DNA of 38,256 bases, from positions 1 to 38,256 of IMG/VR virus record IMGVR_UViG_3300025030_000261. One strand, written 5' to 3'. Origin of the DNA: a virus. Numbering within the stretch: position 1 is the stretch's first letter; each line of letters begins with the position of its first letter. Position numbers and translations under genes: made by a program. Below the pieces are notes generated by a model, which was not told the origin of the DNA, ran no database searches, and saw only the letters and a program-made list of their open reading frames with translations. Shown one piece after another: positions 1-38,256 of the stretch.

Positions 1-239
1 CCCCTGTGGGGTATCTTATGATCGACTACCGTAGCCAGTGTGGTCCTGCCCTCGCGCTTACAGTAGGCGCACAGCGGATGCTCGCGCAGGTAGATTGCTC
101 TGGCCTGCTGCCACCTGTACCCATAACCACGAGCGGTGGGGGTTGTTTTGCCGGTGCGCCAGGAACCAGGCTCAACCACTTGTACCCGCGAAGTTGAGGT
201 GTTTGTCAGGCGTGGTTTAAGCATCTTGAGCTTCATCAT
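1..239 (-). CDS. HNH endonuclease, packaging-associated type, C-terminus cut by window edge
   Basis: Starts at an ATG-ATG whose first codon overlaps the RusA stop (ATGA), and runs off the left edge after 79 full codons. The visible part carries the typical start of a phage HNH nuclease: a basic leader, the segment RGYGYRWQQARAIYL (residues 38-51), a CAYC zinc pair (Cys57, Cys60) and the first catalytic motif VVDHKIPH (71-78). The second CxxC and last His are beyond the edge. In HK97-like phages such a gene (gp74 family) lies next to the small terminase and stimulates terminase cleavage. The cut small terminase at the right edge reads in the same direction, which fits that role. The family call is firm; the packaging role is inferred. 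Confidence 0.85.
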   Translation of the reverse strand, partial: MMKLKMLKPRLTNTSTSRVQVVEPGSWRTGKTTPTARGYGYRWQQARAIYLREHPLCAYCKREGRTTLATVVDHKIPHR

Positions 240-592
240 CCGGTCACAATTACCCGCACCTGGCCGCCCTTGATTGACGCACCGCGCTCAATCCTGATGG
301 TGAACCGCGAATCATCCACTCCAAGAGCGTCGGCAATACCATCCAATAGGCTTTTGCAATTGGAAAGCATATTATCTAAATCCCTGCGCCGATTATCTGG
401 CGGGTAGAAGCTGATACACAGGTCAATCGCACCCTTACCCTCAACCCTGGTGCCGGAAGCCTTTGTTGCCCACCCTGCTGCGCTCCGGTAGGCTTTTGCT
501 GCACGTGCCTTGGCTGCCCAGTGCGGGCGAGCGTTTGGGTGCAGGACTCGTGGCGGCCAAGGTAATGTAATCAATTCGCGTACTCCCGGCAC
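236..592 (-). CDS. rusA: RusA-like Holliday junction resolvase
   Basis: A 118-residue protein, close to the 120 residues of E. coli RusA. RusA is a dimeric, metal-dependent endonuclease that cuts four-way junctions. The diagnostic stretch FYPPDNRRRDLDN lies at 62-74, with candidate catalytic Asp71 and Asp73, Lys80 in the following helix, and Asp93/Asp94 in GVDDSRF. The start is a GTG at 592, overlapping the preceding small gene by 22 bases. Its stop overlaps the HNH start. It sits with NinB and a Ref-like nuclease in the distal part of the leftward early operon, so it probably resolves recombination or replication intermediates before packaging. Confidence 0.93.
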   Translation of the reverse strand: MPGVRELITLPWPPRVLHPNARPHWAAKARAAKAYRSAAGWATKASGTRVEGKGAIDLCISFYPPDNRRRDLDNMLSNCKSLLDGIADALGVDDSRFTIRIERGASIKGGQVRVIVTG

Positions 593-720
593 CCTTTGGC
601 CGCTTTAAGTTCCCGTTCCGTCCCGATCCGCACCAGCGGCTTACCGGGTCGGCGGCAGTGCCAGTCGGTGAAATTGCCTGGTTTGAGCCAGCGGTGAGCA
701 CAGGATTTACAGGTTTTCAT
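571..720 (-). CDS. Small Cys-rich (zinc-binding?) protein, 49 aa
   Basis: Starts at ATG 720, coupled by an ATGA overlap to the end of the Ref-like nuclease gene. The 49-residue product has CKSC at 4-7, then Cys22 after WHC and Cys44 near the end. This four-Cys pattern is compatible with one zinc-ribbon or knuckle. A longer in-frame reading upstream would lie inside the Ref-like gene and is rejected because of the start-stop coupling. Peptides of this sort (few residues, WxHC, ending in a GCREY-like motif) are frequent in phage nin-like regions. No function is assigned. Confidence 0.7.
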   Translation of the reverse strand: MKTCKSCAHRWLKPGNFTDWHCRRPGKPLVRIGTERELKAAKGCREYAN

Positions 721-998
721 GCGTTCATCCTCTCGATCACCCATGCCAGCGCGTCCATCTCCCCTACGCTCACTAACTTCCATGCCTTGCGCAGCCCGTG
801 CAGTCCATCCTGCGCGTCCAAATGGTGATGTTGGCAGACAGGTATCACGAGCCAGTTGTCGGCTCTCTGTGCCATTCCTGTGCCCTCCCTTGGGTGATGT
901 AGTTGGGCGGGTGTCGCGCCGCGACCTATATGTTGGCAAAGGTAGCAGCCTAATTCGGCCACTTTCGATAAATACTTTTTCTCAGCCAATGTTGTCAT
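717..998 (-). CDS. Ref-like RecA-dependent nuclease / HNH protein
   Basis: A 93-residue protein built almost entirely from a compact HNH-type metal-binding domain: CYLC (18-21), LHHP (33-36), VIPVCQHHH (51-59) and HGL near 66. This order matches the nuclease domain of phage P1 Ref (recombination enhancement function), which cuts DNA at RecA-made D-loops. The long disordered N-terminus of P1 Ref is absent, as in many lambdoid versions. Start ATG 998 overlaps the NinB stop; its stop overlaps the next small gene. Neighbours NinB and RusA support a role in recombination. Biochemical activity is inferred from the family. Confidence 0.8.
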   Translation of the reverse strand: MTTLAEKKYLSKVAELGCYLCQHIGRGATPAQLHHPREGTGMAQRADNWLVIPVCQHHHLDAQDGLHGLRKAWKLVSVGEMDALAWVIERMNA

Positions 999-1444
999 GC
1001 CTGCATCCGGTCCGCGCTAAACCGCACGCCAAGCTCAACGGCGCAAAATGCCTCGCACGCTTCCATGTACCTAGTCATGCCCAATGTGGTGAGCTTTGTG
1101 GTTGACCCGATACAATCGCGCTCGCCATTCGGCAGCCATGCCCATTTGATGTACCCTTTCATCACCAGCTTGTCGAAGTCAGGTTCATTGCCCTCCGGTA
1201 AATACTCGCGCTTTAGGTGCTCATGCCATACATCCGCCGAGAACTGCTTGCCGCTTACCCAAGCCTGCTCGCTGATCTCCTTCAGCCTGGCACCCCACAT
1301 GAGTCCGTTCTGCCGATTTGAACGCAGCTTAGTGCGCGGCCTAAGTGCAATTTCCATTGTACCGTCCACCGGCAGGTTGCGGATCACCATTATGGCGTTC
1401 GAGGCCACAGCGGGGCTGGTTAGAATGATTACGCGCTCTGACAT
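995..1444 (-). CDS. ninB: NinB recombination protein
   Basis: A 149-residue protein matching the lambda NinB/Orf family in length and layout: MEIALRPRTKLRSNRQNGLMW at the centre, the conserved WHEHLKREYLP helix, then a GMTRYMEACEAFC segment near the C-terminus. In lambda, NinB (Orf) binds single-stranded DNA and SSB and replaces host RecFOR in starting recombination. I chose ATG 1444 because GAGGGT stands just upstream. A longer reading would overlap the preceding small gene throughout. Coupled by ATGA to the Ref-like nuclease downstream. Confidence 0.92.
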   Translation of the reverse strand: MSERVIILTSPAVASNAIMVIRNLPVDGTMEIALRPRTKLRSNRQNGLMWGARLKEISEQAWVSGKQFSADVWHEHLKREYLPEGNEPDFDKLVMKGYIKWAWLPNGERDCIGSTTKLTTLGMTRYMEACEAFCAVELGVRFSADRMQA

Positions 1445-1563
1445 ACCCTCGCCCTCGTCATCACATCCAGCGCCTTCTGGAGCTGGTCCGCGCACTCAAT
1501 CATGAGAGCGGCTTTCCGCTTGATCTCGCGCTTATAGTCGGCGGGGCTGAATTTCGGCTTCAC
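1429..1563 (-). CDS. Small hypothetical protein, 44 aa
   Basis: Short reading frame starting at GTG 1563, which overlaps the stop of the preceding gene as GTGA, and ending at TAA 1429, 16 bases inside ninB. The product is basic at the start (VKPKFSPADYKREIKRKAA) and then helical. The start-stop coupling on both sides, the same pattern as every other joint in this operon, is the main reason to believe it. I do not recognise the family. Confidence 0.55.
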   Translation of the reverse strand: MKPKFSPADYKREIKRKAALMIECADQLQKALDVMTRARVCQSA

Positions 1564-1745
1564 ATTTCCCTCACTTCGGTGTGCGGACTGTATACCTCTT
1601 CCGGCTCGACTGGCTGAATGCTTTCCTCTATAACCTTAATTTCGGCACGCAGGAGCGCGACCTGCATTTTGCTCACCGGATGGCGGGATTGCGCCATTTC
1701 AAGCTGGGCGATTAGGCTCTCTAGGTATTTCTGGTTGAGGTTCAT
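1560..1745 (-). CDS. Small hypothetical protein, 61 aa, coiled-coil-like
   Basis: ATG 1745 overlaps the methyltransferase stop (ATGA); the stop overlaps the next gene's GTG. The 61-residue product is nearly all heptad-like helix (LNQKYLESLIAQLEMAQ at the start, MQVALLRAEIKVIEES in the middle) with a short acidic tail. It is unrelated to any family I can name. Position between the methyltransferase and NinB in the leftward early operon suggests an accessory early protein, possibly a partner of one of its neighbours. Confidence 0.7.
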   Translation of the reverse strand: MNLNQKYLESLIAQLEMAQSRHPVSKMQVALLRAEIKVIEESIQPVEPEEVYSPHTEVREM

Positions 1746-2497
1746 AGTGTCTCACCGCTTGGGATTGTGACAATCACAGTTCGCACCATAGTCCCGGATT
1801 CTTTGAATGCGCCCTCTGGCAGCGCCTCAATACTCCCTCCGCGCTCTGTAATTAGGTCGCGGAATTCGTTTGTTAACCTATTCTCGCGGAATCCGACGCT
1901 GGCGGACATTACTGAAATGAGCTTACCGCCCGGCTTGAGGAATTTCAGCGCATGAACAACGTGCCGAATATCTGCTTGTTTGGCAAATGGCGGATTCATG
2001 CAAACCCGGTCATATTCGGGAAATGGCGAGACTGCGAGAAAATCCGAGTTAATCACTTTTCGGAATTGCCCGGTTTTCTCAAGTTCCCAAAAATTCGCCT
2101 CCATGAGTTCGTAGCAGTCTACCTCTCCGCCAGTAGCCTCAACACAAGCCAAGGCAATCGCTCCGCGCCCCGCGCTTGGCTCAAGGATGGTCATCCCTTC
2201 GTGCAGGCCGGCAAGTTCAATCAGCCGCGCCACAACAGCAGGCGGTGACGGGAAATAGTTGAATTCGTCCTTTGGGATCTCAACCTCTCCGGATAATATG
2301 ATTTCGTCGATCCGGTTGAATGCCTCAGACTCAAACACATGCGCCTTGGCTTTCCGGCTCCACTTCCCGCCAGCCGCTTCCAGTACCTTGTTCGTTCGTT
2401 CGTAAAGATTGCGATCCAACTGCTCGGTAAGTTTCAATTCGAACCCGCTTGTTTCTGCCCGGCTCAACACCGCCAGAACTTCGTCATCAACCATCAT
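1742..2497 (-). CDS. Class I SAM-dependent DNA methyltransferase (N6-adenine type)
   Basis: A 251-residue protein. SAM-binding motif I is LEPSAGRGAIA at 105-115, an acidic motif II region is near YELME (129-133), and the catalytic motif NPPF is at 168-171, preceded by YDRVCM. NPPF is typical of enzymes that methylate adenine N6 (or sometimes cytosine N4). Residues 1-80 form an added N-terminal region seen in phage orphan methyltransferases. No restriction endonuclease is nearby, so protection of phage DNA from host restriction, or marking for replication or packaging, is more likely than a restriction-modification pair. Start ATG 2497 overlaps the stop of the 57-aa gene upstream. Confidence 0.88.
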   Translation of the reverse strand: MMVDDEVLAVLSRAETSGFELKLTEQLDRNLYERTNKVLEAAGGKWSRKAKAHVFESEAFNRIDEIILSGEVEIPKDEFNYFPSPPAVVARLIELAGLHEGMTILEPSAGRGAIALACVEATGGEVDCYELMEANFWELEKTGQFRKVINSDFLAVSPFPEYDRVCMNPPFAKQADIRHVVHALKFLKPGGKLISVMSASVGFRENRLTNEFRDLITERGGSIEALPEGAFKESGTMVRTVIVTIPSGETL

Positions 2498-2667
2498 TTA
2501 CCCACCTCCCCGCTTCTAATCACAAAATACTTTCTGGCCTCGGTATCTGTTTTGCATTGCTCAAGCACCTCGGATCGAATGGTTGGATCGAATTCTTGGA
2601 TTGAATCTAGCCAGTTTTCAACCCGCTTTAGGTCGGCAATCTTTTTCACTCTGTCGAGCGCACTCAT
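2494..2667 (-). CDS. Small hypothetical protein, 57 aa
   Basis: ATG 2667 overlaps the helicase stop and the TGA at 2494 overlaps the methyltransferase start, both ATGA. The GGAGGG sequence directly upstream is a strong ribosome-binding site. The product begins MSALDRVKKIADLKRVENWL, is helical and charged, and has no motif I recognise. The size and position between DnaB-like helicase and methyltransferase could suit a small replication accessory protein, but this is only context. Confidence 0.7.
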   Translation of the reverse strand: MSALDRVKKIADLKRVENWLDSIQEFDPTIRSEVLEQCKTDTEARKYFVIRSGEVGK

Positions 2668-3977
2668 AGACCCCTCCCTCTTTCTTGCTGCGACTCCGGT
2701 TTACACCAGCACTTGTCAAGATTTTTGAACCGCGTCAGACGCCCATCAAATTGGACAAACACCTCACCGTTCGCACCATGCCGATTCGCCCGTATCAATA
2801 TCTCAGCCACACCCTTCATCTTAGAATCCTTATTGTAAATCTCGTCCCGATAAATCATCATCACGAGGTCGGCATCTTGCTCGATAGCCCCAGATTCTCG
2901 TAGGTCGCTCATGTGAGGTCGCTTATCCTGTCTTGATTCACATTCCCGATTGACCTGCGCCAGGCATAGAACTGGGCAGTCTAGCTCTTTTGATAGAGCC
3001 TTCAAGCCACGGCTTATACTAGCAACCTCCTGTTCCCTGTTGCTACCATCACCGCGCATCAGTTGCAGGTAATCCACAACAACCATTTGCAGGCCATGCT
3101 TGCGCATTATCTTTCGTGTGCGGGAGCGTAACTTTCCAATAGTTAGGGCGCATTCATCGTCGATGACTATTTTTAACCCCTTTAGCGTCTGCACGGCTAC
3201 AGTAATCGCATCGGTTGAATTTTCGTCGGTCATAATCGAGTCGGTCGGGTACCCGGAGGTAATCGCAATCATCCGGTTGGCTATTTCCCTGCGCGGCATT
3301 TCGAGACTGGCAAAGTAGATTGTTCCTCCAGCTCGCGCAGCAGTTATCGCCATCGTACAAGCGGCGGCTGTCTTACCGGCCTTCGGCCTTGCAGCCAAGA
3401 TGTTTAAGCTGCCACGATGGAACCCACCACCCAACAACTCGTCAAGGTCGGTTAATCCTGTCGGCATCGCAATAGCCGCCCCAGAATACCGCTGCTCGAC
3501 GTGGATAATAGCCTCTTCAAGCGCCTCGGACAACATTACCGGCTCATGCCCATCACGACTTTCCATTAACGCGAAGATGCGCCTTTCAGCCGTTTCTGCA
3601 ATTTCGGCAGCGTCAGTCTTTTTTTCGACCTGATCGGTAATATCTTGGCTGATTCCACCTAATTCTCGCAGCATGGCATGATTGCGAACAGTGGCGGCGT
3701 AGTGCTTCACGTTTGCCGCGCTTGGCACGTTCTGGGCGAGACTGCCGAGATAGGGTAAGCCTCCGATCCGGTCAAGCTCGCCTGATACCTCTAAAGCCTC
3801 AGCAACAGTGATTACATCCACAGGTTTGCCTTTGTTGCACATCCGGCTAATTACCCGGAAAGCGATACGGTGCGACTCGGCAGCAAAGTCGTTTTCTACC
3901 AAATCAATTTCATCGAAACAATCCGGTTGGATAAGCAGCGCGCCCAATACACTTTGTTCCGATCTAGTTGCTGACAT
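2664..3977 (-). CDS. dnaB: DnaB-like replicative helicase
   Basis: A 437-residue protein of the DnaB family, slightly shorter than bacterial DnaB (about 470). The N-terminal domain runs from EQSVLGALL (7-15) to about 140. The RecA-like C-terminal domain starts near MPTGLTDLDELLGGG, with Walker A ARPKAGKTA (196-204), SLEMPRREI (224-232), Walker B VVVDYLQL (299-306), the sensor AQVNRECE (340-347) and the arginine-finger segment LRESGAIEQDAD (359-370). It should unwind the phage replication fork as a hexamer. The DUF1376 gene just upstream overlaps its start by 14 bases and probably supplies the initiator or loader function. Confidence 0.96.
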   Translation of the reverse strand: MSATRSEQSVLGALLIQPDCFDEIDLVENDFAAESHRIAFRVISRMCNKGKPVDVITVAEALEVSGELDRIGGLPYLGSLAQNVPSAANVKHYAATVRNHAMLRELGGISQDITDQVEKKTDAAEIAETAERRIFALMESRDGHEPVMLSEALEEAIIHVEQRYSGAAIAMPTGLTDLDELLGGGFHRGSLNILAARPKAGKTAAACTMAITAARAGGTIYFASLEMPRREIANRMIAITSGYPTDSIMTDENSTDAITVAVQTLKGLKIVIDDECALTIGKLRSRTRKIMRKHGLQMVVVDYLQLMRGDGSNREQEVASISRGLKALSKELDCPVLCLAQVNRECESRQDKRPHMSDLRESGAIEQDADLVMMIYRDEIYNKDSKMKGVAEILIRANRHGANGEVFVQFDGRLTRFKNLDKCWCKPESQQERGRGL

Positions 3978-4737
3978 GGTTATCCTCGACGTAATTTTTG
4001 ATCGCCCTGTACTGGCTAGTTTCCTTCACTGATCCATCAGCCTCGATAAACCACAGCTTGTACCAATTACCTTTGACGCAGTTTCTGAATGTCATCCGCC
4101 AATCCTTTTGACGCTTTCCACTTTCCTTATGCGTCGAAACGAATTGCTGCCAACAAACTCTAACCATATCTAACGGAATTTTGTTTTTTTCAGCAAAGTC
4201 GAAAACTGGATCGCTTTTAGGGATTCGCTCTTCCCCGGATTCCTTGCATAATTCCAAAAAGGTTTGAATGGAGCAAGTTGCCGAACGCTTGCGTTTCGGC
4301 TTATCTAGGTCTTGGGTAATGGGTAATGGGTAATGGGTAGCATCGTTTTTTATGCTTGGAGCATCATTATTTATGCTTGGAGCATCATTCGAGCAATGCG
4401 TTAGCATGGATTTAGCATGTTTTTGCCTTGCCCAACGGACTTCAGCAGCCTCTTTCGCTTTTGATTTTCTACCGCCAGCCTCTTCCATTTCCTTCAAAAC
4501 TCGTCCATGAATCCATCCTTCATCAACATGATTGAAGAATTCTCTTAAAACATCCTCTATTTCCTGTTTGTGCTCGCGCATATTGATTAGCCTTGATATT
4601 GAATGAATATCGTCGGTTATCGGCTCTTCGATTGTATATGCTAGATCAAGCAAACGCCTGTATGCTAAATCTTCCATTAGCGAAAGATGCCTAGTATGGC
4701 TGGCATAATCGCCTATGCTGAATTTGTAGTAGTGCAA
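3964..4737 (-). CDS. DUF1376-family phage replication protein (initiator/loader candidate)
   Basis: A 257-residue protein. Residues 1-90 match the DUF1376 domain: YYKFSIGDYASHTRHLSL, then EDLAYRRLLDLAYTIEEP, and FFNHVDEGWIH. A basic linker (RKSKAKEAAEVRWARQKH) follows, then a repetitive, AT-rich central part (NDAPSI repeated, then HYPLPITQ) and a Trp-rich C-terminal domain (DWRMTFRNCVKGNWYKLW). This layout (N-terminal DNA-binding, repeat-rich middle, C-terminal partner-binding) resembles lambda O-type initiators, and the gene lies directly before the helicase, where O-like genes are found. The initiator role is inferred. ATG 4737 opens the frame. Confidence 0.85.
   Translation of the reverse strand: MHYYKFSIGDYASHTRHLSLMEDLAYRRLLDLAYTIEEPITDDIHSISRLINMREHKQEIEDVLREFFNHVDEGWIHGRVLKEMEEAGGRKSKAKEAAEVRWARQKHAKSMLTHCSNDAPSINNDAPSIKNDATHYPLPITQDLDKPKRKRSATCSIQTFLELCKESGEERIPKSDPVFDFAEKNKIPLDMVRVCWQQFVSTHKESGKRQKDWRMTFRNCVKGNWYKLWFIEADGSVKETSQYRAIKNYVEDNHVSN
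4314..4389. repeat. Tandem repeats inside the replication gene: candidate origin iterons
   Basis: Two adjacent repeat sets. GGGTAAT is repeated three times plus a partial fourth copy (4314-4339). A 21-base unit occurs twice in tandem (4351-4371 and 4372-4389), each holding the perfect inverted repeat ATGCT-TGG-AGCAT. Further AGCAT words follow to about 4420. The unit lengths are in frame with the gene, giving repeated NDAPSI in the protein. Lambda-like phages carry their origin iterons within the initiator gene, so this is a reasonable origin candidate. No experimental-type evidence is visible. Confidence 0.5.
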
Positions 4738-4739
4738 GA

Positions 4740-4868
4740 CTATCTCGACTTCAACATCTCTTTAGCGCACTTGCACCAGAACATGATAGCCGGGCGCTTG
4801 TTCTTCCTGAACGGAATGGATTTCGCCACGGCGTAGCAGCGGCGGTATTCGGGGGTGTGGATGGTCAT
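4740..4868 (-). CDS. Small basic hypothetical protein, 42 aa
   Basis: Reading frame from ATG 4868 to TAG 4740. The product starts MTIHTPEYRRCYAVAKSIPF and is rich in Lys/Arg with three Cys. A weak AAAGGG lies upstream. It sits between the tiny 47-aa frame and the replication gene, in the same direction as the operon. Coding potential is suggested by position and codon choice only. Confidence 0.45.
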   Translation of the reverse strand: MTIHTPEYRRCYAVAKSIPFRKNKRPAIMFWCKCAKEMLKSR

Positions 4869-4880
4869 GGTGTAAGCCCT

Positions 4881-5024
4881 TTATGCAGCCCACAAATCAA
4901 GGTCGAAATTACCCGCAGGGACTGGCAAGCAGCCGAAGGTGGGTTCTTGAAATATGGACTGCGGAAAAGACTCATTAAAATAATCCCTGTTATTAGGCTT
5001 TCGACAGCCTTGTGCTAGATGCAC
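4881..5024 (-). CDS. Small hypothetical protein, 47 aa
   Basis: Frame from GTG 5024 to TAA 4881, starting 11 bases after the stop of the Cro-like gene. The product ends in GNFDLDLWAA, a tail style common in small phage early proteins, and holds a PQSIFQEPTFG stretch. An alternative 36-aa frame (ATG 4976) overlaps it in another phase and couples by ATGA to the following 42-aa frame. Only one of the two is likely real; I prefer this one for its amino acid composition. Confidence 0.45.
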   Translation of the reverse strand: MHLAQGCRKPNNRDYFNESFPQSIFQEPTFGCLPVPAGNFDLDLWAA

Positions 5025-5034
5025 GGTTGCAACT

Positions 5035-5250
5035 CTAAACCACCTCGCCAGACTTCGCAAGCACTTTCTTGAACACCCTCGGATAGGCCAGCTTGAAGTA
5101 AGGTGGAATCTTGTTGGCCTGCTTCCACCCGTTCACCCGTTGCGGGCTGACTGGCGCATCACCTGGGCGCAATCGCTTATTGATTGCCCTGGCTATTGCA
5201 GATTGTCCGCCCAGCGCAATAATGGTTTCGGTATCGTTCATGCCGAGCAT
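5035..5250 (-). CDS. Cro/YdaS-like helix-turn-helix regulator
   Basis: First gene of the leftward early operon. The core reads DTETIIALGGQSAIARAIN, then VSPQRVNGWKQANKIPPYF. This is the helix-turn-helix of the Cro/YdaS type, where the second helix (VSPQRVNGW) contacts DNA. About 70 residues, the usual Cro size. The start is uncertain: ATG 5250, ATG 5241, GTG 5268 and TTG 5277 are all open, and none has a clear ribosome-binding site. It lies divergent to a strong rightward promoter with an inverted repeat over its -10 region, which is the likely target. No CI-like partner is seen in the window. Confidence 0.8.
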   Translation of the reverse strand: MLGMNDTETIIALGGQSAIARAINKRLRPGDAPVSPQRVNGWKQANKIPPYFKLAYPRVFKKVLAKSGEVV

Positions 5251-5294
5251 GGTAAAGGGAAAAATCACTTTATGCAAGATATAAAAAAGAACGC

Positions 5295-5323
5295 TTGACT
5301 ATAGGTAAAAGAATCTTTAAGAT
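5295..5323 (+). promoter_or_regulatory. Rightward early promoter (sigma70 type)
   Basis: TTGACT (5295-5300), a 17-base spacer and TAAGAT (5318-5323) form a near-consensus sigma70 promoter. Transcription would start near 5330 and run through the long leader into the recombination operon. It lies back to back with the Cro-like gene, like a lambda early control region. I could not settle on a leftward promoter for the divergent operon. Confidence 0.75.
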
Positions 5324-5333
5324 GTCGAACATC
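5321..5333. promoter_or_regulatory. Inverted-repeat operator over the rightward promoter
   Basis: GATGT-CGA-ACATC is a perfect 5-base inverted repeat that overlaps the -10 element and the expected start point. Binding there would block the rightward promoter. The adjacent Cro-like protein is the obvious candidate ligand. A second small repeat, AAAG-AAT-CTTT, lies in the spacer (5308-5318). Confidence 0.5.
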
Positions 5334-5819
5334 AAATCAACTTATCGAATTGATACCGGCAGCCCAGGTGCAGCAAAAGTCGAATAGAGTAAGATCGGCA
5401 AGTCGCGTTAGTCGCAATCGCGGGCAGAGTGAAGTGGCGGAACTACGGTAAGGCCACACTGGTGCGAGAAATAAAGCAAAAAGGAAGTGAACCTGACTGG
5501 GACGCGAAACGTAGTGGTAGCAACAGTCGGCAGCACGAAGGGCATTTGATAAGCACTAGGCCAGGAAGCGACGCACGGTAGGCATTTCGCGGATGCAAGC
5601 CCACAGGCACCCTTGCCCAAGGCGTAAGACTCGCCCTTCGTCCTGCTGATTGAGCAACAAAGAATTGCGCGAAGCACTTGGCAGCCACAACAGTAGAGAA
5701 ATGGGCTAACAGAGAACGCGCAAAGGAAGCCTGCAATCCATACAGGCCGATTGATGCGCTTTCGTCAGCGCGCATCCCAGGCCTTCGGACGGCCGCCAGA
5801 TAACTTTTGTGGAGGCAAT
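5330..5819 (+). promoter_or_regulatory. Long structured leader of the rightward operon, no confident gene
   Basis: About 490 bases between the promoter and the first supported gene, with no credible coding frame on either strand. It is dense in helices: GACTG/CAGTC (5495-5499 with 5524-5528); a 15-base stem with one mismatch (5529-5543 with 5633-5647) closing an 89-base domain; GCCTG/CAGGC (5729-5733 with 5743-5747); GATGCGC/GCGCATC (5753-5759 with 5770-5776); GGCC/GGCC (5780-5783 with 5791-5794). A clean GGAGG follows at 5811. Candidate roles are antitermination RNA (as in the put sites of HK022), a cis regulator, or a free small RNA. Confidence 0.5.
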
Positions 5820-6140
5820 ATGACTCACAACACTTTCAACAATCTGATGGAGCTGCCGGACATTCAGGCGATGCTGGAATCGGCTCAGGCTAAGACGGCC
5901 AAAATAAGCCGTTTGGATGATCTGGTTGATGTGGCGCGCTTCATCGAGGGCGCGAGCCTGCTCGAATGCAAGCACATCATCAATGAGCTGATCGACCGCA
6001 CATCCACTATTACCGGCTGCGCGACTGAACTTGAGAACGCCGCCGGTTCACTGTCCCGCAGTATCGAGATTGACGGCGATGTCGATGTAGACGCGGAAGA
6101 TAGCCTGCGCTCCCACATGGAAGCGAGGGACGAAGCATGA
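5820..6140 (+). CDS. Hypothetical early protein, 106 aa
   Basis: ATG 5820 follows a perfect GGAGG by four bases, so the longer upstream reading is rejected. The 106-residue product is helical and acidic: it opens MTHNTFNNLMELPDIQAML, has a SRLDDLVDVARFIEG segment, an HIINELIDR helix and a Ser/Asp-rich tail (SIEIDGDVDVDAEDS). It has no recognised domain. First gene of the rightward operon, overlapping the next gene by ATGA. Early position suggests host takeover or control functions, but nothing specific can be said. Confidence 0.8.
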   Translation: MTHNTFNNLMELPDIQAMLESAQAKTAKISRLDDLVDVARFIEGASLLECKHIINELIDRTSTITGCATELENAAGSLSRSIEIDGDVDVDAEDSLRSHMEARDEA

Positions 6141-6457
6141 GCCTCGCCCACCAGCACATCGTCAACAAGCTCAACAGGCGTGCCGAAGTCGAGCGCGAGA
6201 ATCAGTGCGTGGATGAACTTGAGCGCCGCGCCACGCCGCTGTTCTACACCGTGATGACAGTCGCAGCCGCCGTGATGCTGTGGACACTCACCGCAGGCTA
6301 CCGCGACGTGATCCAGCACCGCCTGGACACAATGGCCGACCGCCAGCAATACGACCGCATCAGCGCCACGCTGGCCAGTTGCGCGAATGGTTCCGTGGTT
6401 TCGTTCGACGACGGGCTGATGACCTGCCGGATCAAAAAACTGGTGGTGATGAAATGA
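6137..6457 (+). CDS. Single-pass membrane protein, 106 aa, paralogue of 11117-11430
   Basis: The product has a polar N-terminal helix (HQHIVNKLNRRAEVERENQ), one membrane segment (LFYTVMTVAAAVMLWTL, about 35-51) followed by YRDVIQHRLDTM, and a C-terminal part with Cys87 and Cys97 (ASCANG, MTCRIKK). A second, frameshifted copy lies at 11117-11430 and shares the pattern NQHIV-KLN, ATPLFY, YRDV-QHR-DT and CAN-FDD. ATG 6137 overlaps the preceding stop and the TGA overlaps the next ATG. Function unknown; possibly membrane-directed host interference such as superinfection exclusion. Confidence 0.75.
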   Translation: MSLAHQHIVNKLNRRAEVERENQCVDELERRATPLFYTVMTVAAAVMLWTLTAGYRDVIQHRLDTMADRQQYDRISATLASCANGSVVSFDDGLMTCRIKKLVVMK

Positions 6458-6588
6458 TCTTCCGACTCGAACAGCGCATCCTGCGCGCCTACGAATTCGC
6501 CAACAACGTCCTGTATTACCTGCAACGCGGACACCGGCTTGGTGATGCAATCCGTATGGCGCACAACACGATCACAACAAGAAATTAA
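6454..6588 (+). CDS. Small hypothetical protein, 44 aa
   Basis: ATG 6454 overlaps the preceding stop as ATGA; stop TAA 6586-6588. The product is one amphipathic basic helix (MIFRLEQRILRAYEFANNVL, then YYLQRGHRLGDAIRMAHNT). The coupling, plus placement directly before the RecT-like gene, supports it as a real gene. No family recognised. Confidence 0.6.
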   Translation: MIFRLEQRILRAYEFANNVLYYLQRGHRLGDAIRMAHNTITTRN

Positions 6589-6610
6589 ATAACCAACAGG
6601 AGATAAAGAA

Positions 6611-7360
6611 ATGAGCAACGAAGTCGCAGTGTATCAACTGAAAGACATGCAAATAATGGCCGAGGCTGTAGCAAAGTCTGGCTTATTCGGGATGAAATCA
6701 GCAGACCAGGCGCTTGCTTTAATGTTGGTTGCGCAATCAGAAAATCAGCACCCGGCAACCATCACGCAGGATTACGACATCATCCAGGGCAAGGCGTGCC
6801 GCAAGACTCACAGCGTCATGGCGCGCTTTCAGCAAATGGGCGGCAAAGTGGAGTGGCATCAGCTTACCGATACCATTGCGGAGGCTACCTTTTCGCATCC
6901 TGCTGGTGGCACGCTTCGCATCGAATGGACTATCGAGCAGGCCAAAAAAGCCAATCTCACCGGCAAGGACAACTGGAAAAACTACCCGCGAGCCATGCTA
7001 CGCGCCCGCGTTATCGCAGAGGGAGTACGCGCAGTGTATCCGGCTGCAATCGGTGGGATGATGGTTGCGGAAGAGGTGCAAGACGTGCCAATAGTTGAGC
7101 GTGACATGGGAATAATCGAAGGCACTGTAGTCAAAGAATCCAAGCCAGAACGCAAAACCATGACCATAGCCGACCTAAAACGGTATTCGACAGACAAGCT
7201 GGACGCTGACGGCGTTGTGACCAAATTCAGCGCGAAGAGCCTGATCGAGCAGCAGGAAGAATCCGCGCAGAACCTGATCGACTTCCTTTCGGCGAAATAC
7301 ACCTTGCCGGAAGATGTGCTGGCTGAAATCAAGTCTTGGGAAAAAGGGGATGCGCAATGA
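6611..7360 (+). CDS. RecT-like single-strand annealing protein
   Basis: A 249-residue protein with the signature seen in phage RecT-like proteins paired with YqaJ nucleases: QALALMLVAQSENQHPATI (33-51), DYDIIQGKACRKTHSVMARF, SHPAGGTLRIEW, then NWKNYPRAMLRARVIAEGVR (about 120-140), where the W...YP.AML.R core is the conserved part. A charged C-terminal tail follows. It should anneal complementary single strands exposed by the exonuclease encoded next, which overlaps it by ATGA. AGGAG lies just upstream of ATG 6611. Assigned on motif pattern plus the exonuclease and SSB context. Confidence 0.75.
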   Translation: MSNEVAVYQLKDMQIMAEAVAKSGLFGMKSADQALALMLVAQSENQHPATITQDYDIIQGKACRKTHSVMARFQQMGGKVEWHQLTDTIAEATFSHPAGGTLRIEWTIEQAKKANLTGKDNWKNYPRAMLRARVIAEGVRAVYPAAIGGMMVAEEVQDVPIVERDMGIIEGTVVKESKPERKTMTIADLKRYSTDKLDADGVVTKFSAKSLIEQQEESAQNLIDFLSAKYTLPEDVLAEIKSWEKGDAQ

Positions 7361-9027
7361 TCGTCATAAACGAAATTCAGGGAAGCGAAGGCTGGATGCG
7401 GGCCCGCAAAGGCTGCTTCACGGCATCCGAACTGTCAGCCGCCGCCGGTGTATCGAAATACATGATCCGCACCGACCTGCTCAAGCAGAAGGCCACTGGC
7501 ATCACGCCGGACATTGACGGCAACACGCAGGCACTTTTCAACAAAGGCCATGCGGCAGAAGCGGCTGCGCGCTCAATTGCGGAAGAAATCATTGGCGATG
7601 ATTTGTCGCCAGTCACCGGCATGATTGAGGTTGACGGCATGAAGTTGCTGGCCTCATTCGATGGCATCACGTTTGACGGCAATGTTATTTTCGAGCACAA
7701 ATTATACGGAGATGATCTGGCTGCGCAAGTAGGCCGTGGCGTGCTTGAACCTCATTACCAACTGCAAGTAGAGCAGCAGATGCTGGTGTCCGGCGCGAAA
7801 AAATGCCTGTTTATGACTTCTGACGGCACAGAAGCAAACATGAAGTATTGCTGGATAGATGCGCCAAAATCCTTCGATCATATTCCGGCAATCTGGAAAC
7901 AATTGGAAAGAGACCTCGAAAACTACCAGCATATCGAGCATATAGAGAGACCCAAGGCAGAAGTGTGCATCGAACTGCCCGCCCTCTTTGTTCACGCCAG
8001 AGGCGAGATCACCGAACACAACATGGAAGCCTTCGGTGTGGCGCTGACCGCCAAACTCGCCGAAGTGCGCGCCATCGCGCTGGTGACGGATCAGGATTTC
8101 TCCAACGCCAAGGAGGCGGCCAAGAAGTTCCGCGAGACGGCCAAGGCCATCGCCCTGTCAAAGGAAGCGATGCTGGCGCAAACCGAAACCATCGGTGAGG
8201 CCGCGCGCAAGATGGACGCATGGGCGAAAGACCTGAACGGCACCGCCCTGCAACTCGAAAAAGATGTAGAGCGCGAGGATAAGTCCAAGAAGGAAGTAAT
8301 GGTGCTCGAAGGCAGGCAGGCCTACGCCGACCACATCACAGTGCTGGAGGCGGATATCAAGCCGATCCGCATAACGCTGGCTCCACCCAACTTCGCCGAG
8401 GCAATCAAGGGTAAGCGCAACTACGCAAGTATGCACGATGCCATCCAGACTATGCTGGCCGGGGTGAAGATTGAGGCCGATGCGCAAGCCAAGGATATTC
8501 GCGCCAAGTTGACTTGGATAAAGACGGCCTATGTCGGTTACGAATTACTGTTTCACGATCTGCAAAACCTAGTGGGAAAACCAATGGATGATATGCAACT
8601 TGCCGTGACATCCAGAATTGAAGGCCAAAAGCGTGCAGAGGAAGCAAAGCTCGAAGCCCAGCGCGCAGCAATTCAGGCCGAGGAAGAGCGCAAAGCCACC
8701 GCCAAGGCGCAGGCCGAGGCCGAGGCTATCCTTGCCGCAGAACGCGCGAAGCAGGCCGAGGAAGAGGCTAAGACGCGTGCCGAATCGGAAGCAGCAGCCA
8801 TCGAAGAGCGCCGCAAGACCATGCAGATCGCGGAATCGGCGCAAGCGAGCCGCCCACCTGTCGCCAGCAAGGTTACGCGGATCAATCCTGCCGCCAATCC
8901 TGCCGCGCGCCCATCCGATAAAGAGATCGTGGACGCTGTTGCTGCGAAGTTTGGCGTGTCATTCGAAACGGCTTGCGTTTGGATTCTCGAAGCAGCTGAA
9001 GCGATAACAACAAAGGAGGCAGCATGA
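7357..9027 (+). CDS. YqaJ-type recombination exonuclease with long helical C-terminal extension
   Basis: A 556-residue protein. Residues 1-195 are a lambda-exonuclease/YqaJ (PD-(D/E)XK) domain: GSEGWMRARKGCFTASELS (9-27), FNKGHAAEAAARS (61-73), catalytic Asp102 in SFDGIT, the EHK pair Glu113/Lys115 and YQLQVEQQMLVSGA (134-147). Residues 200-460 resemble the DUF1351-type helical segment often found with or fused to phage recombinases (DFSNAKEAAKKFRETAKAI). An Ala/Glu-rich coiled coil (about 425-505) and a short C-terminal domain follow. It resects double-strand ends for the RecT-like partner. ATG 7357 is chosen because it overlaps the RecT-like stop. Confidence 0.88.
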   Translation: MIVINEIQGSEGWMRARKGCFTASELSAAAGVSKYMIRTDLLKQKATGITPDIDGNTQALFNKGHAAEAAARSIAEEIIGDDLSPVTGMIEVDGMKLLASFDGITFDGNVIFEHKLYGDDLAAQVGRGVLEPHYQLQVEQQMLVSGAKKCLFMTSDGTEANMKYCWIDAPKSFDHIPAIWKQLERDLENYQHIEHIERPKAEVCIELPALFVHARGEITEHNMEAFGVALTAKLAEVRAIALVTDQDFSNAKEAAKKFRETAKAIALSKEAMLAQTETIGEAARKMDAWAKDLNGTALQLEKDVEREDKSKKEVMVLEGRQAYADHITVLEADIKPIRITLAPPNFAEAIKGKRNYASMHDAIQTMLAGVKIEADAQAKDIRAKLTWIKTAYVGYELLFHDLQNLVGKPMDDMQLAVTSRIEGQKRAEEAKLEAQRAAIQAEEERKATAKAQAEAEAILAAERAKQAEEEAKTRAESEAAAIEERRKTMQIAESAQASRPPVASKVTRINPAANPAARPSDKEIVDAVAAKFGVSFETACVWILEAAEAITTKEAA

Positions 9028-9656
9028 ATACCAAAAAGGAAGATATGAAATCGTCAATAGGAGAAATCCCAACAATTCTCGGAACCACTATGGACGGCGG
9101 CTTTTATGCCGGCCGCATCCGTATCGGGGATCAAGTGTTTGCGCTGATCGTCGCACCAAAGGCGGATGGAGAGCATGAGGACGCGCCGTGGAACGACACA
9201 TACAGCACCGTAGAAGGAGCGAAGTCCTATTTCGACGGCCTCGCCAACACTGATGCAATGGCCGGTGCTTGTAGTGAGCTTGCCAAATGGGCGCGCGGAT
9301 TGCGCATCGAAGGGCATGATGACTGGTATCTGCCCAGCCAGGATGAGCTGGAGATCATCTACCGCAACCTCAAGCCGACCATAGAAGTGAACTGGTGCTA
9401 CGCACGATCTGGAATCAACCTGTCAGCCGTTGAGCCGACTAGGCCTTACACGCCAGACTTCCCGGTACAAACACTGGCCGAGGCGTTCCAAAAAGGTGGG
9501 GAGCAGGCATTCGATCCAGCCTATTACTGGAGCAGCACTCAGCACGTCTCTACCTCTGACTGTGCCTGGGGTCAGGACTTCGGCGACGGCGGCCAGGGCT
9601 ACAACCACGAGGGCAGCAACTCCAGAGCGCGTGCCGTCCGCAGATTAGCCATTTAG
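9024..9656 (+). CDS. DUF1566-domain (C-type-lectin-like fold) protein
   Basis: A 210-residue protein ATGA-coupled to the exonuclease gene. The DUF1566 hallmarks are DWYLPSQDELEIIYRNL (about 99-115), YYWSSTQ (about 167-173), AWGQDFGDGGQGY and the C-terminal RARAVRRLAI. The fold is related to formylglycine-generating enzyme and C-type lectins, and in some phages it is the variable target of diversity-generating retroelements. No reverse transcriptase or template repeat is present here. Why a putative ligand-binding domain sits inside a recombination operon is unclear. Confidence 0.8.
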   Translation: MNTKKEDMKSSIGEIPTILGTTMDGGFYAGRIRIGDQVFALIVAPKADGEHEDAPWNDTYSTVEGAKSYFDGLANTDAMAGACSELAKWARGLRIEGHDDWYLPSQDELEIIYRNLKPTIEVNWCYARSGINLSAVEPTRPYTPDFPVQTLAEAFQKGGEQAFDPAYYWSSTQHVSTSDCAWGQDFGDGGQGYNHEGSNSRARAVRRLAI

Positions 9657-9683
9657 TCATCTATCAATTTCAGGAGCTATGCC

Positions 9684-10043
9684 ATGAAAGAAACAGCATC
9701 CGCCAAAGCCTCATTCCTTGCTTCCATACTCAAGGCCGGAGAGCACTACGCACGGATTACGCAATGGCGTCTTTCAGAGCAGAAGAGGCGTGCGCGTGCC
9801 CGAATGGCTGGTGGAATTCTATCTAGGGACATCCTTACTAGACTCTATCGGCTCCAACGTGGGAAATGTGCCTGTTGTGGACTTCCGCTTGGGAGTAGAT
9901 ATGAGCTTGACCACATCTCCCCGCTGGCAAAAGGAGGCCAGCATTCCGATAACAACATGCAATTACTCAGGAAGAGGTGCAATCAAGAGAAGTCAGCGAA
10001 ACATCCGGTTGACTTCATGCGGTCAAGAGGGTTTCTGCTATGA
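9684..10043 (+). CDS. HNH endonuclease
   Basis: A 119-residue protein with a basic N-terminal helix (WRLSEQKRRARARMAG), a zinc pair CACCG and the HNH core ELDHISPLAKGG, then NNMQLLRKRCNQEKSAKHP. This is the compact HNH_5/HNH-type nuclease common in phages, either a homing enzyme or a host DNA nuclease. Spacing from the DUF1566 gene is 27 bases, with AGGAG 9 bases before the ATG. The second zinc half appears as a lone Cys (RCNQEK) instead of CxxC, so zinc binding may be incomplete. Confidence 0.85.
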   Translation: MKETASAKASFLASILKAGEHYARITQWRLSEQKRRARARMAGGILSRDILTRLYRLQRGKCACCGLPLGSRYELDHISPLAKGGQHSDNNMQLLRKRCNQEKSAKHPVDFMRSRGFLL

Positions 10044-10108
10044 GCGCCATGCCAAGCATAAATGCGCGCAGGAATTGAACAACGTATTTTTGAAGAAGAG
10101 GAAGAGTG

Positions 10109-10627
10109 ATGTCAGTCAACAAAGTGATTCTGATAGGCCGCCTGGGCAAAGACCCGGAAACGCGCTATTGGAATAAGGTGGCGAAAAGCACACCCACCCA
10201 ATGCTGGGAGTGGCTTGGAGCAAAAAAGCCAGCCGGTTACGGAAACGTGCGGATTGCTGGCGTATATAAAAACGCGCACCGCATCGCATGGGAATTTACC
10301 TATGGCGATATTCCCAAAGGGATGCACGTTTTACATTCTTGCGACAACCCAAGCTGCTGCAATCCGCACCACCTGATGCTCGGAACATCGGTATCAAACA
10401 GAATTGACATGGTGCGCAAGGGACGCGGTAATTATCGCCATGCCAATAGAGCGCGCGGACTGAATAATTCAAATGGCAAACTAAACGATGACCAGGTGGC
10501 GCAGATTCGTGCCGCCTATATTCCCGGAAAAGTGAAGCAATCTGAGCTTGCGGCTCAATATGGAGTTAGCCAGCGCCTTGTAAGTTTAATCGTTCGCGGA
10601 GAGGCAAGAAATCATGGCATCGCTTAA
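10109..10627 (+). CDS. SSB N-terminal remnant fused in frame to an HNH homing endonuclease
   Basis: The first 20 residues, MSVNKVILIGRLGKDPETRY, are the N-terminus of a single-stranded DNA-binding protein. From residue 21 the protein becomes a homing endonuclease: WNKVAKS, CWEWLGAKKPAGYGNV, then HRIAWEFTYGDIPKGMHVLH, CDNPSCCNPHHLMLGT and a C-terminal helix-turn-helix segment (KQSELAAQYGVSQRLVSLI). A complete SSB gene follows and overlaps its end (10614). The fusion point equals the same alignment position in the intact SSB (ETRY). ATG 10109 has GAGG upstream. Insertion of a mobile endonuclease into ssb followed by repair or replacement of the gene is the simplest reading. Confidence 0.85.
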   Translation: MSVNKVILIGRLGKDPETRYWNKVAKSTPTQCWEWLGAKKPAGYGNVRIAGVYKNAHRIAWEFTYGDIPKGMHVLHSCDNPSCCNPHHLMLGTSVSNRIDMVRKGRGNYRHANRARGLNNSNGKLNDDQVAQIRAAYIPGKVKQSELAAQYGVSQRLVSLIVRGEARNHGIA

Positions 10628-11105
10628 TCAGTGTAATTTCATCGGTAATGTTGGCAAGATCGAAACCAGGTATATGACCAGCGGAGAGGCGGTAACCAAT
10701 ATCTCACTGGCCTGCAATGAAACATGGAAGGATAAGTCCGGTGAGAAACAAGAGCGCTGCGAGTGGGTGAGCTGCGTCATGTACCGCAGGCTGGCTGAGA
10801 TTGCCGCCGAATATGTGAAGGTTGGACAGCAGCTTTTTATTTCAGGAAAGATGGCAACCCGCAAATGGCAGACCAAGGAAGGCCAGGATCGCTACACCAC
10901 CGAGATCGTGGTCAACGAAATGACCATGCTGGGCGGAAAGTCTCAGGGTGGCGAGCATTCTGCACCGGCAGAGCGCGATTCAAATCCAGCGGGAAGGCCG
11001 GGCGGTTCGCCATCTAAACCTGCGCCAGATAGTCAATCAAACACAGTGGCATCGACAACAAAGACTGGTGCATTCGACAACTTTGATGATGATATTCCTT
11101 TTTGA
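10614..11105 (+). CDS. ssb: Single-stranded DNA-binding protein
   Basis: A 163-residue SSB. The OB-fold runs from MASLNQCNFIGNVGKIETRY through GEAVTNISLACNE, W residues at CEWVSCVMYRRLAEI, YVKVGQQLFISGKMATRKWQ to EMTMLGGK (about 107). A disordered Ser/Pro linker ends in the acidic tip DDDIPF, the part that recruits partner proteins in bacterial SSBs. It protects single strands and should cooperate with the RecT-like protein and exonuclease of the same operon. ATG 10614 lies inside the end of the endonuclease gene; AGAGG just upstream serves as its ribosome-binding site. Confidence 0.95.
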   Translation: MASLNQCNFIGNVGKIETRYMTSGEAVTNISLACNETWKDKSGEKQERCEWVSCVMYRRLAEIAAEYVKVGQQLFISGKMATRKWQTKEGQDRYTTEIVVNEMTMLGGKSQGGEHSAPAERDSNPAGRPGGSPSKPAPDSQSNTVASTTKTGAFDNFDDDIPF

Positions 11106-11116
11106 TGGAGCCAACC

Positions 11117-11430
11117 ATGACACTCACCAACCAGCACATCGTCCGCAAGCTCAATCTGCGCGCTCAATCTGCTCGCGAGAATCAGCACATTGATGAGATC
11201 GAGCGCCACGCCACGCCGCTGTTTTACGCTGTATTTGGTGCTGCGATGGCCGTCATCCTGTGGTATGATTATCGGGACGTGATGCAACACCGCATGGACA
11301 CGCTGGGAGTGATGCAATCAGCTGCACAGGAAGCGCATTGCTTGCAAGATGTGCGAACGAGGAGATCGTGCCGTTTGACGATGTGATGCTCAAGTGCAAG
11401 AGGATTAAATTGATCGAGGGGATGAAATGA
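11117..11430 (+). pseudogene. Frameshifted paralogue of the 6137-6457 membrane protein
   Basis: ATG 11117 follows GGAGCC. The product starts MTLTNQHIVRKLNLRAQSA and has the same membrane segment (ATPLFYAVFGAAMAVILW) and YRDVMQHRMDT as the copy at 6137. In this frame it meets TGA at 11384. The expected C-terminus (LLARCANEEIVPFDDVMLKC, then KRIKLIEGMK) continues in the -1 frame from about 11330 to TGA 11428-11430, where it is ATGA-coupled to the next gene, as in the first copy. No slippery heptamer is visible near the switch. A single-base mutation or an assembly error is more likely than programmed frameshifting. Confidence 0.7.
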
Positions 11431-11693
11431 ATACAGAAAACCTTAGAGGTGTTTGTATAACAGGGATGCCAATAGGCTCAGTAAGTTGCATCACAGCAGC
11501 AAGAATAGAAAATACAAGACCAAGTGAGTACAGGCTCGCAAAGAAAACAGACGGCACACTTGTATTGCAGGGTGCTTATTACTGGCAAGAAGGGGGTGAT
11601 TCAGGCTATACGTGGCGGGATATTCCAACTGTTGAACTGGAGTTAGAAGTCAGTGTTTCTCTAGGTGGTGGGTTCGATTCCCACGCTGGGTAG
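11427..11693 (+). CDS. Hypothetical protein, 88 aa
   Basis: ATG 11427 overlaps the -1-frame end of the paralogue. The first 70 residues look like a small mixed alpha/beta protein (MNTENLRGVCITGMPIGS; EYRLAKKTDGTLVLQGAYYW; WRDIPTVELELEV). The last part (VSLGGGFDSHAG) is encoded by DNA that also forms a tRNA T-arm-like hairpin, so the true end of the ancestral gene may lie earlier. Last gene of the rightward operon. AT-richer than its neighbours. No family recognised. Confidence 0.6.
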   Translation: MNTENLRGVCITGMPIGSVSCITAARIENTRPSEYRLAKKTDGTLVLQGAYYWQEGGDSGYTWRDIPTVELELEVSVSLGGGFDSHAG

Positions 11694-11785
11694 TACGGTG
11701 GCAAGGTTCGATTCCTTGCAGGCGAGTGGGGTGTGGTGCCCAGCCGAAAGAATTTACGGTTTAGCCGGAATCCAGCACACCTAAA
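11664..11785 (+). other. Structured non-coding element with two tRNA T-arm-like hairpins
   Basis: Two hairpins share the loop TTCGATT used by tRNA T-arms: GTGGG-TTCGATT-CCCAC (near 11668-11684) and CAAGG-TTCGATT-CCTTG (near 11702-11718). They are 35 bases apart, too close for two tRNAs. No matching acceptor, D or anticodon arm is found upstream of either. A further stem GCTGGG/CCCAGC encloses the second hairpin, and GGTGTG/CACACC closes a third domain to about 11781. The element begins within the end of the 88-aa gene. Possibilities: tRNA-derived attachment remnants, a tRNA-mimic RNA or an mRNA 3' processing element. Confidence 0.5.
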
Positions 11786-11812
11786 GACGCATTGACTTCT
11801 AACGTTCAAATT

Positions 11813-11841
11813 GCGGGGCGGGCGGCTTTTTGCCCGTCCGC
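11813..11841. other. Strong GC-rich hairpin
   Basis: GCGGGGCGGGC pairs with GCCCGTCCGC (one bulge, one G-U) around a GGCTTTTT loop. The T-run is in the loop rather than after the stem, so this is not a classical intrinsic terminator on either strand, though it may still end or stabilise the rightward transcript. Between it and the next promoter I see nothing coding. Confidence 0.4.
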
Positions 11842-11895
11842 TGGAATGATTTGTTATGCCACTGGTGCTCGATGAGAATTATTTTGATAAATGTC

Positions 11896-11924
11896 TTGAC
11901 TTCTTTCTGATTGGCGACTAAACT
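11896..11924 (+). promoter_or_regulatory. Sigma70-type promoter for the two-gene operon
   Basis: TTGACT (11896-11901), a 17-base spacer and TAAACT (11919-11924). Transcription would start near 11931, about 45 bases before ATG 11976, which has AGGAG upstream. The same -35 hexamer is used at the rightward early promoter (5295). Confidence 0.7.
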
Positions 11925-11975
11925 AGATTCAACGGTGAGGGAAAGGCCCAAACCGATAATTCAGGAGAAAAGATC

Positions 11976-12281
11976 ATGACCGAGAACCTCAAAAAATTCG
12001 CAGCCGCCACCAACAGCGAACTCTTCGACGCGGACTACAAGGGCGGCGTGTGGATGACCGAACATGTTGAAACGCAGGAGACGCTGGAACAGTGGGAAGA
12101 GTCGAGCAAGGGATGGAACGAACGCACTGAGATGAGAGTCGGCGAGATTGCAGGCTTTCCGTTCCGCGCCTGGAAAAGCACGCAGGCCGTCAAGGGTCAA
12201 CCGCGCCAGAGCATGAGCGTGGTCGACCTCAGCGATGTTCGCATCGTGCTGCCTGGCACAGACCTCTATTATTTCTCATGA
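11976..12281 (+). CDS. Small hypothetical protein, 101 aa, first gene behind its own promoter
   Basis: ATG 11976 follows AGGAG. The acidic, soluble product has several Trp residues: it opens MTENLKKFAAATNSELFD, continues KGGVWMTEHVETQETLEQW and GWNERTEMRVGEIAGFPFRAW, and ends GTDLYYFS. No signal peptide or membrane segment. It does not match a family I know. It is translated first from a dedicated strong promoter and ATGA-coupled to a gene whose N-terminus looks DNA-binding. That arrangement is common for anti-CRISPR and other anti-defence operons, but it is context only. Confidence 0.75.
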   Translation: MTENLKKFAAATNSELFDADYKGGVWMTEHVETQETLEQWEESSKGWNERTEMRVGEIAGFPFRAWKSTQAVKGQPRQSMSVVDLSDVRIVLPGTDLYYFS

Positions 12282-12760
12282 GAGGCGGAGCGCGAGACGG
12301 GGCAGGCAGAAAGCCTGCCCCGGAGCATCTGAAGAAGGTGCCCTACAACACCAAGCTCCCGCAGTGGTTGCGGGACAGGCTGACGGGGCCGGAGCGCGAG
12401 GAAAGCGGGCCGGTGATGATCGAGAAAGCCCTCCGGCGGATGTACAAGCTGCGACCGCCGCAATTTCCTGCACTACTTGAGAATGAGGCACACCCTACGC
12501 GATGCGTGGGACTTGTCGCACAGGACGTTCAGAGGGTGATGATGACAACAGAACGCGACACAGCAAGGGACGAATTTTATAAAGGCGTTGATCGTGGCGA
12601 GCCTATGCCGTGGAGAGACATCGGGCCGGACGAGTTATGGAACGCCGCGTGGGATGCTGCAACGAAAGCTGAGCGCGAAGCGTGCGCAGGGATATGCGAC
12701 CGATTCGCTGAACGAGATATGCACCCAGCGGAATGCTGGGGCTATTCGGATGCGTTATAA
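12278..12760 (+). CDS. Putative DNA-binding protein with phage-type C-terminal domain, 160 aa
   Basis: The N-terminal part, RGGARDGAGRKPAPEHLKKV then NTKLPQWLRDRLTG and VMIEKALRRMYKL (about 2-60), resembles ribbon-helix-helix proteins of phages (basic arm, short strand, two helices). After a linker of odd composition (about 65-88) comes a domain ending WNAAWDAATKAEREACAGIC, then DRFAERDMHPAECWGYSDAL, typical of small lambdoid early proteins. The linker DNA may record a fusion of two genes: an internal ATG near 12541 could start the second part separately. It overlaps the preceding stop by ATGA and could regulate that promoter. Confidence 0.65.
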   Translation: MRGGARDGAGRKPAPEHLKKVPYNTKLPQWLRDRLTGPEREESGPVMIEKALRRMYKLRPPQFPALLENEAHPTRCVGLVAQDVQRVMMTTERDTARDEFYKGVDRGEPMPWRDIGPDELWNAAWDAATKAEREACAGICDRFAERDMHPAECWGYSDAL

Positions 12761-12763
12761 ATC

Positions 12764-12813
12764 GTGAAATAGGCGTAGGGACACCTGCGCGGTGCGCGAT
12801 CTGCGTGTTTCAC
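12764..12813. other. Inverted repeats between convergent operons
   Basis: GTGAAA (12764-12769) pairs with TTTCAC (12808-12813), with ACAC/GTGT and GCGC-GGT-GCGC nested inside. It lies where the rightward two-gene operon meets the leftward late operon, the expected place for a two-way stop signal. There is no T-run, so terminator activity is uncertain. Confidence 0.35.
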
Positions 12814-12835
12814 CCTTCATGCAGGGGCGCGCACA

Positions 12836-13246
12836 CTACCTATTTCCTTCAGCACCTTTGATCTTTTCGGCCATGCGGTATGCACCGAGCCCAAGGATAC
12901 CGAACAGAACTTGTAGCGTCAGGTCTGTATCTATCACAGGGAAGTCGCCTTCGTACCCGAATCCAACCTTCGCCACGAACCGGCCTATTGGCTCAATTAC
13001 GGCTGCATAAGCCAGCGCGAATCCGCAAATCCACATTATCGCAGGCCTTCCACCCGCAACAAACCAGTTTGTTGATTTAGCCTCCTCGGCATTCACGCGG
13101 ATTTGCTCAATTTGTATCTGGAATTCCTGCGCCTGTAACGCAGCAGCCATCTCAAGTTTGGCTTTTTCAGCCGTTGCCTTATCTGGAATCAGCCGGTCAA
13201 TGACTGTTCCGACGAGTCCGAATATCGGGGCGAGTAGTGGATTCAT
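12836..13246 (-). CDS. Holin, 3TM GTA-holin family
   Basis: A 136-residue protein. It opens MNPLLAPIFGLVGTVIDRLI (a first hydrophobic segment), continues with a charged helix (EKAKLEMAAALQAQEFQIQI), then the family signature NWFVAGGRPAIMWICGFALAY (second membrane segment, about 60-80) and a third segment LQVLFGILGLGAYRM (about 112-126) before a basic tail. This matches the 3TM holins of gene transfer agents and many proteobacterial phages, which make the membrane lesion that releases or activates the endolysin. Last gene of the leftward late operon; ATGA-coupled to a 40-aa membrane peptide. Confidence 0.88.
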   Translation of the reverse strand: MNPLLAPIFGLVGTVIDRLIPDKATAEKAKLEMAAALQAQEFQIQIEQIRVNAEEAKSTNWFVAGGRPAIMWICGFALAYAAVIEPIGRFVAKVGFGYEGDFPVIDTDLTLQVLFGILGLGAYRMAEKIKGAEGNR

Positions 13247-13365
13247 GGCCGCCCCACGAAAACACTAAACACCGCCACGATCGCGGCAACGATGCATATA
13301 AAGGCTATGGCGAGTGATCCCCAGCCTAATTCATCATCCAGTTCGTATTCGTTCTCGTCGTTCAT
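13243..13365 (-). CDS. Small single-pass membrane peptide, 40 aa (lysis cassette)
   Basis: From ATG 13365 to TGA 13243, overlapping the stop of the homing endonuclease upstream and the holin start downstream (both ATGA). An acidic N-terminus (MNDEYELDDELGW-type, residues 1-15) precedes one strongly hydrophobic segment, SLAIAFICIVAAIVAVFSVF, and a short basic end. Size, topology and place before the holin suggest a holin partner or antiholin, though no family match can be shown. Confidence 0.65.
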   Translation of the reverse strand: MNDENEYELDDELGWGSLAIAFICIVAAIVAVFSVFVGRP

Positions 13366-13910
13366 ATTTTAATCCTATCGGGAATTGATTTCTGTCCTTC
13401 GAGCGATAGATGCGCCCAGCATTTCCGTGAAACAATATTATAAAATTGAGATTTTCCTATCCCCATATTTTTGGCAACTTTTATCATATCCTTCACCATA
13501 CCCTCTTTTTGGCCATATATTTCTCTAAGATGCAAAACGTCCTTCTCGGTAATTTTATGGAACCTACTATCCTCTCCATGCAAAACAAAATTACGCTTCT
13601 TTTTTGCCATATCTCTACAGTTGTCTCGTTGTGTCCCAATAAATAAATGCTCTGGGTTTACACAGATAGGATGGTCGCATTTGTGACACACGATTTTTCC
13701 TTCTGGGATTTCACCTACAAACAACTCCCATGCGGCTCTATGCGCCAATATATTTCCTCTTGATTTTGAAATCATAAAGCATCCATATCTATGCTGCACG
13801 CCTTTATCAGTACCAAATTTTCCACCAATCCAATTCCAACAACCGTCTGTTTTTTCTACTTTAGCAAGAAATCTATCAATAGCCGGAATACAATCGCCTT
13901 TTTTTGGCAT
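13362..13910 (-). CDS. HNH homing endonuclease in the lysis cassette
   Basis: A 182-residue protein of the HNH_3 kind: FLAKVEKTDGCWNWIGG, RYGCFMISKSRGNILAHRAAW, ELFVGEIPEGKIVCHKCDHP, CVNPEHLFIGTQRDN and a C-terminal helix-turn-helix (ITEKDVLHLREIYG; IGKSQFYNIVSRKCW). It shares architecture with the endonuclease fused to the ssb remnant at 10109. AT-rich compared with its neighbours. ATG 13910 has AGGAG at the right distance, so the upstream in-frame ATG 13940 is not chosen. It separates the endolysin from the holin genes, and its end is knitted by ATGA to the small membrane peptide. Confidence 0.88.
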   Translation of the reverse strand: MPKKGDCIPAIDRFLAKVEKTDGCWNWIGGKFGTDKGVQHRYGCFMISKSRGNILAHRAAWELFVGEIPEGKIVCHKCDHPICVNPEHLFIGTQRDNCRDMAKKKRNFVLHGEDSRFHKITEKDVLHLREIYGQKEGMVKDMIKVAKNMGIGKSQFYNIVSRKCWAHLSLEGQKSIPDRIKI

Positions 13911-13954
13911 TTCATCACTCCTAATATAAAGAGTGTCCATTGTACCACATTATC

Positions 13955-14452
13955 CTATAATTTGATTCTATATGGCGCACTAGGCTCCCCATCCAAGAAT
14001 GGTGCTGATGGGGGTTTGGTTGATGGCACATATATGCGTTTGCCTGATTTCGGCGGGATACGTTGGAGGTGTACCCAATAATCCCATTGTTGCGTTTTTT
14101 CGTTCCACTTTGCGCACCAAGCAGGGCTCTCCATCCATAACCCGCACTCAGCCAGAACATCGGTGTTCTTCAAACACCATTGCGCCAGAGCACGGTCTGG
14201 ATCGTAAATATCGCACGCCTCGCCGGTCAGATGCTTGCTGGATTTGGCAGCATTTTTTGTGGCTGCATTGATGCTTGGCGGTCTCCATCCACTCGAAACT
14301 TTGTCGCGCTTAATTCCATCCAGTTCTGCTAGTTCGAGCAGCGCATTGACACGATCAACTGTAATAATTGCAGCAGCCTGTATCTGACCCGTACATTCGA
14401 TACGATACTTGCTATCGCGCCCGTCCATCCAGTAATCGGTAATGGTTATCAC
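13955..14452 (-). CDS. Endolysin, M15-family zinc peptidase
   Basis: A 165-residue protein of the M15A type, which cuts peptidoglycan peptide cross-links or stems. Visible signature: VSSGWRPPSIN (52-61), SKHLTGEACDIYDPD (72-86) with zinc ligands His74 and Asp81, LWMESPAW (105-112) and YWVHLQRIPPKSG (125-137) with zinc ligand His128. No signal peptide, so export depends on the holin. The start is GTG 14452, overlapping the preceding stop as GTGA. The homing endonuclease lies 44 bases downstream. Confidence 0.92.
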   Translation of the reverse strand: MITITDYWMDGRDSKYRIECTGQIQAAAIITVDRVNALLELAELDGIKRDKVSSGWRPPSINAATKNAAKSSKHLTGEACDIYDPDRALAQWCLKNTDVLAECGLWMESPAWCAKWNEKTQQWDYWVHLQRIPPKSGKRIYVPSTKPPSAPFLDGEPSAPYRIKL

Positions 14453-14694
14453 ACTTCTTCCTCTTCTATTGCCGCAAGTTCAATCACATTATGCAGCATC
14501 GGGACGAGCACGGGATTTCGTGCATCTTCGCACCGCGCATTGATCAGGACGTTTGCATGTCCGCTCAGAGCCATGTATTTATCAGCCGCGCTCTTGCAGG
14601 CAAACTCTGTCTGGTACACTGCAAAGAACTTGGGAACTTTCGGCGGTTGGTGTTCATTCGCAGCCAGCATGTAAATCAAGAGCACAGTGACCAT
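14449..14694 (-). CDS. Small protein with hydrophobic N-terminus, 81 aa
   Basis: ATG 14694 is preceded by GGAGG, so the longer reading to 14742 is rejected. The product has a short hydrophobic start (MVTVLLIYMLAA), then a Pro/Lys segment, and two Cys (FACKSAAD and ARCEDA) in a small soluble domain that ends in a run of Glu. The N-terminus could be a signal or anchor. In the lysis region this could be a spanin-like or periplasmic helper, but no lipobox or i-spanin pattern is seen. Function unknown. Confidence 0.7.
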   Translation of the reverse strand: MVTVLLIYMLAANEHQPPKVPKFFAVYQTEFACKSAADKYMALSGHANVLINARCEDARNPVLVPMLHNVIELAAIEEEEV

Positions 14695-14704
14695 GATTAC
14701 CTCC

Positions 14705-14980
14705 TTATTGCTTGTCCACCTTCCTATCAATTTTACTTTCAATCCGAATCAGTGCAGCCTTAATCTCATTCATCCCTTCGCGCCCACTGGATTCAATTCG
14801 TTGCTGCTGCTCTGATGCGTAATGTATCTGTGTTTCAACAACGGATACTCTGGTATCCATCTTCATCGCCCACGCCAGCACGCTCCCGGCAATAGCGATA
14901 GTGGTAATAATATGTCCAATGCTGATGGATTTTTCCAAATGCCAATGATGCGCCCGCCGGTTTTCTCCATCGTAGTCCAT
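14705..14980 (-). CDS. Membrane-anchored coiled-coil protein, 91 aa
   Basis: N-terminal polar segment with several His and Arg, one membrane helix (SIGHIITTIAIAGSVLAWAM, about 20-39), then a coiled coil (VSVVETQIHYASEQQQRIES, and EIKAALIRIESKIDRKV) to the end. Good GGGGATG ribosome site before ATG 14980. This N-in membrane helix plus periplasmic coiled coil is the shape of inner-membrane spanins and of holin-associated phage proteins. The lysis setting suits either. No outer-membrane spanin partner could be identified. Confidence 0.7.
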   Translation of the reverse strand: MDYDGENRRAHHWHLEKSISIGHIITTIAIAGSVLAWAMKMDTRVSVVETQIHYASEQQQRIESSGREGMNEIKAALIRIESKIDRKVDKQ

Positions 14981-14981
14981 A

Positions 14982-15278
14982 TCATCCCCTTTTAATCTGC
15001 CTCAAATTATGCACACAAACCACCACATACAATACTGCCAGAGAAAATAAAGCGACCAAGCCAGACTCACTCTCAAACCAGCCAAGCATTGCTCCCTCCA
15101 GGACGAAAGCTCCAGCGTAGAATTTTGCAAGGAATAAGCCAAGTTCCATGCCGAATATGTCCATCAGCTTCTTGACTATCGGATTCGATTCTACCCCGCC
15201 ATTCTTCAGAATACGGTAGGTCGTAGCAAAGTCGATGAACTGGCAGAGTATGATCAGGATTGCGAGGGCGGGAATCAT
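14982..15278 (-). CDS. Multi-pass membrane protein (DUF5658-like), 98 aa
   Basis: Three hydrophobic segments (MIPALAILIILCQFID; LGLFLAKFYAGAFVLEG; LVALFSLAVLYVVVCVHNL). The conserved loop FATTYRILKNGGVESNPIVK matches DUF5658-type small membrane proteins, where a TTY....GG.E.NP motif follows the first helix. It lies two bases from the next gene in the leftward operon. Such proteins are common near phage lysis genes and may act as holins or antiholins; that role is inferred from placement alone. Confidence 0.72.
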   Translation of the reverse strand: MIPALAILIILCQFIDFATTYRILKNGGVESNPIVKKLMDIFGMELGLFLAKFYAGAFVLEGAMLGWFESESGLVALFSLAVLYVVVCVHNLRQIKRG

Positions 15279-15280
15279 TG

Positions 15281-15589
15281 TTATGCTTTCAGCACAGCGG
15301 CCAGTTCAGCTTGGGTCGCAGCGTGTGCAGCTTTTTCTGCGTCGAGATCAGCTTGCGTTTGTTCCATCGCCAACAATGCTCCGACTTCGATTTGCGTCAA
15401 TATGGCGGTCAGTGGAAATCCAAGCGCATTTGCCGCAGTCAGCGACATCACATCGCTATCTTTGCCTGACCCATTTATGATGTTGCCATCCGCATCCGTC
15501 ATCCAGTCATAGAATTTTACATGCGCGCCCTGCACGGCACCAGTCATGATGTCATGCCTTACCAGTAGCTCATACGATACTCTTTTCAT
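15281..15589 (-). CDS. Hypothetical protein after the tail fibre gene, 102 aa
   Basis: Begins MKRVSYELLVRHDIMTGAVQ, with a compact N-terminal part rich in aromatic and acidic residues (VKFYDWMTDADGNIINGS), then an Ala-rich helical C-terminus (ADLDAEKAAHAATQAELAAV). AGGAG precedes ATG 15589. Directly follows the tail fibre gene, where tail-fibre chaperones or small fibre-tip proteins often lie, but there is no recognised chaperone motif. Confidence 0.7.
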   Translation of the reverse strand: MKRVSYELLVRHDIMTGAVQGAHVKFYDWMTDADGNIINGSGKDSDVMSLTAANALGFPLTAILTQIEVGALLAMEQTQADLDAEKAAHAATQAELAAVLKA

Positions 15590-15607
15590 TTTTTGATTCT
15601 CCTTTAA

Positions 15608-17416
15608 TTAAGCTGATACCCAAGCCGTGCCGTTATAAAACACAGGGCAGACTACAGCCCCGCCTCCGGTAAGTGCTGCAAGCCAAGTCGGCGTGGTTGC
15701 ATCTGTCACATAAGCTATCATGCCTGCGGTTCCGGCTGGTAATGTTGCCACTGTGTAGCCGCCGGATTTTAGAGTGGTGGTAGCGGATATCTTTCCGGTT
15801 ACTGCGAAACTTGCGGGGACAATACTAACTACGTTTATCCCCCCTTCCCTCAATATCAGAGCAGTCCCGCTATGGTACATACCTCCATTCGCTGTGGCTG
15901 CCGCGTTCCACGCTACGAATCCGTTTGAAATCGTATCAGCCGCTTGATAAGCTACATGTCCGCTCGTCGCACTCAGTGTAGTCACACTGGCAGGTAGCGT
16001 TCCTCCGGCCAGCGATGCGGCGGTTACTAGATTAGAACCCTCAAGTGCAACAACGCCTGCGGATACTCTGGACAGTGTGGTGTCTGAGGCGTGGCCGAGT
16101 TCAAGAGAGCCAACCCCAATCGCCGTGCTCGTCGATGCTGCAATTCCCGCTACGGGCAAACCTGTGCAGTTCGTTAATATCCCACTCGCGGGAGTTCCTA
16201 AGGCTGGAGTAACAAAGGTCGGACTGTTTAATGTCAATCCTGCAAGTGTTGATCTATTCTTCCATGTCCCCGAGGCGCTATCATACTGAAGCACTTCATT
16301 ATTTGCGACAGCCGTAATTAACACATTATGCAGTTCATCTAATTCGTAGCCGTTAATTACATTGACATTGATCTTGCCGTTACTGATATGGCTATAAGCG
16401 CATACGCCGATATAAACCCCATGATTTGGGGCGGGGGGTCGAGTAGTAGTAAGAGCTCCAGCAGTGGCGGCGGAGAGGTATAATACGTCGCCATCATTAA
16501 ATGCGGAGGTATCAATGCCTACTAATGCTCCACGTAGATGTGCGAGTCCATTAGTATTATTCGCTAAATCTGCCGCAAGGAGTCCAAGAGTCTTTGAACT
16601 GGTTGCCTCACTATCCGCTTTTGCAAGAGTAATAGTGGGTATCTGACCGGTTGCGCCCGATATATAGACTGCTTGTCCTTTGGTAAGAGCCGATCCGGTA
16701 GCATTACGCACTGCAATAACCAAAGTCTGTGCAGCATCTACTATGCCATCGGCATCCGTATCATAGACAGCTGGTGACATCGGTGTATAGCCGAGAGCCG
16801 CCACGATCTCGCCAGATGTGATGCCGCCCTCGAGCTTATTCCACGTCGTGCCATTGAATGCGGCCGCATCCCCGACCGACCATGAGCTGATGCCGTCCAG
16901 CGAGGTCGTTCCATCGACCGAGACCACGTAGTAATATCCTTTCGTGCCCGTGCCGGAGGCCAGCGTCGGGGTATTGGTGTCAGCATCCCAGGTTCCCTGG
17001 TAGCTCATTGCGCCGAACGACACCGCGCCGCTGAACAGCGCGAACTGCCGGGAATCGGTATAGCTGGTGACGCTGCTCGCCCCTGCGACGATAGAGTACA
17101 GCCGCCAATAGCCGTCGGTATCGTCCCAGTTCGTTGTCGCCGTCGAGACGCTCACCGCGCCGTTGCTCTTGGCCGCCACTAGGTAGTTGGTTTGTGATGC
17201 AGTCAGCGCCACGGTGCCATTGGCGATCTGCGACATCGTGCCGGCGGCGATGGTGACGTTGCCGCCATAGTAGCCCCAGGTGAGCGCAGTAGTGGTGGAT
17301 GCCCTGCGGCCATAAGTGGTGGCGGCGGAGGCCGCGTCGAAAAGTGCATTGGCCGTGATCTCTTTCGATGCCTGGCTGCTGCTGATCGTATCCAGATTCG
17401 TGGTGCTGTTTGCCAA
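15608..17416 (-). CDS. Tail fibre / receptor-binding protein
   Basis: A 602-residue Ser/Thr/Gly/Ala-rich protein without long helices. The N-terminal virion-attachment region (1-130, STTNLDTISSSQASKEITAN at its start) is followed by repeats such as YYVVSVDGTTSLDGISSWSVGD and WNKLEGGITSGEIVAALGYTP, a pattern frequent in siphovirus fibres. The C-terminal third is likely the receptor-binding part. The start codon appears to be TTG 17416 behind a perfect AAGGAG, and no Met lies nearby. The ribosome site lies in the last codons of the homing endonuclease gene upstream, which may have removed the original ATG on insertion. Confidence 0.85.
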   Translation of the reverse strand: MANSTTNLDTISSSQASKEITANALFDAASAATTYGRRASTTTALTWGYYGGNVTIAAGTMSQIANGTVALTASQTNYLVAAKSNGAVSVSTATTNWDDTDGYWRLYSIVAGASSVTSYTDSRQFALFSGAVSFGAMSYQGTWDADTNTPTLASGTGTKGYYYVVSVDGTTSLDGISSWSVGDAAAFNGTTWNKLEGGITSGEIVAALGYTPMSPAVYDTDADGIVDAAQTLVIAVRNATGSALTKGQAVYISGATGQIPTITLAKADSEATSSKTLGLLAADLANNTNGLAHLRGALVGIDTSAFNDGDVLYLSAATAGALTTTRPPAPNHGVYIGVCAYSHISNGKINVNVINGYELDELHNVLITAVANNEVLQYDSASGTWKNRSTLAGLTLNSPTFVTPALGTPASGILTNCTGLPVAGIAASTSTAIGVGSLELGHASDTTLSRVSAGVVALEGSNLVTAASLAGGTLPASVTTLSATSGHVAYQAADTISNGFVAWNAAATANGGMYHSGTALILREGGINVVSIVPASFAVTGKISATTTLKSGGYTVATLPAGTAGMIAYVTDATTPTWLAALTGGGAVVCPVFYNGTAWVSA

Positions 17417-17418
17417 AA

Positions 17419-18042
17419 TTATCTCCTTTTTCTCATCAATGGTGTCATCAATGATTTCTCAAATGACCAACCATAAACATAATACCTTTGACGAAACGTA
17501 CTTGGTTTCACGCACGCATCATCCATACATTCAGCTATTGTCTTTCTCTCACCATTGAAATCAACAATCCTATTGGTTGATCGATTGTTCGCCTGCGTCT
17601 TTTTTGATGCCCATCTGCAATTGCCAAGTTCATAATTACCATCATTGTCTATTCTGTCCAATGTATAGCCACTCGGCGCATCACCCATGTCGGCATAAAA
17701 TCGGGCAAAACTTTGCCATTCTTTGCACACAGATATACCTCTTCCAGAATACCTGTGCATGTCTGGCCTTGTTTCGCATTTACATCTTGCCATCATGCCT
17801 GCCCATATCATATATTCCCTTGAACTGTGCATTCCATGCTTCGTATTCGCTTTGGCCGTTACTTCTTTTTGAAAGCATCCGCATGATGTTGTGTGTCCTC
17901 TGCGTAGATTTGTGCCAAAAGCAACAATCGTATTTCCGCAATCACACAGACATATCCATTTAAGAATTTTCGATTCATTCTGATCCTGCGAGACAACGGC
18001 CAATCTGCCAAATTTGCGCCCAATCATGGGAATTTTTTTCAT
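17419..18042 (-). CDS. Homing endonuclease (zinc-ribbon plus HNH type) between J and tail fibre genes
   Basis: About 207 residues. The N-terminal zinc ribbon has GRKFGRLAVVS, WICLCDCGN and TSCGC. The nuclease core reads YMIWAGMMARC, YSGRGISVCKEWQSF, YADMGDAPSGYTLDRIDNDG and NCRWASKKTQANNRS, the hallmark of phage HNH nucleases that share a domain with AP2-type homing proteins. The C-terminus (KPSTFRQRYYVYGWSFEKSL) is a DNA-binding repeat. AT-rich against flanking tail genes. ATG 18042 or 18054 may be the start; neither has a clear ribosome site. Its stop lies two bases from the fibre start codon. Confidence 0.88.
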   Translation of the reverse strand: MKKIPMIGRKFGRLAVVSQDQNESKILKWICLCDCGNTIVAFGTNLRRGHTTSCGCFQKEVTAKANTKHGMHSSREYMIWAGMMARCKCETRPDMHRYSGRGISVCKEWQSFARFYADMGDAPSGYTLDRIDNDGNYELGNCRWASKKTQANNRSTNRIVDFNGERKTIAECMDDACVKPSTFRQRYYVYGWSFEKSLMTPLMRKRR

Positions 18043-18101
18043 GATCAATATCATGTAACGTAAAAGATATTGTAATCATATCATAATTCATATTGCCGCC
18101 A

Positions 18102-21100
18102 TTACGTTATCCCTCTCGCTTCATATCCGTTGCCGACCGTGGCCGACACCTGGTAAACTTTCCAATACACCGCCGCCTGCGGCGCGCCGAAATCCGTCGT
18201 CTGTTGTGCCGCCGTGTAGCTCGTCGTCGCCGAGGTCAGGCCGCTGATCGTGCGCACGACAGCAGTGTAATCAGAATCGTCATAAATCTCCACCACATAA
18301 GCCTCGGCTGCCTCGCCAAGCGGCACGTCCGAATAATTGTTCCAGCCGCCGCTCATGCGCGTGCGGCGTATCCAGCTCAGCGTCAGGTCTCCGGCAGCAT
18401 TTCTGCCCCCGCCCAGATGTACTGGCGCGTAGGGAATCTGCGCCACGGCGGTGTTGGTGAAATTGATCGTGGTCGCATCGTCGAGGAATCCGCCGAACGA
18501 CACGCCGCGATATTTGCGCTCCAGATCATACTCCGCCACCGCGCCGCTGAATAAATAAGTTGTGCTGCTGCTCAACAGCACGAAGCGGTCGCCGGTCGCA
18601 TGGGTAGAGCGCGCCCATTCCGTCCCTTGCCTGCCGCGCAACAGGCCGGTCAGGGTGTATGTGCCGGCAGATACCAGCGTCGCGTCCCTGAATTGGATGA
18701 CCTCATTGCCCAGCAACGCCACGTTCGCACCGTTGAGCACATTCAGCTCCGTGTCGCTGGCCAGCTCGCCGTTGATCATCACCACGGTCACACTGTTGGA
18801 TTCGTCGAAAATGTTCTGCGTGAAGTCACCCAGCGCGGTCGAGGCGGTGCCGATTGCCGCATCGTTCAAAAGTCCGTTGCCGAAGCTGCCCCACGTCGCG
18901 CCGCCGTCGTTGGACTTGAATGACTGCGCGCCATACCACCCATCGCCATACCCGCAGGCGGCAGCGTAGAAGCCCACGCCGTCGTCCTGATCGCGCAGGA
19001 TGGGGATGTCGAGCAGCAGCAGGTTCGTCAGCGGCACGGCGGCAACAGTTTCGACGGCGGCAGGCAGCTCGGCGGCGACTCCGGTCTGACTGTAAACGGA
19101 AATGTCCTCCAGCACCGCCTGCCGGGCATAAATCCCGCCGCTGGCATCCTCGTCCACGATGCGCATCACGTAGCTGCGCCCGTCCTTGGTCACGGTGATG
19201 ATGTCGGTCGGCTCAAGGTAGCTATATTTCCATCCGTGTGACTGCGCGAAGGTCGTTCGTCCCGTCCATGCATCGTACATCAGCACATCCGTGATCTGCT
19301 TCGCCTTGGTCGCGGTCATGGCGATGGCGAGGTTGACCGAAATCTTGTTTTCGCTTTCGGTGGTTAATCTTTGCGTGCGCTGCGTGCCGATCTGGTAGGC
19401 CGCGCCGGTGTCCATGTATTGCACGTTGCATTCGACTGGCAATTCCATTTCCTGTTTGCGGGTTGTGATGAGCGTGTCTGGCGGAGCGGAGCCGTATTCG
19501 TGCGCTGCCAGGTCATCTTCGGGAATTGAGACTGCCGACGAACCGCCGCGCTTGACGAACTTGATCTTGCCGTCGGATTCCACCGCATCGAAATAGAACG
19601 CCTGCATCAACTGTTCAAGCTGGCTACGCGCCGTGCCGCGTTGCACCACATAGCCGCTCACCTCATCGGTGAGGGCGGTTACGTCTATCTGACCAGCAGT
19701 CAGCCCGACGCGGGCGCAGATGTCGGAAACGATGGAAGAAGCGAGCGGGGGTATTGATGAAAGCACGCGCAAATCAGGATCATAATAATAATCTGCGGTT
19801 ATTCCATTCCTGAACCATACAATGCCATCGACGCATCGCATATCGGTAAGAGCGAAGCCGGATGGCGGCACGAAGTTCGTGTCGAGCACCGGTGAACCCG
19901 GCGAAGCAACATCCACATAATACAACGCGGATGAGCCGTTCGTGGACCACAATCTGTTCCGCGTTTCGTCATACGCCATATATATGGAGCCGGTGATCGC
20001 GCTGCCAACGGCTGATCCAGTTGTTCCGTCGAAAATATACGCCTTTTGCTGTGAAAAGGCGATGACATAGTCGGTCAGCGCGTAATAGTGCAACATTGTC
20101 GGCGGGGTTGGAACGGTAGAGCTCACCCATTTTACTGCCAGACTATTGCCATCGAATGCGTATATGCCACCACTCCCATTTGAAAAACAGGTGTACAGCG
20201 TAACGTCGATGCCAGACAGCTTGCTTGCGATAAATTTCGGTCGCGAGTTTGCTGGCATCGCAGCTGATGCGGTCACTGTCCATGTGTCCAATACTATATC
20301 CAGTTTGATCACTTTGTCAGAGCCTGCTTCACCAGACAAGTAGTGCGTAAAATATATCGGTTGGCCAGCTCCGCGTGGTTGCGTTGGAGTGGACGGGCGA
20401 ACATGTACCGTGCCGTACCATGTTCCGAGTGTGGCAATATCGAATATAGGCGCGGAGAACAATCCCGTCACCTCATCGAACAGCGTAATTGAGCCACCGT
20501 AGGGCGAGCTATTTACGGCGAAACTCGCTACACCTCCAGATATACCGACGAGGGAACCAGACACCGAAGCCGGTTGCACCGCCACAATCCCTGCACGCGC
20601 GCTGTTCAAATACGTCACGCTGGTCAGGACGCGATTGATGGATTCGTAAATGAAACTATAGCTTGCGGTGCTCGGATTTCCGGCAAGCTGCCCGACGAAT
20701 CCGACTTCTGACCCTTCAACCACCTCAAACTCCAGATTCGGCGTGTTGTTGTTATAGTTCTCAAGTTGCAGGTTTTCAAACACGACATAAGCAATACCGC
20801 GATAAGCCGGGGTGTCGGCAGCACCGACGTGTGCCTGAATCAGGCTGTCGGCGGTCGTCGTTTCGCTGCCGGTATAGATGCGGATGCCTGTCGCCGATTT
20901 ATTGCTGGCGACGATGGTGGCGATGTCTGCCGTGTCGGAAAGATTGTAAATCAGCTTGCCGTTCGCCCAGATTTTGCGCACCCCGGCGATCTCGCCCTCA
21001 CACAGCGCGATGGCGAACGATTGCGAATAGGTGTAGCTGGTCTGGGTAACGGAACCGCCGCCGCCGCCTTTGCCTCCGCCGGATTGCGTGGTGGTGTGTG

Positions 21101-21374
21101 CGGTAGGAATTCTGTCAGTTGACCAAATCATGTTTCCGGCGATGCGCATCGAGCCGTAGACGATGGGGATGGGGTTGCCGTAAGTCGACGACTGCACCTT
21201 CAGATCGCCGAGGCGCGGCCCCTGCTGGTTGATGTTCTGACCCTTCGGCGCGAACAACAGACCGCCGACCGTGAGTCCGATATTCCAGCCCATTGCCGCA
21301 GTCAAACCGATACCGATGCCCCAGGCCGATCCGCCCACTATTGCTCCAACCGCGCCGATGGCCAGGACTGCCAT
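18102..21374 (-). CDS. Tail tip / host-specificity protein J-like
   Basis: A 1090-residue central tail-tip protein. The N-terminus has a Gly/Ala membrane-like stretch (AIGAVGAIVGGSAWGIGIG) common in this family, then GPRLGDLKVQSSTYGNPIPIVYGSMRIAGNMIW (split at about 50-82), a Gly-rich loop, and SQSFAIALCEGEIAGVRKIW. The middle has a beta-propeller-like insertion (about 240-540), followed by the hub domain (VVQRGTARSQLEQLMQAFYF; VNLAIAMTATKAKQ) and C-terminal fibronectin-like modules. It contacts the receptor and closes the tube. ATG 21374 overlaps the NlpC stop (TAATG). Longer than the typical GTA gp15-like protein because of the insertion. Confidence 0.9.
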   Translation of the reverse strand: MAVLAIGAVGAIVGGSAWGIGIGLTAAMGWNIGLTVGGLLFAPKGQNINQQGPRLGDLKVQSSTYGNPIPIVYGSMRIAGNMIWSTDRIPTAHTTTQSGGGKGGGGGSVTQTSYTYSQSFAIALCEGEIAGVRKIWANGKLIYNLSDTADIATIVASNKSATGIRIYTGSETTTADSLIQAHVGAADTPAYRGIAYVVFENLQLENYNNNTPNLEFEVVEGSEVGFVGQLAGNPSTASYSFIYESINRVLTSVTYLNSARAGIVAVQPASVSGSLVGISGGVASFAVNSSPYGGSITLFDEVTGLFSAPIFDIATLGTWYGTVHVRPSTPTQPRGAGQPIYFTHYLSGEAGSDKVIKLDIVLDTWTVTASAAMPANSRPKFIASKLSGIDVTLYTCFSNGSGGIYAFDGNSLAVKWVSSTVPTPPTMLHYYALTDYVIAFSQQKAYIFDGTTGSAVGSAITGSIYMAYDETRNRLWSTNGSSALYYVDVASPGSPVLDTNFVPPSGFALTDMRCVDGIVWFRNGITADYYYDPDLRVLSSIPPLASSIVSDICARVGLTAGQIDVTALTDEVSGYVVQRGTARSQLEQLMQAFYFDAVESDGKIKFVKRGGSSAVSIPEDDLAAHEYGSAPPDTLITTRKQEMELPVECNVQYMDTGAAYQIGTQRTQRLTTESENKISVNLAIAMTATKAKQITDVLMYDAWTGRTTFAQSHGWKYSYLEPTDIITVTKDGRSYVMRIVDEDASGGIYARQAVLEDISVYSQTGVAAELPAAVETVAAVPLTNLLLLDIPILRDQDDGVGFYAAACGYGDGWYGAQSFKSNDGGATWGSFGNGLLNDAAIGTASTALGDFTQNIFDESNSVTVVMINGELASDTELNVLNGANVALLGNEVIQFRDATLVSAGTYTLTGLLRGRQGTEWARSTHATGDRFVLLSSSTTYLFSGAVAEYDLERKYRGVSFGGFLDDATTINFTNTAVAQIPYAPVHLGGGRNAAGDLTLSWIRRTRMSGGWNNYSDVPLGEAAEAYVVEIYDDSDYTAVVRTISGLTSATTSYTAAQQTTDFGAPQAAVYWKVYQVSATVGNGYEARGIT

Positions 21375-21790
21375 TATGCGATCCCCCTGATTCTGTAACA
21401 TCCGCGCAGCCGACCTTGCCATGTCGCGTCGAGGCCATTTTCGACTACTCGCCCAACATCCTGATAGGCGTGGATCAGCATGACCGGATGTGTGGCGGAA
21501 ACGATGGCGACATGCTGCGGCTCTGCGCGAAAGGCGAACATCATCAGGTCGCCGGGCTGCACCTCATCCTGCTGGATTGTGTCGCAATGATTGGCAATTG
21601 CAGAGGTGAATATGCCCTGCGACGGGATGCGGCCATAGCCCGCATGATCTGACACCGCATAACCAAGCCGTTTAAGCGCACACACCACCACGCCCGCGCA
21701 GTCCAGCCCGACACCAGGCAATCTGCCCTGATGGTGGAACGGCGTGCCCAGAAAGGTATACGCGGTCAGCACTAAATCGGCGCGGTTCAT
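21374..21790 (-). CDS. Tail-tip NlpC/P60 cysteine peptidase
   Basis: A 138-residue protein starting at ATG 21790 behind a G-rich ribosome site. Catalytic Cys31 lies in GVGLDCAGVVV, His93 in QHVAIV and a third polar residue at His107 (MLIHAYQ). It matches the NlpC/P60 tail proteins (lambda K family) that cut cell-wall peptides during DNA entry. It lies between the DUF2163 protein and J, the usual order in this tail type. ATGA-coupled on the upstream side, TAATG on the downstream side. Confidence 0.92.
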   Translation of the reverse strand: MNRADLVLTAYTFLGTPFHHQGRLPGVGLDCAGVVVCALKRLGYAVSDHAGYGRIPSQGIFTSAIANHCDTIQQDEVQPGDLMMFAFRAEPQHVAIVSATHPVMLIHAYQDVGRVVENGLDATWQGRLRGCYRIRGIA

Positions 21791-22626
21791 CTTCCCCCCG
21801 AAATCATTTGATCCTGTCCCGGCACATGAGGGAATCCGCGAAAATTCACCACGTTGTTGAACTTCGTCTTGCAGGTGGCCAGCAGCTTGTCGCATCCCGC
21901 CGAGAGGCTGTAGGTATCGCCGATTACGGTCACATTGGGCATGGCCTGCTGAAGCGTGATGACTCCTGCGGCAGTGGATGTTTTGATTTCCATCGAATAG
22001 GTGTCATTGTTCCCGGCTGTCCAGGTAATTAGTCCACCATCGAAATAGCCATCCGCCTCAGTCCGCGCGGTATCAGTGAACACCCTGGCGCTGGTGGCGG
22101 TGGTGACTGCCCCGGTGACGGTATAAGTTGCCAGCGTGACACTGCAGCGTGCATCCCCAAGCACTGCATCGCAGGATGGCGAATACACCCTCCCGATGGT
22201 TTGCTGGAGCGGCTGCATCATGCCGCGCAGCTCGGCCATGAAGTTGTGCCTGCCGGTTTTGATGTTGCCAAGCCAGCCCTTGCGCAGCGTCATGTGCCCA
22301 TCGGCCAAGGAAAGGTAATTGACGATCATGATCTCGACTGCCGCAAAATCCCACAGTCCGGCCTGAATGTCGGCCTCGGTGATGGTAGAGCTGTCAAGCA
22401 CCGATTGCACTTCCAGATTGTCAACTGAAAGATTCGAGGTCGTCTTGATGCTGCTCGGCGTGTGGCCGGTCGCGGCCAAGTAAGTGGTGCCTGAATAAAC
22501 CACGTCCCGCGAGTTGTCGGTGAAGCCGAACACGGTCGCATCCGCGCGGGTGATCTTCCACAGCGTGCAGACGGTCAGTGTCTCGCCTTGTAGGTGCGCT
22601 TTCAAGTTGGCGGAGACGGTCTTCAT
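21787..22626 (-). CDS. DUF2163 / BR0599-family tail assembly protein
   Basis: A 279-residue protein from ATG 22626 (longer readings would run far into the next gene). The N-terminal DUF2163 part includes TLTVCTLWKITRADATVFGF and DVVYSGTTYLAATGHTPS. The C-terminal BR0599 part has RVYSPSCDAVLGDARC, and ends with SLSAGCDKLLATCKTKFNNV then NFRGFPHVPGQD, with its conserved Cys residues. In the gene transfer agent-like tail module this protein (gp13-like) forms part of the tail hub between DUF2460 and NlpC proteins, as here. Confidence 0.92.
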   Translation of the reverse strand: MKTVSANLKAHLQGETLTVCTLWKITRADATVFGFTDNSRDVVYSGTTYLAATGHTPSSIKTTSNLSVDNLEVQSVLDSSTITEADIQAGLWDFAAVEIMIVNYLSLADGHMTLRKGWLGNIKTGRHNFMAELRGMMQPLQQTIGRVYSPSCDAVLGDARCSVTLATYTVTGAVTTATSARVFTDTARTEADGYFDGGLITWTAGNNDTYSMEIKTSTAAGVITLQQAMPNVTVIGDTYSLSAGCDKLLATCKTKFNNVVNFRGFPHVPGQDQMISGGR

Positions 22627-22628
22627 AA

Positions 22629-23201
22629 TTACACGCGGATTTCCACAATGGGGATCCCGCCCCAGGAATAGGTCTGATAAAAGTCGATTGATGCTTTCAT
22701 CTGGTCGATGTCGAATCGGCAGGGCACATCGAATTCTCCTGTCCACGAGGTCGGCGTGCCCGTTGTCATGGTGACAATTCCGGTGGTGTAGTCGATGCTG
22801 GAGACTGTGCCGCCGGTCACGGCAATCGTGCCGGTCACAGGCTTGGTAATCTCGCGGTCGGAATTGTTTCCGGCGATGGTGTATCGCTTGGTCATCTGGA
22901 AATGCGTCGCATCGATTGCGGCAAAGATGCCCTCGCTGCCACTTGCGGTGTAATCGCCCCAGTCCTTAAATCTGAATCCATTGACGCGAGCTTTCATCAC
23001 GCGAAAGAATGCGACAAGAACATCATGCTGCGCCTGCGACTTCACGGCATGCGACACGTCATACGTGCACCTCGAATCCTCCCAATTTGCGTTGCGCTGC
23101 TCGAAGCCGGAATTCATTGGAATCACGTCGGAGGAAAAGCCGGGGCCACCGGACGCGCCACGGCTGATGTCGGTCGGGAAGCGGGTTTCGATGAAGGCCA
23201 T
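22629..23201 (-). CDS. DUF2460-family tail protein (distal tail / hub)
   Basis: A 190-residue protein with the family pattern: FIETRFPTDISRGASGGPGF at the start, RNANWEDSRCTYDVSHAVKS, FRVMKARVNGFRFKDWGDYT and the end IDFYQTYSWGGIPIVEIRV. DUF2460 proteins correspond to GTA gp12, the distal-tail-type ring that links the tube to the tip. ATG 23201 shares one base with the tape measure stop (TGATG). Confidence 0.92.
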   Translation of the reverse strand: MAFIETRFPTDISRGASGGPGFSSDVIPMNSGFEQRNANWEDSRCTYDVSHAVKSQAQHDVLVAFFRVMKARVNGFRFKDWGDYTASGSEGIFAAIDATHFQMTKRYTIAGNNSDREITKPVTGTIAVTGGTVSSIDYTTGIVTMTTGTPTSWTGEFDVPCRFDIDQMKASIDFYQTYSWGGIPIVEIRV

Positions 23202-25162
23202 CAGGCACCCCTCATCATGGCGGTCTGGATCGAAGCGCCGGCCATCGCCGCGATCTGTTCCTGCGTGCGGCGGTCGGTCGGCTGGCTGATGGTGAAGTTG
23301 TTGATGACCGTCACCGCTCTCCCTTGGCCTTTATCGTGGTCGACCACCGTCTCATTTGGATGCAGAATCGCCGGGAAGCCCCCTAGGCCATCGAGGCCGC
23401 CCGTGCGCGATCCGCTGCCGGTAAACCCACCACCGGCGAAACTTTCCCCGCCGAACACGGATGCGGCGATGCTGCCTATAAATGATCCCGCGCCGCCGCC
23501 GGTCTTTCCCCAACTGCCGATAGAGCCGAGAATCTGTGATGCCAGCGCCTCCGCAGCCATCTTGCGCAGCATGGTCGTGAATCCGTCCAGCATCCCGCCC
23601 AGCCCGTCCTTGAATGGATCGAACAGGAATTCGGAGAATGCGTCCTGAATGTTGCGCCCGGCCTGCTCGGCGAACGTAGTCATCTGGTCGGTGGATTCGC
23701 CGAAGGTCTTGGCGTAGGATTGCCCGGCCTGTTCTGCTGTGAGCAGCCCCTGATCCACCAGTGCAGCCAATTCTTCCCACGCCAGTCCGGCTTTGTAGAT
23801 CGGATCAATGTCGGCGATGATGCGCTGCGCTTCAAGGGCGCTTCGCTGCATCTTGGCGTTGGCTTCTTCCTCGGCTTTCACCAATGCATTTAAGTGCTCC
23901 TCAACACGTTTCTGCTGATTCTTTAATTCATTCTTGTCTGCTGCATCAAGAAGTGACTTTTCTGCTTTTGGTTTTGCCGCCTTACCTGCTTTCGGTGCGC
24001 CCGACGATATTACATAGTCAGCGGCGATCTTCTTGAACTTGTCGAGATTTGCCTGCGCCTTGGCAATGTCCGCATCAGACGCGCCACCCAGCGCCATCTC
24101 GTATATTTTTGCCTGTCCGGCATCGACGCGCATCGCGGTCATGTATTGCCGAAATTCCTTGAGATTTTCGAATCTTGCTTGTTCAGCGACTTTGGCTTGC
24201 TGAATTGCATCCAACTCTTTCTGGAGCGCCAGCAACCTGTTGTTGATGTTGTTTACTTCCTCCTTTGTTTGCCCGCCCATCGAGATCATACCAAATGCGG
24301 TGCCGTACTTGATGTTGTCTGCCATCAGACCGCGCAAGCGATCCATGTCTTTAACTATTTTTTGTTCACGGGTCAGTAAGTCGTCAGAGAAAATCGCAGT
24401 AAACACGCCACCAACGCCGACCAATGCAGCTTTCAACAAGCCGCCTTCCTTCGCCGCCTCGGCCATTGCGGCCGTGATTTGCGTCAACGCTGGAAGAGTG
24501 TCCATGACAATTTGTGTGCCCAACCCGCTCGCCTGCGCTTTTAGCGCATCGAGTTGATCATTGAATAATTCTGCTTGTTTCGCGCTTTCGGCAGTGACCG
24601 GGTTATACCGCTGTCCCTCCTCGATCAAATCAGACAGAGCCGCGCTGCCCTGATTGAGGAAGGGGATCATGTCCGCACCGCTTTTGCCCATCAATTTTAC
24701 GGCGAGCGCGGTCTTTTCCACGCCGTCCGGCATGGATGCGAAGATGTCCGCCATTTCCACCAGCGCGCCGGTGGAATCCTTAGCCGTGATACCCATCCGC
24801 TTGAACAGCTCGGGCTTATCCACCAATTGCGTGCCTAGTTTTTGCGCTCCCTTTGCCACGGCCTCAAGGCTGGTGCCGTTCTGATCTGCGGCGAATTTCA
24901 GGCCAGCCAGCACCTCGACAGACGTGCCGGTTTTCTGCGCGAGTTTGGAAAGTTCGTCGGCAGCGTTTATTGACTGCTTTATGAATGCGCCGAATGCGCC
25001 GATTGACAATCCAACACCGATCTTCGCCAGCATTCCGTTGATGTTCCCGCTGATGCGGTTCGTGTTCGATTGAAATTTATTCAGGTCGTTCGTGGCCTTG
25101 TCAATCGCGCCGGTGAATCTGGCGAGATTCGCATTAAAATCGACTGTGACTCCTTTTGCCAT
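23201..25162 (-). CDS. Tail tape measure protein
   Basis: A 653-residue protein with the usual tape-measure make-up: long helices, a hydrophobic stretch near 45-63 (LAKIGVGLSIGAFGAF), the conserved block ELSKLAQKTGTSVEVLAGLKFA (71-92), a second hydrophobic segment (LLKAALVGVGGVFTAIFS, about 243-260), coiled coils (NELKNQQKRVEEHLNALVKA, about 405-424) and a Gly-rich C-terminus (GGGFTGSGSRTGGLDGLGGF). It sets tail length and is ejected with the DNA. At about 1.5 angstrom per residue the length suggests a tail near 100 nm. Located downstream of tube and chaperone genes, as expected. Confidence 0.94.
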   Translation of the reverse strand: MAKGVTVDFNANLARFTGAIDKATNDLNKFQSNTNRISGNINGMLAKIGVGLSIGAFGAFIKQSINAADELSKLAQKTGTSVEVLAGLKFAADQNGTSLEAVAKGAQKLGTQLVDKPELFKRMGITAKDSTGALVEMADIFASMPDGVEKTALAVKLMGKSGADMIPFLNQGSAALSDLIEEGQRYNPVTAESAKQAELFNDQLDALKAQASGLGTQIVMDTLPALTQITAAMAEAAKEGGLLKAALVGVGGVFTAIFSDDLLTREQKIVKDMDRLRGLMADNIKYGTAFGMISMGGQTKEEVNNINNRLLALQKELDAIQQAKVAEQARFENLKEFRQYMTAMRVDAGQAKIYEMALGGASDADIAKAQANLDKFKKIAADYVISSGAPKAGKAAKPKAEKSLLDAADKNELKNQQKRVEEHLNALVKAEEEANAKMQRSALEAQRIIADIDPIYKAGLAWEELAALVDQGLLTAEQAGQSYAKTFGESTDQMTTFAEQAGRNIQDAFSEFLFDPFKDGLGGMLDGFTTMLRKMAAEALASQILGSIGSWGKTGGGAGSFIGSIAASVFGGESFAGGGFTGSGSRTGGLDGLGGFPAILHPNETVVDHDKGQGRAVTVINNFTISQPTDRRTQEQIAAMAGASIQTAMMRGA

Positions 25163-25749
25163 TATCTCAACCCCACTTTCCGCTTCACAACTTCGGCACC
25201 GGCTTCAGCAGCACGCACGATCAGGTCAACCGCCGCATCCTTGCGAGACTCGAATCCGCGCTGGACGAATTGCTGACCGGGGACTTTTGAGTAGAGCGCC
25301 CCGCCACGCCCATGAGCAGGAGCCGACCAACGCTTTGCCATCCGCGAACCACTGCCGAAAACCATCGCCATTCCAGGACGGTCTTCGGCTGTTGCTTTTC
25401 TCCCGGCAGGATTCCACCCGTCATTCAGAAATCGGCCATAAAACGGGTCACCCTTCTTTTTTCGCAGACTAATATAGATGCCTATCATGTCGTTCGACAT
25501 TTTCCCGGCGTGAATTTTTGAGTTCGCCACACGAAAGCCCCGGCGCTTGAGCAAACCGCCAACCACGGACACGCCTTTGACCTTGCGCGTCTGCCCGACC
25601 GGAATCAGTTCCTTGATGCCCTTCAGGACGTAGTTCGCACCTTGCCGCAATGCCCCGCGCACAACACGATCCCCCAATTGCTGAGAGAACCCATAGAGCG
25701 CCTTTTGCACATCTTTCAGCCCGGTAATCTCAAGTGCCTGCTCGGTCAT
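25162..25749 (-). CDS. HK97 gp10-like structural protein
   Basis: A 195-residue protein with the HK97-gp10 family pattern: ITGLKDVQKALYGFSQQLGD, VVRGALRQGANYVLKGIKEL, RTGQTRKVKG-like basic patch and a C-terminal GQQFVQRGFESRKDAAVDLI. Family members act in head-tail joining or tail completion. Here the gene lies between the chaperone frameshift product and the tape measure instead of beside the tail terminator. ATG 25749 overlaps the stop of the frameshifted chaperone (ATGA) and its TAA overlaps the tape measure start. Confidence 0.8.
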   Translation of the reverse strand: MTEQALEITGLKDVQKALYGFSQQLGDRVVRGALRQGANYVLKGIKELIPVGQTRKVKGVSVVGGLLKRRGFRVANSKIHAGKMSNDMIGIYISLRKKKGDPFYGRFLNDGWNPAGRKATAEDRPGMAMVFGSGSRMAKRWSAPAHGRGGALYSKVPGQQFVQRGFESRKDAAVDLIVRAAEAGAEVVKRKVGLR

Positions 25750-26284
25750 TTCGGTTTGTCCCTTATCGCAATAAGATGCAATATAAACTTTTCAACATCC
25801 ACGATCCCAAAATACTCGCACACAAAATCAAGTGCGCCCCAGTTGATTTCACCGCCCATCATGTTCCACGCGCTTATTGCAATCTGCGCATCATCAGGTG
25901 GTGCGCCTGGCTCGGGGTGTTTTAATCCGGCGAGCCAGGCTCCGAGTTTTTTGCGGATTCCTCCAGCTCGGCTTTGTGCGATTTGTACCCCTCAACCACG
26001 GCACGAACGATGTCGTCCCAATGCTCGGGGTGATCGGCAATCCACTCCTCCCACAACTCTGCGCTGAATTCAACCGGCTCGGGACTACCGCCAGGGACAC
26101 CAAGATCAATTTCGGTAATGGTTCCCCATCCAACAACAAACCGCACCAACAATTCACGCTGGTCTATTGTTCCGCGCATCTCGTGCATCTCAAGATCGGT
26201 CGGCCTGCGAACGGTGAAAGTCAGTCCGCAGGATTCGACCGTGCTTTGACGAGCACGCTGCAAACGCTCAATGAGTTTTGACAT
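25746..26284 (-). CDS. Tail assembly chaperone, long form made by -1 frameshift (G-T type)
   Basis: The upstream frame (26284 to 25922) and a second frame that ends at 25746 are joined by a -1 shift at the slippery heptamer 25952-25946. The fusion is 113 plus 66 residues, about 179. After the shift the product reads LGAWLAGLKHPEPGAPP, DDAQIAISAWNMMGGEINWG and ALDFVCEYFGIVDVEKFI, a globular T-like domain with no start codon of its own. This copies lambda gpG/gpGT, where the T domain bridges tape measure and tube protein. The extension ends ATGA-coupled to the next gene. Confidence 0.85.
25922..26284 (-). CDS. Tail assembly chaperone, short form (G type)
   Basis: A 120-residue zero-frame product starting at ATG 26284, directly after the tube gene. 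It opens MSKLIERLQRARQSTVESCG, contains FTVRRPTDLEMHEMRGTIDQ and a Trp-rich acidic block (ELWEEWIADHPEHWDDIV), then GYKSHKAELEESAKNS. This matches phage tail chaperones that coat the tape measure during tail assembly. Most ribosomes would stop at TAA 25922; a minority would shift into the T-like extension. Confidence 0.85.
   Translation of the reverse strand: MSKLIERLQRARQSTVESCGLTFTVRRPTDLEMHEMRGTIDQRELLVRFVVGWGTITEIDLGVPGGSPEPVEFSAELWEEWIADHPEHWDDIVRAVVEGYKSHKAELEESAKNSEPGSPD
25946..25952 (-). promoter_or_regulatory. Programmed -1 frameshift site A_AAA_AAC
   Basis: Read on the minus strand, the zero-frame codons GCA AAA AAC form the canonical X_XXY_YYZ heptamer in exact register, 22 bases before the zero-frame stop. 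After a one-base back-slip the frame stays open for 66 codons with protein-like sequence. This is the known control element of tail chaperone pairs in lambda-like phages. GC-rich sequence follows that could form a stimulatory structure. Confidence 0.88.
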
Positions 26285-26287
26285 GGC

Positions 26288-26941
26288 TTACAGTCCGTAT
26301 GTCGGCGCGCCCAAAAGGGCAACCGTGGCAGGGGTTGTTGTAATGCCCTGAGAAGCCCCTCCGACCATACCACTGAACCCGACTGAGCCATAGAATGCAA
26401 CCCATCGTCCGTTCGGGTAGGTGATGCGGAATGCCTTGGCCGTGTCTGTCGTGAAGGCATCCAGCATTGCCACCTGCCCTGCATTTGCGGGGTCCCACTG
26501 GAATGTAAGGGCATAATTCCTTGCTGTGGCACCGACCACCTTTTGCACTTCAACAACATCATGCACAGTGGTCGCGTCAACCATTTTAGGATCACCGCCA
26601 GAAGGCGTGAAATCGGACACGCCAGAAATCGCCGTGCCGAAAGTGATCTCCTGCGCGGTGCCAGAGGTGAATGCAGTGAAGTCAGTGGTGTCCAGCGCGC
26701 CGCTGCCGTCGATGGCCTCCAGTTGGAAACTCACGGTCGTTGAAACGCTGAGAACTTGGAACACGCGGTTGTTGACTTCCTTCATACCCTCGACCAGCAG
26801 CAGGACATAATCGCCTGCAACGAAGTCGTGCGTGCCGGTAAATACGCCTGGGTCCGCGAGCGAAATTGCGGTGAGAGTTTTGGCTGCGCCCAATGCAGAT
26901 TGCATGGCCATCGCCAAGCCGGAGTTTGTGTAAATGGTCAT
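26288..26941 (-). CDS. Major tail tube protein with inserted E1-FCCH-like domain
   Basis: A 217-residue tail tube subunit. The tube fold is seen in EITFGTAISGVSDFTPSGGD, TTVHDVVEVQKVVGATARNY, ALTFQWDPANAGQVAMLDAF and AFRITYPNGRWVAFYGSVGF. Residues 20-101 are an extra domain (DPGVFTGTHDFVAGDYVLLL, EGMKEVNNRVFQV, SFQLEAIDGSGALDTTDFTA, FTSGTAQE) nearly matched by one in the connector at 27617-28441. Such a domain would decorate the tube exterior. Chaperone gene starts three bases after its stop. Confidence 0.9.
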   Translation of the reverse strand: MTIYTNSGLAMAMQSALGAAKTLTAISLADPGVFTGTHDFVAGDYVLLLVEGMKEVNNRVFQVLSVSTTVSFQLEAIDGSGALDTTDFTAFTSGTAQEITFGTAISGVSDFTPSGGDPKMVDATTVHDVVEVQKVVGATARNYALTFQWDPANAGQVAMLDAFTTDTAKAFRITYPNGRWVAFYGSVGFSGMVGGASQGITTTPATVALLGAPTYGL

Positions 26942-26955
26942 GGTAATTCCTTTCG

Positions 26956-27423
26956 TTAGATTAAAGTGGTCGGTGCTGCTTCCGCTGTTGCGTACTGCGC
27001 GACGAAGGCCAGCGTGACTTCGGCGTATTGTGGCGCGTCATCCTCGTTGACGATCACGCTCATTTCGGTACTGGTGAGACGAATGCTTTTCAATTGCGCG
27101 ATGGTCGCTTGCAACGAAGAAAATCCCAACTTGGTTTCGACTTCGGCGGCGAGCGCGTCCATCTTGTCCTCGACCGTTTCTGTGTCATTGTTGCCTGGCA
27201 ATCTCAACCGACCAGCCACAACAAGATTCAGGTCGCGCAGGTAAATCGCGGACGTGGCGGAAATCGAATCCACCGCCTCGCCATCGCTGAATACCATCAG
27301 GTAGGGCAGCACGGCTCTGGCTGACGGGATGCGCGTCTCGAACACCGGCCCCCAGGTCACGGGCGAGACTTTGAGCAGCGTTGCCACTGCCTCACGAATT
27401 TGCTGGCGGGCGTGGTTGCTCAT
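26956..27423 (-). CDS. Tail terminator protein
   Basis: A 155-residue protein with the tail terminator pattern (lambda U family): IREAVATLLKVSPVTWGPVF, PSARAVLPYLMVFSDGEAVD, YLRDLNLVVAGRLRLPGNND, ETVEDKMDALAAEVETKLGF and a C-terminal beta strand AEVTLAFVAQYATAE. It caps the finished tube and joins it to the head. Its position immediately before the tube gene is the norm. ATG 27423 overlaps the stop of the 66-aa gene by four bases. Confidence 0.85.
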   Translation of the reverse strand: MSNHARQQIREAVATLLKVSPVTWGPVFETRIPSARAVLPYLMVFSDGEAVDSISATSAIYLRDLNLVVAGRLRLPGNNDTETVEDKMDALAAEVETKLGFSSLQATIAQLKSIRLTSTEMSVIVNEDDAPQYAEVTLAFVAQYATAEAAPTTLI

Positions 27424-27620
27424 GAATTCGACTCTTCTTTCAATTCAGCAACAATATCAAGTTTCGGCATCTGGAATGTTATTCTGGCCATCACTACACC
27501 GCCTGGCTCGATGGGCAGTATCTCTATCCCTGTAATTCCAGTAATTTCAGTTCCTCCAGCATGTACATGCGTGCCGATTGATGTGCCGTCACTGATGATC
27601 TTGATCTTGATCTTGTTCAT
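27420..27620 (-). CDS. Small structural-module protein, 66 aa
   Basis: ATG 27620 overlaps the connector stop (ATGA) and has GGGG upstream. A mainly beta protein with Ile/Gly-rich strands (MNKIKIKIISDGTSIGTHVH; AGGTEITGITGIEILPIEPG; VVMARITFQMPKLDIVAEL). It occupies the slot of the head-closure protein between connector and tail terminator but is too short for that family, so it could be a reduced or unrelated joining protein. Confidence 0.7.
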   Translation of the reverse strand: MNKIKIKIISDGTSIGTHVHAGGTEITGITGIEILPIEPGGVVMARITFQMPKLDIVAELKEESNS

Positions 27621-28441
27621 ATCACCCCCCAAACTCTTTCAGTGTCCAGCATCTGCTCAACAGCAGCCGGAACGCGGGTGATGAATTGCCCGCCCTCCAG
27701 CCTGCTCTGGAAATTTGTCCAGTGTCCACAAAGAACTGCCATTGCCTCGATGATGATTTCCGGCACCGCCACCTCAACAGCAGTCGCCGTGCCGCTGGTG
27801 AAAGTGGTAAATGATGCGGTCGAGATTCCGCCATCGTTGCTCAACTTCGCAAGCTGGAATGTGTCTGTCGTTTTGGCATAGACCCGGTACAGCAATCCGT
27901 CCAGTTCTGTCATGCCCGCGATGTCAAGCAGGATCAGGTCGCCGTCTGCGTACCCGTGAGCCGCAGAGGTAACGACACCCGGCGTGGCCTTGGTGATCCC
28001 GGTGATGGTTTTCGCCGCCGCGATTGAGGAAACGGTATAGCCAGTTGTGTACTGAACCCGCACCGCGCTGGCTTCGCCACGCGGACTCGGCCATGACTCA
28101 CCATAGACCGGGCGCACGAACGGAACAAGCGGCACTGTGTCGAGCGTGTAATCGGCAGCATCAACCGTGGTCAGAGCACCATCGGTGGCAATGTACTTGA
28201 CCGACACGATGCTGACGACCTGCGGAAATGGAAGCTCGATCATTCCATCGGACGGGAACGCATCCAGCCGCAATTCGTGCGTTTGCGGCATGATGCTGCG
28301 CTTGGTGTATATCTCTGCCCATTTCCGCGCCTCAGTGATCCGGCGAGTCAAAACCGTGTCGCTGTTTGTGTCGGAAATACCCAGCTGCACCTTGAGCGCG
28401 GTCAGGGTGATCGGTTCGACTGTGGGCTGGGTGATTATCAT
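27617..28441 (-). CDS. Head-tail connector (gp6-like) with inserted E1-FCCH-like domain
   Basis: A 274-residue protein. Residues 1-135 and 228-274 form the HK97 gp6 / phiE125 gp8-like connector: PITLTALKVQLGISDTNSDT, RRITEARKWAEIYTKRSIMP, ELPFPQVVSIVSVKYIATDG and the final EAMAVLCGHWTNFQSRLEGG. Residues 142-225 are inserted (KTITGITKATPGVVTSAAHG, YADGDLILLDIAGMTELDGL, YRVYAKTTDTFQLA, FTTFTSGTATAVEV), a domain also present in the tail tube protein. The ring it forms docks beneath the portal. Confidence 0.88.
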   Translation of the reverse strand: MIITQPTVEPITLTALKVQLGISDTNSDTVLTRRITEARKWAEIYTKRSIMPQTHELRLDAFPSDGMIELPFPQVVSIVSVKYIATDGALTTVDAADYTLDTVPLVPFVRPVYGESWPSPRGEASAVRVQYTTGYTVSSIAAAKTITGITKATPGVVTSAAHGYADGDLILLDIAGMTELDGLLYRVYAKTTDTFQLAKLSNDGGISTASFTTFTSGTATAVEVAVPEIIIEAMAVLCGHWTNFQSRLEGGQFITRVPAAVEQMLDTERVWGVI

Positions 28442-28650
28442 TTCCCGCGCTTGACCTTCAGCGTGCCGGTTTGATGTCCATCGGTGACAATGGCCTTGTT
28501 TTCAACCTGACCAACAGGACGCGCCCATCCTGCGGATACAGCGAGATGAGCCAACCAATTCGATAGCTCGCGCTGCGTCCCGGCCTTGAATTGCTCGGTC
28601 ACAGTTCCGTCCTGGCTACCTGGGAAATCTTGGAGGATGTCGTATTTCAT
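28438..28650 (-). CDS. Small conserved-looking head module protein, 70 aa
   Basis: ATG 28650 shares a base with the preceding stop (TAATG), so the longer reading to 28674 is rejected. The sequence MKYDILQDFPGSQDGTVTEQ, FKAGTQRELSNWLAHLAV, then a basic C-terminus (TGTLKVKRGK) follows a pattern common in small proteins next to phage connectors (FxGSxDG...F.AGT...LS..LA). Possibly a head-completion helper. ATGA-coupled to the connector. Confidence 0.75.
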   Translation of the reverse strand: MKYDILQDFPGSQDGTVTEQFKAGTQRELSNWLAHLAVSAGWARPVGQVENKAIVTDGHQTGTLKVKRGK

Positions 28651-29798
28651 TAGAAGTCTCCCGCGTTCATCCATGCCACAGTCACCGTGCCGGTTACAGT
28701 TCCGGTTCCGGTCAACGGGGTCAGGGTCACGTCGTCAATAGTTCCGACGAAATCCGCATCCGCTCGGAACAGTAAAATCCCGTCTGCCCCGGCCACAATC
28801 GTCTCGACGAAGGTCTCGGCAGTCGCCCGGGAAGTCCCCGCCGTGCCCCCGACATAAGCCTGAACAGCCCCCGCCGTGCGGGTGGCTGTGAATGTGAGCG
28901 CGTAGGAAACACCCTCCAAAACCGTGACCGGAGAAGGCGTTTGCGACAGGTCGGAAACAGCTACCTGCGTGCCATCGCAATCCGCTTTCCCCGCTGCGAC
29001 CGTGTGAACAGTCCAGCCAGTGCCTTTTGCCCATCCAGTATCTGAGGACATAGCCCCATTGGTCACGATGTCCGGAAAATGCAGTGCATCGTCATCCACT
29101 CGGATGTTGAGCGTAATGTCTGCATCCGTGCCGCCGGCCGCGCCGGACGTGCCCATGCCGGTCGATTGCGTGTCGAGCGGCACAACCTGCGCGGCTGCTG
29201 TCGTCGCCGTGCTGGCGATGATGTTCTGTGTGGTTCCGGTCAGTGCAGTTCCCACCGCCGTAGCTACCGTCCCGAGGCCAACGTCACCAGGTTTATCATC
29301 AACCCACCAGGTTTCAGAGAGGGTCAGGTCGGCATTGATGGATGCACCGAGCGAAACTATATTTCCAGCTGGGAAGTCGTACAGCTTGAGCGCGACAGAT
29401 GCGCCGTCTCCAGCATAGTCCGTCAGCGTGACCGGGGTTGTCGTGAGCGTGAGCACGGTCTTATGAATTCCGCCGCTTCCCTGTTCGACCACGGTCACAG
29501 TGCCGCCGGCCTTGGCCCCGACACCCGCCGAAGTAAGCCCGACAGTCTGCTCGGTAATCGCACCGGGGAAGGTGATCGCTCCGCTGGTGCCGAGGATGGC
29601 CACCTTGCCCGTCCCGCTATTTGCTGCGGTAGCAGCATCCAGTACAGCCAACTCGCCAGCGTCAAGAGCTGTAAGCAAATCGGTCAGCACCAGATTGTCA
29701 GCGTCGATTTCGGCGCGTTGCGCGACGCTCCAATCATCCAGTAAGCCAGCAAGTTCCGGCTCCATTCCTGCGGCCAGCAGGTTGTCTCGTAAGCTCAT
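28650..29798 (-). CDS. Virion structural protein with jelly-roll-like C-terminal domain
   Basis: A 382-residue Thr/Ala/Gly-rich protein. Residues 1-60 are helical (RDNLLAAGMEPELAGLLDDW). The middle is beta-rich. Residues about 240-370 resemble a carbohydrate-binding jelly roll: FPDIVTNGAMSSDTGWAKGT then WTVHTVAAGKADCDG, LEGVSYALTFTATRTAGAVQ, GADGILLFRADADFVGTIDD. This is typical of head fibres or decoration proteins that reach out from the capsid. AAAGGAG precedes ATG 29798. Located between the methyltransferase fusion and the connector. Confidence 0.72.
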   Translation of the reverse strand: MSLRDNLLAAGMEPELAGLLDDWSVAQRAEIDADNLVLTDLLTALDAGELAVLDAATAANSGTGKVAILGTSGAITFPGAITEQTVGLTSAGVGAKAGGTVTVVEQGSGGIHKTVLTLTTTPVTLTDYAGDGASVALKLYDFPAGNIVSLGASINADLTLSETWWVDDKPGDVGLGTVATAVGTALTGTTQNIIASTATTAAAQVVPLDTQSTGMGTSGAAGGTDADITLNIRVDDDALHFPDIVTNGAMSSDTGWAKGTGWTVHTVAAGKADCDGTQVAVSDLSQTPSPVTVLEGVSYALTFTATRTAGAVQAYVGGTAGTSRATAETFVETIVAGADGILLFRADADFVGTIDDVTLTPLTGTGTVTGTVTVAWMNAGDF

Positions 29799-31138
29799 AT
29801 CATCTCCTTTGTGCTCAAGTGTTGATCTTCAATCGGTGCCGAATGGTCATAATTTGCCTCAATGGCCTCAGCGGTTGGTAATGTTTCACGTGGAACAAAA
29901 TCCAGCTTCACCGATCCGTCCGGCTGCATATTGAATTTCACGTCCAGCGTGTCGTAGCCGTAAAGCCGTGCCGCGCGACCGGCATAGGCATCCATCAGGG
30001 TAGATTCTCGCGGCATCAGCAGCTTAATTCCACGCGCCTGCGCCTGACCCAACCAGAACTCGACACACGCCCGTCCTTTTTCCGCGTTGTGGACGTTCGG
30101 GTAGGTGAAGTCGATGCCGAACAGGCTGATCTTTGATGCGCCGATGTGGATTGCGAACGCCACGGCATAGGCTGCAGTGTTGTTGAAATAGTCGTGGCTG
30201 AAATGGTTGAGCACATCTTCCAGCGGGAATTCCACCAGTGCCGGGTAATCAGGATGCGCGCGCGACGTGACAACCGGAACCTTGCTGGCCTTGATCCACG
30301 GCAGCATGGCGGCAATGTTCCCGGTCGGATTCGCTTCGGCGCGGATTTCCTGAATGCGAACGTCATCCATGTGAAATACGAGGTCGCAATCAAACACATT
30401 GCCGAGGGCGTTGATCGCCCAGACTTCATCACAGAACGCGGTGCGTCCGCCCTTACGCTTCACCATGTCAAGATATTGCGCGATGGATGGGCCAAGGCCA
30501 AGGATGGCAATGTGCTTACCTTCCGGTTTCGTGTCGGGAATTTCTGCGCGTTCACAGATTGCAATCAATGTTCGGCCATTGATGTCCGGCTCAACTTCGG
30601 ATTCGTTTCCTTCCTGTCCATACCACGAAGTCGCGCGCCAGCCGCACTCGGCCAGCAGCTCCTCAAATTCGCACTTGAGATAATGCCGATGATGAAATGC
30701 AGTCGTAATTCCTTCGGCTGGAGAAAACGGAAACACGGCCTCGTTCGGCACGCTGGCAATCAGCATCGGCGCGGATTCGCGCAGTGCTTTCAGCAGCGGG
30801 CGCGGGTCTTCGATGTGTTCGATGGTCTCGAAGCTGATGGCGGCATCGGCTTTTCCAATATCTCCAGGAGAATGACCATTGCAAACCTCGAATACCGGAG
30901 AATGCTGGAACTTGGCATAATGCTCCCTCGCATAACCGATCGCTTCAGCATCAATATCAAACCCGCGCGCCACACATCCGGCGTCAGCGAGAATCCGTGT
31001 CCCATAGCCCACGCCGCAGGCGAAATCCACCACGCGCGAGCCAACGGGTAGCAAACTGGCCGCCCACTTGTATCTCGCTACATGATCCTTGCGGATGCCG
31101 TCTATTGTAGGACTCACTTGCCGCTCTCCGTCTTTCAT
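29795..31138 (-). CDS. SAM-dependent methyltransferase fused to a DUF115/MptE-like domain
   Basis: A 447-residue two-domain protein. Residues 1-195 are a class I methyltransferase: VVDFACGVGYGTRIL (motif I, 36-50), GFDIDAEAIGYA, AAISFETIEHIEDPRPLLKA and HHRHYLKCEFEELLAECGW. Residues about 208-410 resemble the DUF115 / 6-hydroxymethylpterin-pyrophosphokinase-like domain: IAILGLGPSIAQYLDMVKRK, DEVWAINALGNVFDCDLVFH, SHDYFNNTAAYAVAFAIHIG and SLFGIDFTYPN. DUF115 domains occur in surface-sugar and flagellin-glycan clusters. It may modify virion or cell-surface glycans; the substrate is unknown. It lies between capsid decoration and connector genes. Confidence 0.8.
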   Translation of the reverse strand: MKDGERQVSPTIDGIRKDHVARYKWAASLLPVGSRVVDFACGVGYGTRILADAGCVARGFDIDAEAIGYAREHYAKFQHSPVFEVCNGHSPGDIGKADAAISFETIEHIEDPRPLLKALRESAPMLIASVPNEAVFPFSPAEGITTAFHHRHYLKCEFEELLAECGWRATSWYGQEGNESEVEPDINGRTLIAICERAEIPDTKPEGKHIAILGLGPSIAQYLDMVKRKGGRTAFCDEVWAINALGNVFDCDLVFHMDDVRIQEIRAEANPTGNIAAMLPWIKASKVPVVTSRAHPDYPALVEFPLEDVLNHFSHDYFNNTAAYAVAFAIHIGASKISLFGIDFTYPNVHNAEKGRACVEFWLGQAQARGIKLLMPRESTLMDAYAGRAARLYGYDTLDVKFNMQPDGSVKLDFVPRETLPTAEAIEANYDHSAPIEDQHLSTKEMI

Positions 31139-31189
31139 TTCAATATCCTCTCGCCAGAATTAAATAGGGTGCCGGTGACGTTATCCGGC

Positions 31190-31211
31190 GCTGGACGGGC
31201 GAGCGTCCAGC
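31190..31211. other. Perfect 7-bp hairpin after the decoration gene
   Basis: GCTGGAC (31190-31196) and GTCCAGC (31205-31211) around an 8-base loop, in the short gap between the decoration protein stop and the methyltransferase start. No T-run follows on the transcribed strand, so it is more likely an mRNA stability or processing structure than a terminator. Confidence 0.4.
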
Positions 31212-31221
31212 CGTATTTCAC

Positions 31222-31659
31222 TTACGGGTTGTCGGTCGGCGCCAAAGTCGGGCTGTGCAATACCGGCACGATGGCCAGAATCGTCGCAGCCGTCACGGTC
31301 TCCGATGCCAGGGAGCAACGCACGTAGCGCTTGTTGCCCTTGTAACCGATACGCTTTGTGACAAACTGCGTCACGCCGCTGGTGCGGGTGCCGGTCACGT
31401 CGGCAACAGGCAGACTCGCCAGCAGTTCAGTACCGATCAGGTCGCCATCGGCCACACTGGTCAGCGTGGTTGTGGTGGTGCCCTCCGTAACCAAGATGGT
31501 CGCGGTCGCGTTGGTTGCCGTTACAGCACCGTAGCTGATGACAAACTCGACTCCGCCGAAACCTTGGCGGTCGGTGATTGCAGCAGCAGCAGCGCCGCCC
31601 GATGCTGCCTTTGCAGCCCAGCCACGTTCGGTGCGAATGTTGTTGTGAAGATCATTCAT
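31222..31659 (-). CDS. Capsid decoration / head-stabilisation protein candidate
   Basis: A 145-residue beta-rich protein just downstream of the capsid gene, with GGAAAT ribosome site before ATG 31659. Sequence pattern: RTERGWAAKAASGGAAAAA, GFGGVEFVISYGAVTATNAT, GDLIGTELLASLPVADVTGT and KRIGYKGNKRYVRCSLASET. The GVEFVI...G and IGYKGNKRYVR parts recur in proteins encoded right after HK97-type capsid genes. Their role as capsid-surface proteins is inferred mainly from gene order. Confidence 0.72.
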   Translation of the reverse strand: MNDLHNNIRTERGWAAKAASGGAAAAAITDRQGFGGVEFVISYGAVTATNATATILVTEGTTTTTLTSVADGDLIGTELLASLPVADVTGTRTSGVTQFVTKRIGYKGNKRYVRCSLASETVTAATILAIVPVLHSPTLAPTDNP

Positions 31660-31686
31660 GATATTTCCTTTCGTGAAAGTTTTATT

Positions 31687-31708
31687 AGCCCGCGATGATT
31701 TGCGGGCT
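31687..31708. terminator. Hairpin after the major capsid gene
   Basis: AGCCCGC (31687-31693) and GCGGGCT (31702-31708) form a perfect 7-base stem in the 56-base gap after the capsid gene. On the minus strand the stem is followed by AATAAAACTTTC, so termination would be weak. A partial terminator that raises capsid over downstream gene expression is plausible. Confidence 0.5.
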
Positions 31709-31715
31709 ATTTTGA

Positions 31716-32948
31716 TTACAGACCAGCAGCGCCGGTCACAAACGCCATCAGCTTAATGGCTTCGTAGTTCACGATGCCACCACCGAAACGGCGGCGGAAG
31801 TTGAACTTAGTCTGGCCTTTGAGCGTGATGTTGTCGCGGATCAGTGTGGTGCCGGAACGGTTGACGATTTTGTACGCGCGGCTGAAGTTGCCGAAAGCCA
31901 GCGAGTACGAACCGGCACCCAGCGCGGGCATGTTGTCATCCACCACAACCGGAGAGCCGAGGAAGCGCCCGCCAAACCCTGCCGTGGTATCCGGCTGCCA
32001 CAGGTAGTAAGCACCCGAGCCGTCCTTCATCTGCCGCATCGTTGCCAGCGTGGTGTCGTTCGTCAGGAAAACTGCGCCGGTGCGATACTGAGCTTTCAGC
32101 GAGTGTTGCAGGCTCACCAGACGATCAGACGGAGCAACAGACATAAACGCAGCCGATTTGCCGGAGCGGATGTAGCCGACATTTCCCCAGGCATAGGACG
32201 AATTCACGACATTGGTGTAAGCCGTGATCCCGCGCGCAGTGCCAACACCGTTGCCGGTGATGAATTCAGCATTTGCGCCTTCGGCAAAACCGATTGCGGC
32301 TTCGGCGGCCAAGTCTGCTTCCAGATTGATGCGGGCATCTTCCAGAGTCTCGTTGAATACCCACGGCTCGACTTCAGCCGGGAATACTTCGATTTCCACC
32401 TTGCCGAAGGTCGGCTCGGTAGTCTCGCCACCCGTCCCGCCGTTGGCAACGCGGCGCATTGCCATGCCAGCGGTTTTGACCAGCTTCTCCCATTTCTGGG
32501 AGCCAATGGTGATGGTGTCGGCAAGTGATGCCAGCCCGCCCATCGTCTCTGCGATGCGATCAATAGCCAAATCCATTTCCGGCAGAATCACATATCCGCC
32601 ATTCGGATCGGTGCCGCTGTTCATGGCCTTCATGCCCAATTCCTTCAGGGCGCGGCCATCACCTTCACCGGTGCGCAGATAGGCATTGAATGCCTTGCGG
32701 TATTCAACCTGCTCTGCCGTTACGTCACCCGCATCAGCACCAGGACGACCGGCTTTCTTTTCGATGTCGGTCATCTGTTTGGCTTGTTCTGCCATATCTG
32801 CGCTGATACGGTCGAGTTTGGCTTGCAGGTCGGCAATGGTTTTGCCGTCAGCTTTGGCTTGCAGCATGGAGTCGTTCGTCTTTTTGAACTCTTCCCATGC
32901 TTCGCCTTGCTTCTGGATCAAGTCCAGGACTTCTTTATTGTCACTCAT
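31716..32948 (-). CDS. HK97-family major capsid protein
   Basis: A 410-residue protein. The N-terminal delta/scaffold region (about 1-105) is a coiled coil (EVLDLIQKQGEAWEEFKKTN, KLDRISADMAEQAKQMTDIE) that the neighbouring protease should remove. The mature part starts around GTDPNGGYVILPEMDLAIDR and contains FPAEVEPWVFNETLEDARIN, AEFITGNGVGTARGITAYTN, GRFLGSPVVVDDNMPAL and NFSRAYKIVNRSGTTLIRDN, the HK97 fold signature. No obvious cross-linking Lys/Asn pair can be judged from sequence alone. Gene order portal-protease-capsid is canonical. Confidence 0.96.
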   Translation of the reverse strand: MSDNKEVLDLIQKQGEAWEEFKKTNDSMLQAKADGKTIADLQAKLDRISADMAEQAKQMTDIEKKAGRPGADAGDVTAEQVEYRKAFNAYLRTGEGDGRALKELGMKAMNSGTDPNGGYVILPEMDLAIDRIAETMGGLASLADTITIGSQKWEKLVKTAGMAMRRVANGGTGGETTEPTFGKVEIEVFPAEVEPWVFNETLEDARINLEADLAAEAAIGFAEGANAEFITGNGVGTARGITAYTNVVNSSYAWGNVGYIRSGKSAAFMSVAPSDRLVSLQHSLKAQYRTGAVFLTNDTTLATMRQMKDGSGAYYLWQPDTTAGFGGRFLGSPVVVDDNMPALGAGSYSLAFGNFSRAYKIVNRSGTTLIRDNITLKGQTKFNFRRRFGGGIVNYEAIKLMAFVTGAAGL

Positions 32949-32951
32949 GAT

Positions 32952-33587
32952 TTATCCTTTCAAAATGTTGAGGTTTTTGGTGAGGGCTGCGATTTGCGCC
33001 AAGGCATCGCCAGCATCAGCGCCGGTGGATTTCTTGATGCGTGCAATGAGGGTTTTCGCCTCGTTGCGTGAAAAACCGCCAGCCTCGCGCAGGTAGTCTT
33101 CAATTTCGGAGAGGGACGTAAGCCCCTCGATATTCTTCACGCCCTGGATGCGGGCGGCATCATTTGAAGGGAAGGTGACGAGCGACACCTCCCAGAGATC
33201 AACTTTTTTCAGCGTGCGAATTCCGGTCACTCGGTCGAACGAGTCTTCGCGAGTCTGGAATCCAATTGACAGGCCGCTGATGGCTTTCATTTTCAACAGT
33301 TCGTAGGCTTCGGCTCCGCGTGCTGTTTTCATCGCCAGCTGGCCGGAGACCTTCAGTCCGATATTGTCTTCGGCCATTGATGTGTAAACGCCAATTGGCT
33401 CGCCGCTGCGATGTTGCCACAGAAGGGCTGGCATCTTCCCGGAGGAGAGTGAATCAGTGAATGCGCCAGGGGCCACGATCTCATCGTACGAATCGAGCAC
33501 ACCGAACACGCTGCCATAGCCATCAAAACTTCCTGTTTCGGAAATTTCTTTCAGCTCAAAACCGAAATCTCGAGTTTTAGTTGTCAT
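32952..33587 (-). CDS. HK97-family prohead protease (U35)
   Basis: A 211-residue serine protease. GYGSVFGVLDSYDEIVAPGA (23-42) is followed by LLWQHRSGEPIGV with catalytic His59, GLKVSGQLAM and KAISGLSIGF with catalytic Ser107, then DLWEVSLVTFPSN (about 130-142). The C-terminal 60 residues (LSEIEDYLREAGGFSRNEAK) are a self-processing tail. It cleaves the scaffold region of the capsid protein during maturation. Overlaps the portal gene end by 11 bases. Confidence 0.95.
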   Translation of the reverse strand: MTTKTRDFGFELKEISETGSFDGYGSVFGVLDSYDEIVAPGAFTDSLSSGKMPALLWQHRSGEPIGVYTSMAEDNIGLKVSGQLAMKTARGAEAYELLKMKAISGLSIGFQTREDSFDRVTGIRTLKKVDLWEVSLVTFPSNDAARIQGVKNIEGLTSLSEIEDYLREAGGFSRNEAKTLIARIKKSTGADAGDALAQIAALTKNLNILKG

Positions 33588-34812
33588 TTGGTTTACCTCC
33601 TGCGGGTGCCGGTAAACCGGCGATATTGGCGGGGATGCGCAGCTTGTCGCTGGCTGGGTCGGGGTCGGGGTTTAGATCAAGCACCGCGCGTCCTTCGTTT
33701 GCGGTAGTAATTCCGCCATTCACGTCGTCACGGACAAGCTGGTGAGTCTCCACCGCTGAGCCTCTAAGCATGGCAGCATCTACAAAGCAGGAATACAGGC
33801 CTTCTTTGCGGTCGGCATCCGTCAGCAGATTCGCGTCAATCGACTGCTCTAAACGTCGATATGTCGGAGCCAAACCATGAACCAGATGCGCCAAAAACAT
33901 TTGAGCCGCACTGGCGTAGGTAGTGTTTTTGCTTTCCGCAAAAATAAGTATTGGGTTGACCTGGAAGTGCCGGCAGATTTCCTCAACCTGGAATTTTCGC
34001 GTTTCCAGTGTCTGAGCGTCGATGCCGGTCATGCTGGTGTTCAACCATTTTGCCGAGCGGTCGAGAATCATCGCTTTGCCGGTATTTTCAGTTCCCCCAA
34101 TTTCGTCATCAATCCATTTGCGCAGCGCAGCATATTGATCGTCCTTGAGAGTCCCCTCAACAGAATACACGCCGGACGCTTTTACGCCGTTCCGCTGCAT
34201 TCTCGATTGCTGCTCTTCTGTTGTCATTGCCAAACCGATGGTCTCGCGGGCAAGGTGCACCGATTCCAAGCCATACCAACTGTTCCACGACGGACCTCTG
34301 ACGTGCCAAATTGATTTGGCTGGGAATGTTTGCGTCTTTCCGCTTTCGCCCCTGACCTCGTAGGTCAACGAAAAGTCGTCCGCGCGCTTGACTGTGACGC
34401 TGCCTGGCACGAATGGGATGAGTTCCAGGATGCCGGCTCGGTTCGATCGGTTGATGAATGAATAGTGCTGGCCGCACAAATCAAGATGCAATGACAGCGT
34501 TTCGATGTATTCAAAGGCTGTTTGCCAGTCGTTCGCGCGGGTTTTGAGGATGAAATAGAGCGGATGATCCTTGGCTGGAAGCCGTGACCTGCCATCGGCG
34601 CTCTCGCGCATGATCTTCAACGGGACTTGCGCCAGGCCATTCGCACGGACTCGAAGGCACGCCATGACTGCGGCGACTTCAATCGCGGACTGGATATTGA
34701 CCGACTTACCGCTCTTGGTGACTCGCCCTGCATATCCGGCAATTTGCCGGAGAATATCGTAGCTCGTTCCCTTTTCGGACCGGCCTGAATCAAGACGAGA
34801 GAGGATGCCCAT
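33577..34812 (-). CDS. HK97-family portal protein
   Basis: A 411-residue portal. Conserved parts: IEVAAVMACLRVRANGLAQV, PLKIMRESADG, HPLYFILKTRANDWQTAFEY, LDLCGQHYSFINRSNRAGIL, FPAKSIWHVRGPSWNSWYGL, then EEICRHFQVNPILIFAESKN and TYASAAQMFLAHLVHGLAPT. It forms the dodecameric vertex through which DNA is packaged and ejected. It opens at ATG 34812, adjacent to a small membrane-type protein. Confidence 0.96.
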   Translation of the reverse strand: MGILSRLDSGRSEKGTSYDILRQIAGYAGRVTKSGKSVNIQSAIEVAAVMACLRVRANGLAQVPLKIMRESADGRSRLPAKDHPLYFILKTRANDWQTAFEYIETLSLHLDLCGQHYSFINRSNRAGILELIPFVPGSVTVKRADDFSLTYEVRGESGKTQTFPAKSIWHVRGPSWNSWYGLESVHLARETIGLAMTTEEQQSRMQRNGVKASGVYSVEGTLKDDQYAALRKWIDDEIGGTENTGKAMILDRSAKWLNTSMTGIDAQTLETRKFQVEEICRHFQVNPILIFAESKNTTYASAAQMFLAHLVHGLAPTYRRLEQSIDANLLTDADRKEGLYSCFVDAAMLRGSAVETHQLVRDDVNGGITTANEGRAVLDLNPDPDPASDKLRIPANIAGLPAPAGGKPNDN

Positions 34813-35022
34813 TTATCTGCGCAGACCAACGGCACAGAATACAACTCCGCCCACAATCCATGAGGCTGGCGGATAGATCAGCGCCACGCCGTAGCATATT
34901 GCCGCGAGGCCGCTGAAGAAAAAAAGGTCCCGCGTATCCAAGATGCGCGAGACCAAAGCCACCAAGCGCGCAGGAGCGCGCATGATTGTGGCGGGGGAGA
35001 CTATGTCTGGTATAAATTTCAC
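34813..35022 (-). CDS. Small membrane protein between accessory cassette and portal, 69 aa
   Basis: Starts at GTG 35022 behind GAGG and ends at TAA directly before the portal ATG. It has a basic N-terminal half (APARLVALVSRILDTRDLFF) and two hydrophobic stretches (FFFSGLAAICYGVALIY; SWIVGGVVFCAVGL). It is the first gene behind the promoter at 35057-35085. Small membrane proteins at this place are seen in other phages, without known role. Confidence 0.65.
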   Translation of the reverse strand: MKFIPDIVSPATIMRAPARLVALVSRILDTRDLFFFSGLAAICYGVALIYPPASWIVGGVVFCAVGLRR

Positions 35023-35056
35023 TGCGGCGTCCTCGCGACGTTGACAGATAGATGGG

Positions 35057-35085
35057 AGTATCAGTTAAATTTTAATGTGTGTCAA
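35057..35085 (-). promoter_or_regulatory. Leftward promoter upstream of the portal block
   Basis: On the minus strand TTGACA (35085-35080), a 17-base AT-rich spacer and GATACT (35062-35057). The -35 is consensus. Transcription would start near 35050 and read the small membrane protein, portal, protease and capsid genes. A TTGACA on the plus strand (35041-35046) makes the region an inverted repeat with the leftward -35. Confidence 0.72.
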
Positions 35086-35096
35086 GAATTTACATT

Positions 35097-35207
35097 GCCT
35101 GCCTTGCCTTTCCCAGCCAGGCCTCGCCCCACCAAGCCGCGCCTGCCTTGCCAAGCCCGTCCGCGCCTTGCCAGGCCTCGCCGTGCCTGCCTCACCTACC
35201 TCGCCAC
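35097..35207. repeat. Degenerate CCTTGCC / CCAGGCC repeat tract
   Basis: About 110 bases made of imperfect repeats of GCCTTGCC (three good copies) and CCAGGCCTCGCC (two copies) with strong strand bias: pyrimidine-rich on plus, G-rich on minus. It lies between the HTH gene stop and the leftward promoter. The plus-strand frame through it is Pro/Arg-rich and not credible as a gene. It may mark the edge of the inserted cassette or form a G-rich transcript end. Confidence 0.55.
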
Positions 35208-35210
35208 CTA

Positions 35211-35387
35211 CTACTTCGCATCCAGCCCGTTTATCATTTTGAACAATTTAACCGCACCGGGCGGAATCTTGCTCTGCCCGGATTCCCACCGGCAATACGT
35301 CCGCGCAGAGCATTCAAGTTGCCGCGCCATATCGGATATTGATAAGCCGAGGCGTTTGCGTTCGGCTTTCAGCTCGATGTTGGTCAT
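35211..35387 (-). CDS. Short XRE-family helix-turn-helix regulator, 58 aa
   Basis: ATG 35387 overlaps the stop of the ParB-like gene (ATGA). The whole product is one helix-turn-helix unit: IELKAERKRLGLSISDMARQ, then LECSARTYCRWESGQSKIPP and a closing helix GAVKLFKMINGL. The recognition helix should be around SARTYCRWE. It is co-transcribed with the ParB-like gene behind a promoter that holds a perfect inverted repeat, so autoregulation of this cassette is likely. Confidence 0.82.
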   Translation of the reverse strand: MTNIELKAERKRLGLSISDMARQLECSARTYCRWESGQSKIPPGAVKLFKMINGLDAK

Positions 35388-36184
35388 AACGTGTACGGAT
35401 CAGTCGTTTTGCTTCCGTCAAGAACCTTTAAGAATTTAACTTTTTTCCCTTTCAAGAAATAATCGAAAGCCCGAAAAGCTAGTTTTACATGATATTCTCG
35501 ATCTGCTTTTTTATTTACCGACGCAAAATCAGACATAATACGCTCCCTCAGCAAATATGCTGGGTTATCGTTGCTTAATTCCGCGCCACTTTCGAGTGCA
35601 TTCATAAACTCGAACGCCTTTTCCCTGTTCTTTTCAGCAAAAACCGTAAGCAAAAACCCGCCCCATGAGATATTCAGGTATTTTTTTACCCACACCATAC
35701 CGCAAACATGAGAAACGCATTCTGCAATCAACGGTTTTTCTTCTACGAGGTTAAGGATTTGCGTAGCAGATGGACTGTTTGTAGAGACGAAAGGGGTGCT
35801 GTTTTGTTTGAGCAAAAAATACAATCTTGCGCTTGCTGCAACTCCATTGTAATTTTTTATACCATGAAGACCCAATACCTGCCCAGATGTGCGAGCAAGT
35901 TTGTCAACGTCGATGGTTTTGAATACTTCGCTTTCAAGTCCACGAACAACCACCACCTTGAGCGCAATGTTTGATTTTACAACTGCCAAAAGCCTGTGCT
36001 GCCCGTCTAGGATTACATTGTCTTTCGATATTCTTATGGCGTCTCCGTTAAATAAAAACTCACCTCTTTGCATCGCTTCAGATAAAAATCTGACATGTGA
36101 AGGTCTTACAGGCCGATTATTAGTGTTTTGCTTTAAAAGCTCAGCTGCATACGCGGGCGTTATCTCTGCGATCTCTATATTCAT
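35384..36184 (-). CDS. ParB/sulfiredoxin-like (DGQHRL) protein, accessory gene
   Basis: A 266-residue protein from ATG 36184 behind AAGGAT. Residues 1-110 resemble the ParB N-terminal fold of phage proteins: NNRPVRPSHVRFLSEAMQRG, FLFNGDAIRISKDNVILDGQ then HRLLAVVKS, and VVVVRGLESEVFKTIDVDKL. The DGQHR motif is the usual nucleotide or catalytic loop. The C-terminal half is helical (YNGVAASARLYFLLKQNS; AFRAFDYFLKGKKVKFLKV). Noticeably AT-richer than the flanking terminase and portal genes. With the HTH gene it forms an extra cassette splitting TerL from the portal. Confidence 0.8.
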   Translation of the reverse strand: MNIEIAEITPAYAAELLKQNTNNRPVRPSHVRFLSEAMQRGEFLFNGDAIRISKDNVILDGQHRLLAVVKSNIALKVVVVRGLESEVFKTIDVDKLARTSGQVLGLHGIKNYNGVAASARLYFLLKQNSTPFVSTNSPSATQILNLVEEKPLIAECVSHVCGMVWVKKYLNISWGGFLLTVFAEKNREKAFEFMNALESGAELSNDNPAYLLRERIMSDFASVNKKADREYHVKLAFRAFDYFLKGKKVKFLKVLDGSKTTDPYTL

Positions 36185-36234
36185 AATATGTATCCTTCTT
36201 GAATAGACATAGCCCGATGCCATGTCCTGAGAGA

Positions 36235-36263
36235 ATACTATGCCCTATTGGCATAGGGTGCAA
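36235..36263 (-). promoter_or_regulatory. Cassette promoter with operator in the spacer
   Basis: On the minus strand TTGCAC (36263-36258), a 17-base spacer and TAGTAT (36240-36235). The perfect inverted repeat CTATGCC-CTATT-GGCATAG (36238-36256) fills the spacer and touches the -10, an arrangement that would let a dimeric regulator shut the promoter. A second inverted repeat, GACAT-N11-ATGTC (36206-36226), lies at the expected start of the transcript. Confidence 0.72.
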
Positions 36264-36271
36264 GTGTTATT

Positions 36272-37972
36272 TCATTTGGTATCCCAGAAAGATTTCCCGC
36301 CCCCGTCCGGGTTGAGGCTCATCAGCGAAACGGCATTGAATGCCGCCATAAGCGGGTCGATCTTTGCGAACCCGCTTGCCTGCTTGGTGATAAGAATCGA
36401 GTTCCCGCGTGGCTCGACTTTGGCGTTGCCAACCACCCATGCCATCATCGGCGAGCCGGAGTGTATCAGCGCGCCCTCGGCCAGCTTGCGTTCAAGCGTT
36501 TTGATGCTGCCACCCAGCCGCCAGCCCTGCGACACGCCTACAATCTTTTCCTGCGGAACATCTTCCGCGATCAGCGCATCCAGCACCGACCCTATACCGG
36601 CCGGGTCGCATCCAACTTTATCCAGCAGTCCGGATGCCTCAATCTCGGCCACGATCTGCGCGACCTCAACAACATCGTTTCCAATCGTCTCGACCAGCAC
36701 CAGGTCGCCGTCCTTGGCGAAGTCCTTGAACCGTGCGGCCTCAGACTTCCGGCGCTCCAGCACTGACGGATGCGCCCATGCCCTACCCCACAACAGCCAC
36801 TCGCGGGTTATGCGGTCGCGCCCGATCACTACCAGCCCCAGCAGGTCATCAAGGCCGCCGCCGTCAATCCCTACATCCACCACGTCGCAGCGTGTCAGAA
36901 TTGCGTCCAGGGTGATGCCCTCGCGGCCTTGTGCCTCCCAGAAATCCGCGCCAGCCCATCGGTCGGAGCGGAGGGCGAGGCCGATCTCCAGATTTAAGTG
37001 CTTCGATGCGAATCCGATCAGTGAATTTTCACTTTCTTGCTCAGCCTTCTCAAATTCATTTACAAGATGTTCTTCATCAACGGATGCCCCAAGATTTGGG
37101 TTTGTGATGTAAAAATTCTTCGGGTTTCTGTACTCCTTTGAATCGATCATCGCTTTGGGGAATTCAAAAATCACAGGCATGAACTTATTATCAATAATTT
37201 CCCCGTCGCGCACCTTGCGCGCATATTGAAGCCGCTGTCTGAAAACGCCAGCGGGGGCTGCGTCGGCCATCGTTGATGCCGTGATTATAAATCCCTCTGG
37301 GCGCGACATCATGCCGCCGAATGCCTCTCTCAGCATATTCTCGGCGTTGGCCTTTTTGCCAAATTGCCAAGTCTCATCCAAAAAAACGCCGATGGCCTTC
37401 TTCCCGCCGACGGTCTCATTTTCTGCGGCCACCACTTTCAGCGTTGCGCCAGTCACTCTATGAGTCAGGGTCTTAATATGCTCCTGGACCAATATCAACT
37501 CCCGTAATTCTTCGTCCGCGTTCACCATATCTCGCGCAGGATCGAACGAGTTTTTTGCAATTTCATGCGTCGGGGCAAGTATCAAAAATTCGCCAGATTT
37601 ACGCCAATTCCGCAGCAGCGCGGTAAGCATTACGGCGGCAGCGACTGTCGATTTTCCATTTTTCTTTGAAATTAACAGGAAAAATTCACGGATCAGGCGC
37701 CGTCCCGCTGTCGGGCTGCCCGTGTCCACCATGTTTTCGTCATAGCCCGAGTCGTAGGAACCGAATACCGATGCAGCAAAATCCCTCATCCATGGCCGAC
37801 ACACGTCGCCCATGCGTGGCGAACCGATCGCATCTACCATGCGCAACTCGTCAAACACCTGTAGCGCATCGCGTGCCTCATGCGGGAATAGTGGCGGATG
37901 AATTAGAGACTCGCCTGCGATGATGCGTCTTTCCCAGTCAGGCATTGCAGTCGTCCATTCAGGAGGATTCAT
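36272..37972 (-). CDS. terL: Terminase large subunit
   Basis: A 566-residue Terminase_1 family protein. The ATPase domain has REFFLLISKKNGKSTVAAAV (Walker A about 100-110), LILAPTHEIAKNSFDPARDM, and Walker B AIGVFLDETWQFGKKANAEN with Asp199/Glu200. The nuclease domain follows LALRSDRWAGADFW with VVDVGIDGGGLDDLLGLVVI and later GCDPAGIGSVLDALIAEDVP. It pumps and cuts DNA during packaging. The start ATG directly follows the small terminase stop. The cassette promoter lies just after its end. Confidence 0.96.
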   Translation of the reverse strand: MNPPEWTTAMPDWERRIIAGESLIHPPLFPHEARDALQVFDELRMVDAIGSPRMGDVCRPWMRDFAASVFGSYDSGYDENMVDTGSPTAGRRLIREFFLLISKKNGKSTVAAAVMLTALLRNWRKSGEFLILAPTHEIAKNSFDPARDMVNADEELRELILVQEHIKTLTHRVTGATLKVVAAENETVGGKKAIGVFLDETWQFGKKANAENMLREAFGGMMSRPEGFIITASTMADAAPAGVFRQRLQYARKVRDGEIIDNKFMPVIFEFPKAMIDSKEYRNPKNFYITNPNLGASVDEEHLVNEFEKAEQESENSLIGFASKHLNLEIGLALRSDRWAGADFWEAQGREGITLDAILTRCDVVDVGIDGGGLDDLLGLVVIGRDRITREWLLWGRAWAHPSVLERRKSEAARFKDFAKDGDLVLVETIGNDVVEVAQIVAEIEASGLLDKVGCDPAGIGSVLDALIAEDVPQEKIVGVSQGWRLGGSIKTLERKLAEGALIHSGSPMMAWVVGNAKVEPRGNSILITKQASGFAKIDPLMAAFNAVSLMSLNPDGGGKSFWDTK

Positions 37973-38256
37973 TTACGGCTTCCCGACCATCTTCCCGCCA
38001 TTCGCCACCAGCTTTGGCGGCGCGGCAGGAGCGAACTTCCCGGCGGATGCGCGCTTGGCTGCGGCTCCTTGCTCTTCCTTTTTGCCAGCCTCACCTTTGC
38101 GCACGGCCTCATACGGTGCCAACGCCTTCGCAGCGTCGAGCCGCAGCTTAGCATCCAGTGTTACGTCTCGCATAATAGTGCGCAACTGGCGCAGCGACTC
38201 CGGCTCTCCATTCTCCGACGGCGGCAAAGCGGGGATTAGTACTGGCGGCTTTTTCT
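37973..38256 (-). CDS. terS: Terminase small subunit, N-terminus cut by window edge
   Basis: The frame is open to the right edge, so the N-terminus is missing; a TTG at 38227 is not a convincing start. Visible: ESLRQLRTIMRDVTLDAKLR, LDAAKALAPYEAVRKGEAGK, KEEQGAAAKR and ASAGKFAPAAPPKLVANGGK. The block (R)LDAAKA..PYE..RKGE.GK is the small-terminase pattern of many proteobacterial phages, which recognise the packaging site. Its TAA abuts the TerL ATG. The missing front and the missing end of the HNH gene at position 1 should lie on the unseen junction. Confidence 0.85.
   Translation of the reverse strand, partial: KKPPVLIPALPPSENGEPESLRQLRTIMRDVTLDAKLRLDAAKALAPYEAVRKGEAGKKEEQGAAAKRASAGKFAPAAPPKLVANGGKMVGKP

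Follow-up and report, generated by a model that had tools for sequence, protein, structure and literature searches.

Free-standing homing endonucleases are common in phages, and to our knowledge the genes that they target are rarely known. Phage T4 carries its SegG gene between genes 32 and 59; the target of SegG is gene 32, the T4 SSB gene (PMC2988022). Free-standing T4 nucleases borrow promoters, overlap their neighbours and co-convert flanking DNA (PMC2988022), and nuclease genes have also been reported at the boundaries of genetic exchange between phages (PMC10448857). This article describes an ssb locus in a window of 38,256 nucleotides, i.e., the whole stretch of viral DNA that was analysed, in which a nuclease gene begins with the first codons of an ssb gene and is followed by a complete ssb.

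Like SegG and gene 32, the window combines a free-standing nuclease gene beside its putative SSB target gene with co-conversion of the flank (PMC2988022). SegG however is a GIY-YIG enzyme, whereas the window nuclease belongs to the HNH type; the promoters of gene 32 lie inside segG, while here it is the ssb ribosome-binding site that lies inside the nuclease gene; a fused gene-32 relic is not described for SegG in PMC2988022; and the window ssb is of the bacterial OB-fold type. T4/Aeh1 MobE and other Mob HNH enzymes are likewise free-standing, located beside or embedded in essential phage genes, and like the window nuclease they use host-gene expression signals and overlap their neighbours (PMC2988022). 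The target of MobE is an nrd gene, and PMC2988022 does not describe the enzyme as beginning with its target gene's start. Odn of phage ICP1 is a further phage nuclease of chimeric origin and is described as giving sequence-specific immunity (PMC8263062); the borrowed part in the window is a 20-residue leftover that is predicted to be disordered. The locus differs from these known relatives in its enzyme family, in the package made of a nuclease and the 5′ half of its target, in the ribosome-binding site carried within the nuclease gene, and in the captured start. In the literature searched, with most subscription papers outside its coverage, we met no report of a homing nuclease that is a fusion with its target gene's start.

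Organization of the ssb locus

The window, which consists of one metagenomic contig, is a 38-kb virus record with HK97-type portal, capsid and terminase genes. It contains one ssb. Genes for RecT and a YqaJ exonuclease lie upstream of the ssb locus, whose features are as follows.

9684 to 10043, + strand: HNH1, a separate HNH gene just 5′ of the island (Pfam HNH, 1e-9; PHROGs endonuclease VII/HNH).
10071 to 10167, + strand: 97-bp recipient island, made of the 12 last codons of the small pre-ssb gene of contigs L005/L006, the ssb start and codons 1-20.
10097 to 10104, + strand: Shine-Dalgarno-like AGAGGAAG of the recipient ssb, now preceding the fused nuclease; L005 and L006 are identical here.
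10109 to 10168, + strand: relic, ssb codons 1-20, MSVNKVILIGRLGKDPETRY, the N-terminus of the fusion.
10109 to 10627, + strand: fused relic-HNH_3 ORF of 172 aa, MSVNKVILIGRLGKDPETRY and then in frame WNKVAKSTPTQCWEW...
10168 to 10627, + strand: body of the HNH_3 homing endonuclease, WNKV..., without its native start; the joint is between R-Y and W.
10274 to 10396, + strand: HNH_3 domain, residues 56-96 (Pfam PF13392, 3.3e-15).
10598 to 10604, + strand: ssb Shine-Dalgarno GGAGAGG, read from the sequence within the terminal nuclease codons.
10614 to 11105, + strand: complete ssb, 163 aa, chimeric (Pfam SSB, 1.4e-31), with a 14-bp overlap with the nuclease gene.
10614 to 10852, + strand: donor-type ssb 5′ half, codons 1-79, MASLNQCNFIGNVGKIETRY..., 72% aa identity to the L061 SSB, 35/52 informative sites donor-like.
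10853 to 11105, + strand: recipient-type ssb 3′ half, identity to L007/L005, 0/32 informative sites donor-like.

HNH1 is unrelated to the fused nuclease and ends about 27 bp before the 97-bp island, which is thus bracketed by two nuclease genes. Similarity to L005 is absent between HNH1 and the island, and HNH1 probably belongs to a reshuffled left side of the locus; the remainder of L005's small pre-ssb gene is absent from the window. A third HNH gene, of the HNH_3 family, lies at 13362-13940 (- strand) and is about 41% identical to residues 21-134 of the fused nuclease. Two small paralogous genes (6137-6457 and 11117-11386, + strand; 76% identical over 115 bp), each with a hydrophobic stretch, flank the recT-exo-HNH-ssb block, one on each side. 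An Lcl_C-type protein ending in RARAVRRL is encoded at 9024-9656 (+ strand), and related phages carry reverse-transcriptase-like ORFs near ssb and an FGE-like protein (L005 1159-2433; L006 8-328 and 1229-2503; L192 1147-1521), which is suggestive of diversity-generating retroelements.

Origin of the first 20 codons

An initial annotation, made from the sequence of the window, held that the nuclease gene opens with 20 SSB residues and then switches in frame to an HNH_3 enzyme. Profile searches bear this out: in the fused ORF, Pfam matches residues 3-22 to SSB (9e-4), while PHROGs assigns residues 12-169 to HNH endonucleases and residues 1-21 to phrog_44 SSB. The relic covers positions 1-20 only of the SSB profile (PF00436) and is not itself an SSB. 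Its source is found in L005 (IMG/VR contig 3300009031_000110), where positions 3966-4062, the 5′ end of an uninterrupted ssb, are 100% identical over 97 bp to window positions 10071-10167; identity to L006 in this region is 94% over 115 bp. Outside the island both flanks are unrelated to L005/L006, and an exact-pattern scan met the island sequence in the L005/L006 contigs only. The 97-bp identity therefore makes the relic a genuine remnant of an L005-type ssb with its own Shine-Dalgarno and ATG, not a chance resemblance. The mobile nuclease does appear to use a captured ssb start codon and ribosome site, as had been proposed, both being identical to those of the L005 ssb.

Uninterrupted ssb genes occur in three IMG/VR phage contigs, whose proteins are 75-76% (L005, L007) and 68% (L006) identical to the window SSB. 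Each of the three carries one full ssb, contrary to the idea that relatives might have two in tandem, and an HNH is found neither inside these genes nor overlapping their starts, which makes the nuclease a presence/absence trait among relatives. The 60 nt of the relic are also 97% identical to the chromosomal ssb of some Gallionellaceae; the recipient-type ssb thus resembles a host-lineage gene, and the host is presumably a member of this family.

The in-frame fusion is found only in the window: no second case was returned by a peptide scan of IMG/VR, nor by protein or DNA searches of 158 Gallionellaceae genomes, in which residues 1-23 match intact chromosomal ssb and the HNH part matches unrelated loci, the two never occurring side by side. 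Two short frames with an ssb N-terminus, in G092 and G035, were rejected as fused cases: one is the end of a contig, the other a decayed piece of a chromosomal ssb that has no HNH beside it. A decayed chromosomal ssb 5′ fragment with no nuclease is seen in a Gallionellaceae genome at L190 (1929-2063, - strand).

A chimeric ssb downstream of the nuclease

The complete ssb covers positions 2-104 of the SSB profile (PF00436) and has an acidic tip, DDDIPF, at its C-terminal end. As first described, it starts inside the last nuclease codons, the gene at 10614-11105 overlapping the nuclease end by 14 bases. Its nucleotide identity to the ssb genes of L005/L006/L007 is about 60-70% up to about 10850 and 90-97% thereafter; within 10877-11015, it is identical to L007 at 134/139 nt and about 90% identical to L005. 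The MASLNQCNFIGNVGKIETRY type of N-terminus is seen in L061, a phage-like locus with exo and recombination genes and no nuclease, whose SSB shares GNVxKIETRY with that of the window.

The change of ancestry was located with a breakpoint test on 84 unambiguous informative sites, where donor-like means L061-like. The donor-like sites fall before 10850 (35/52), with none from 10853 on (0/32); the maximum chi-square is 36.9, a value reached in 0 of 10,000 permutations (p<1e-4), and the right breakpoint lies at about 10851-10857. The foreign tract accordingly extends from 10168 to about 10852 and comprises the nuclease and the first ~79 ssb codons. The locus is a three-part mosaic consisting of a recipient island, a foreign tract and a recipient-type ssb 3′ part, and the chimeric nature of the second ssb implies that its 5′ half came in with the nuclease. 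Two earlier statements have to be amended in consequence. The ssb was said to be diverged over the same first 20 residues: the divergence is real, yet it extends over about 79 codons, with recipient-like sequence after them. It was also said that an intact copy restores function: a full-length ssb does follow, only it is a chimera with its own internal breakpoint and not an intact copy that was spared.

Loss of the DP in KIETRY, common to L214, L061 and the window, was considered as a mark of resistance and rejected: the L225 ssb, which accompanies a related nuclease, encodes DPETRY, and loss of the motif is thus not a general basis of self-resistance.

The nuclease body and its native start

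The HNH_3 match (PF13392) scores 55.9 bits against a curated cut-off of 24.8, and the conserved positions C32, W35, H57-R58, H76-C78, C83, H88, N97 and R106 are all present. The closest ortholog, L225, is 63% identical and begins with its native start, MAMTSDERFWRKV (MAMTSDERFWRKVEKK). Identities to L225 at the three codon positions are 0.71/0.74/0.41, a pattern which indicates that the HNH frame is under purifying selection. The nuclease is free-standing: it has its own ORF with a stop, the complete ssb is downstream, and it lies outside any Rfam intron.

Were the first 20 codons simply a normal part of this endonuclease family? The relatives argue otherwise, since they have their own short, unrelated leaders ending in (R/A/F)-F-W-x-K-V. 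In the window this native N-terminus is missing, replaced by ssb codons 1-20, and the body is still that of a clade member. The left joint falls on the shared R-[Y/F]-W codons, with a microhomology of a few bases. Phage matches that align into residues 1-20 (HVTV-1, Vibrio 1.232, VSN-002) were set aside, as they have no SSB sequence there. The unaltered donor, with this nuclease in its native-start form and this ssb 5′ half, was not found, L225 being the nearest at only 63% identity.

In an AlphaFold2 model, residues 1-12 have pLDDT <50 and the HNH core about 90 or more. The best structural match of this model in the PDB, a weak one (1u3e, E 0.03, probability 0.90), is I-HmuI of Bacillus phage SPO1, which unlike the window nuclease is intron-encoded; a PDB sequence profile search with the nuclease gave no match.

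A clade of HNH nucleases dedicated to ssb

When 153 distinct HNH ORFs were ranked by similarity to the window nuclease, the first seven (L225, L299, L302, BUCT566, L298, L300 and L301; 47-63%) all proved to lie directly upstream of ssb, against none of those ranked 8-86. These members came from separate searches: L225 was first met in an ssb-based scan, BUCT566 in a DNA search with the window, and L298-L302 in a scan that used the nuclease only. In that nuclease-only scan the best six matches are all ssb-adjacent, compared with 7/80 ssb-adjacent overall. All eight clade members (the window, L225, L298-L302 and BUCT566) carry a GGAGG-like ssb ribosome-binding site in the last nuclease codons, and in all eight the stop codon of the nuclease gene abuts the start of ssb or overlaps it. 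Such a layout would let the nuclease enter without cutting ssb off from translation; by the same reasoning, the nuclease could not be cleanly deleted without losing that site. In L057 (Xanthomonas phage SAC), an unannotated, frame-broken HNH at 2396-2926 stands before ssb and overlaps the annotated ssb 5′ end; the annotated ssb start there looks placed too far upstream.

The Pseudomonas phage isolate BUCT566 has its nuclease (same clade, 51% aa identity to that of the window) between exo and ssb, directly before the latter; R656, phi1 and Tr60_Ab31 are without the nuclease. BUCT566 and R656 are 99% identical up to the final exo codons, after which comes the BUCT566 nuclease. In ssb, nt 1-135 are only 67% identical between the two phages, and from 3432 on identity is 98% (132/135 nt). 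Nuclease and ssb 5′ end were thus exchanged together in a near-identical backbone, as in the window. Unlike the window nuclease, the enzyme of BUCT566 keeps its native start; its left joint is in the end of exo, and no ssb relic was therefore left.

Relics at other loci

Two contigs from different samples, L214/L216, identical at 5410/5411 bases, carry about 35 codons of a recipient-type ssb (MASVNKAILIGLLGKDPETRYMSNG...). A different HNH, which has a start of its own, comes next and is followed by a complete donor-type ssb (MASLNLCQFIGNVGKIESRY). In a generic relic test, the 400 bases before each HNH were compared with the first 35 residues encoded by the gene that follows it. Scores of 55 or more were obtained at 4/133 loci (L396, L447, L214 and L369) and at 0/1318 shuffled pairs. 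L396 (2820-3480) holds a UDG-family relic of 28 aa, which shares about 80% identity with the intact gene, an HNH and then the UDG gene, the same architecture as that of the ssb relic loci. L411, a weaker third ssb case, scores 52. The window itself scores 38, below these matches, its relic being short and diverged. A mirror-image 3′ case is seen in L322 (2600-3560), where the last 35 residues of the gene before the HNH recur, diverged, just behind it. The succession of relic, nuclease and replacement is thus a repeated outcome.

Proposed mechanism and alternatives

The reading that best accounts for the locus, to which we give a probability of about 0.8, is homing by a free-standing, ssb-dedicated HNH nuclease. 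The ssb 5′ half would have been co-converted in the event, and the fused relic would result from an illegitimate joint on the left. In the donor phage, the nuclease gene would lie directly before a donor-type ssb; its terminal codons would hold the ssb ribosome-binding site and its stop codon would overlap the start of ssb. During a mixed infection the enzyme would nick or cut a recipient ssb of L005/L007 type within about codons 20-80, most likely in the region replaced in both the window and BUCT566 (about codons 20-45), and the cleavage site may be near Tyr20. Repair would then copy the nuclease and the first ~79 donor ssb codons into the break. The right joint would form by homology in the conserved ssb stretch ATRKWQxKEGQDRYTTE. 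The left one would be illegitimate, through microhomology at the R-[Y/F]-W codons, and for this reason recipient codons 1-20 would have stayed in place, in frame, to serve as the start of a nuclease that had lost its own. The product would be a nuclease translated from the recipient ssb start, then a complete, chimeric ssb whose 5′ end is unlike that of the recipient. The sequences themselves show the fusion and its mosaic of three parts, the two joints, the clade's tie to ssb, the position of the ssb ribosome-binding site within the nuclease gene and the linked exchange among isolates. That the enzyme targets and cuts ssb, where it would cut, and that the cut would drive the exchange, is what we infer from linkage and mosaicism.

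The main rival is recombination of the RecT type without a cut, in which ordinary illegitimate or relaxed recombination would have linked a piece of ssb to an HNH-ssb module, with the nuclease as a passenger and not as the cause. We consider this unlikely. Phage genomes are mosaic, this phage encodes RecT and a YqaJ exonuclease, relaxed recombination alone can make mosaics, and the left joint shows microhomology only. Such recombination would explain the mosaic, but random mosaicism does not predict the clade's fixed association with ssb, where it is confined to the 5′ side; that BUCT566 exchanged its nuclease and the 5′ end of ssb as one piece, and that a relic recurs at another ssb with a different HNH in L214/L216, also speak against this rival.

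An assembly chimera, joining two phage genomes of the sample at the ssb 5′ end, is very improbable. A single metagenomic contig with a 97-bp exact repeat shared with another phage does invite the suspicion; the few bases shared at 10167/10168 would however not suffice for an overlap-based misjoin, the reading frame continues across the joint, the breakpoint on the right sits inside a homologous stretch, as recombination would place one, and the same architecture is present at the other ssb of L214/L216, in two contigs from different samples.

Equally hard to credit is recruitment of the SSB N-terminus for a new nuclease function, such as binding SSB or replication intermediates. It is exactly the SSB start that was kept in frame, and chimeric phage nucleases which borrow parts of other proteins do exist, ICP1 Odn being one (PMC8263062). 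Against this, 20 residues make no domain, AlphaFold2 predicts residues 1-12 to be disordered, and searches of IMG/VR (peptide scan) and the 158 Gallionellaceae genomes met no second fused case. Partner binding by SSB is served by its acidic C-terminal tail, which is not in the relic. The initial suggestion that the relic competes with SSB or targets the nuclease finds no support here, the relic being a small OB-fold fragment whose residues 1-12, predicted to be disordered, lie beside the HNH core.

Least credible of all is a self-splicing intron carrying the HNH, with the relic as exon 1 and splicing from its codon 20 into the ssb that follows. Introns often encode HNH_3 nucleases, and the relic stops where the recipient ssb goes on with Met21. 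Rfam group I/II matches are nevertheless absent, even at a lax threshold, from 9600-11400 and from L214, L225 and BUCT566; the second ssb is equipped with a ribosome-binding site and a start codon of its own and with a full donor-type N-terminus; and recipient codons 21-79 are replaced, not merely interrupted.

Biological significance

On the homing reading, both joints of a single invasion are preserved in the sequence, which would also name the target (ssb), the allele of the recipient and the unit that moved. The sequence further defines a clade of HNH nucleases dedicated to ssb, including that of an isolated Pseudomonas phage with nuclease-less relatives, in which homing is directly testable. 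The locus illustrates a route by which half of an essential phage gene may be replaced in one step, and the way a nuclease can take over the start of a host gene and in turn provide that gene with another ribosome-binding site. The search for relics offers a simple screen for the targets of other nucleases.

A broader and more tentative proposal, to which we lend slightly less than even odds, is that the package in which some free-standing HNH nucleases spread has two parts, the nuclease and a foreign 5′ portion of the essential gene that it attacks. Were this true, one event would both destroy the old allele and supply a whole, possibly cut-resistant replacement, and the new ribosome-binding site inside the nuclease gene would make the nuclease hard to delete. 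The fused start would then be an occasional by-product, placing the nuclease under the translation signals of its target gene. Scars made of relic, HNH and replacement would be a general signature, from which the targets of uncharacterised nucleases could be read in sequence; the candidates would be ssb (the window, L214/L216 and perhaps L411), the UDG family (L396), L447, L369 and the mirror-image case of L322.

Follow-up and report, generated by a model that had tools for sequence, protein, structure and literature searches.

The window analysed here, which is the whole 38,256-base IMG/VR virus record IMGVR_UViG_3300025030_000261, carries an insertion between the genes for the terminase large subunit (terL) and the portal. 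As read from the sequence, this insertion combines a short Aca2-like HTH gene, a putative operator and two GGY/NN repeat arrays with a ParB-like gene that stands where vipr and its partner would be. We hold with high confidence that it is a mobile autoregulated accessory cassette, that is, a moron. The fuller reading that we prefer, and consider probable, is that of a mobile, negatively autoregulated cassette for conflict between genetic elements, formed as a chimera of a ParB-like and a VIPR cassette.

VIPR (Viral Interference Programmable Repeat) is a phage-borne, RNA-guided system that was reported in 2026 (PMC13142463, preprint). Its vrRNAs have an alternating GGY/NN code, the NN dinucleotides of which guide the Vipr (RAMP) protein to DNA that is matched by skipping one base, and the targets are mostly competing phages or satellites (PMC13142463).

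Table 1. Features of the terL–portal region and of the same junction in relatives. Positions refer to the window unless a locus is named.
Feature	Position	Strand	Basis or remark
Portal, right flank	33577-34812	-	Pfam Phage_portal E 4e-75
69-aa membrane protein (phrog_502), backbone, conserved beside portal, outside cassette	34813-35022	-	68-69% identity in L031, L036
Backbone promoter TTGACA-17-GATACT, right limit of insertion	35057-35085	-	upstream of membrane protein gene
GGY/NN array 2 (vrRNA-like), 8/9 GGY	35101-35143	-	NN = GC.TT.GG.GA.CT.TG.AA.AA
GGY/NN array 1 (vrRNA-like), 8/9 GGY	35145-35187	-	NN = AC.GA.CT.AA.GC.CG.TT.AA
58-aa Cro/CI-type HTH, short Aca2-like	35211-35387	-	PDB matches to Aca2; homologue alignment A6
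ParB/sulfiredoxin-fold DGQHR protein, 266 aa (phrog_5931)	35384-36184	-	phrog_5931 E 1.6e-59
IR2, imperfect inverted repeat GACATGGCATCGGGCTATGTC	36206-36226		corresponds to CCGTGGCATnGGGCCGTGG elsewhere
Cassette promoter: -35-like TTGCAC 36263-36258, 17-nt spacer, -10-like TAGTAT 36240-36235	36235-36263	-	sequence
IR1, putative operator in promoter spacer	36238-36256		CTATGCC-AATAG-GGCATAG, perfect 7-bp arms
terL (terminase large subunit), left flank of insertion	36272-37972	-	Pfam TerL_nuclease/TerL_ATPase, phrog_9
RtcB tRNA ligase at terL/membrane-protein junction	L005 2293-3483		possible repair of anticodon-nuclease damage
HTH_17 genes at terL/membrane-protein junction	L009 7258-7656; L013 3403-3579; L027 3806-4336		

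On the minus strand the genes follow the order terS, terL, cassette region, membrane protein gene, portal, protease and capsid genes. In the nearest relatives found, L031 (terL 83%, portal 83% identical) and L036 (terL 71%, portal 81%), the gap between terL and portal is only ca 264 bp (263–264) and holds just a gene homologous to that of the membrane protein and a TTGACA promoter, whereas the window has ca 1.2 kb of extra DNA there (35087–36271). From this comparison, the extra DNA is an insertion that lies between the stop of terL and the position-conserved promoter of the membrane-protein and portal genes, whose counterpart in both relatives is a TTGACA-16-TAAAAT just after terL. The insert is AT-richer, with a GC content of ca 0.46 compared to ca 0.55, and no HTH_3-type gene is present in these two empty-site relatives. 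An earlier note on this DNA had described an AT-richer interval of ca 1.4 kb (34813–36271) at a place where terL and portal would normally adjoin. The compositional difference is confirmed; however, the part at 34813–35022 is backbone, because the gap in L031 and L036 encodes its homologue, so that in this lineage the two genes do not adjoin even in the empty state. The second promoter that the note assigned to the cassette likewise belongs to the backbone. The junction comparison thus shows that the cassette genes are not invariant parts of the packaging module.

Other relatives hold different cargo in the gap between terL and the membrane protein gene, namely an RtcB RNA ligase or HTH_17 genes (Table 1); this spot is an insertion site. 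Another terL–portal junction insertion was seen in an unrelated phage (L430 2384–3180), where an AlpA-like gene and the HTH gene lie on the strand opposite to the flanking terminase- and portal-like ORFs, which were identified by reading the ORFs. Elsewhere in the window, an ORF at 10106–10627 has an SSB-like start (MMSVNKVILIGRLGKDPETRYW) that runs straight into HNH-type sequence, and behind it lies another SSB gene, which looks complete (10614–11105); the region 10106–11105 looks like the insertion of an HNH endonuclease in ssb. Further HNH-like ORFs are scattered at 9684–10043, 13362–13940 and 17419–18054.

The HTH gene lies directly downstream of the ParB-like gene in one operon, the two overlapping by an ATGA at 35384–35387, just as the earlier note had it. 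The best PDB matches of the encoded protein are all Aca2 structures (7ezy, E 5.5e-5; 8w35, 7vjo and 7b5j), and its R29 corresponds to R30 of Aca2, which is essential for autoregulation and promoter function (PMC8434428). With the Pfam family Aca2_YdiL, the full length of which is ca 115 aa, the protein scores 21.1 bits and thus stays below the cut-off of 23.8, while a homologue in L289 that is 50% identical to it passes at 32 bits. It consists of a single domain and lacks the C-terminal dimerisation domain of Aca2, as do most small Aca proteins of 60–65 aa (PMC9410906). A similarity to MqsA/HigA-like proteins was also seen, and PADLOC gave nothing but weak HTH-type matches.

Two further Aca2-like genes came up outside the cassette family. 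In the Gordonia plasmid pGOR1 (L420 1992–3082), such a gene directly precedes an annotated type I-E Cas5 gene. In the P2-like Pseudomonas phage Sirocco (L296 2308–2884), a 62-aa ORF and an Aca2-like HTH gene are inverted within the baseplate/tail module, and this pair is a probable moron of the acr-aca type.

Taken alone, the promoter of the cassette is weak, with 7 of the 12 consensus bases, and it is missed by a simple promoter scan. When the 87-bp gap is shuffled 5000 times, a 7-bp repeat like IR1 appears in 135 cases, which makes it only mildly unusual on its own, and its significance derives instead from its conservation in other loci. The perfect 7-base repeat of the earlier note is present, between the -35-like and the -10-like element. 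In most loci with a related HTH gene, the DNA upstream of the cargo shows a TTGACA, then CTATGCCAnnnTGGCATAG filling the spacer to the -10, and then CCGTGGCATnGGGCCGTGG. In L289, L431 and L438 the half-sites are changed but still symmetrical (GGACCAATGGTCC, TGACCATTGGTCA); this kept symmetry fits a site to which a dimer binds. From 14 of these loci, with the window excluded, a promoter/operator profile was built and searched against 3.87 Mb; it matches the window at 36261–36208 with E 6.6e-6, and all matches with E <0.1 fall in contigs of the HTH cassettes. It is important to point out that the loci were recruited by HTH similarity, and that the conservation of the operator may therefore partly reflect common descent.

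The core promoter contains an inverted repeat that is conserved between loci, which is the feature tested for an Aca operon, and the layout of the promoter is the same as in acrIF8-aca2 of Pectobacterium phage ZF40 (PMC9410906) and in the related promoter of Pasteurella phage CFP3. The ZF40 operon also shares with the window the order of cargo and HTH gene, the placing of IR1 in the promoter spacer and of IR2 downstream of it, and a homologous HTH with the essential arginine. The differences are that the window HTH has 58 aa and no dimerisation domain, that the operator sequence is another one, and that the cargo is unrelated to AcrIF8. Comparison between loci thus strongly supports a regulation of the cassette by the HTH protein and its operator, and the protein would act as a repressor of its own operon.

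A scan with four HTH sequences yielded 17 loci with homologues that are 47–61% identical (alignment A6). According to tblastn and ORF reading, they lie on phage contigs, in either orientation, and often beside capsid, portal or terminase genes. The cargo that precedes the HTH gene differs between loci; in most of them it is phrog_4652 together with phrog_15946 or phrog_5926, while DUF7666 is found in L422 and an AlpA-like gene in L430. The phrog_4652 profile matches PDB entry 36pp, 'SUSP1 Vipr protein', with E 7.9e-20, and it also matches proteins of Felix-O1-like phages, where arrays stand beside the homologue in REP10. By these profile matches, the phrog_4652 cargo is Vipr and, since arrays adjoin it, the HTH cassettes that contain it are VIPR loci under an Aca2-like repressor. 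The HTH gene itself is not present in the VIPR stretch of the Felix-O1-like REP10; of the two, only the window has the Aca2-like HTH and the operator.

VIPR loci with Vipr, GGY/NN arrays and a short Aca2-like HTH gene were seen in L423, L424, L425, L426, L428, L431 and L432, and further ones in L433, L435, L436, L437, L438 and L289, most of them with the conserved double-palindrome promoter. In the text of the VIPR preprint that was consulted (PMC13142463), such a regulator is not named. The DUF7666 gene of L422 (phrog_4433; 2096–3004) stands under the same HTH and operator and is another candidate conflict gene. The same contig gave a weak phrog_4652 match (E 4.6e-5, 17 bits), which is probably spurious.

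In one of the other loci, L429, the gene directly before the HTH gene encodes another ParB-like protein of phrog_5931 (E 6.2e-20), and the operator is present too, so the pairing found in the window is not unique. This pair has no arrays, and the arrays and the ParB-like protein may therefore be functionally unrelated. In L424, L426 and L432, arrays lie downstream of the HTH gene. The claim of a self-contained accessory system is well borne out, in that the relatives lack the cassette and the HTH gene with its operator recurs in unrelated phages before different cargo. Phage morons generally offer a parallel, being accessory genes of late modules that have their own transcription, may face either way and are absent from close relatives; what differs is that the cassette of the window belongs to a recurrent family with one regulator and one operator.

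We now turn to the arrays, which the earlier note had correctly perceived as a repeat tract at the far edge without recognising the two GGY/NN units. Both are 43 nt long, in sense orientation and 3' of the HTH gene, with a GGY every five bases and nine repeats each, one GGY position being mutated in each of them, and a shared GGCAAGGCAGGC motif closes both. They are thus tandem GGY/NN pentanucleotides within the 9–16 repeats that define VIPR arrays. There are two such arrays here and none elsewhere in the window, none in 50 shuffles, and none in the control loci with terL, portal or ParB genes (ca 2.5 Mb, both strands). The threshold of the detector was set after the tract had been seen; the controls and the positive control behave as expected, the detector recovering the VIPR arrays of REP10, which score no better than those of the window. 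Of 18 cassette HTH genes, 11 have a dense tract nearby, compared to 0 of 275 control genes (p ca 1e-15), and no such tract is present at 160 other phrog_5931 loci. The tract pattern alone retrieved 120 loci; Vipr is found in 61 of the 80 with arrays and in 2 of the 40 without (p ca 1e-14). That the GGC tract might be a generic phage repeat was considered, because the loci selected by it rarely have the HTH gene, and was overturned by this association with Vipr. It is very likely that the arrays of the window are of the VIPR type.

As in VIPR, the arrays are phage-borne, tandem and on the sense strand, and proteins of the Vipr family are encoded in sister cassettes that share the HTH and operator; the window differs in having a ParB/Srx-fold protein in place of a detectable Vipr. 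With two profiles (A8 and phrog_4652), no Vipr was found in the 38 kb of the record, which is possibly incomplete, and the guides of the window would thus need an outside partner. For both guides, no target with 0–1 mismatches was found in the phage fragments searched, and under skips of 0–3 nt the 2-mismatch matches in these fragments are at chance level only. The look for a structured 3' tail of the array RNAs gave a fold z of -1.8, and a literature search for the repeat string of the window returned nothing relevant. Whether the arrays still function in the window phage is close to an even call, with the balance slightly against it. In the window, L423, L432 and L437, the GGY/NN units often end in GGC-A-GGY, a one-base spacer with a shift of register that may mark the boundary of a unit or a site of processing.

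The ParB-fold protein with a DGQHRL motif that the earlier note had proposed is upheld by structure prediction. The AlphaFold2 model (pLDDT 92) has an N-terminal domain of NTP-binding type (residues 1–97) and a helical C-terminal domain (98–266). The former is matched best by ParB (7bnr, with Z 7.0 and an rmsd of 2.6 across 86 residues), followed by PadC, KorB, Noc and sulfiredoxins, and the GxxR P motif (DGQHR; GQHR) is invariant across 58 sequences. According to the model, the protein has the ParB/Srx fold with this motif, and it probably binds an NTP. The C-terminal domain modelled alone (pLDDT 93) gave no convincing fold match and no HTH match in structure searches. Orphan proteins of the ParB-CTPase fold, which mobile elements often carry, bind CTP, ATP or GTP (PMC12704722). 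The window protein resembles them in its fold, in the GxxR phosphate motif, and in being on a mobile element and not beside parA; it differs in that a helical C-domain with no clear match replaces the parS-binding HTH domain.

A single-protein scan of viral contigs returned no relatives of the protein and an alignment was required; the alignment-guided scans gave 80 viral and 80 genomic loci. The phrog_5931 relatives are in 92 phage and 20 plasmid records. Most of the genes examined lie in early regions beside cro-like, replication or recombination genes and have no cassette HTH, so the general role of the family may be regulatory rather than anti-defence. In at least two other phages, though, the gene is alone and inverted within the packaging module: in L152 between terL and portal, and in Vibrio phage 1.131.O between the portal and a head-morphogenesis gene. 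Among the 25 families listed for 95 downstream neighbours there was no HTH_3 or Aca2 family, and ORF searches from the ParB side found no Aca2-like gene adjoining; the recurrent pairing surfaced only when searching from the HTH side. To our knowledge, no member of the family is a known Acr. On balance, we lean slightly towards a conflict function for the window protein.

Expression followed by self-repression is the established mechanism of Aca proteins. On entry of the phage, the promoter of the cassette would be free and the operon would be expressed in a burst, after which the HTH protein would bind IR1 and IR2 as a dimer and shut its own operon down. The payload would be twofold: the ParB/sulfiredoxin-fold, probably NTP-binding protein, and the two co-oriented GGY/NN arrays of the VIPR guide-RNA kind, which are presumably transcribed. 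Both would probably act against other phages or host defence, and the note's suggestion of anti-defence or superinfection control fits. The HTH protein is related to anti-CRISPR-associated repressors, and the connection with VIPR suggests conflict between phages. In the chimera, a ParB-like–HTH cassette like that of L429 may have been fused with the HTH–array end of a VIPR cassette like those of L424, L426 and L432, the simplest history being a recombination of the two kinds at the HTH gene. The arrays may still be active as guides in trans, may serve as decoys or may be relics.

A competing explanation, which we consider quite possible but less than probable, is that of a VIPR relic, in which the ParB-like gene has replaced vipr and the accessory gene, the arrays are functionless leftovers, and only the ParB-like/HTH pair matters. 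The absence of a detected Vipr in 38 kb, the array-free pair of L429, the lack of guide targets in the phage fragments searched and the mutated GGY in each array are in line with this; however, 8 of 9 repeats are intact in arrays that keep the sense orientation and a common end motif, and those of REP10 score no better.

It is unlikely, though conceivable, that the cassette is a plain acr-aca operon, with the ParB-like protein as an anti-CRISPR or other anti-defence protein, the HTH protein as its Aca and the arrays as incidental. The Aca2 homology, the promoter layout of ZF40, the moron position and the association of one regulator family with several types of cargo all fit, but only 3% of Aca2-like genes have a known acr upstream (PMC9410906), members of the ParB-like family occur widely in other settings, and parts of VIPR are present in most of the sister cassettes. 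Rather doubtful, too, is a functional VIPR variant that has dispensed with Vipr, in which the guides program or decoy the Vipr of another element in trans, or the ParB/Srx protein is a new effector, under the control of an anti-CRISPR-type repressor common to complete VIPR loci.

A type II toxin–antitoxin system of a ParB-like toxin and an HTH antitoxin, close to the toxin–regulator pair of the earlier note, finds little support and is very improbable: the MqsA/HigA-like similarity and the two-gene order suit it, but the same HTH family stands behind unrelated cargo including Vipr proteins, and the ParB-like family often occurs alone, with no antitoxin. DNA partition or phage-plasmid maintenance would account for a ParB-type fold adjoining a centromere-like repeat; no ParA is seen among the ORFs of the window, however, and the tract goes with Vipr and the HTH gene rather than with other phrog_5931 loci, which makes it a far-fetched option, while the structure searches with the C-domain, which gave no HTH match, exclude nothing. 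An ordinary part of the packaging module, suggested by the strand shared with terL and portal, is refuted by the empty sites in the closest relatives; the different composition and the conserved operator of its own also speak against it.

In the chimeric reading that we prefer, the cassette ties the Aca2-like repressors of anti-CRISPR operons to the guide arrays of VIPR, which were reported only in 2026. The shared operator is a simple handle for finding more cassettes of this regulon, the cargo of which (the ParB-like phrog_5931 protein, DUF7666 and Vipr) consists of candidate genes for inter-phage conflict or anti-defence. Arrays that stand without Vipr raise the question of whether phages carry guide RNAs that act in trans, or decoys, against competing VIPR systems. 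If the decoy reading is true, the guide RNAs of the window would be comparable to RNA anti-CRISPRs, disarming the VIPR system of a competitor.
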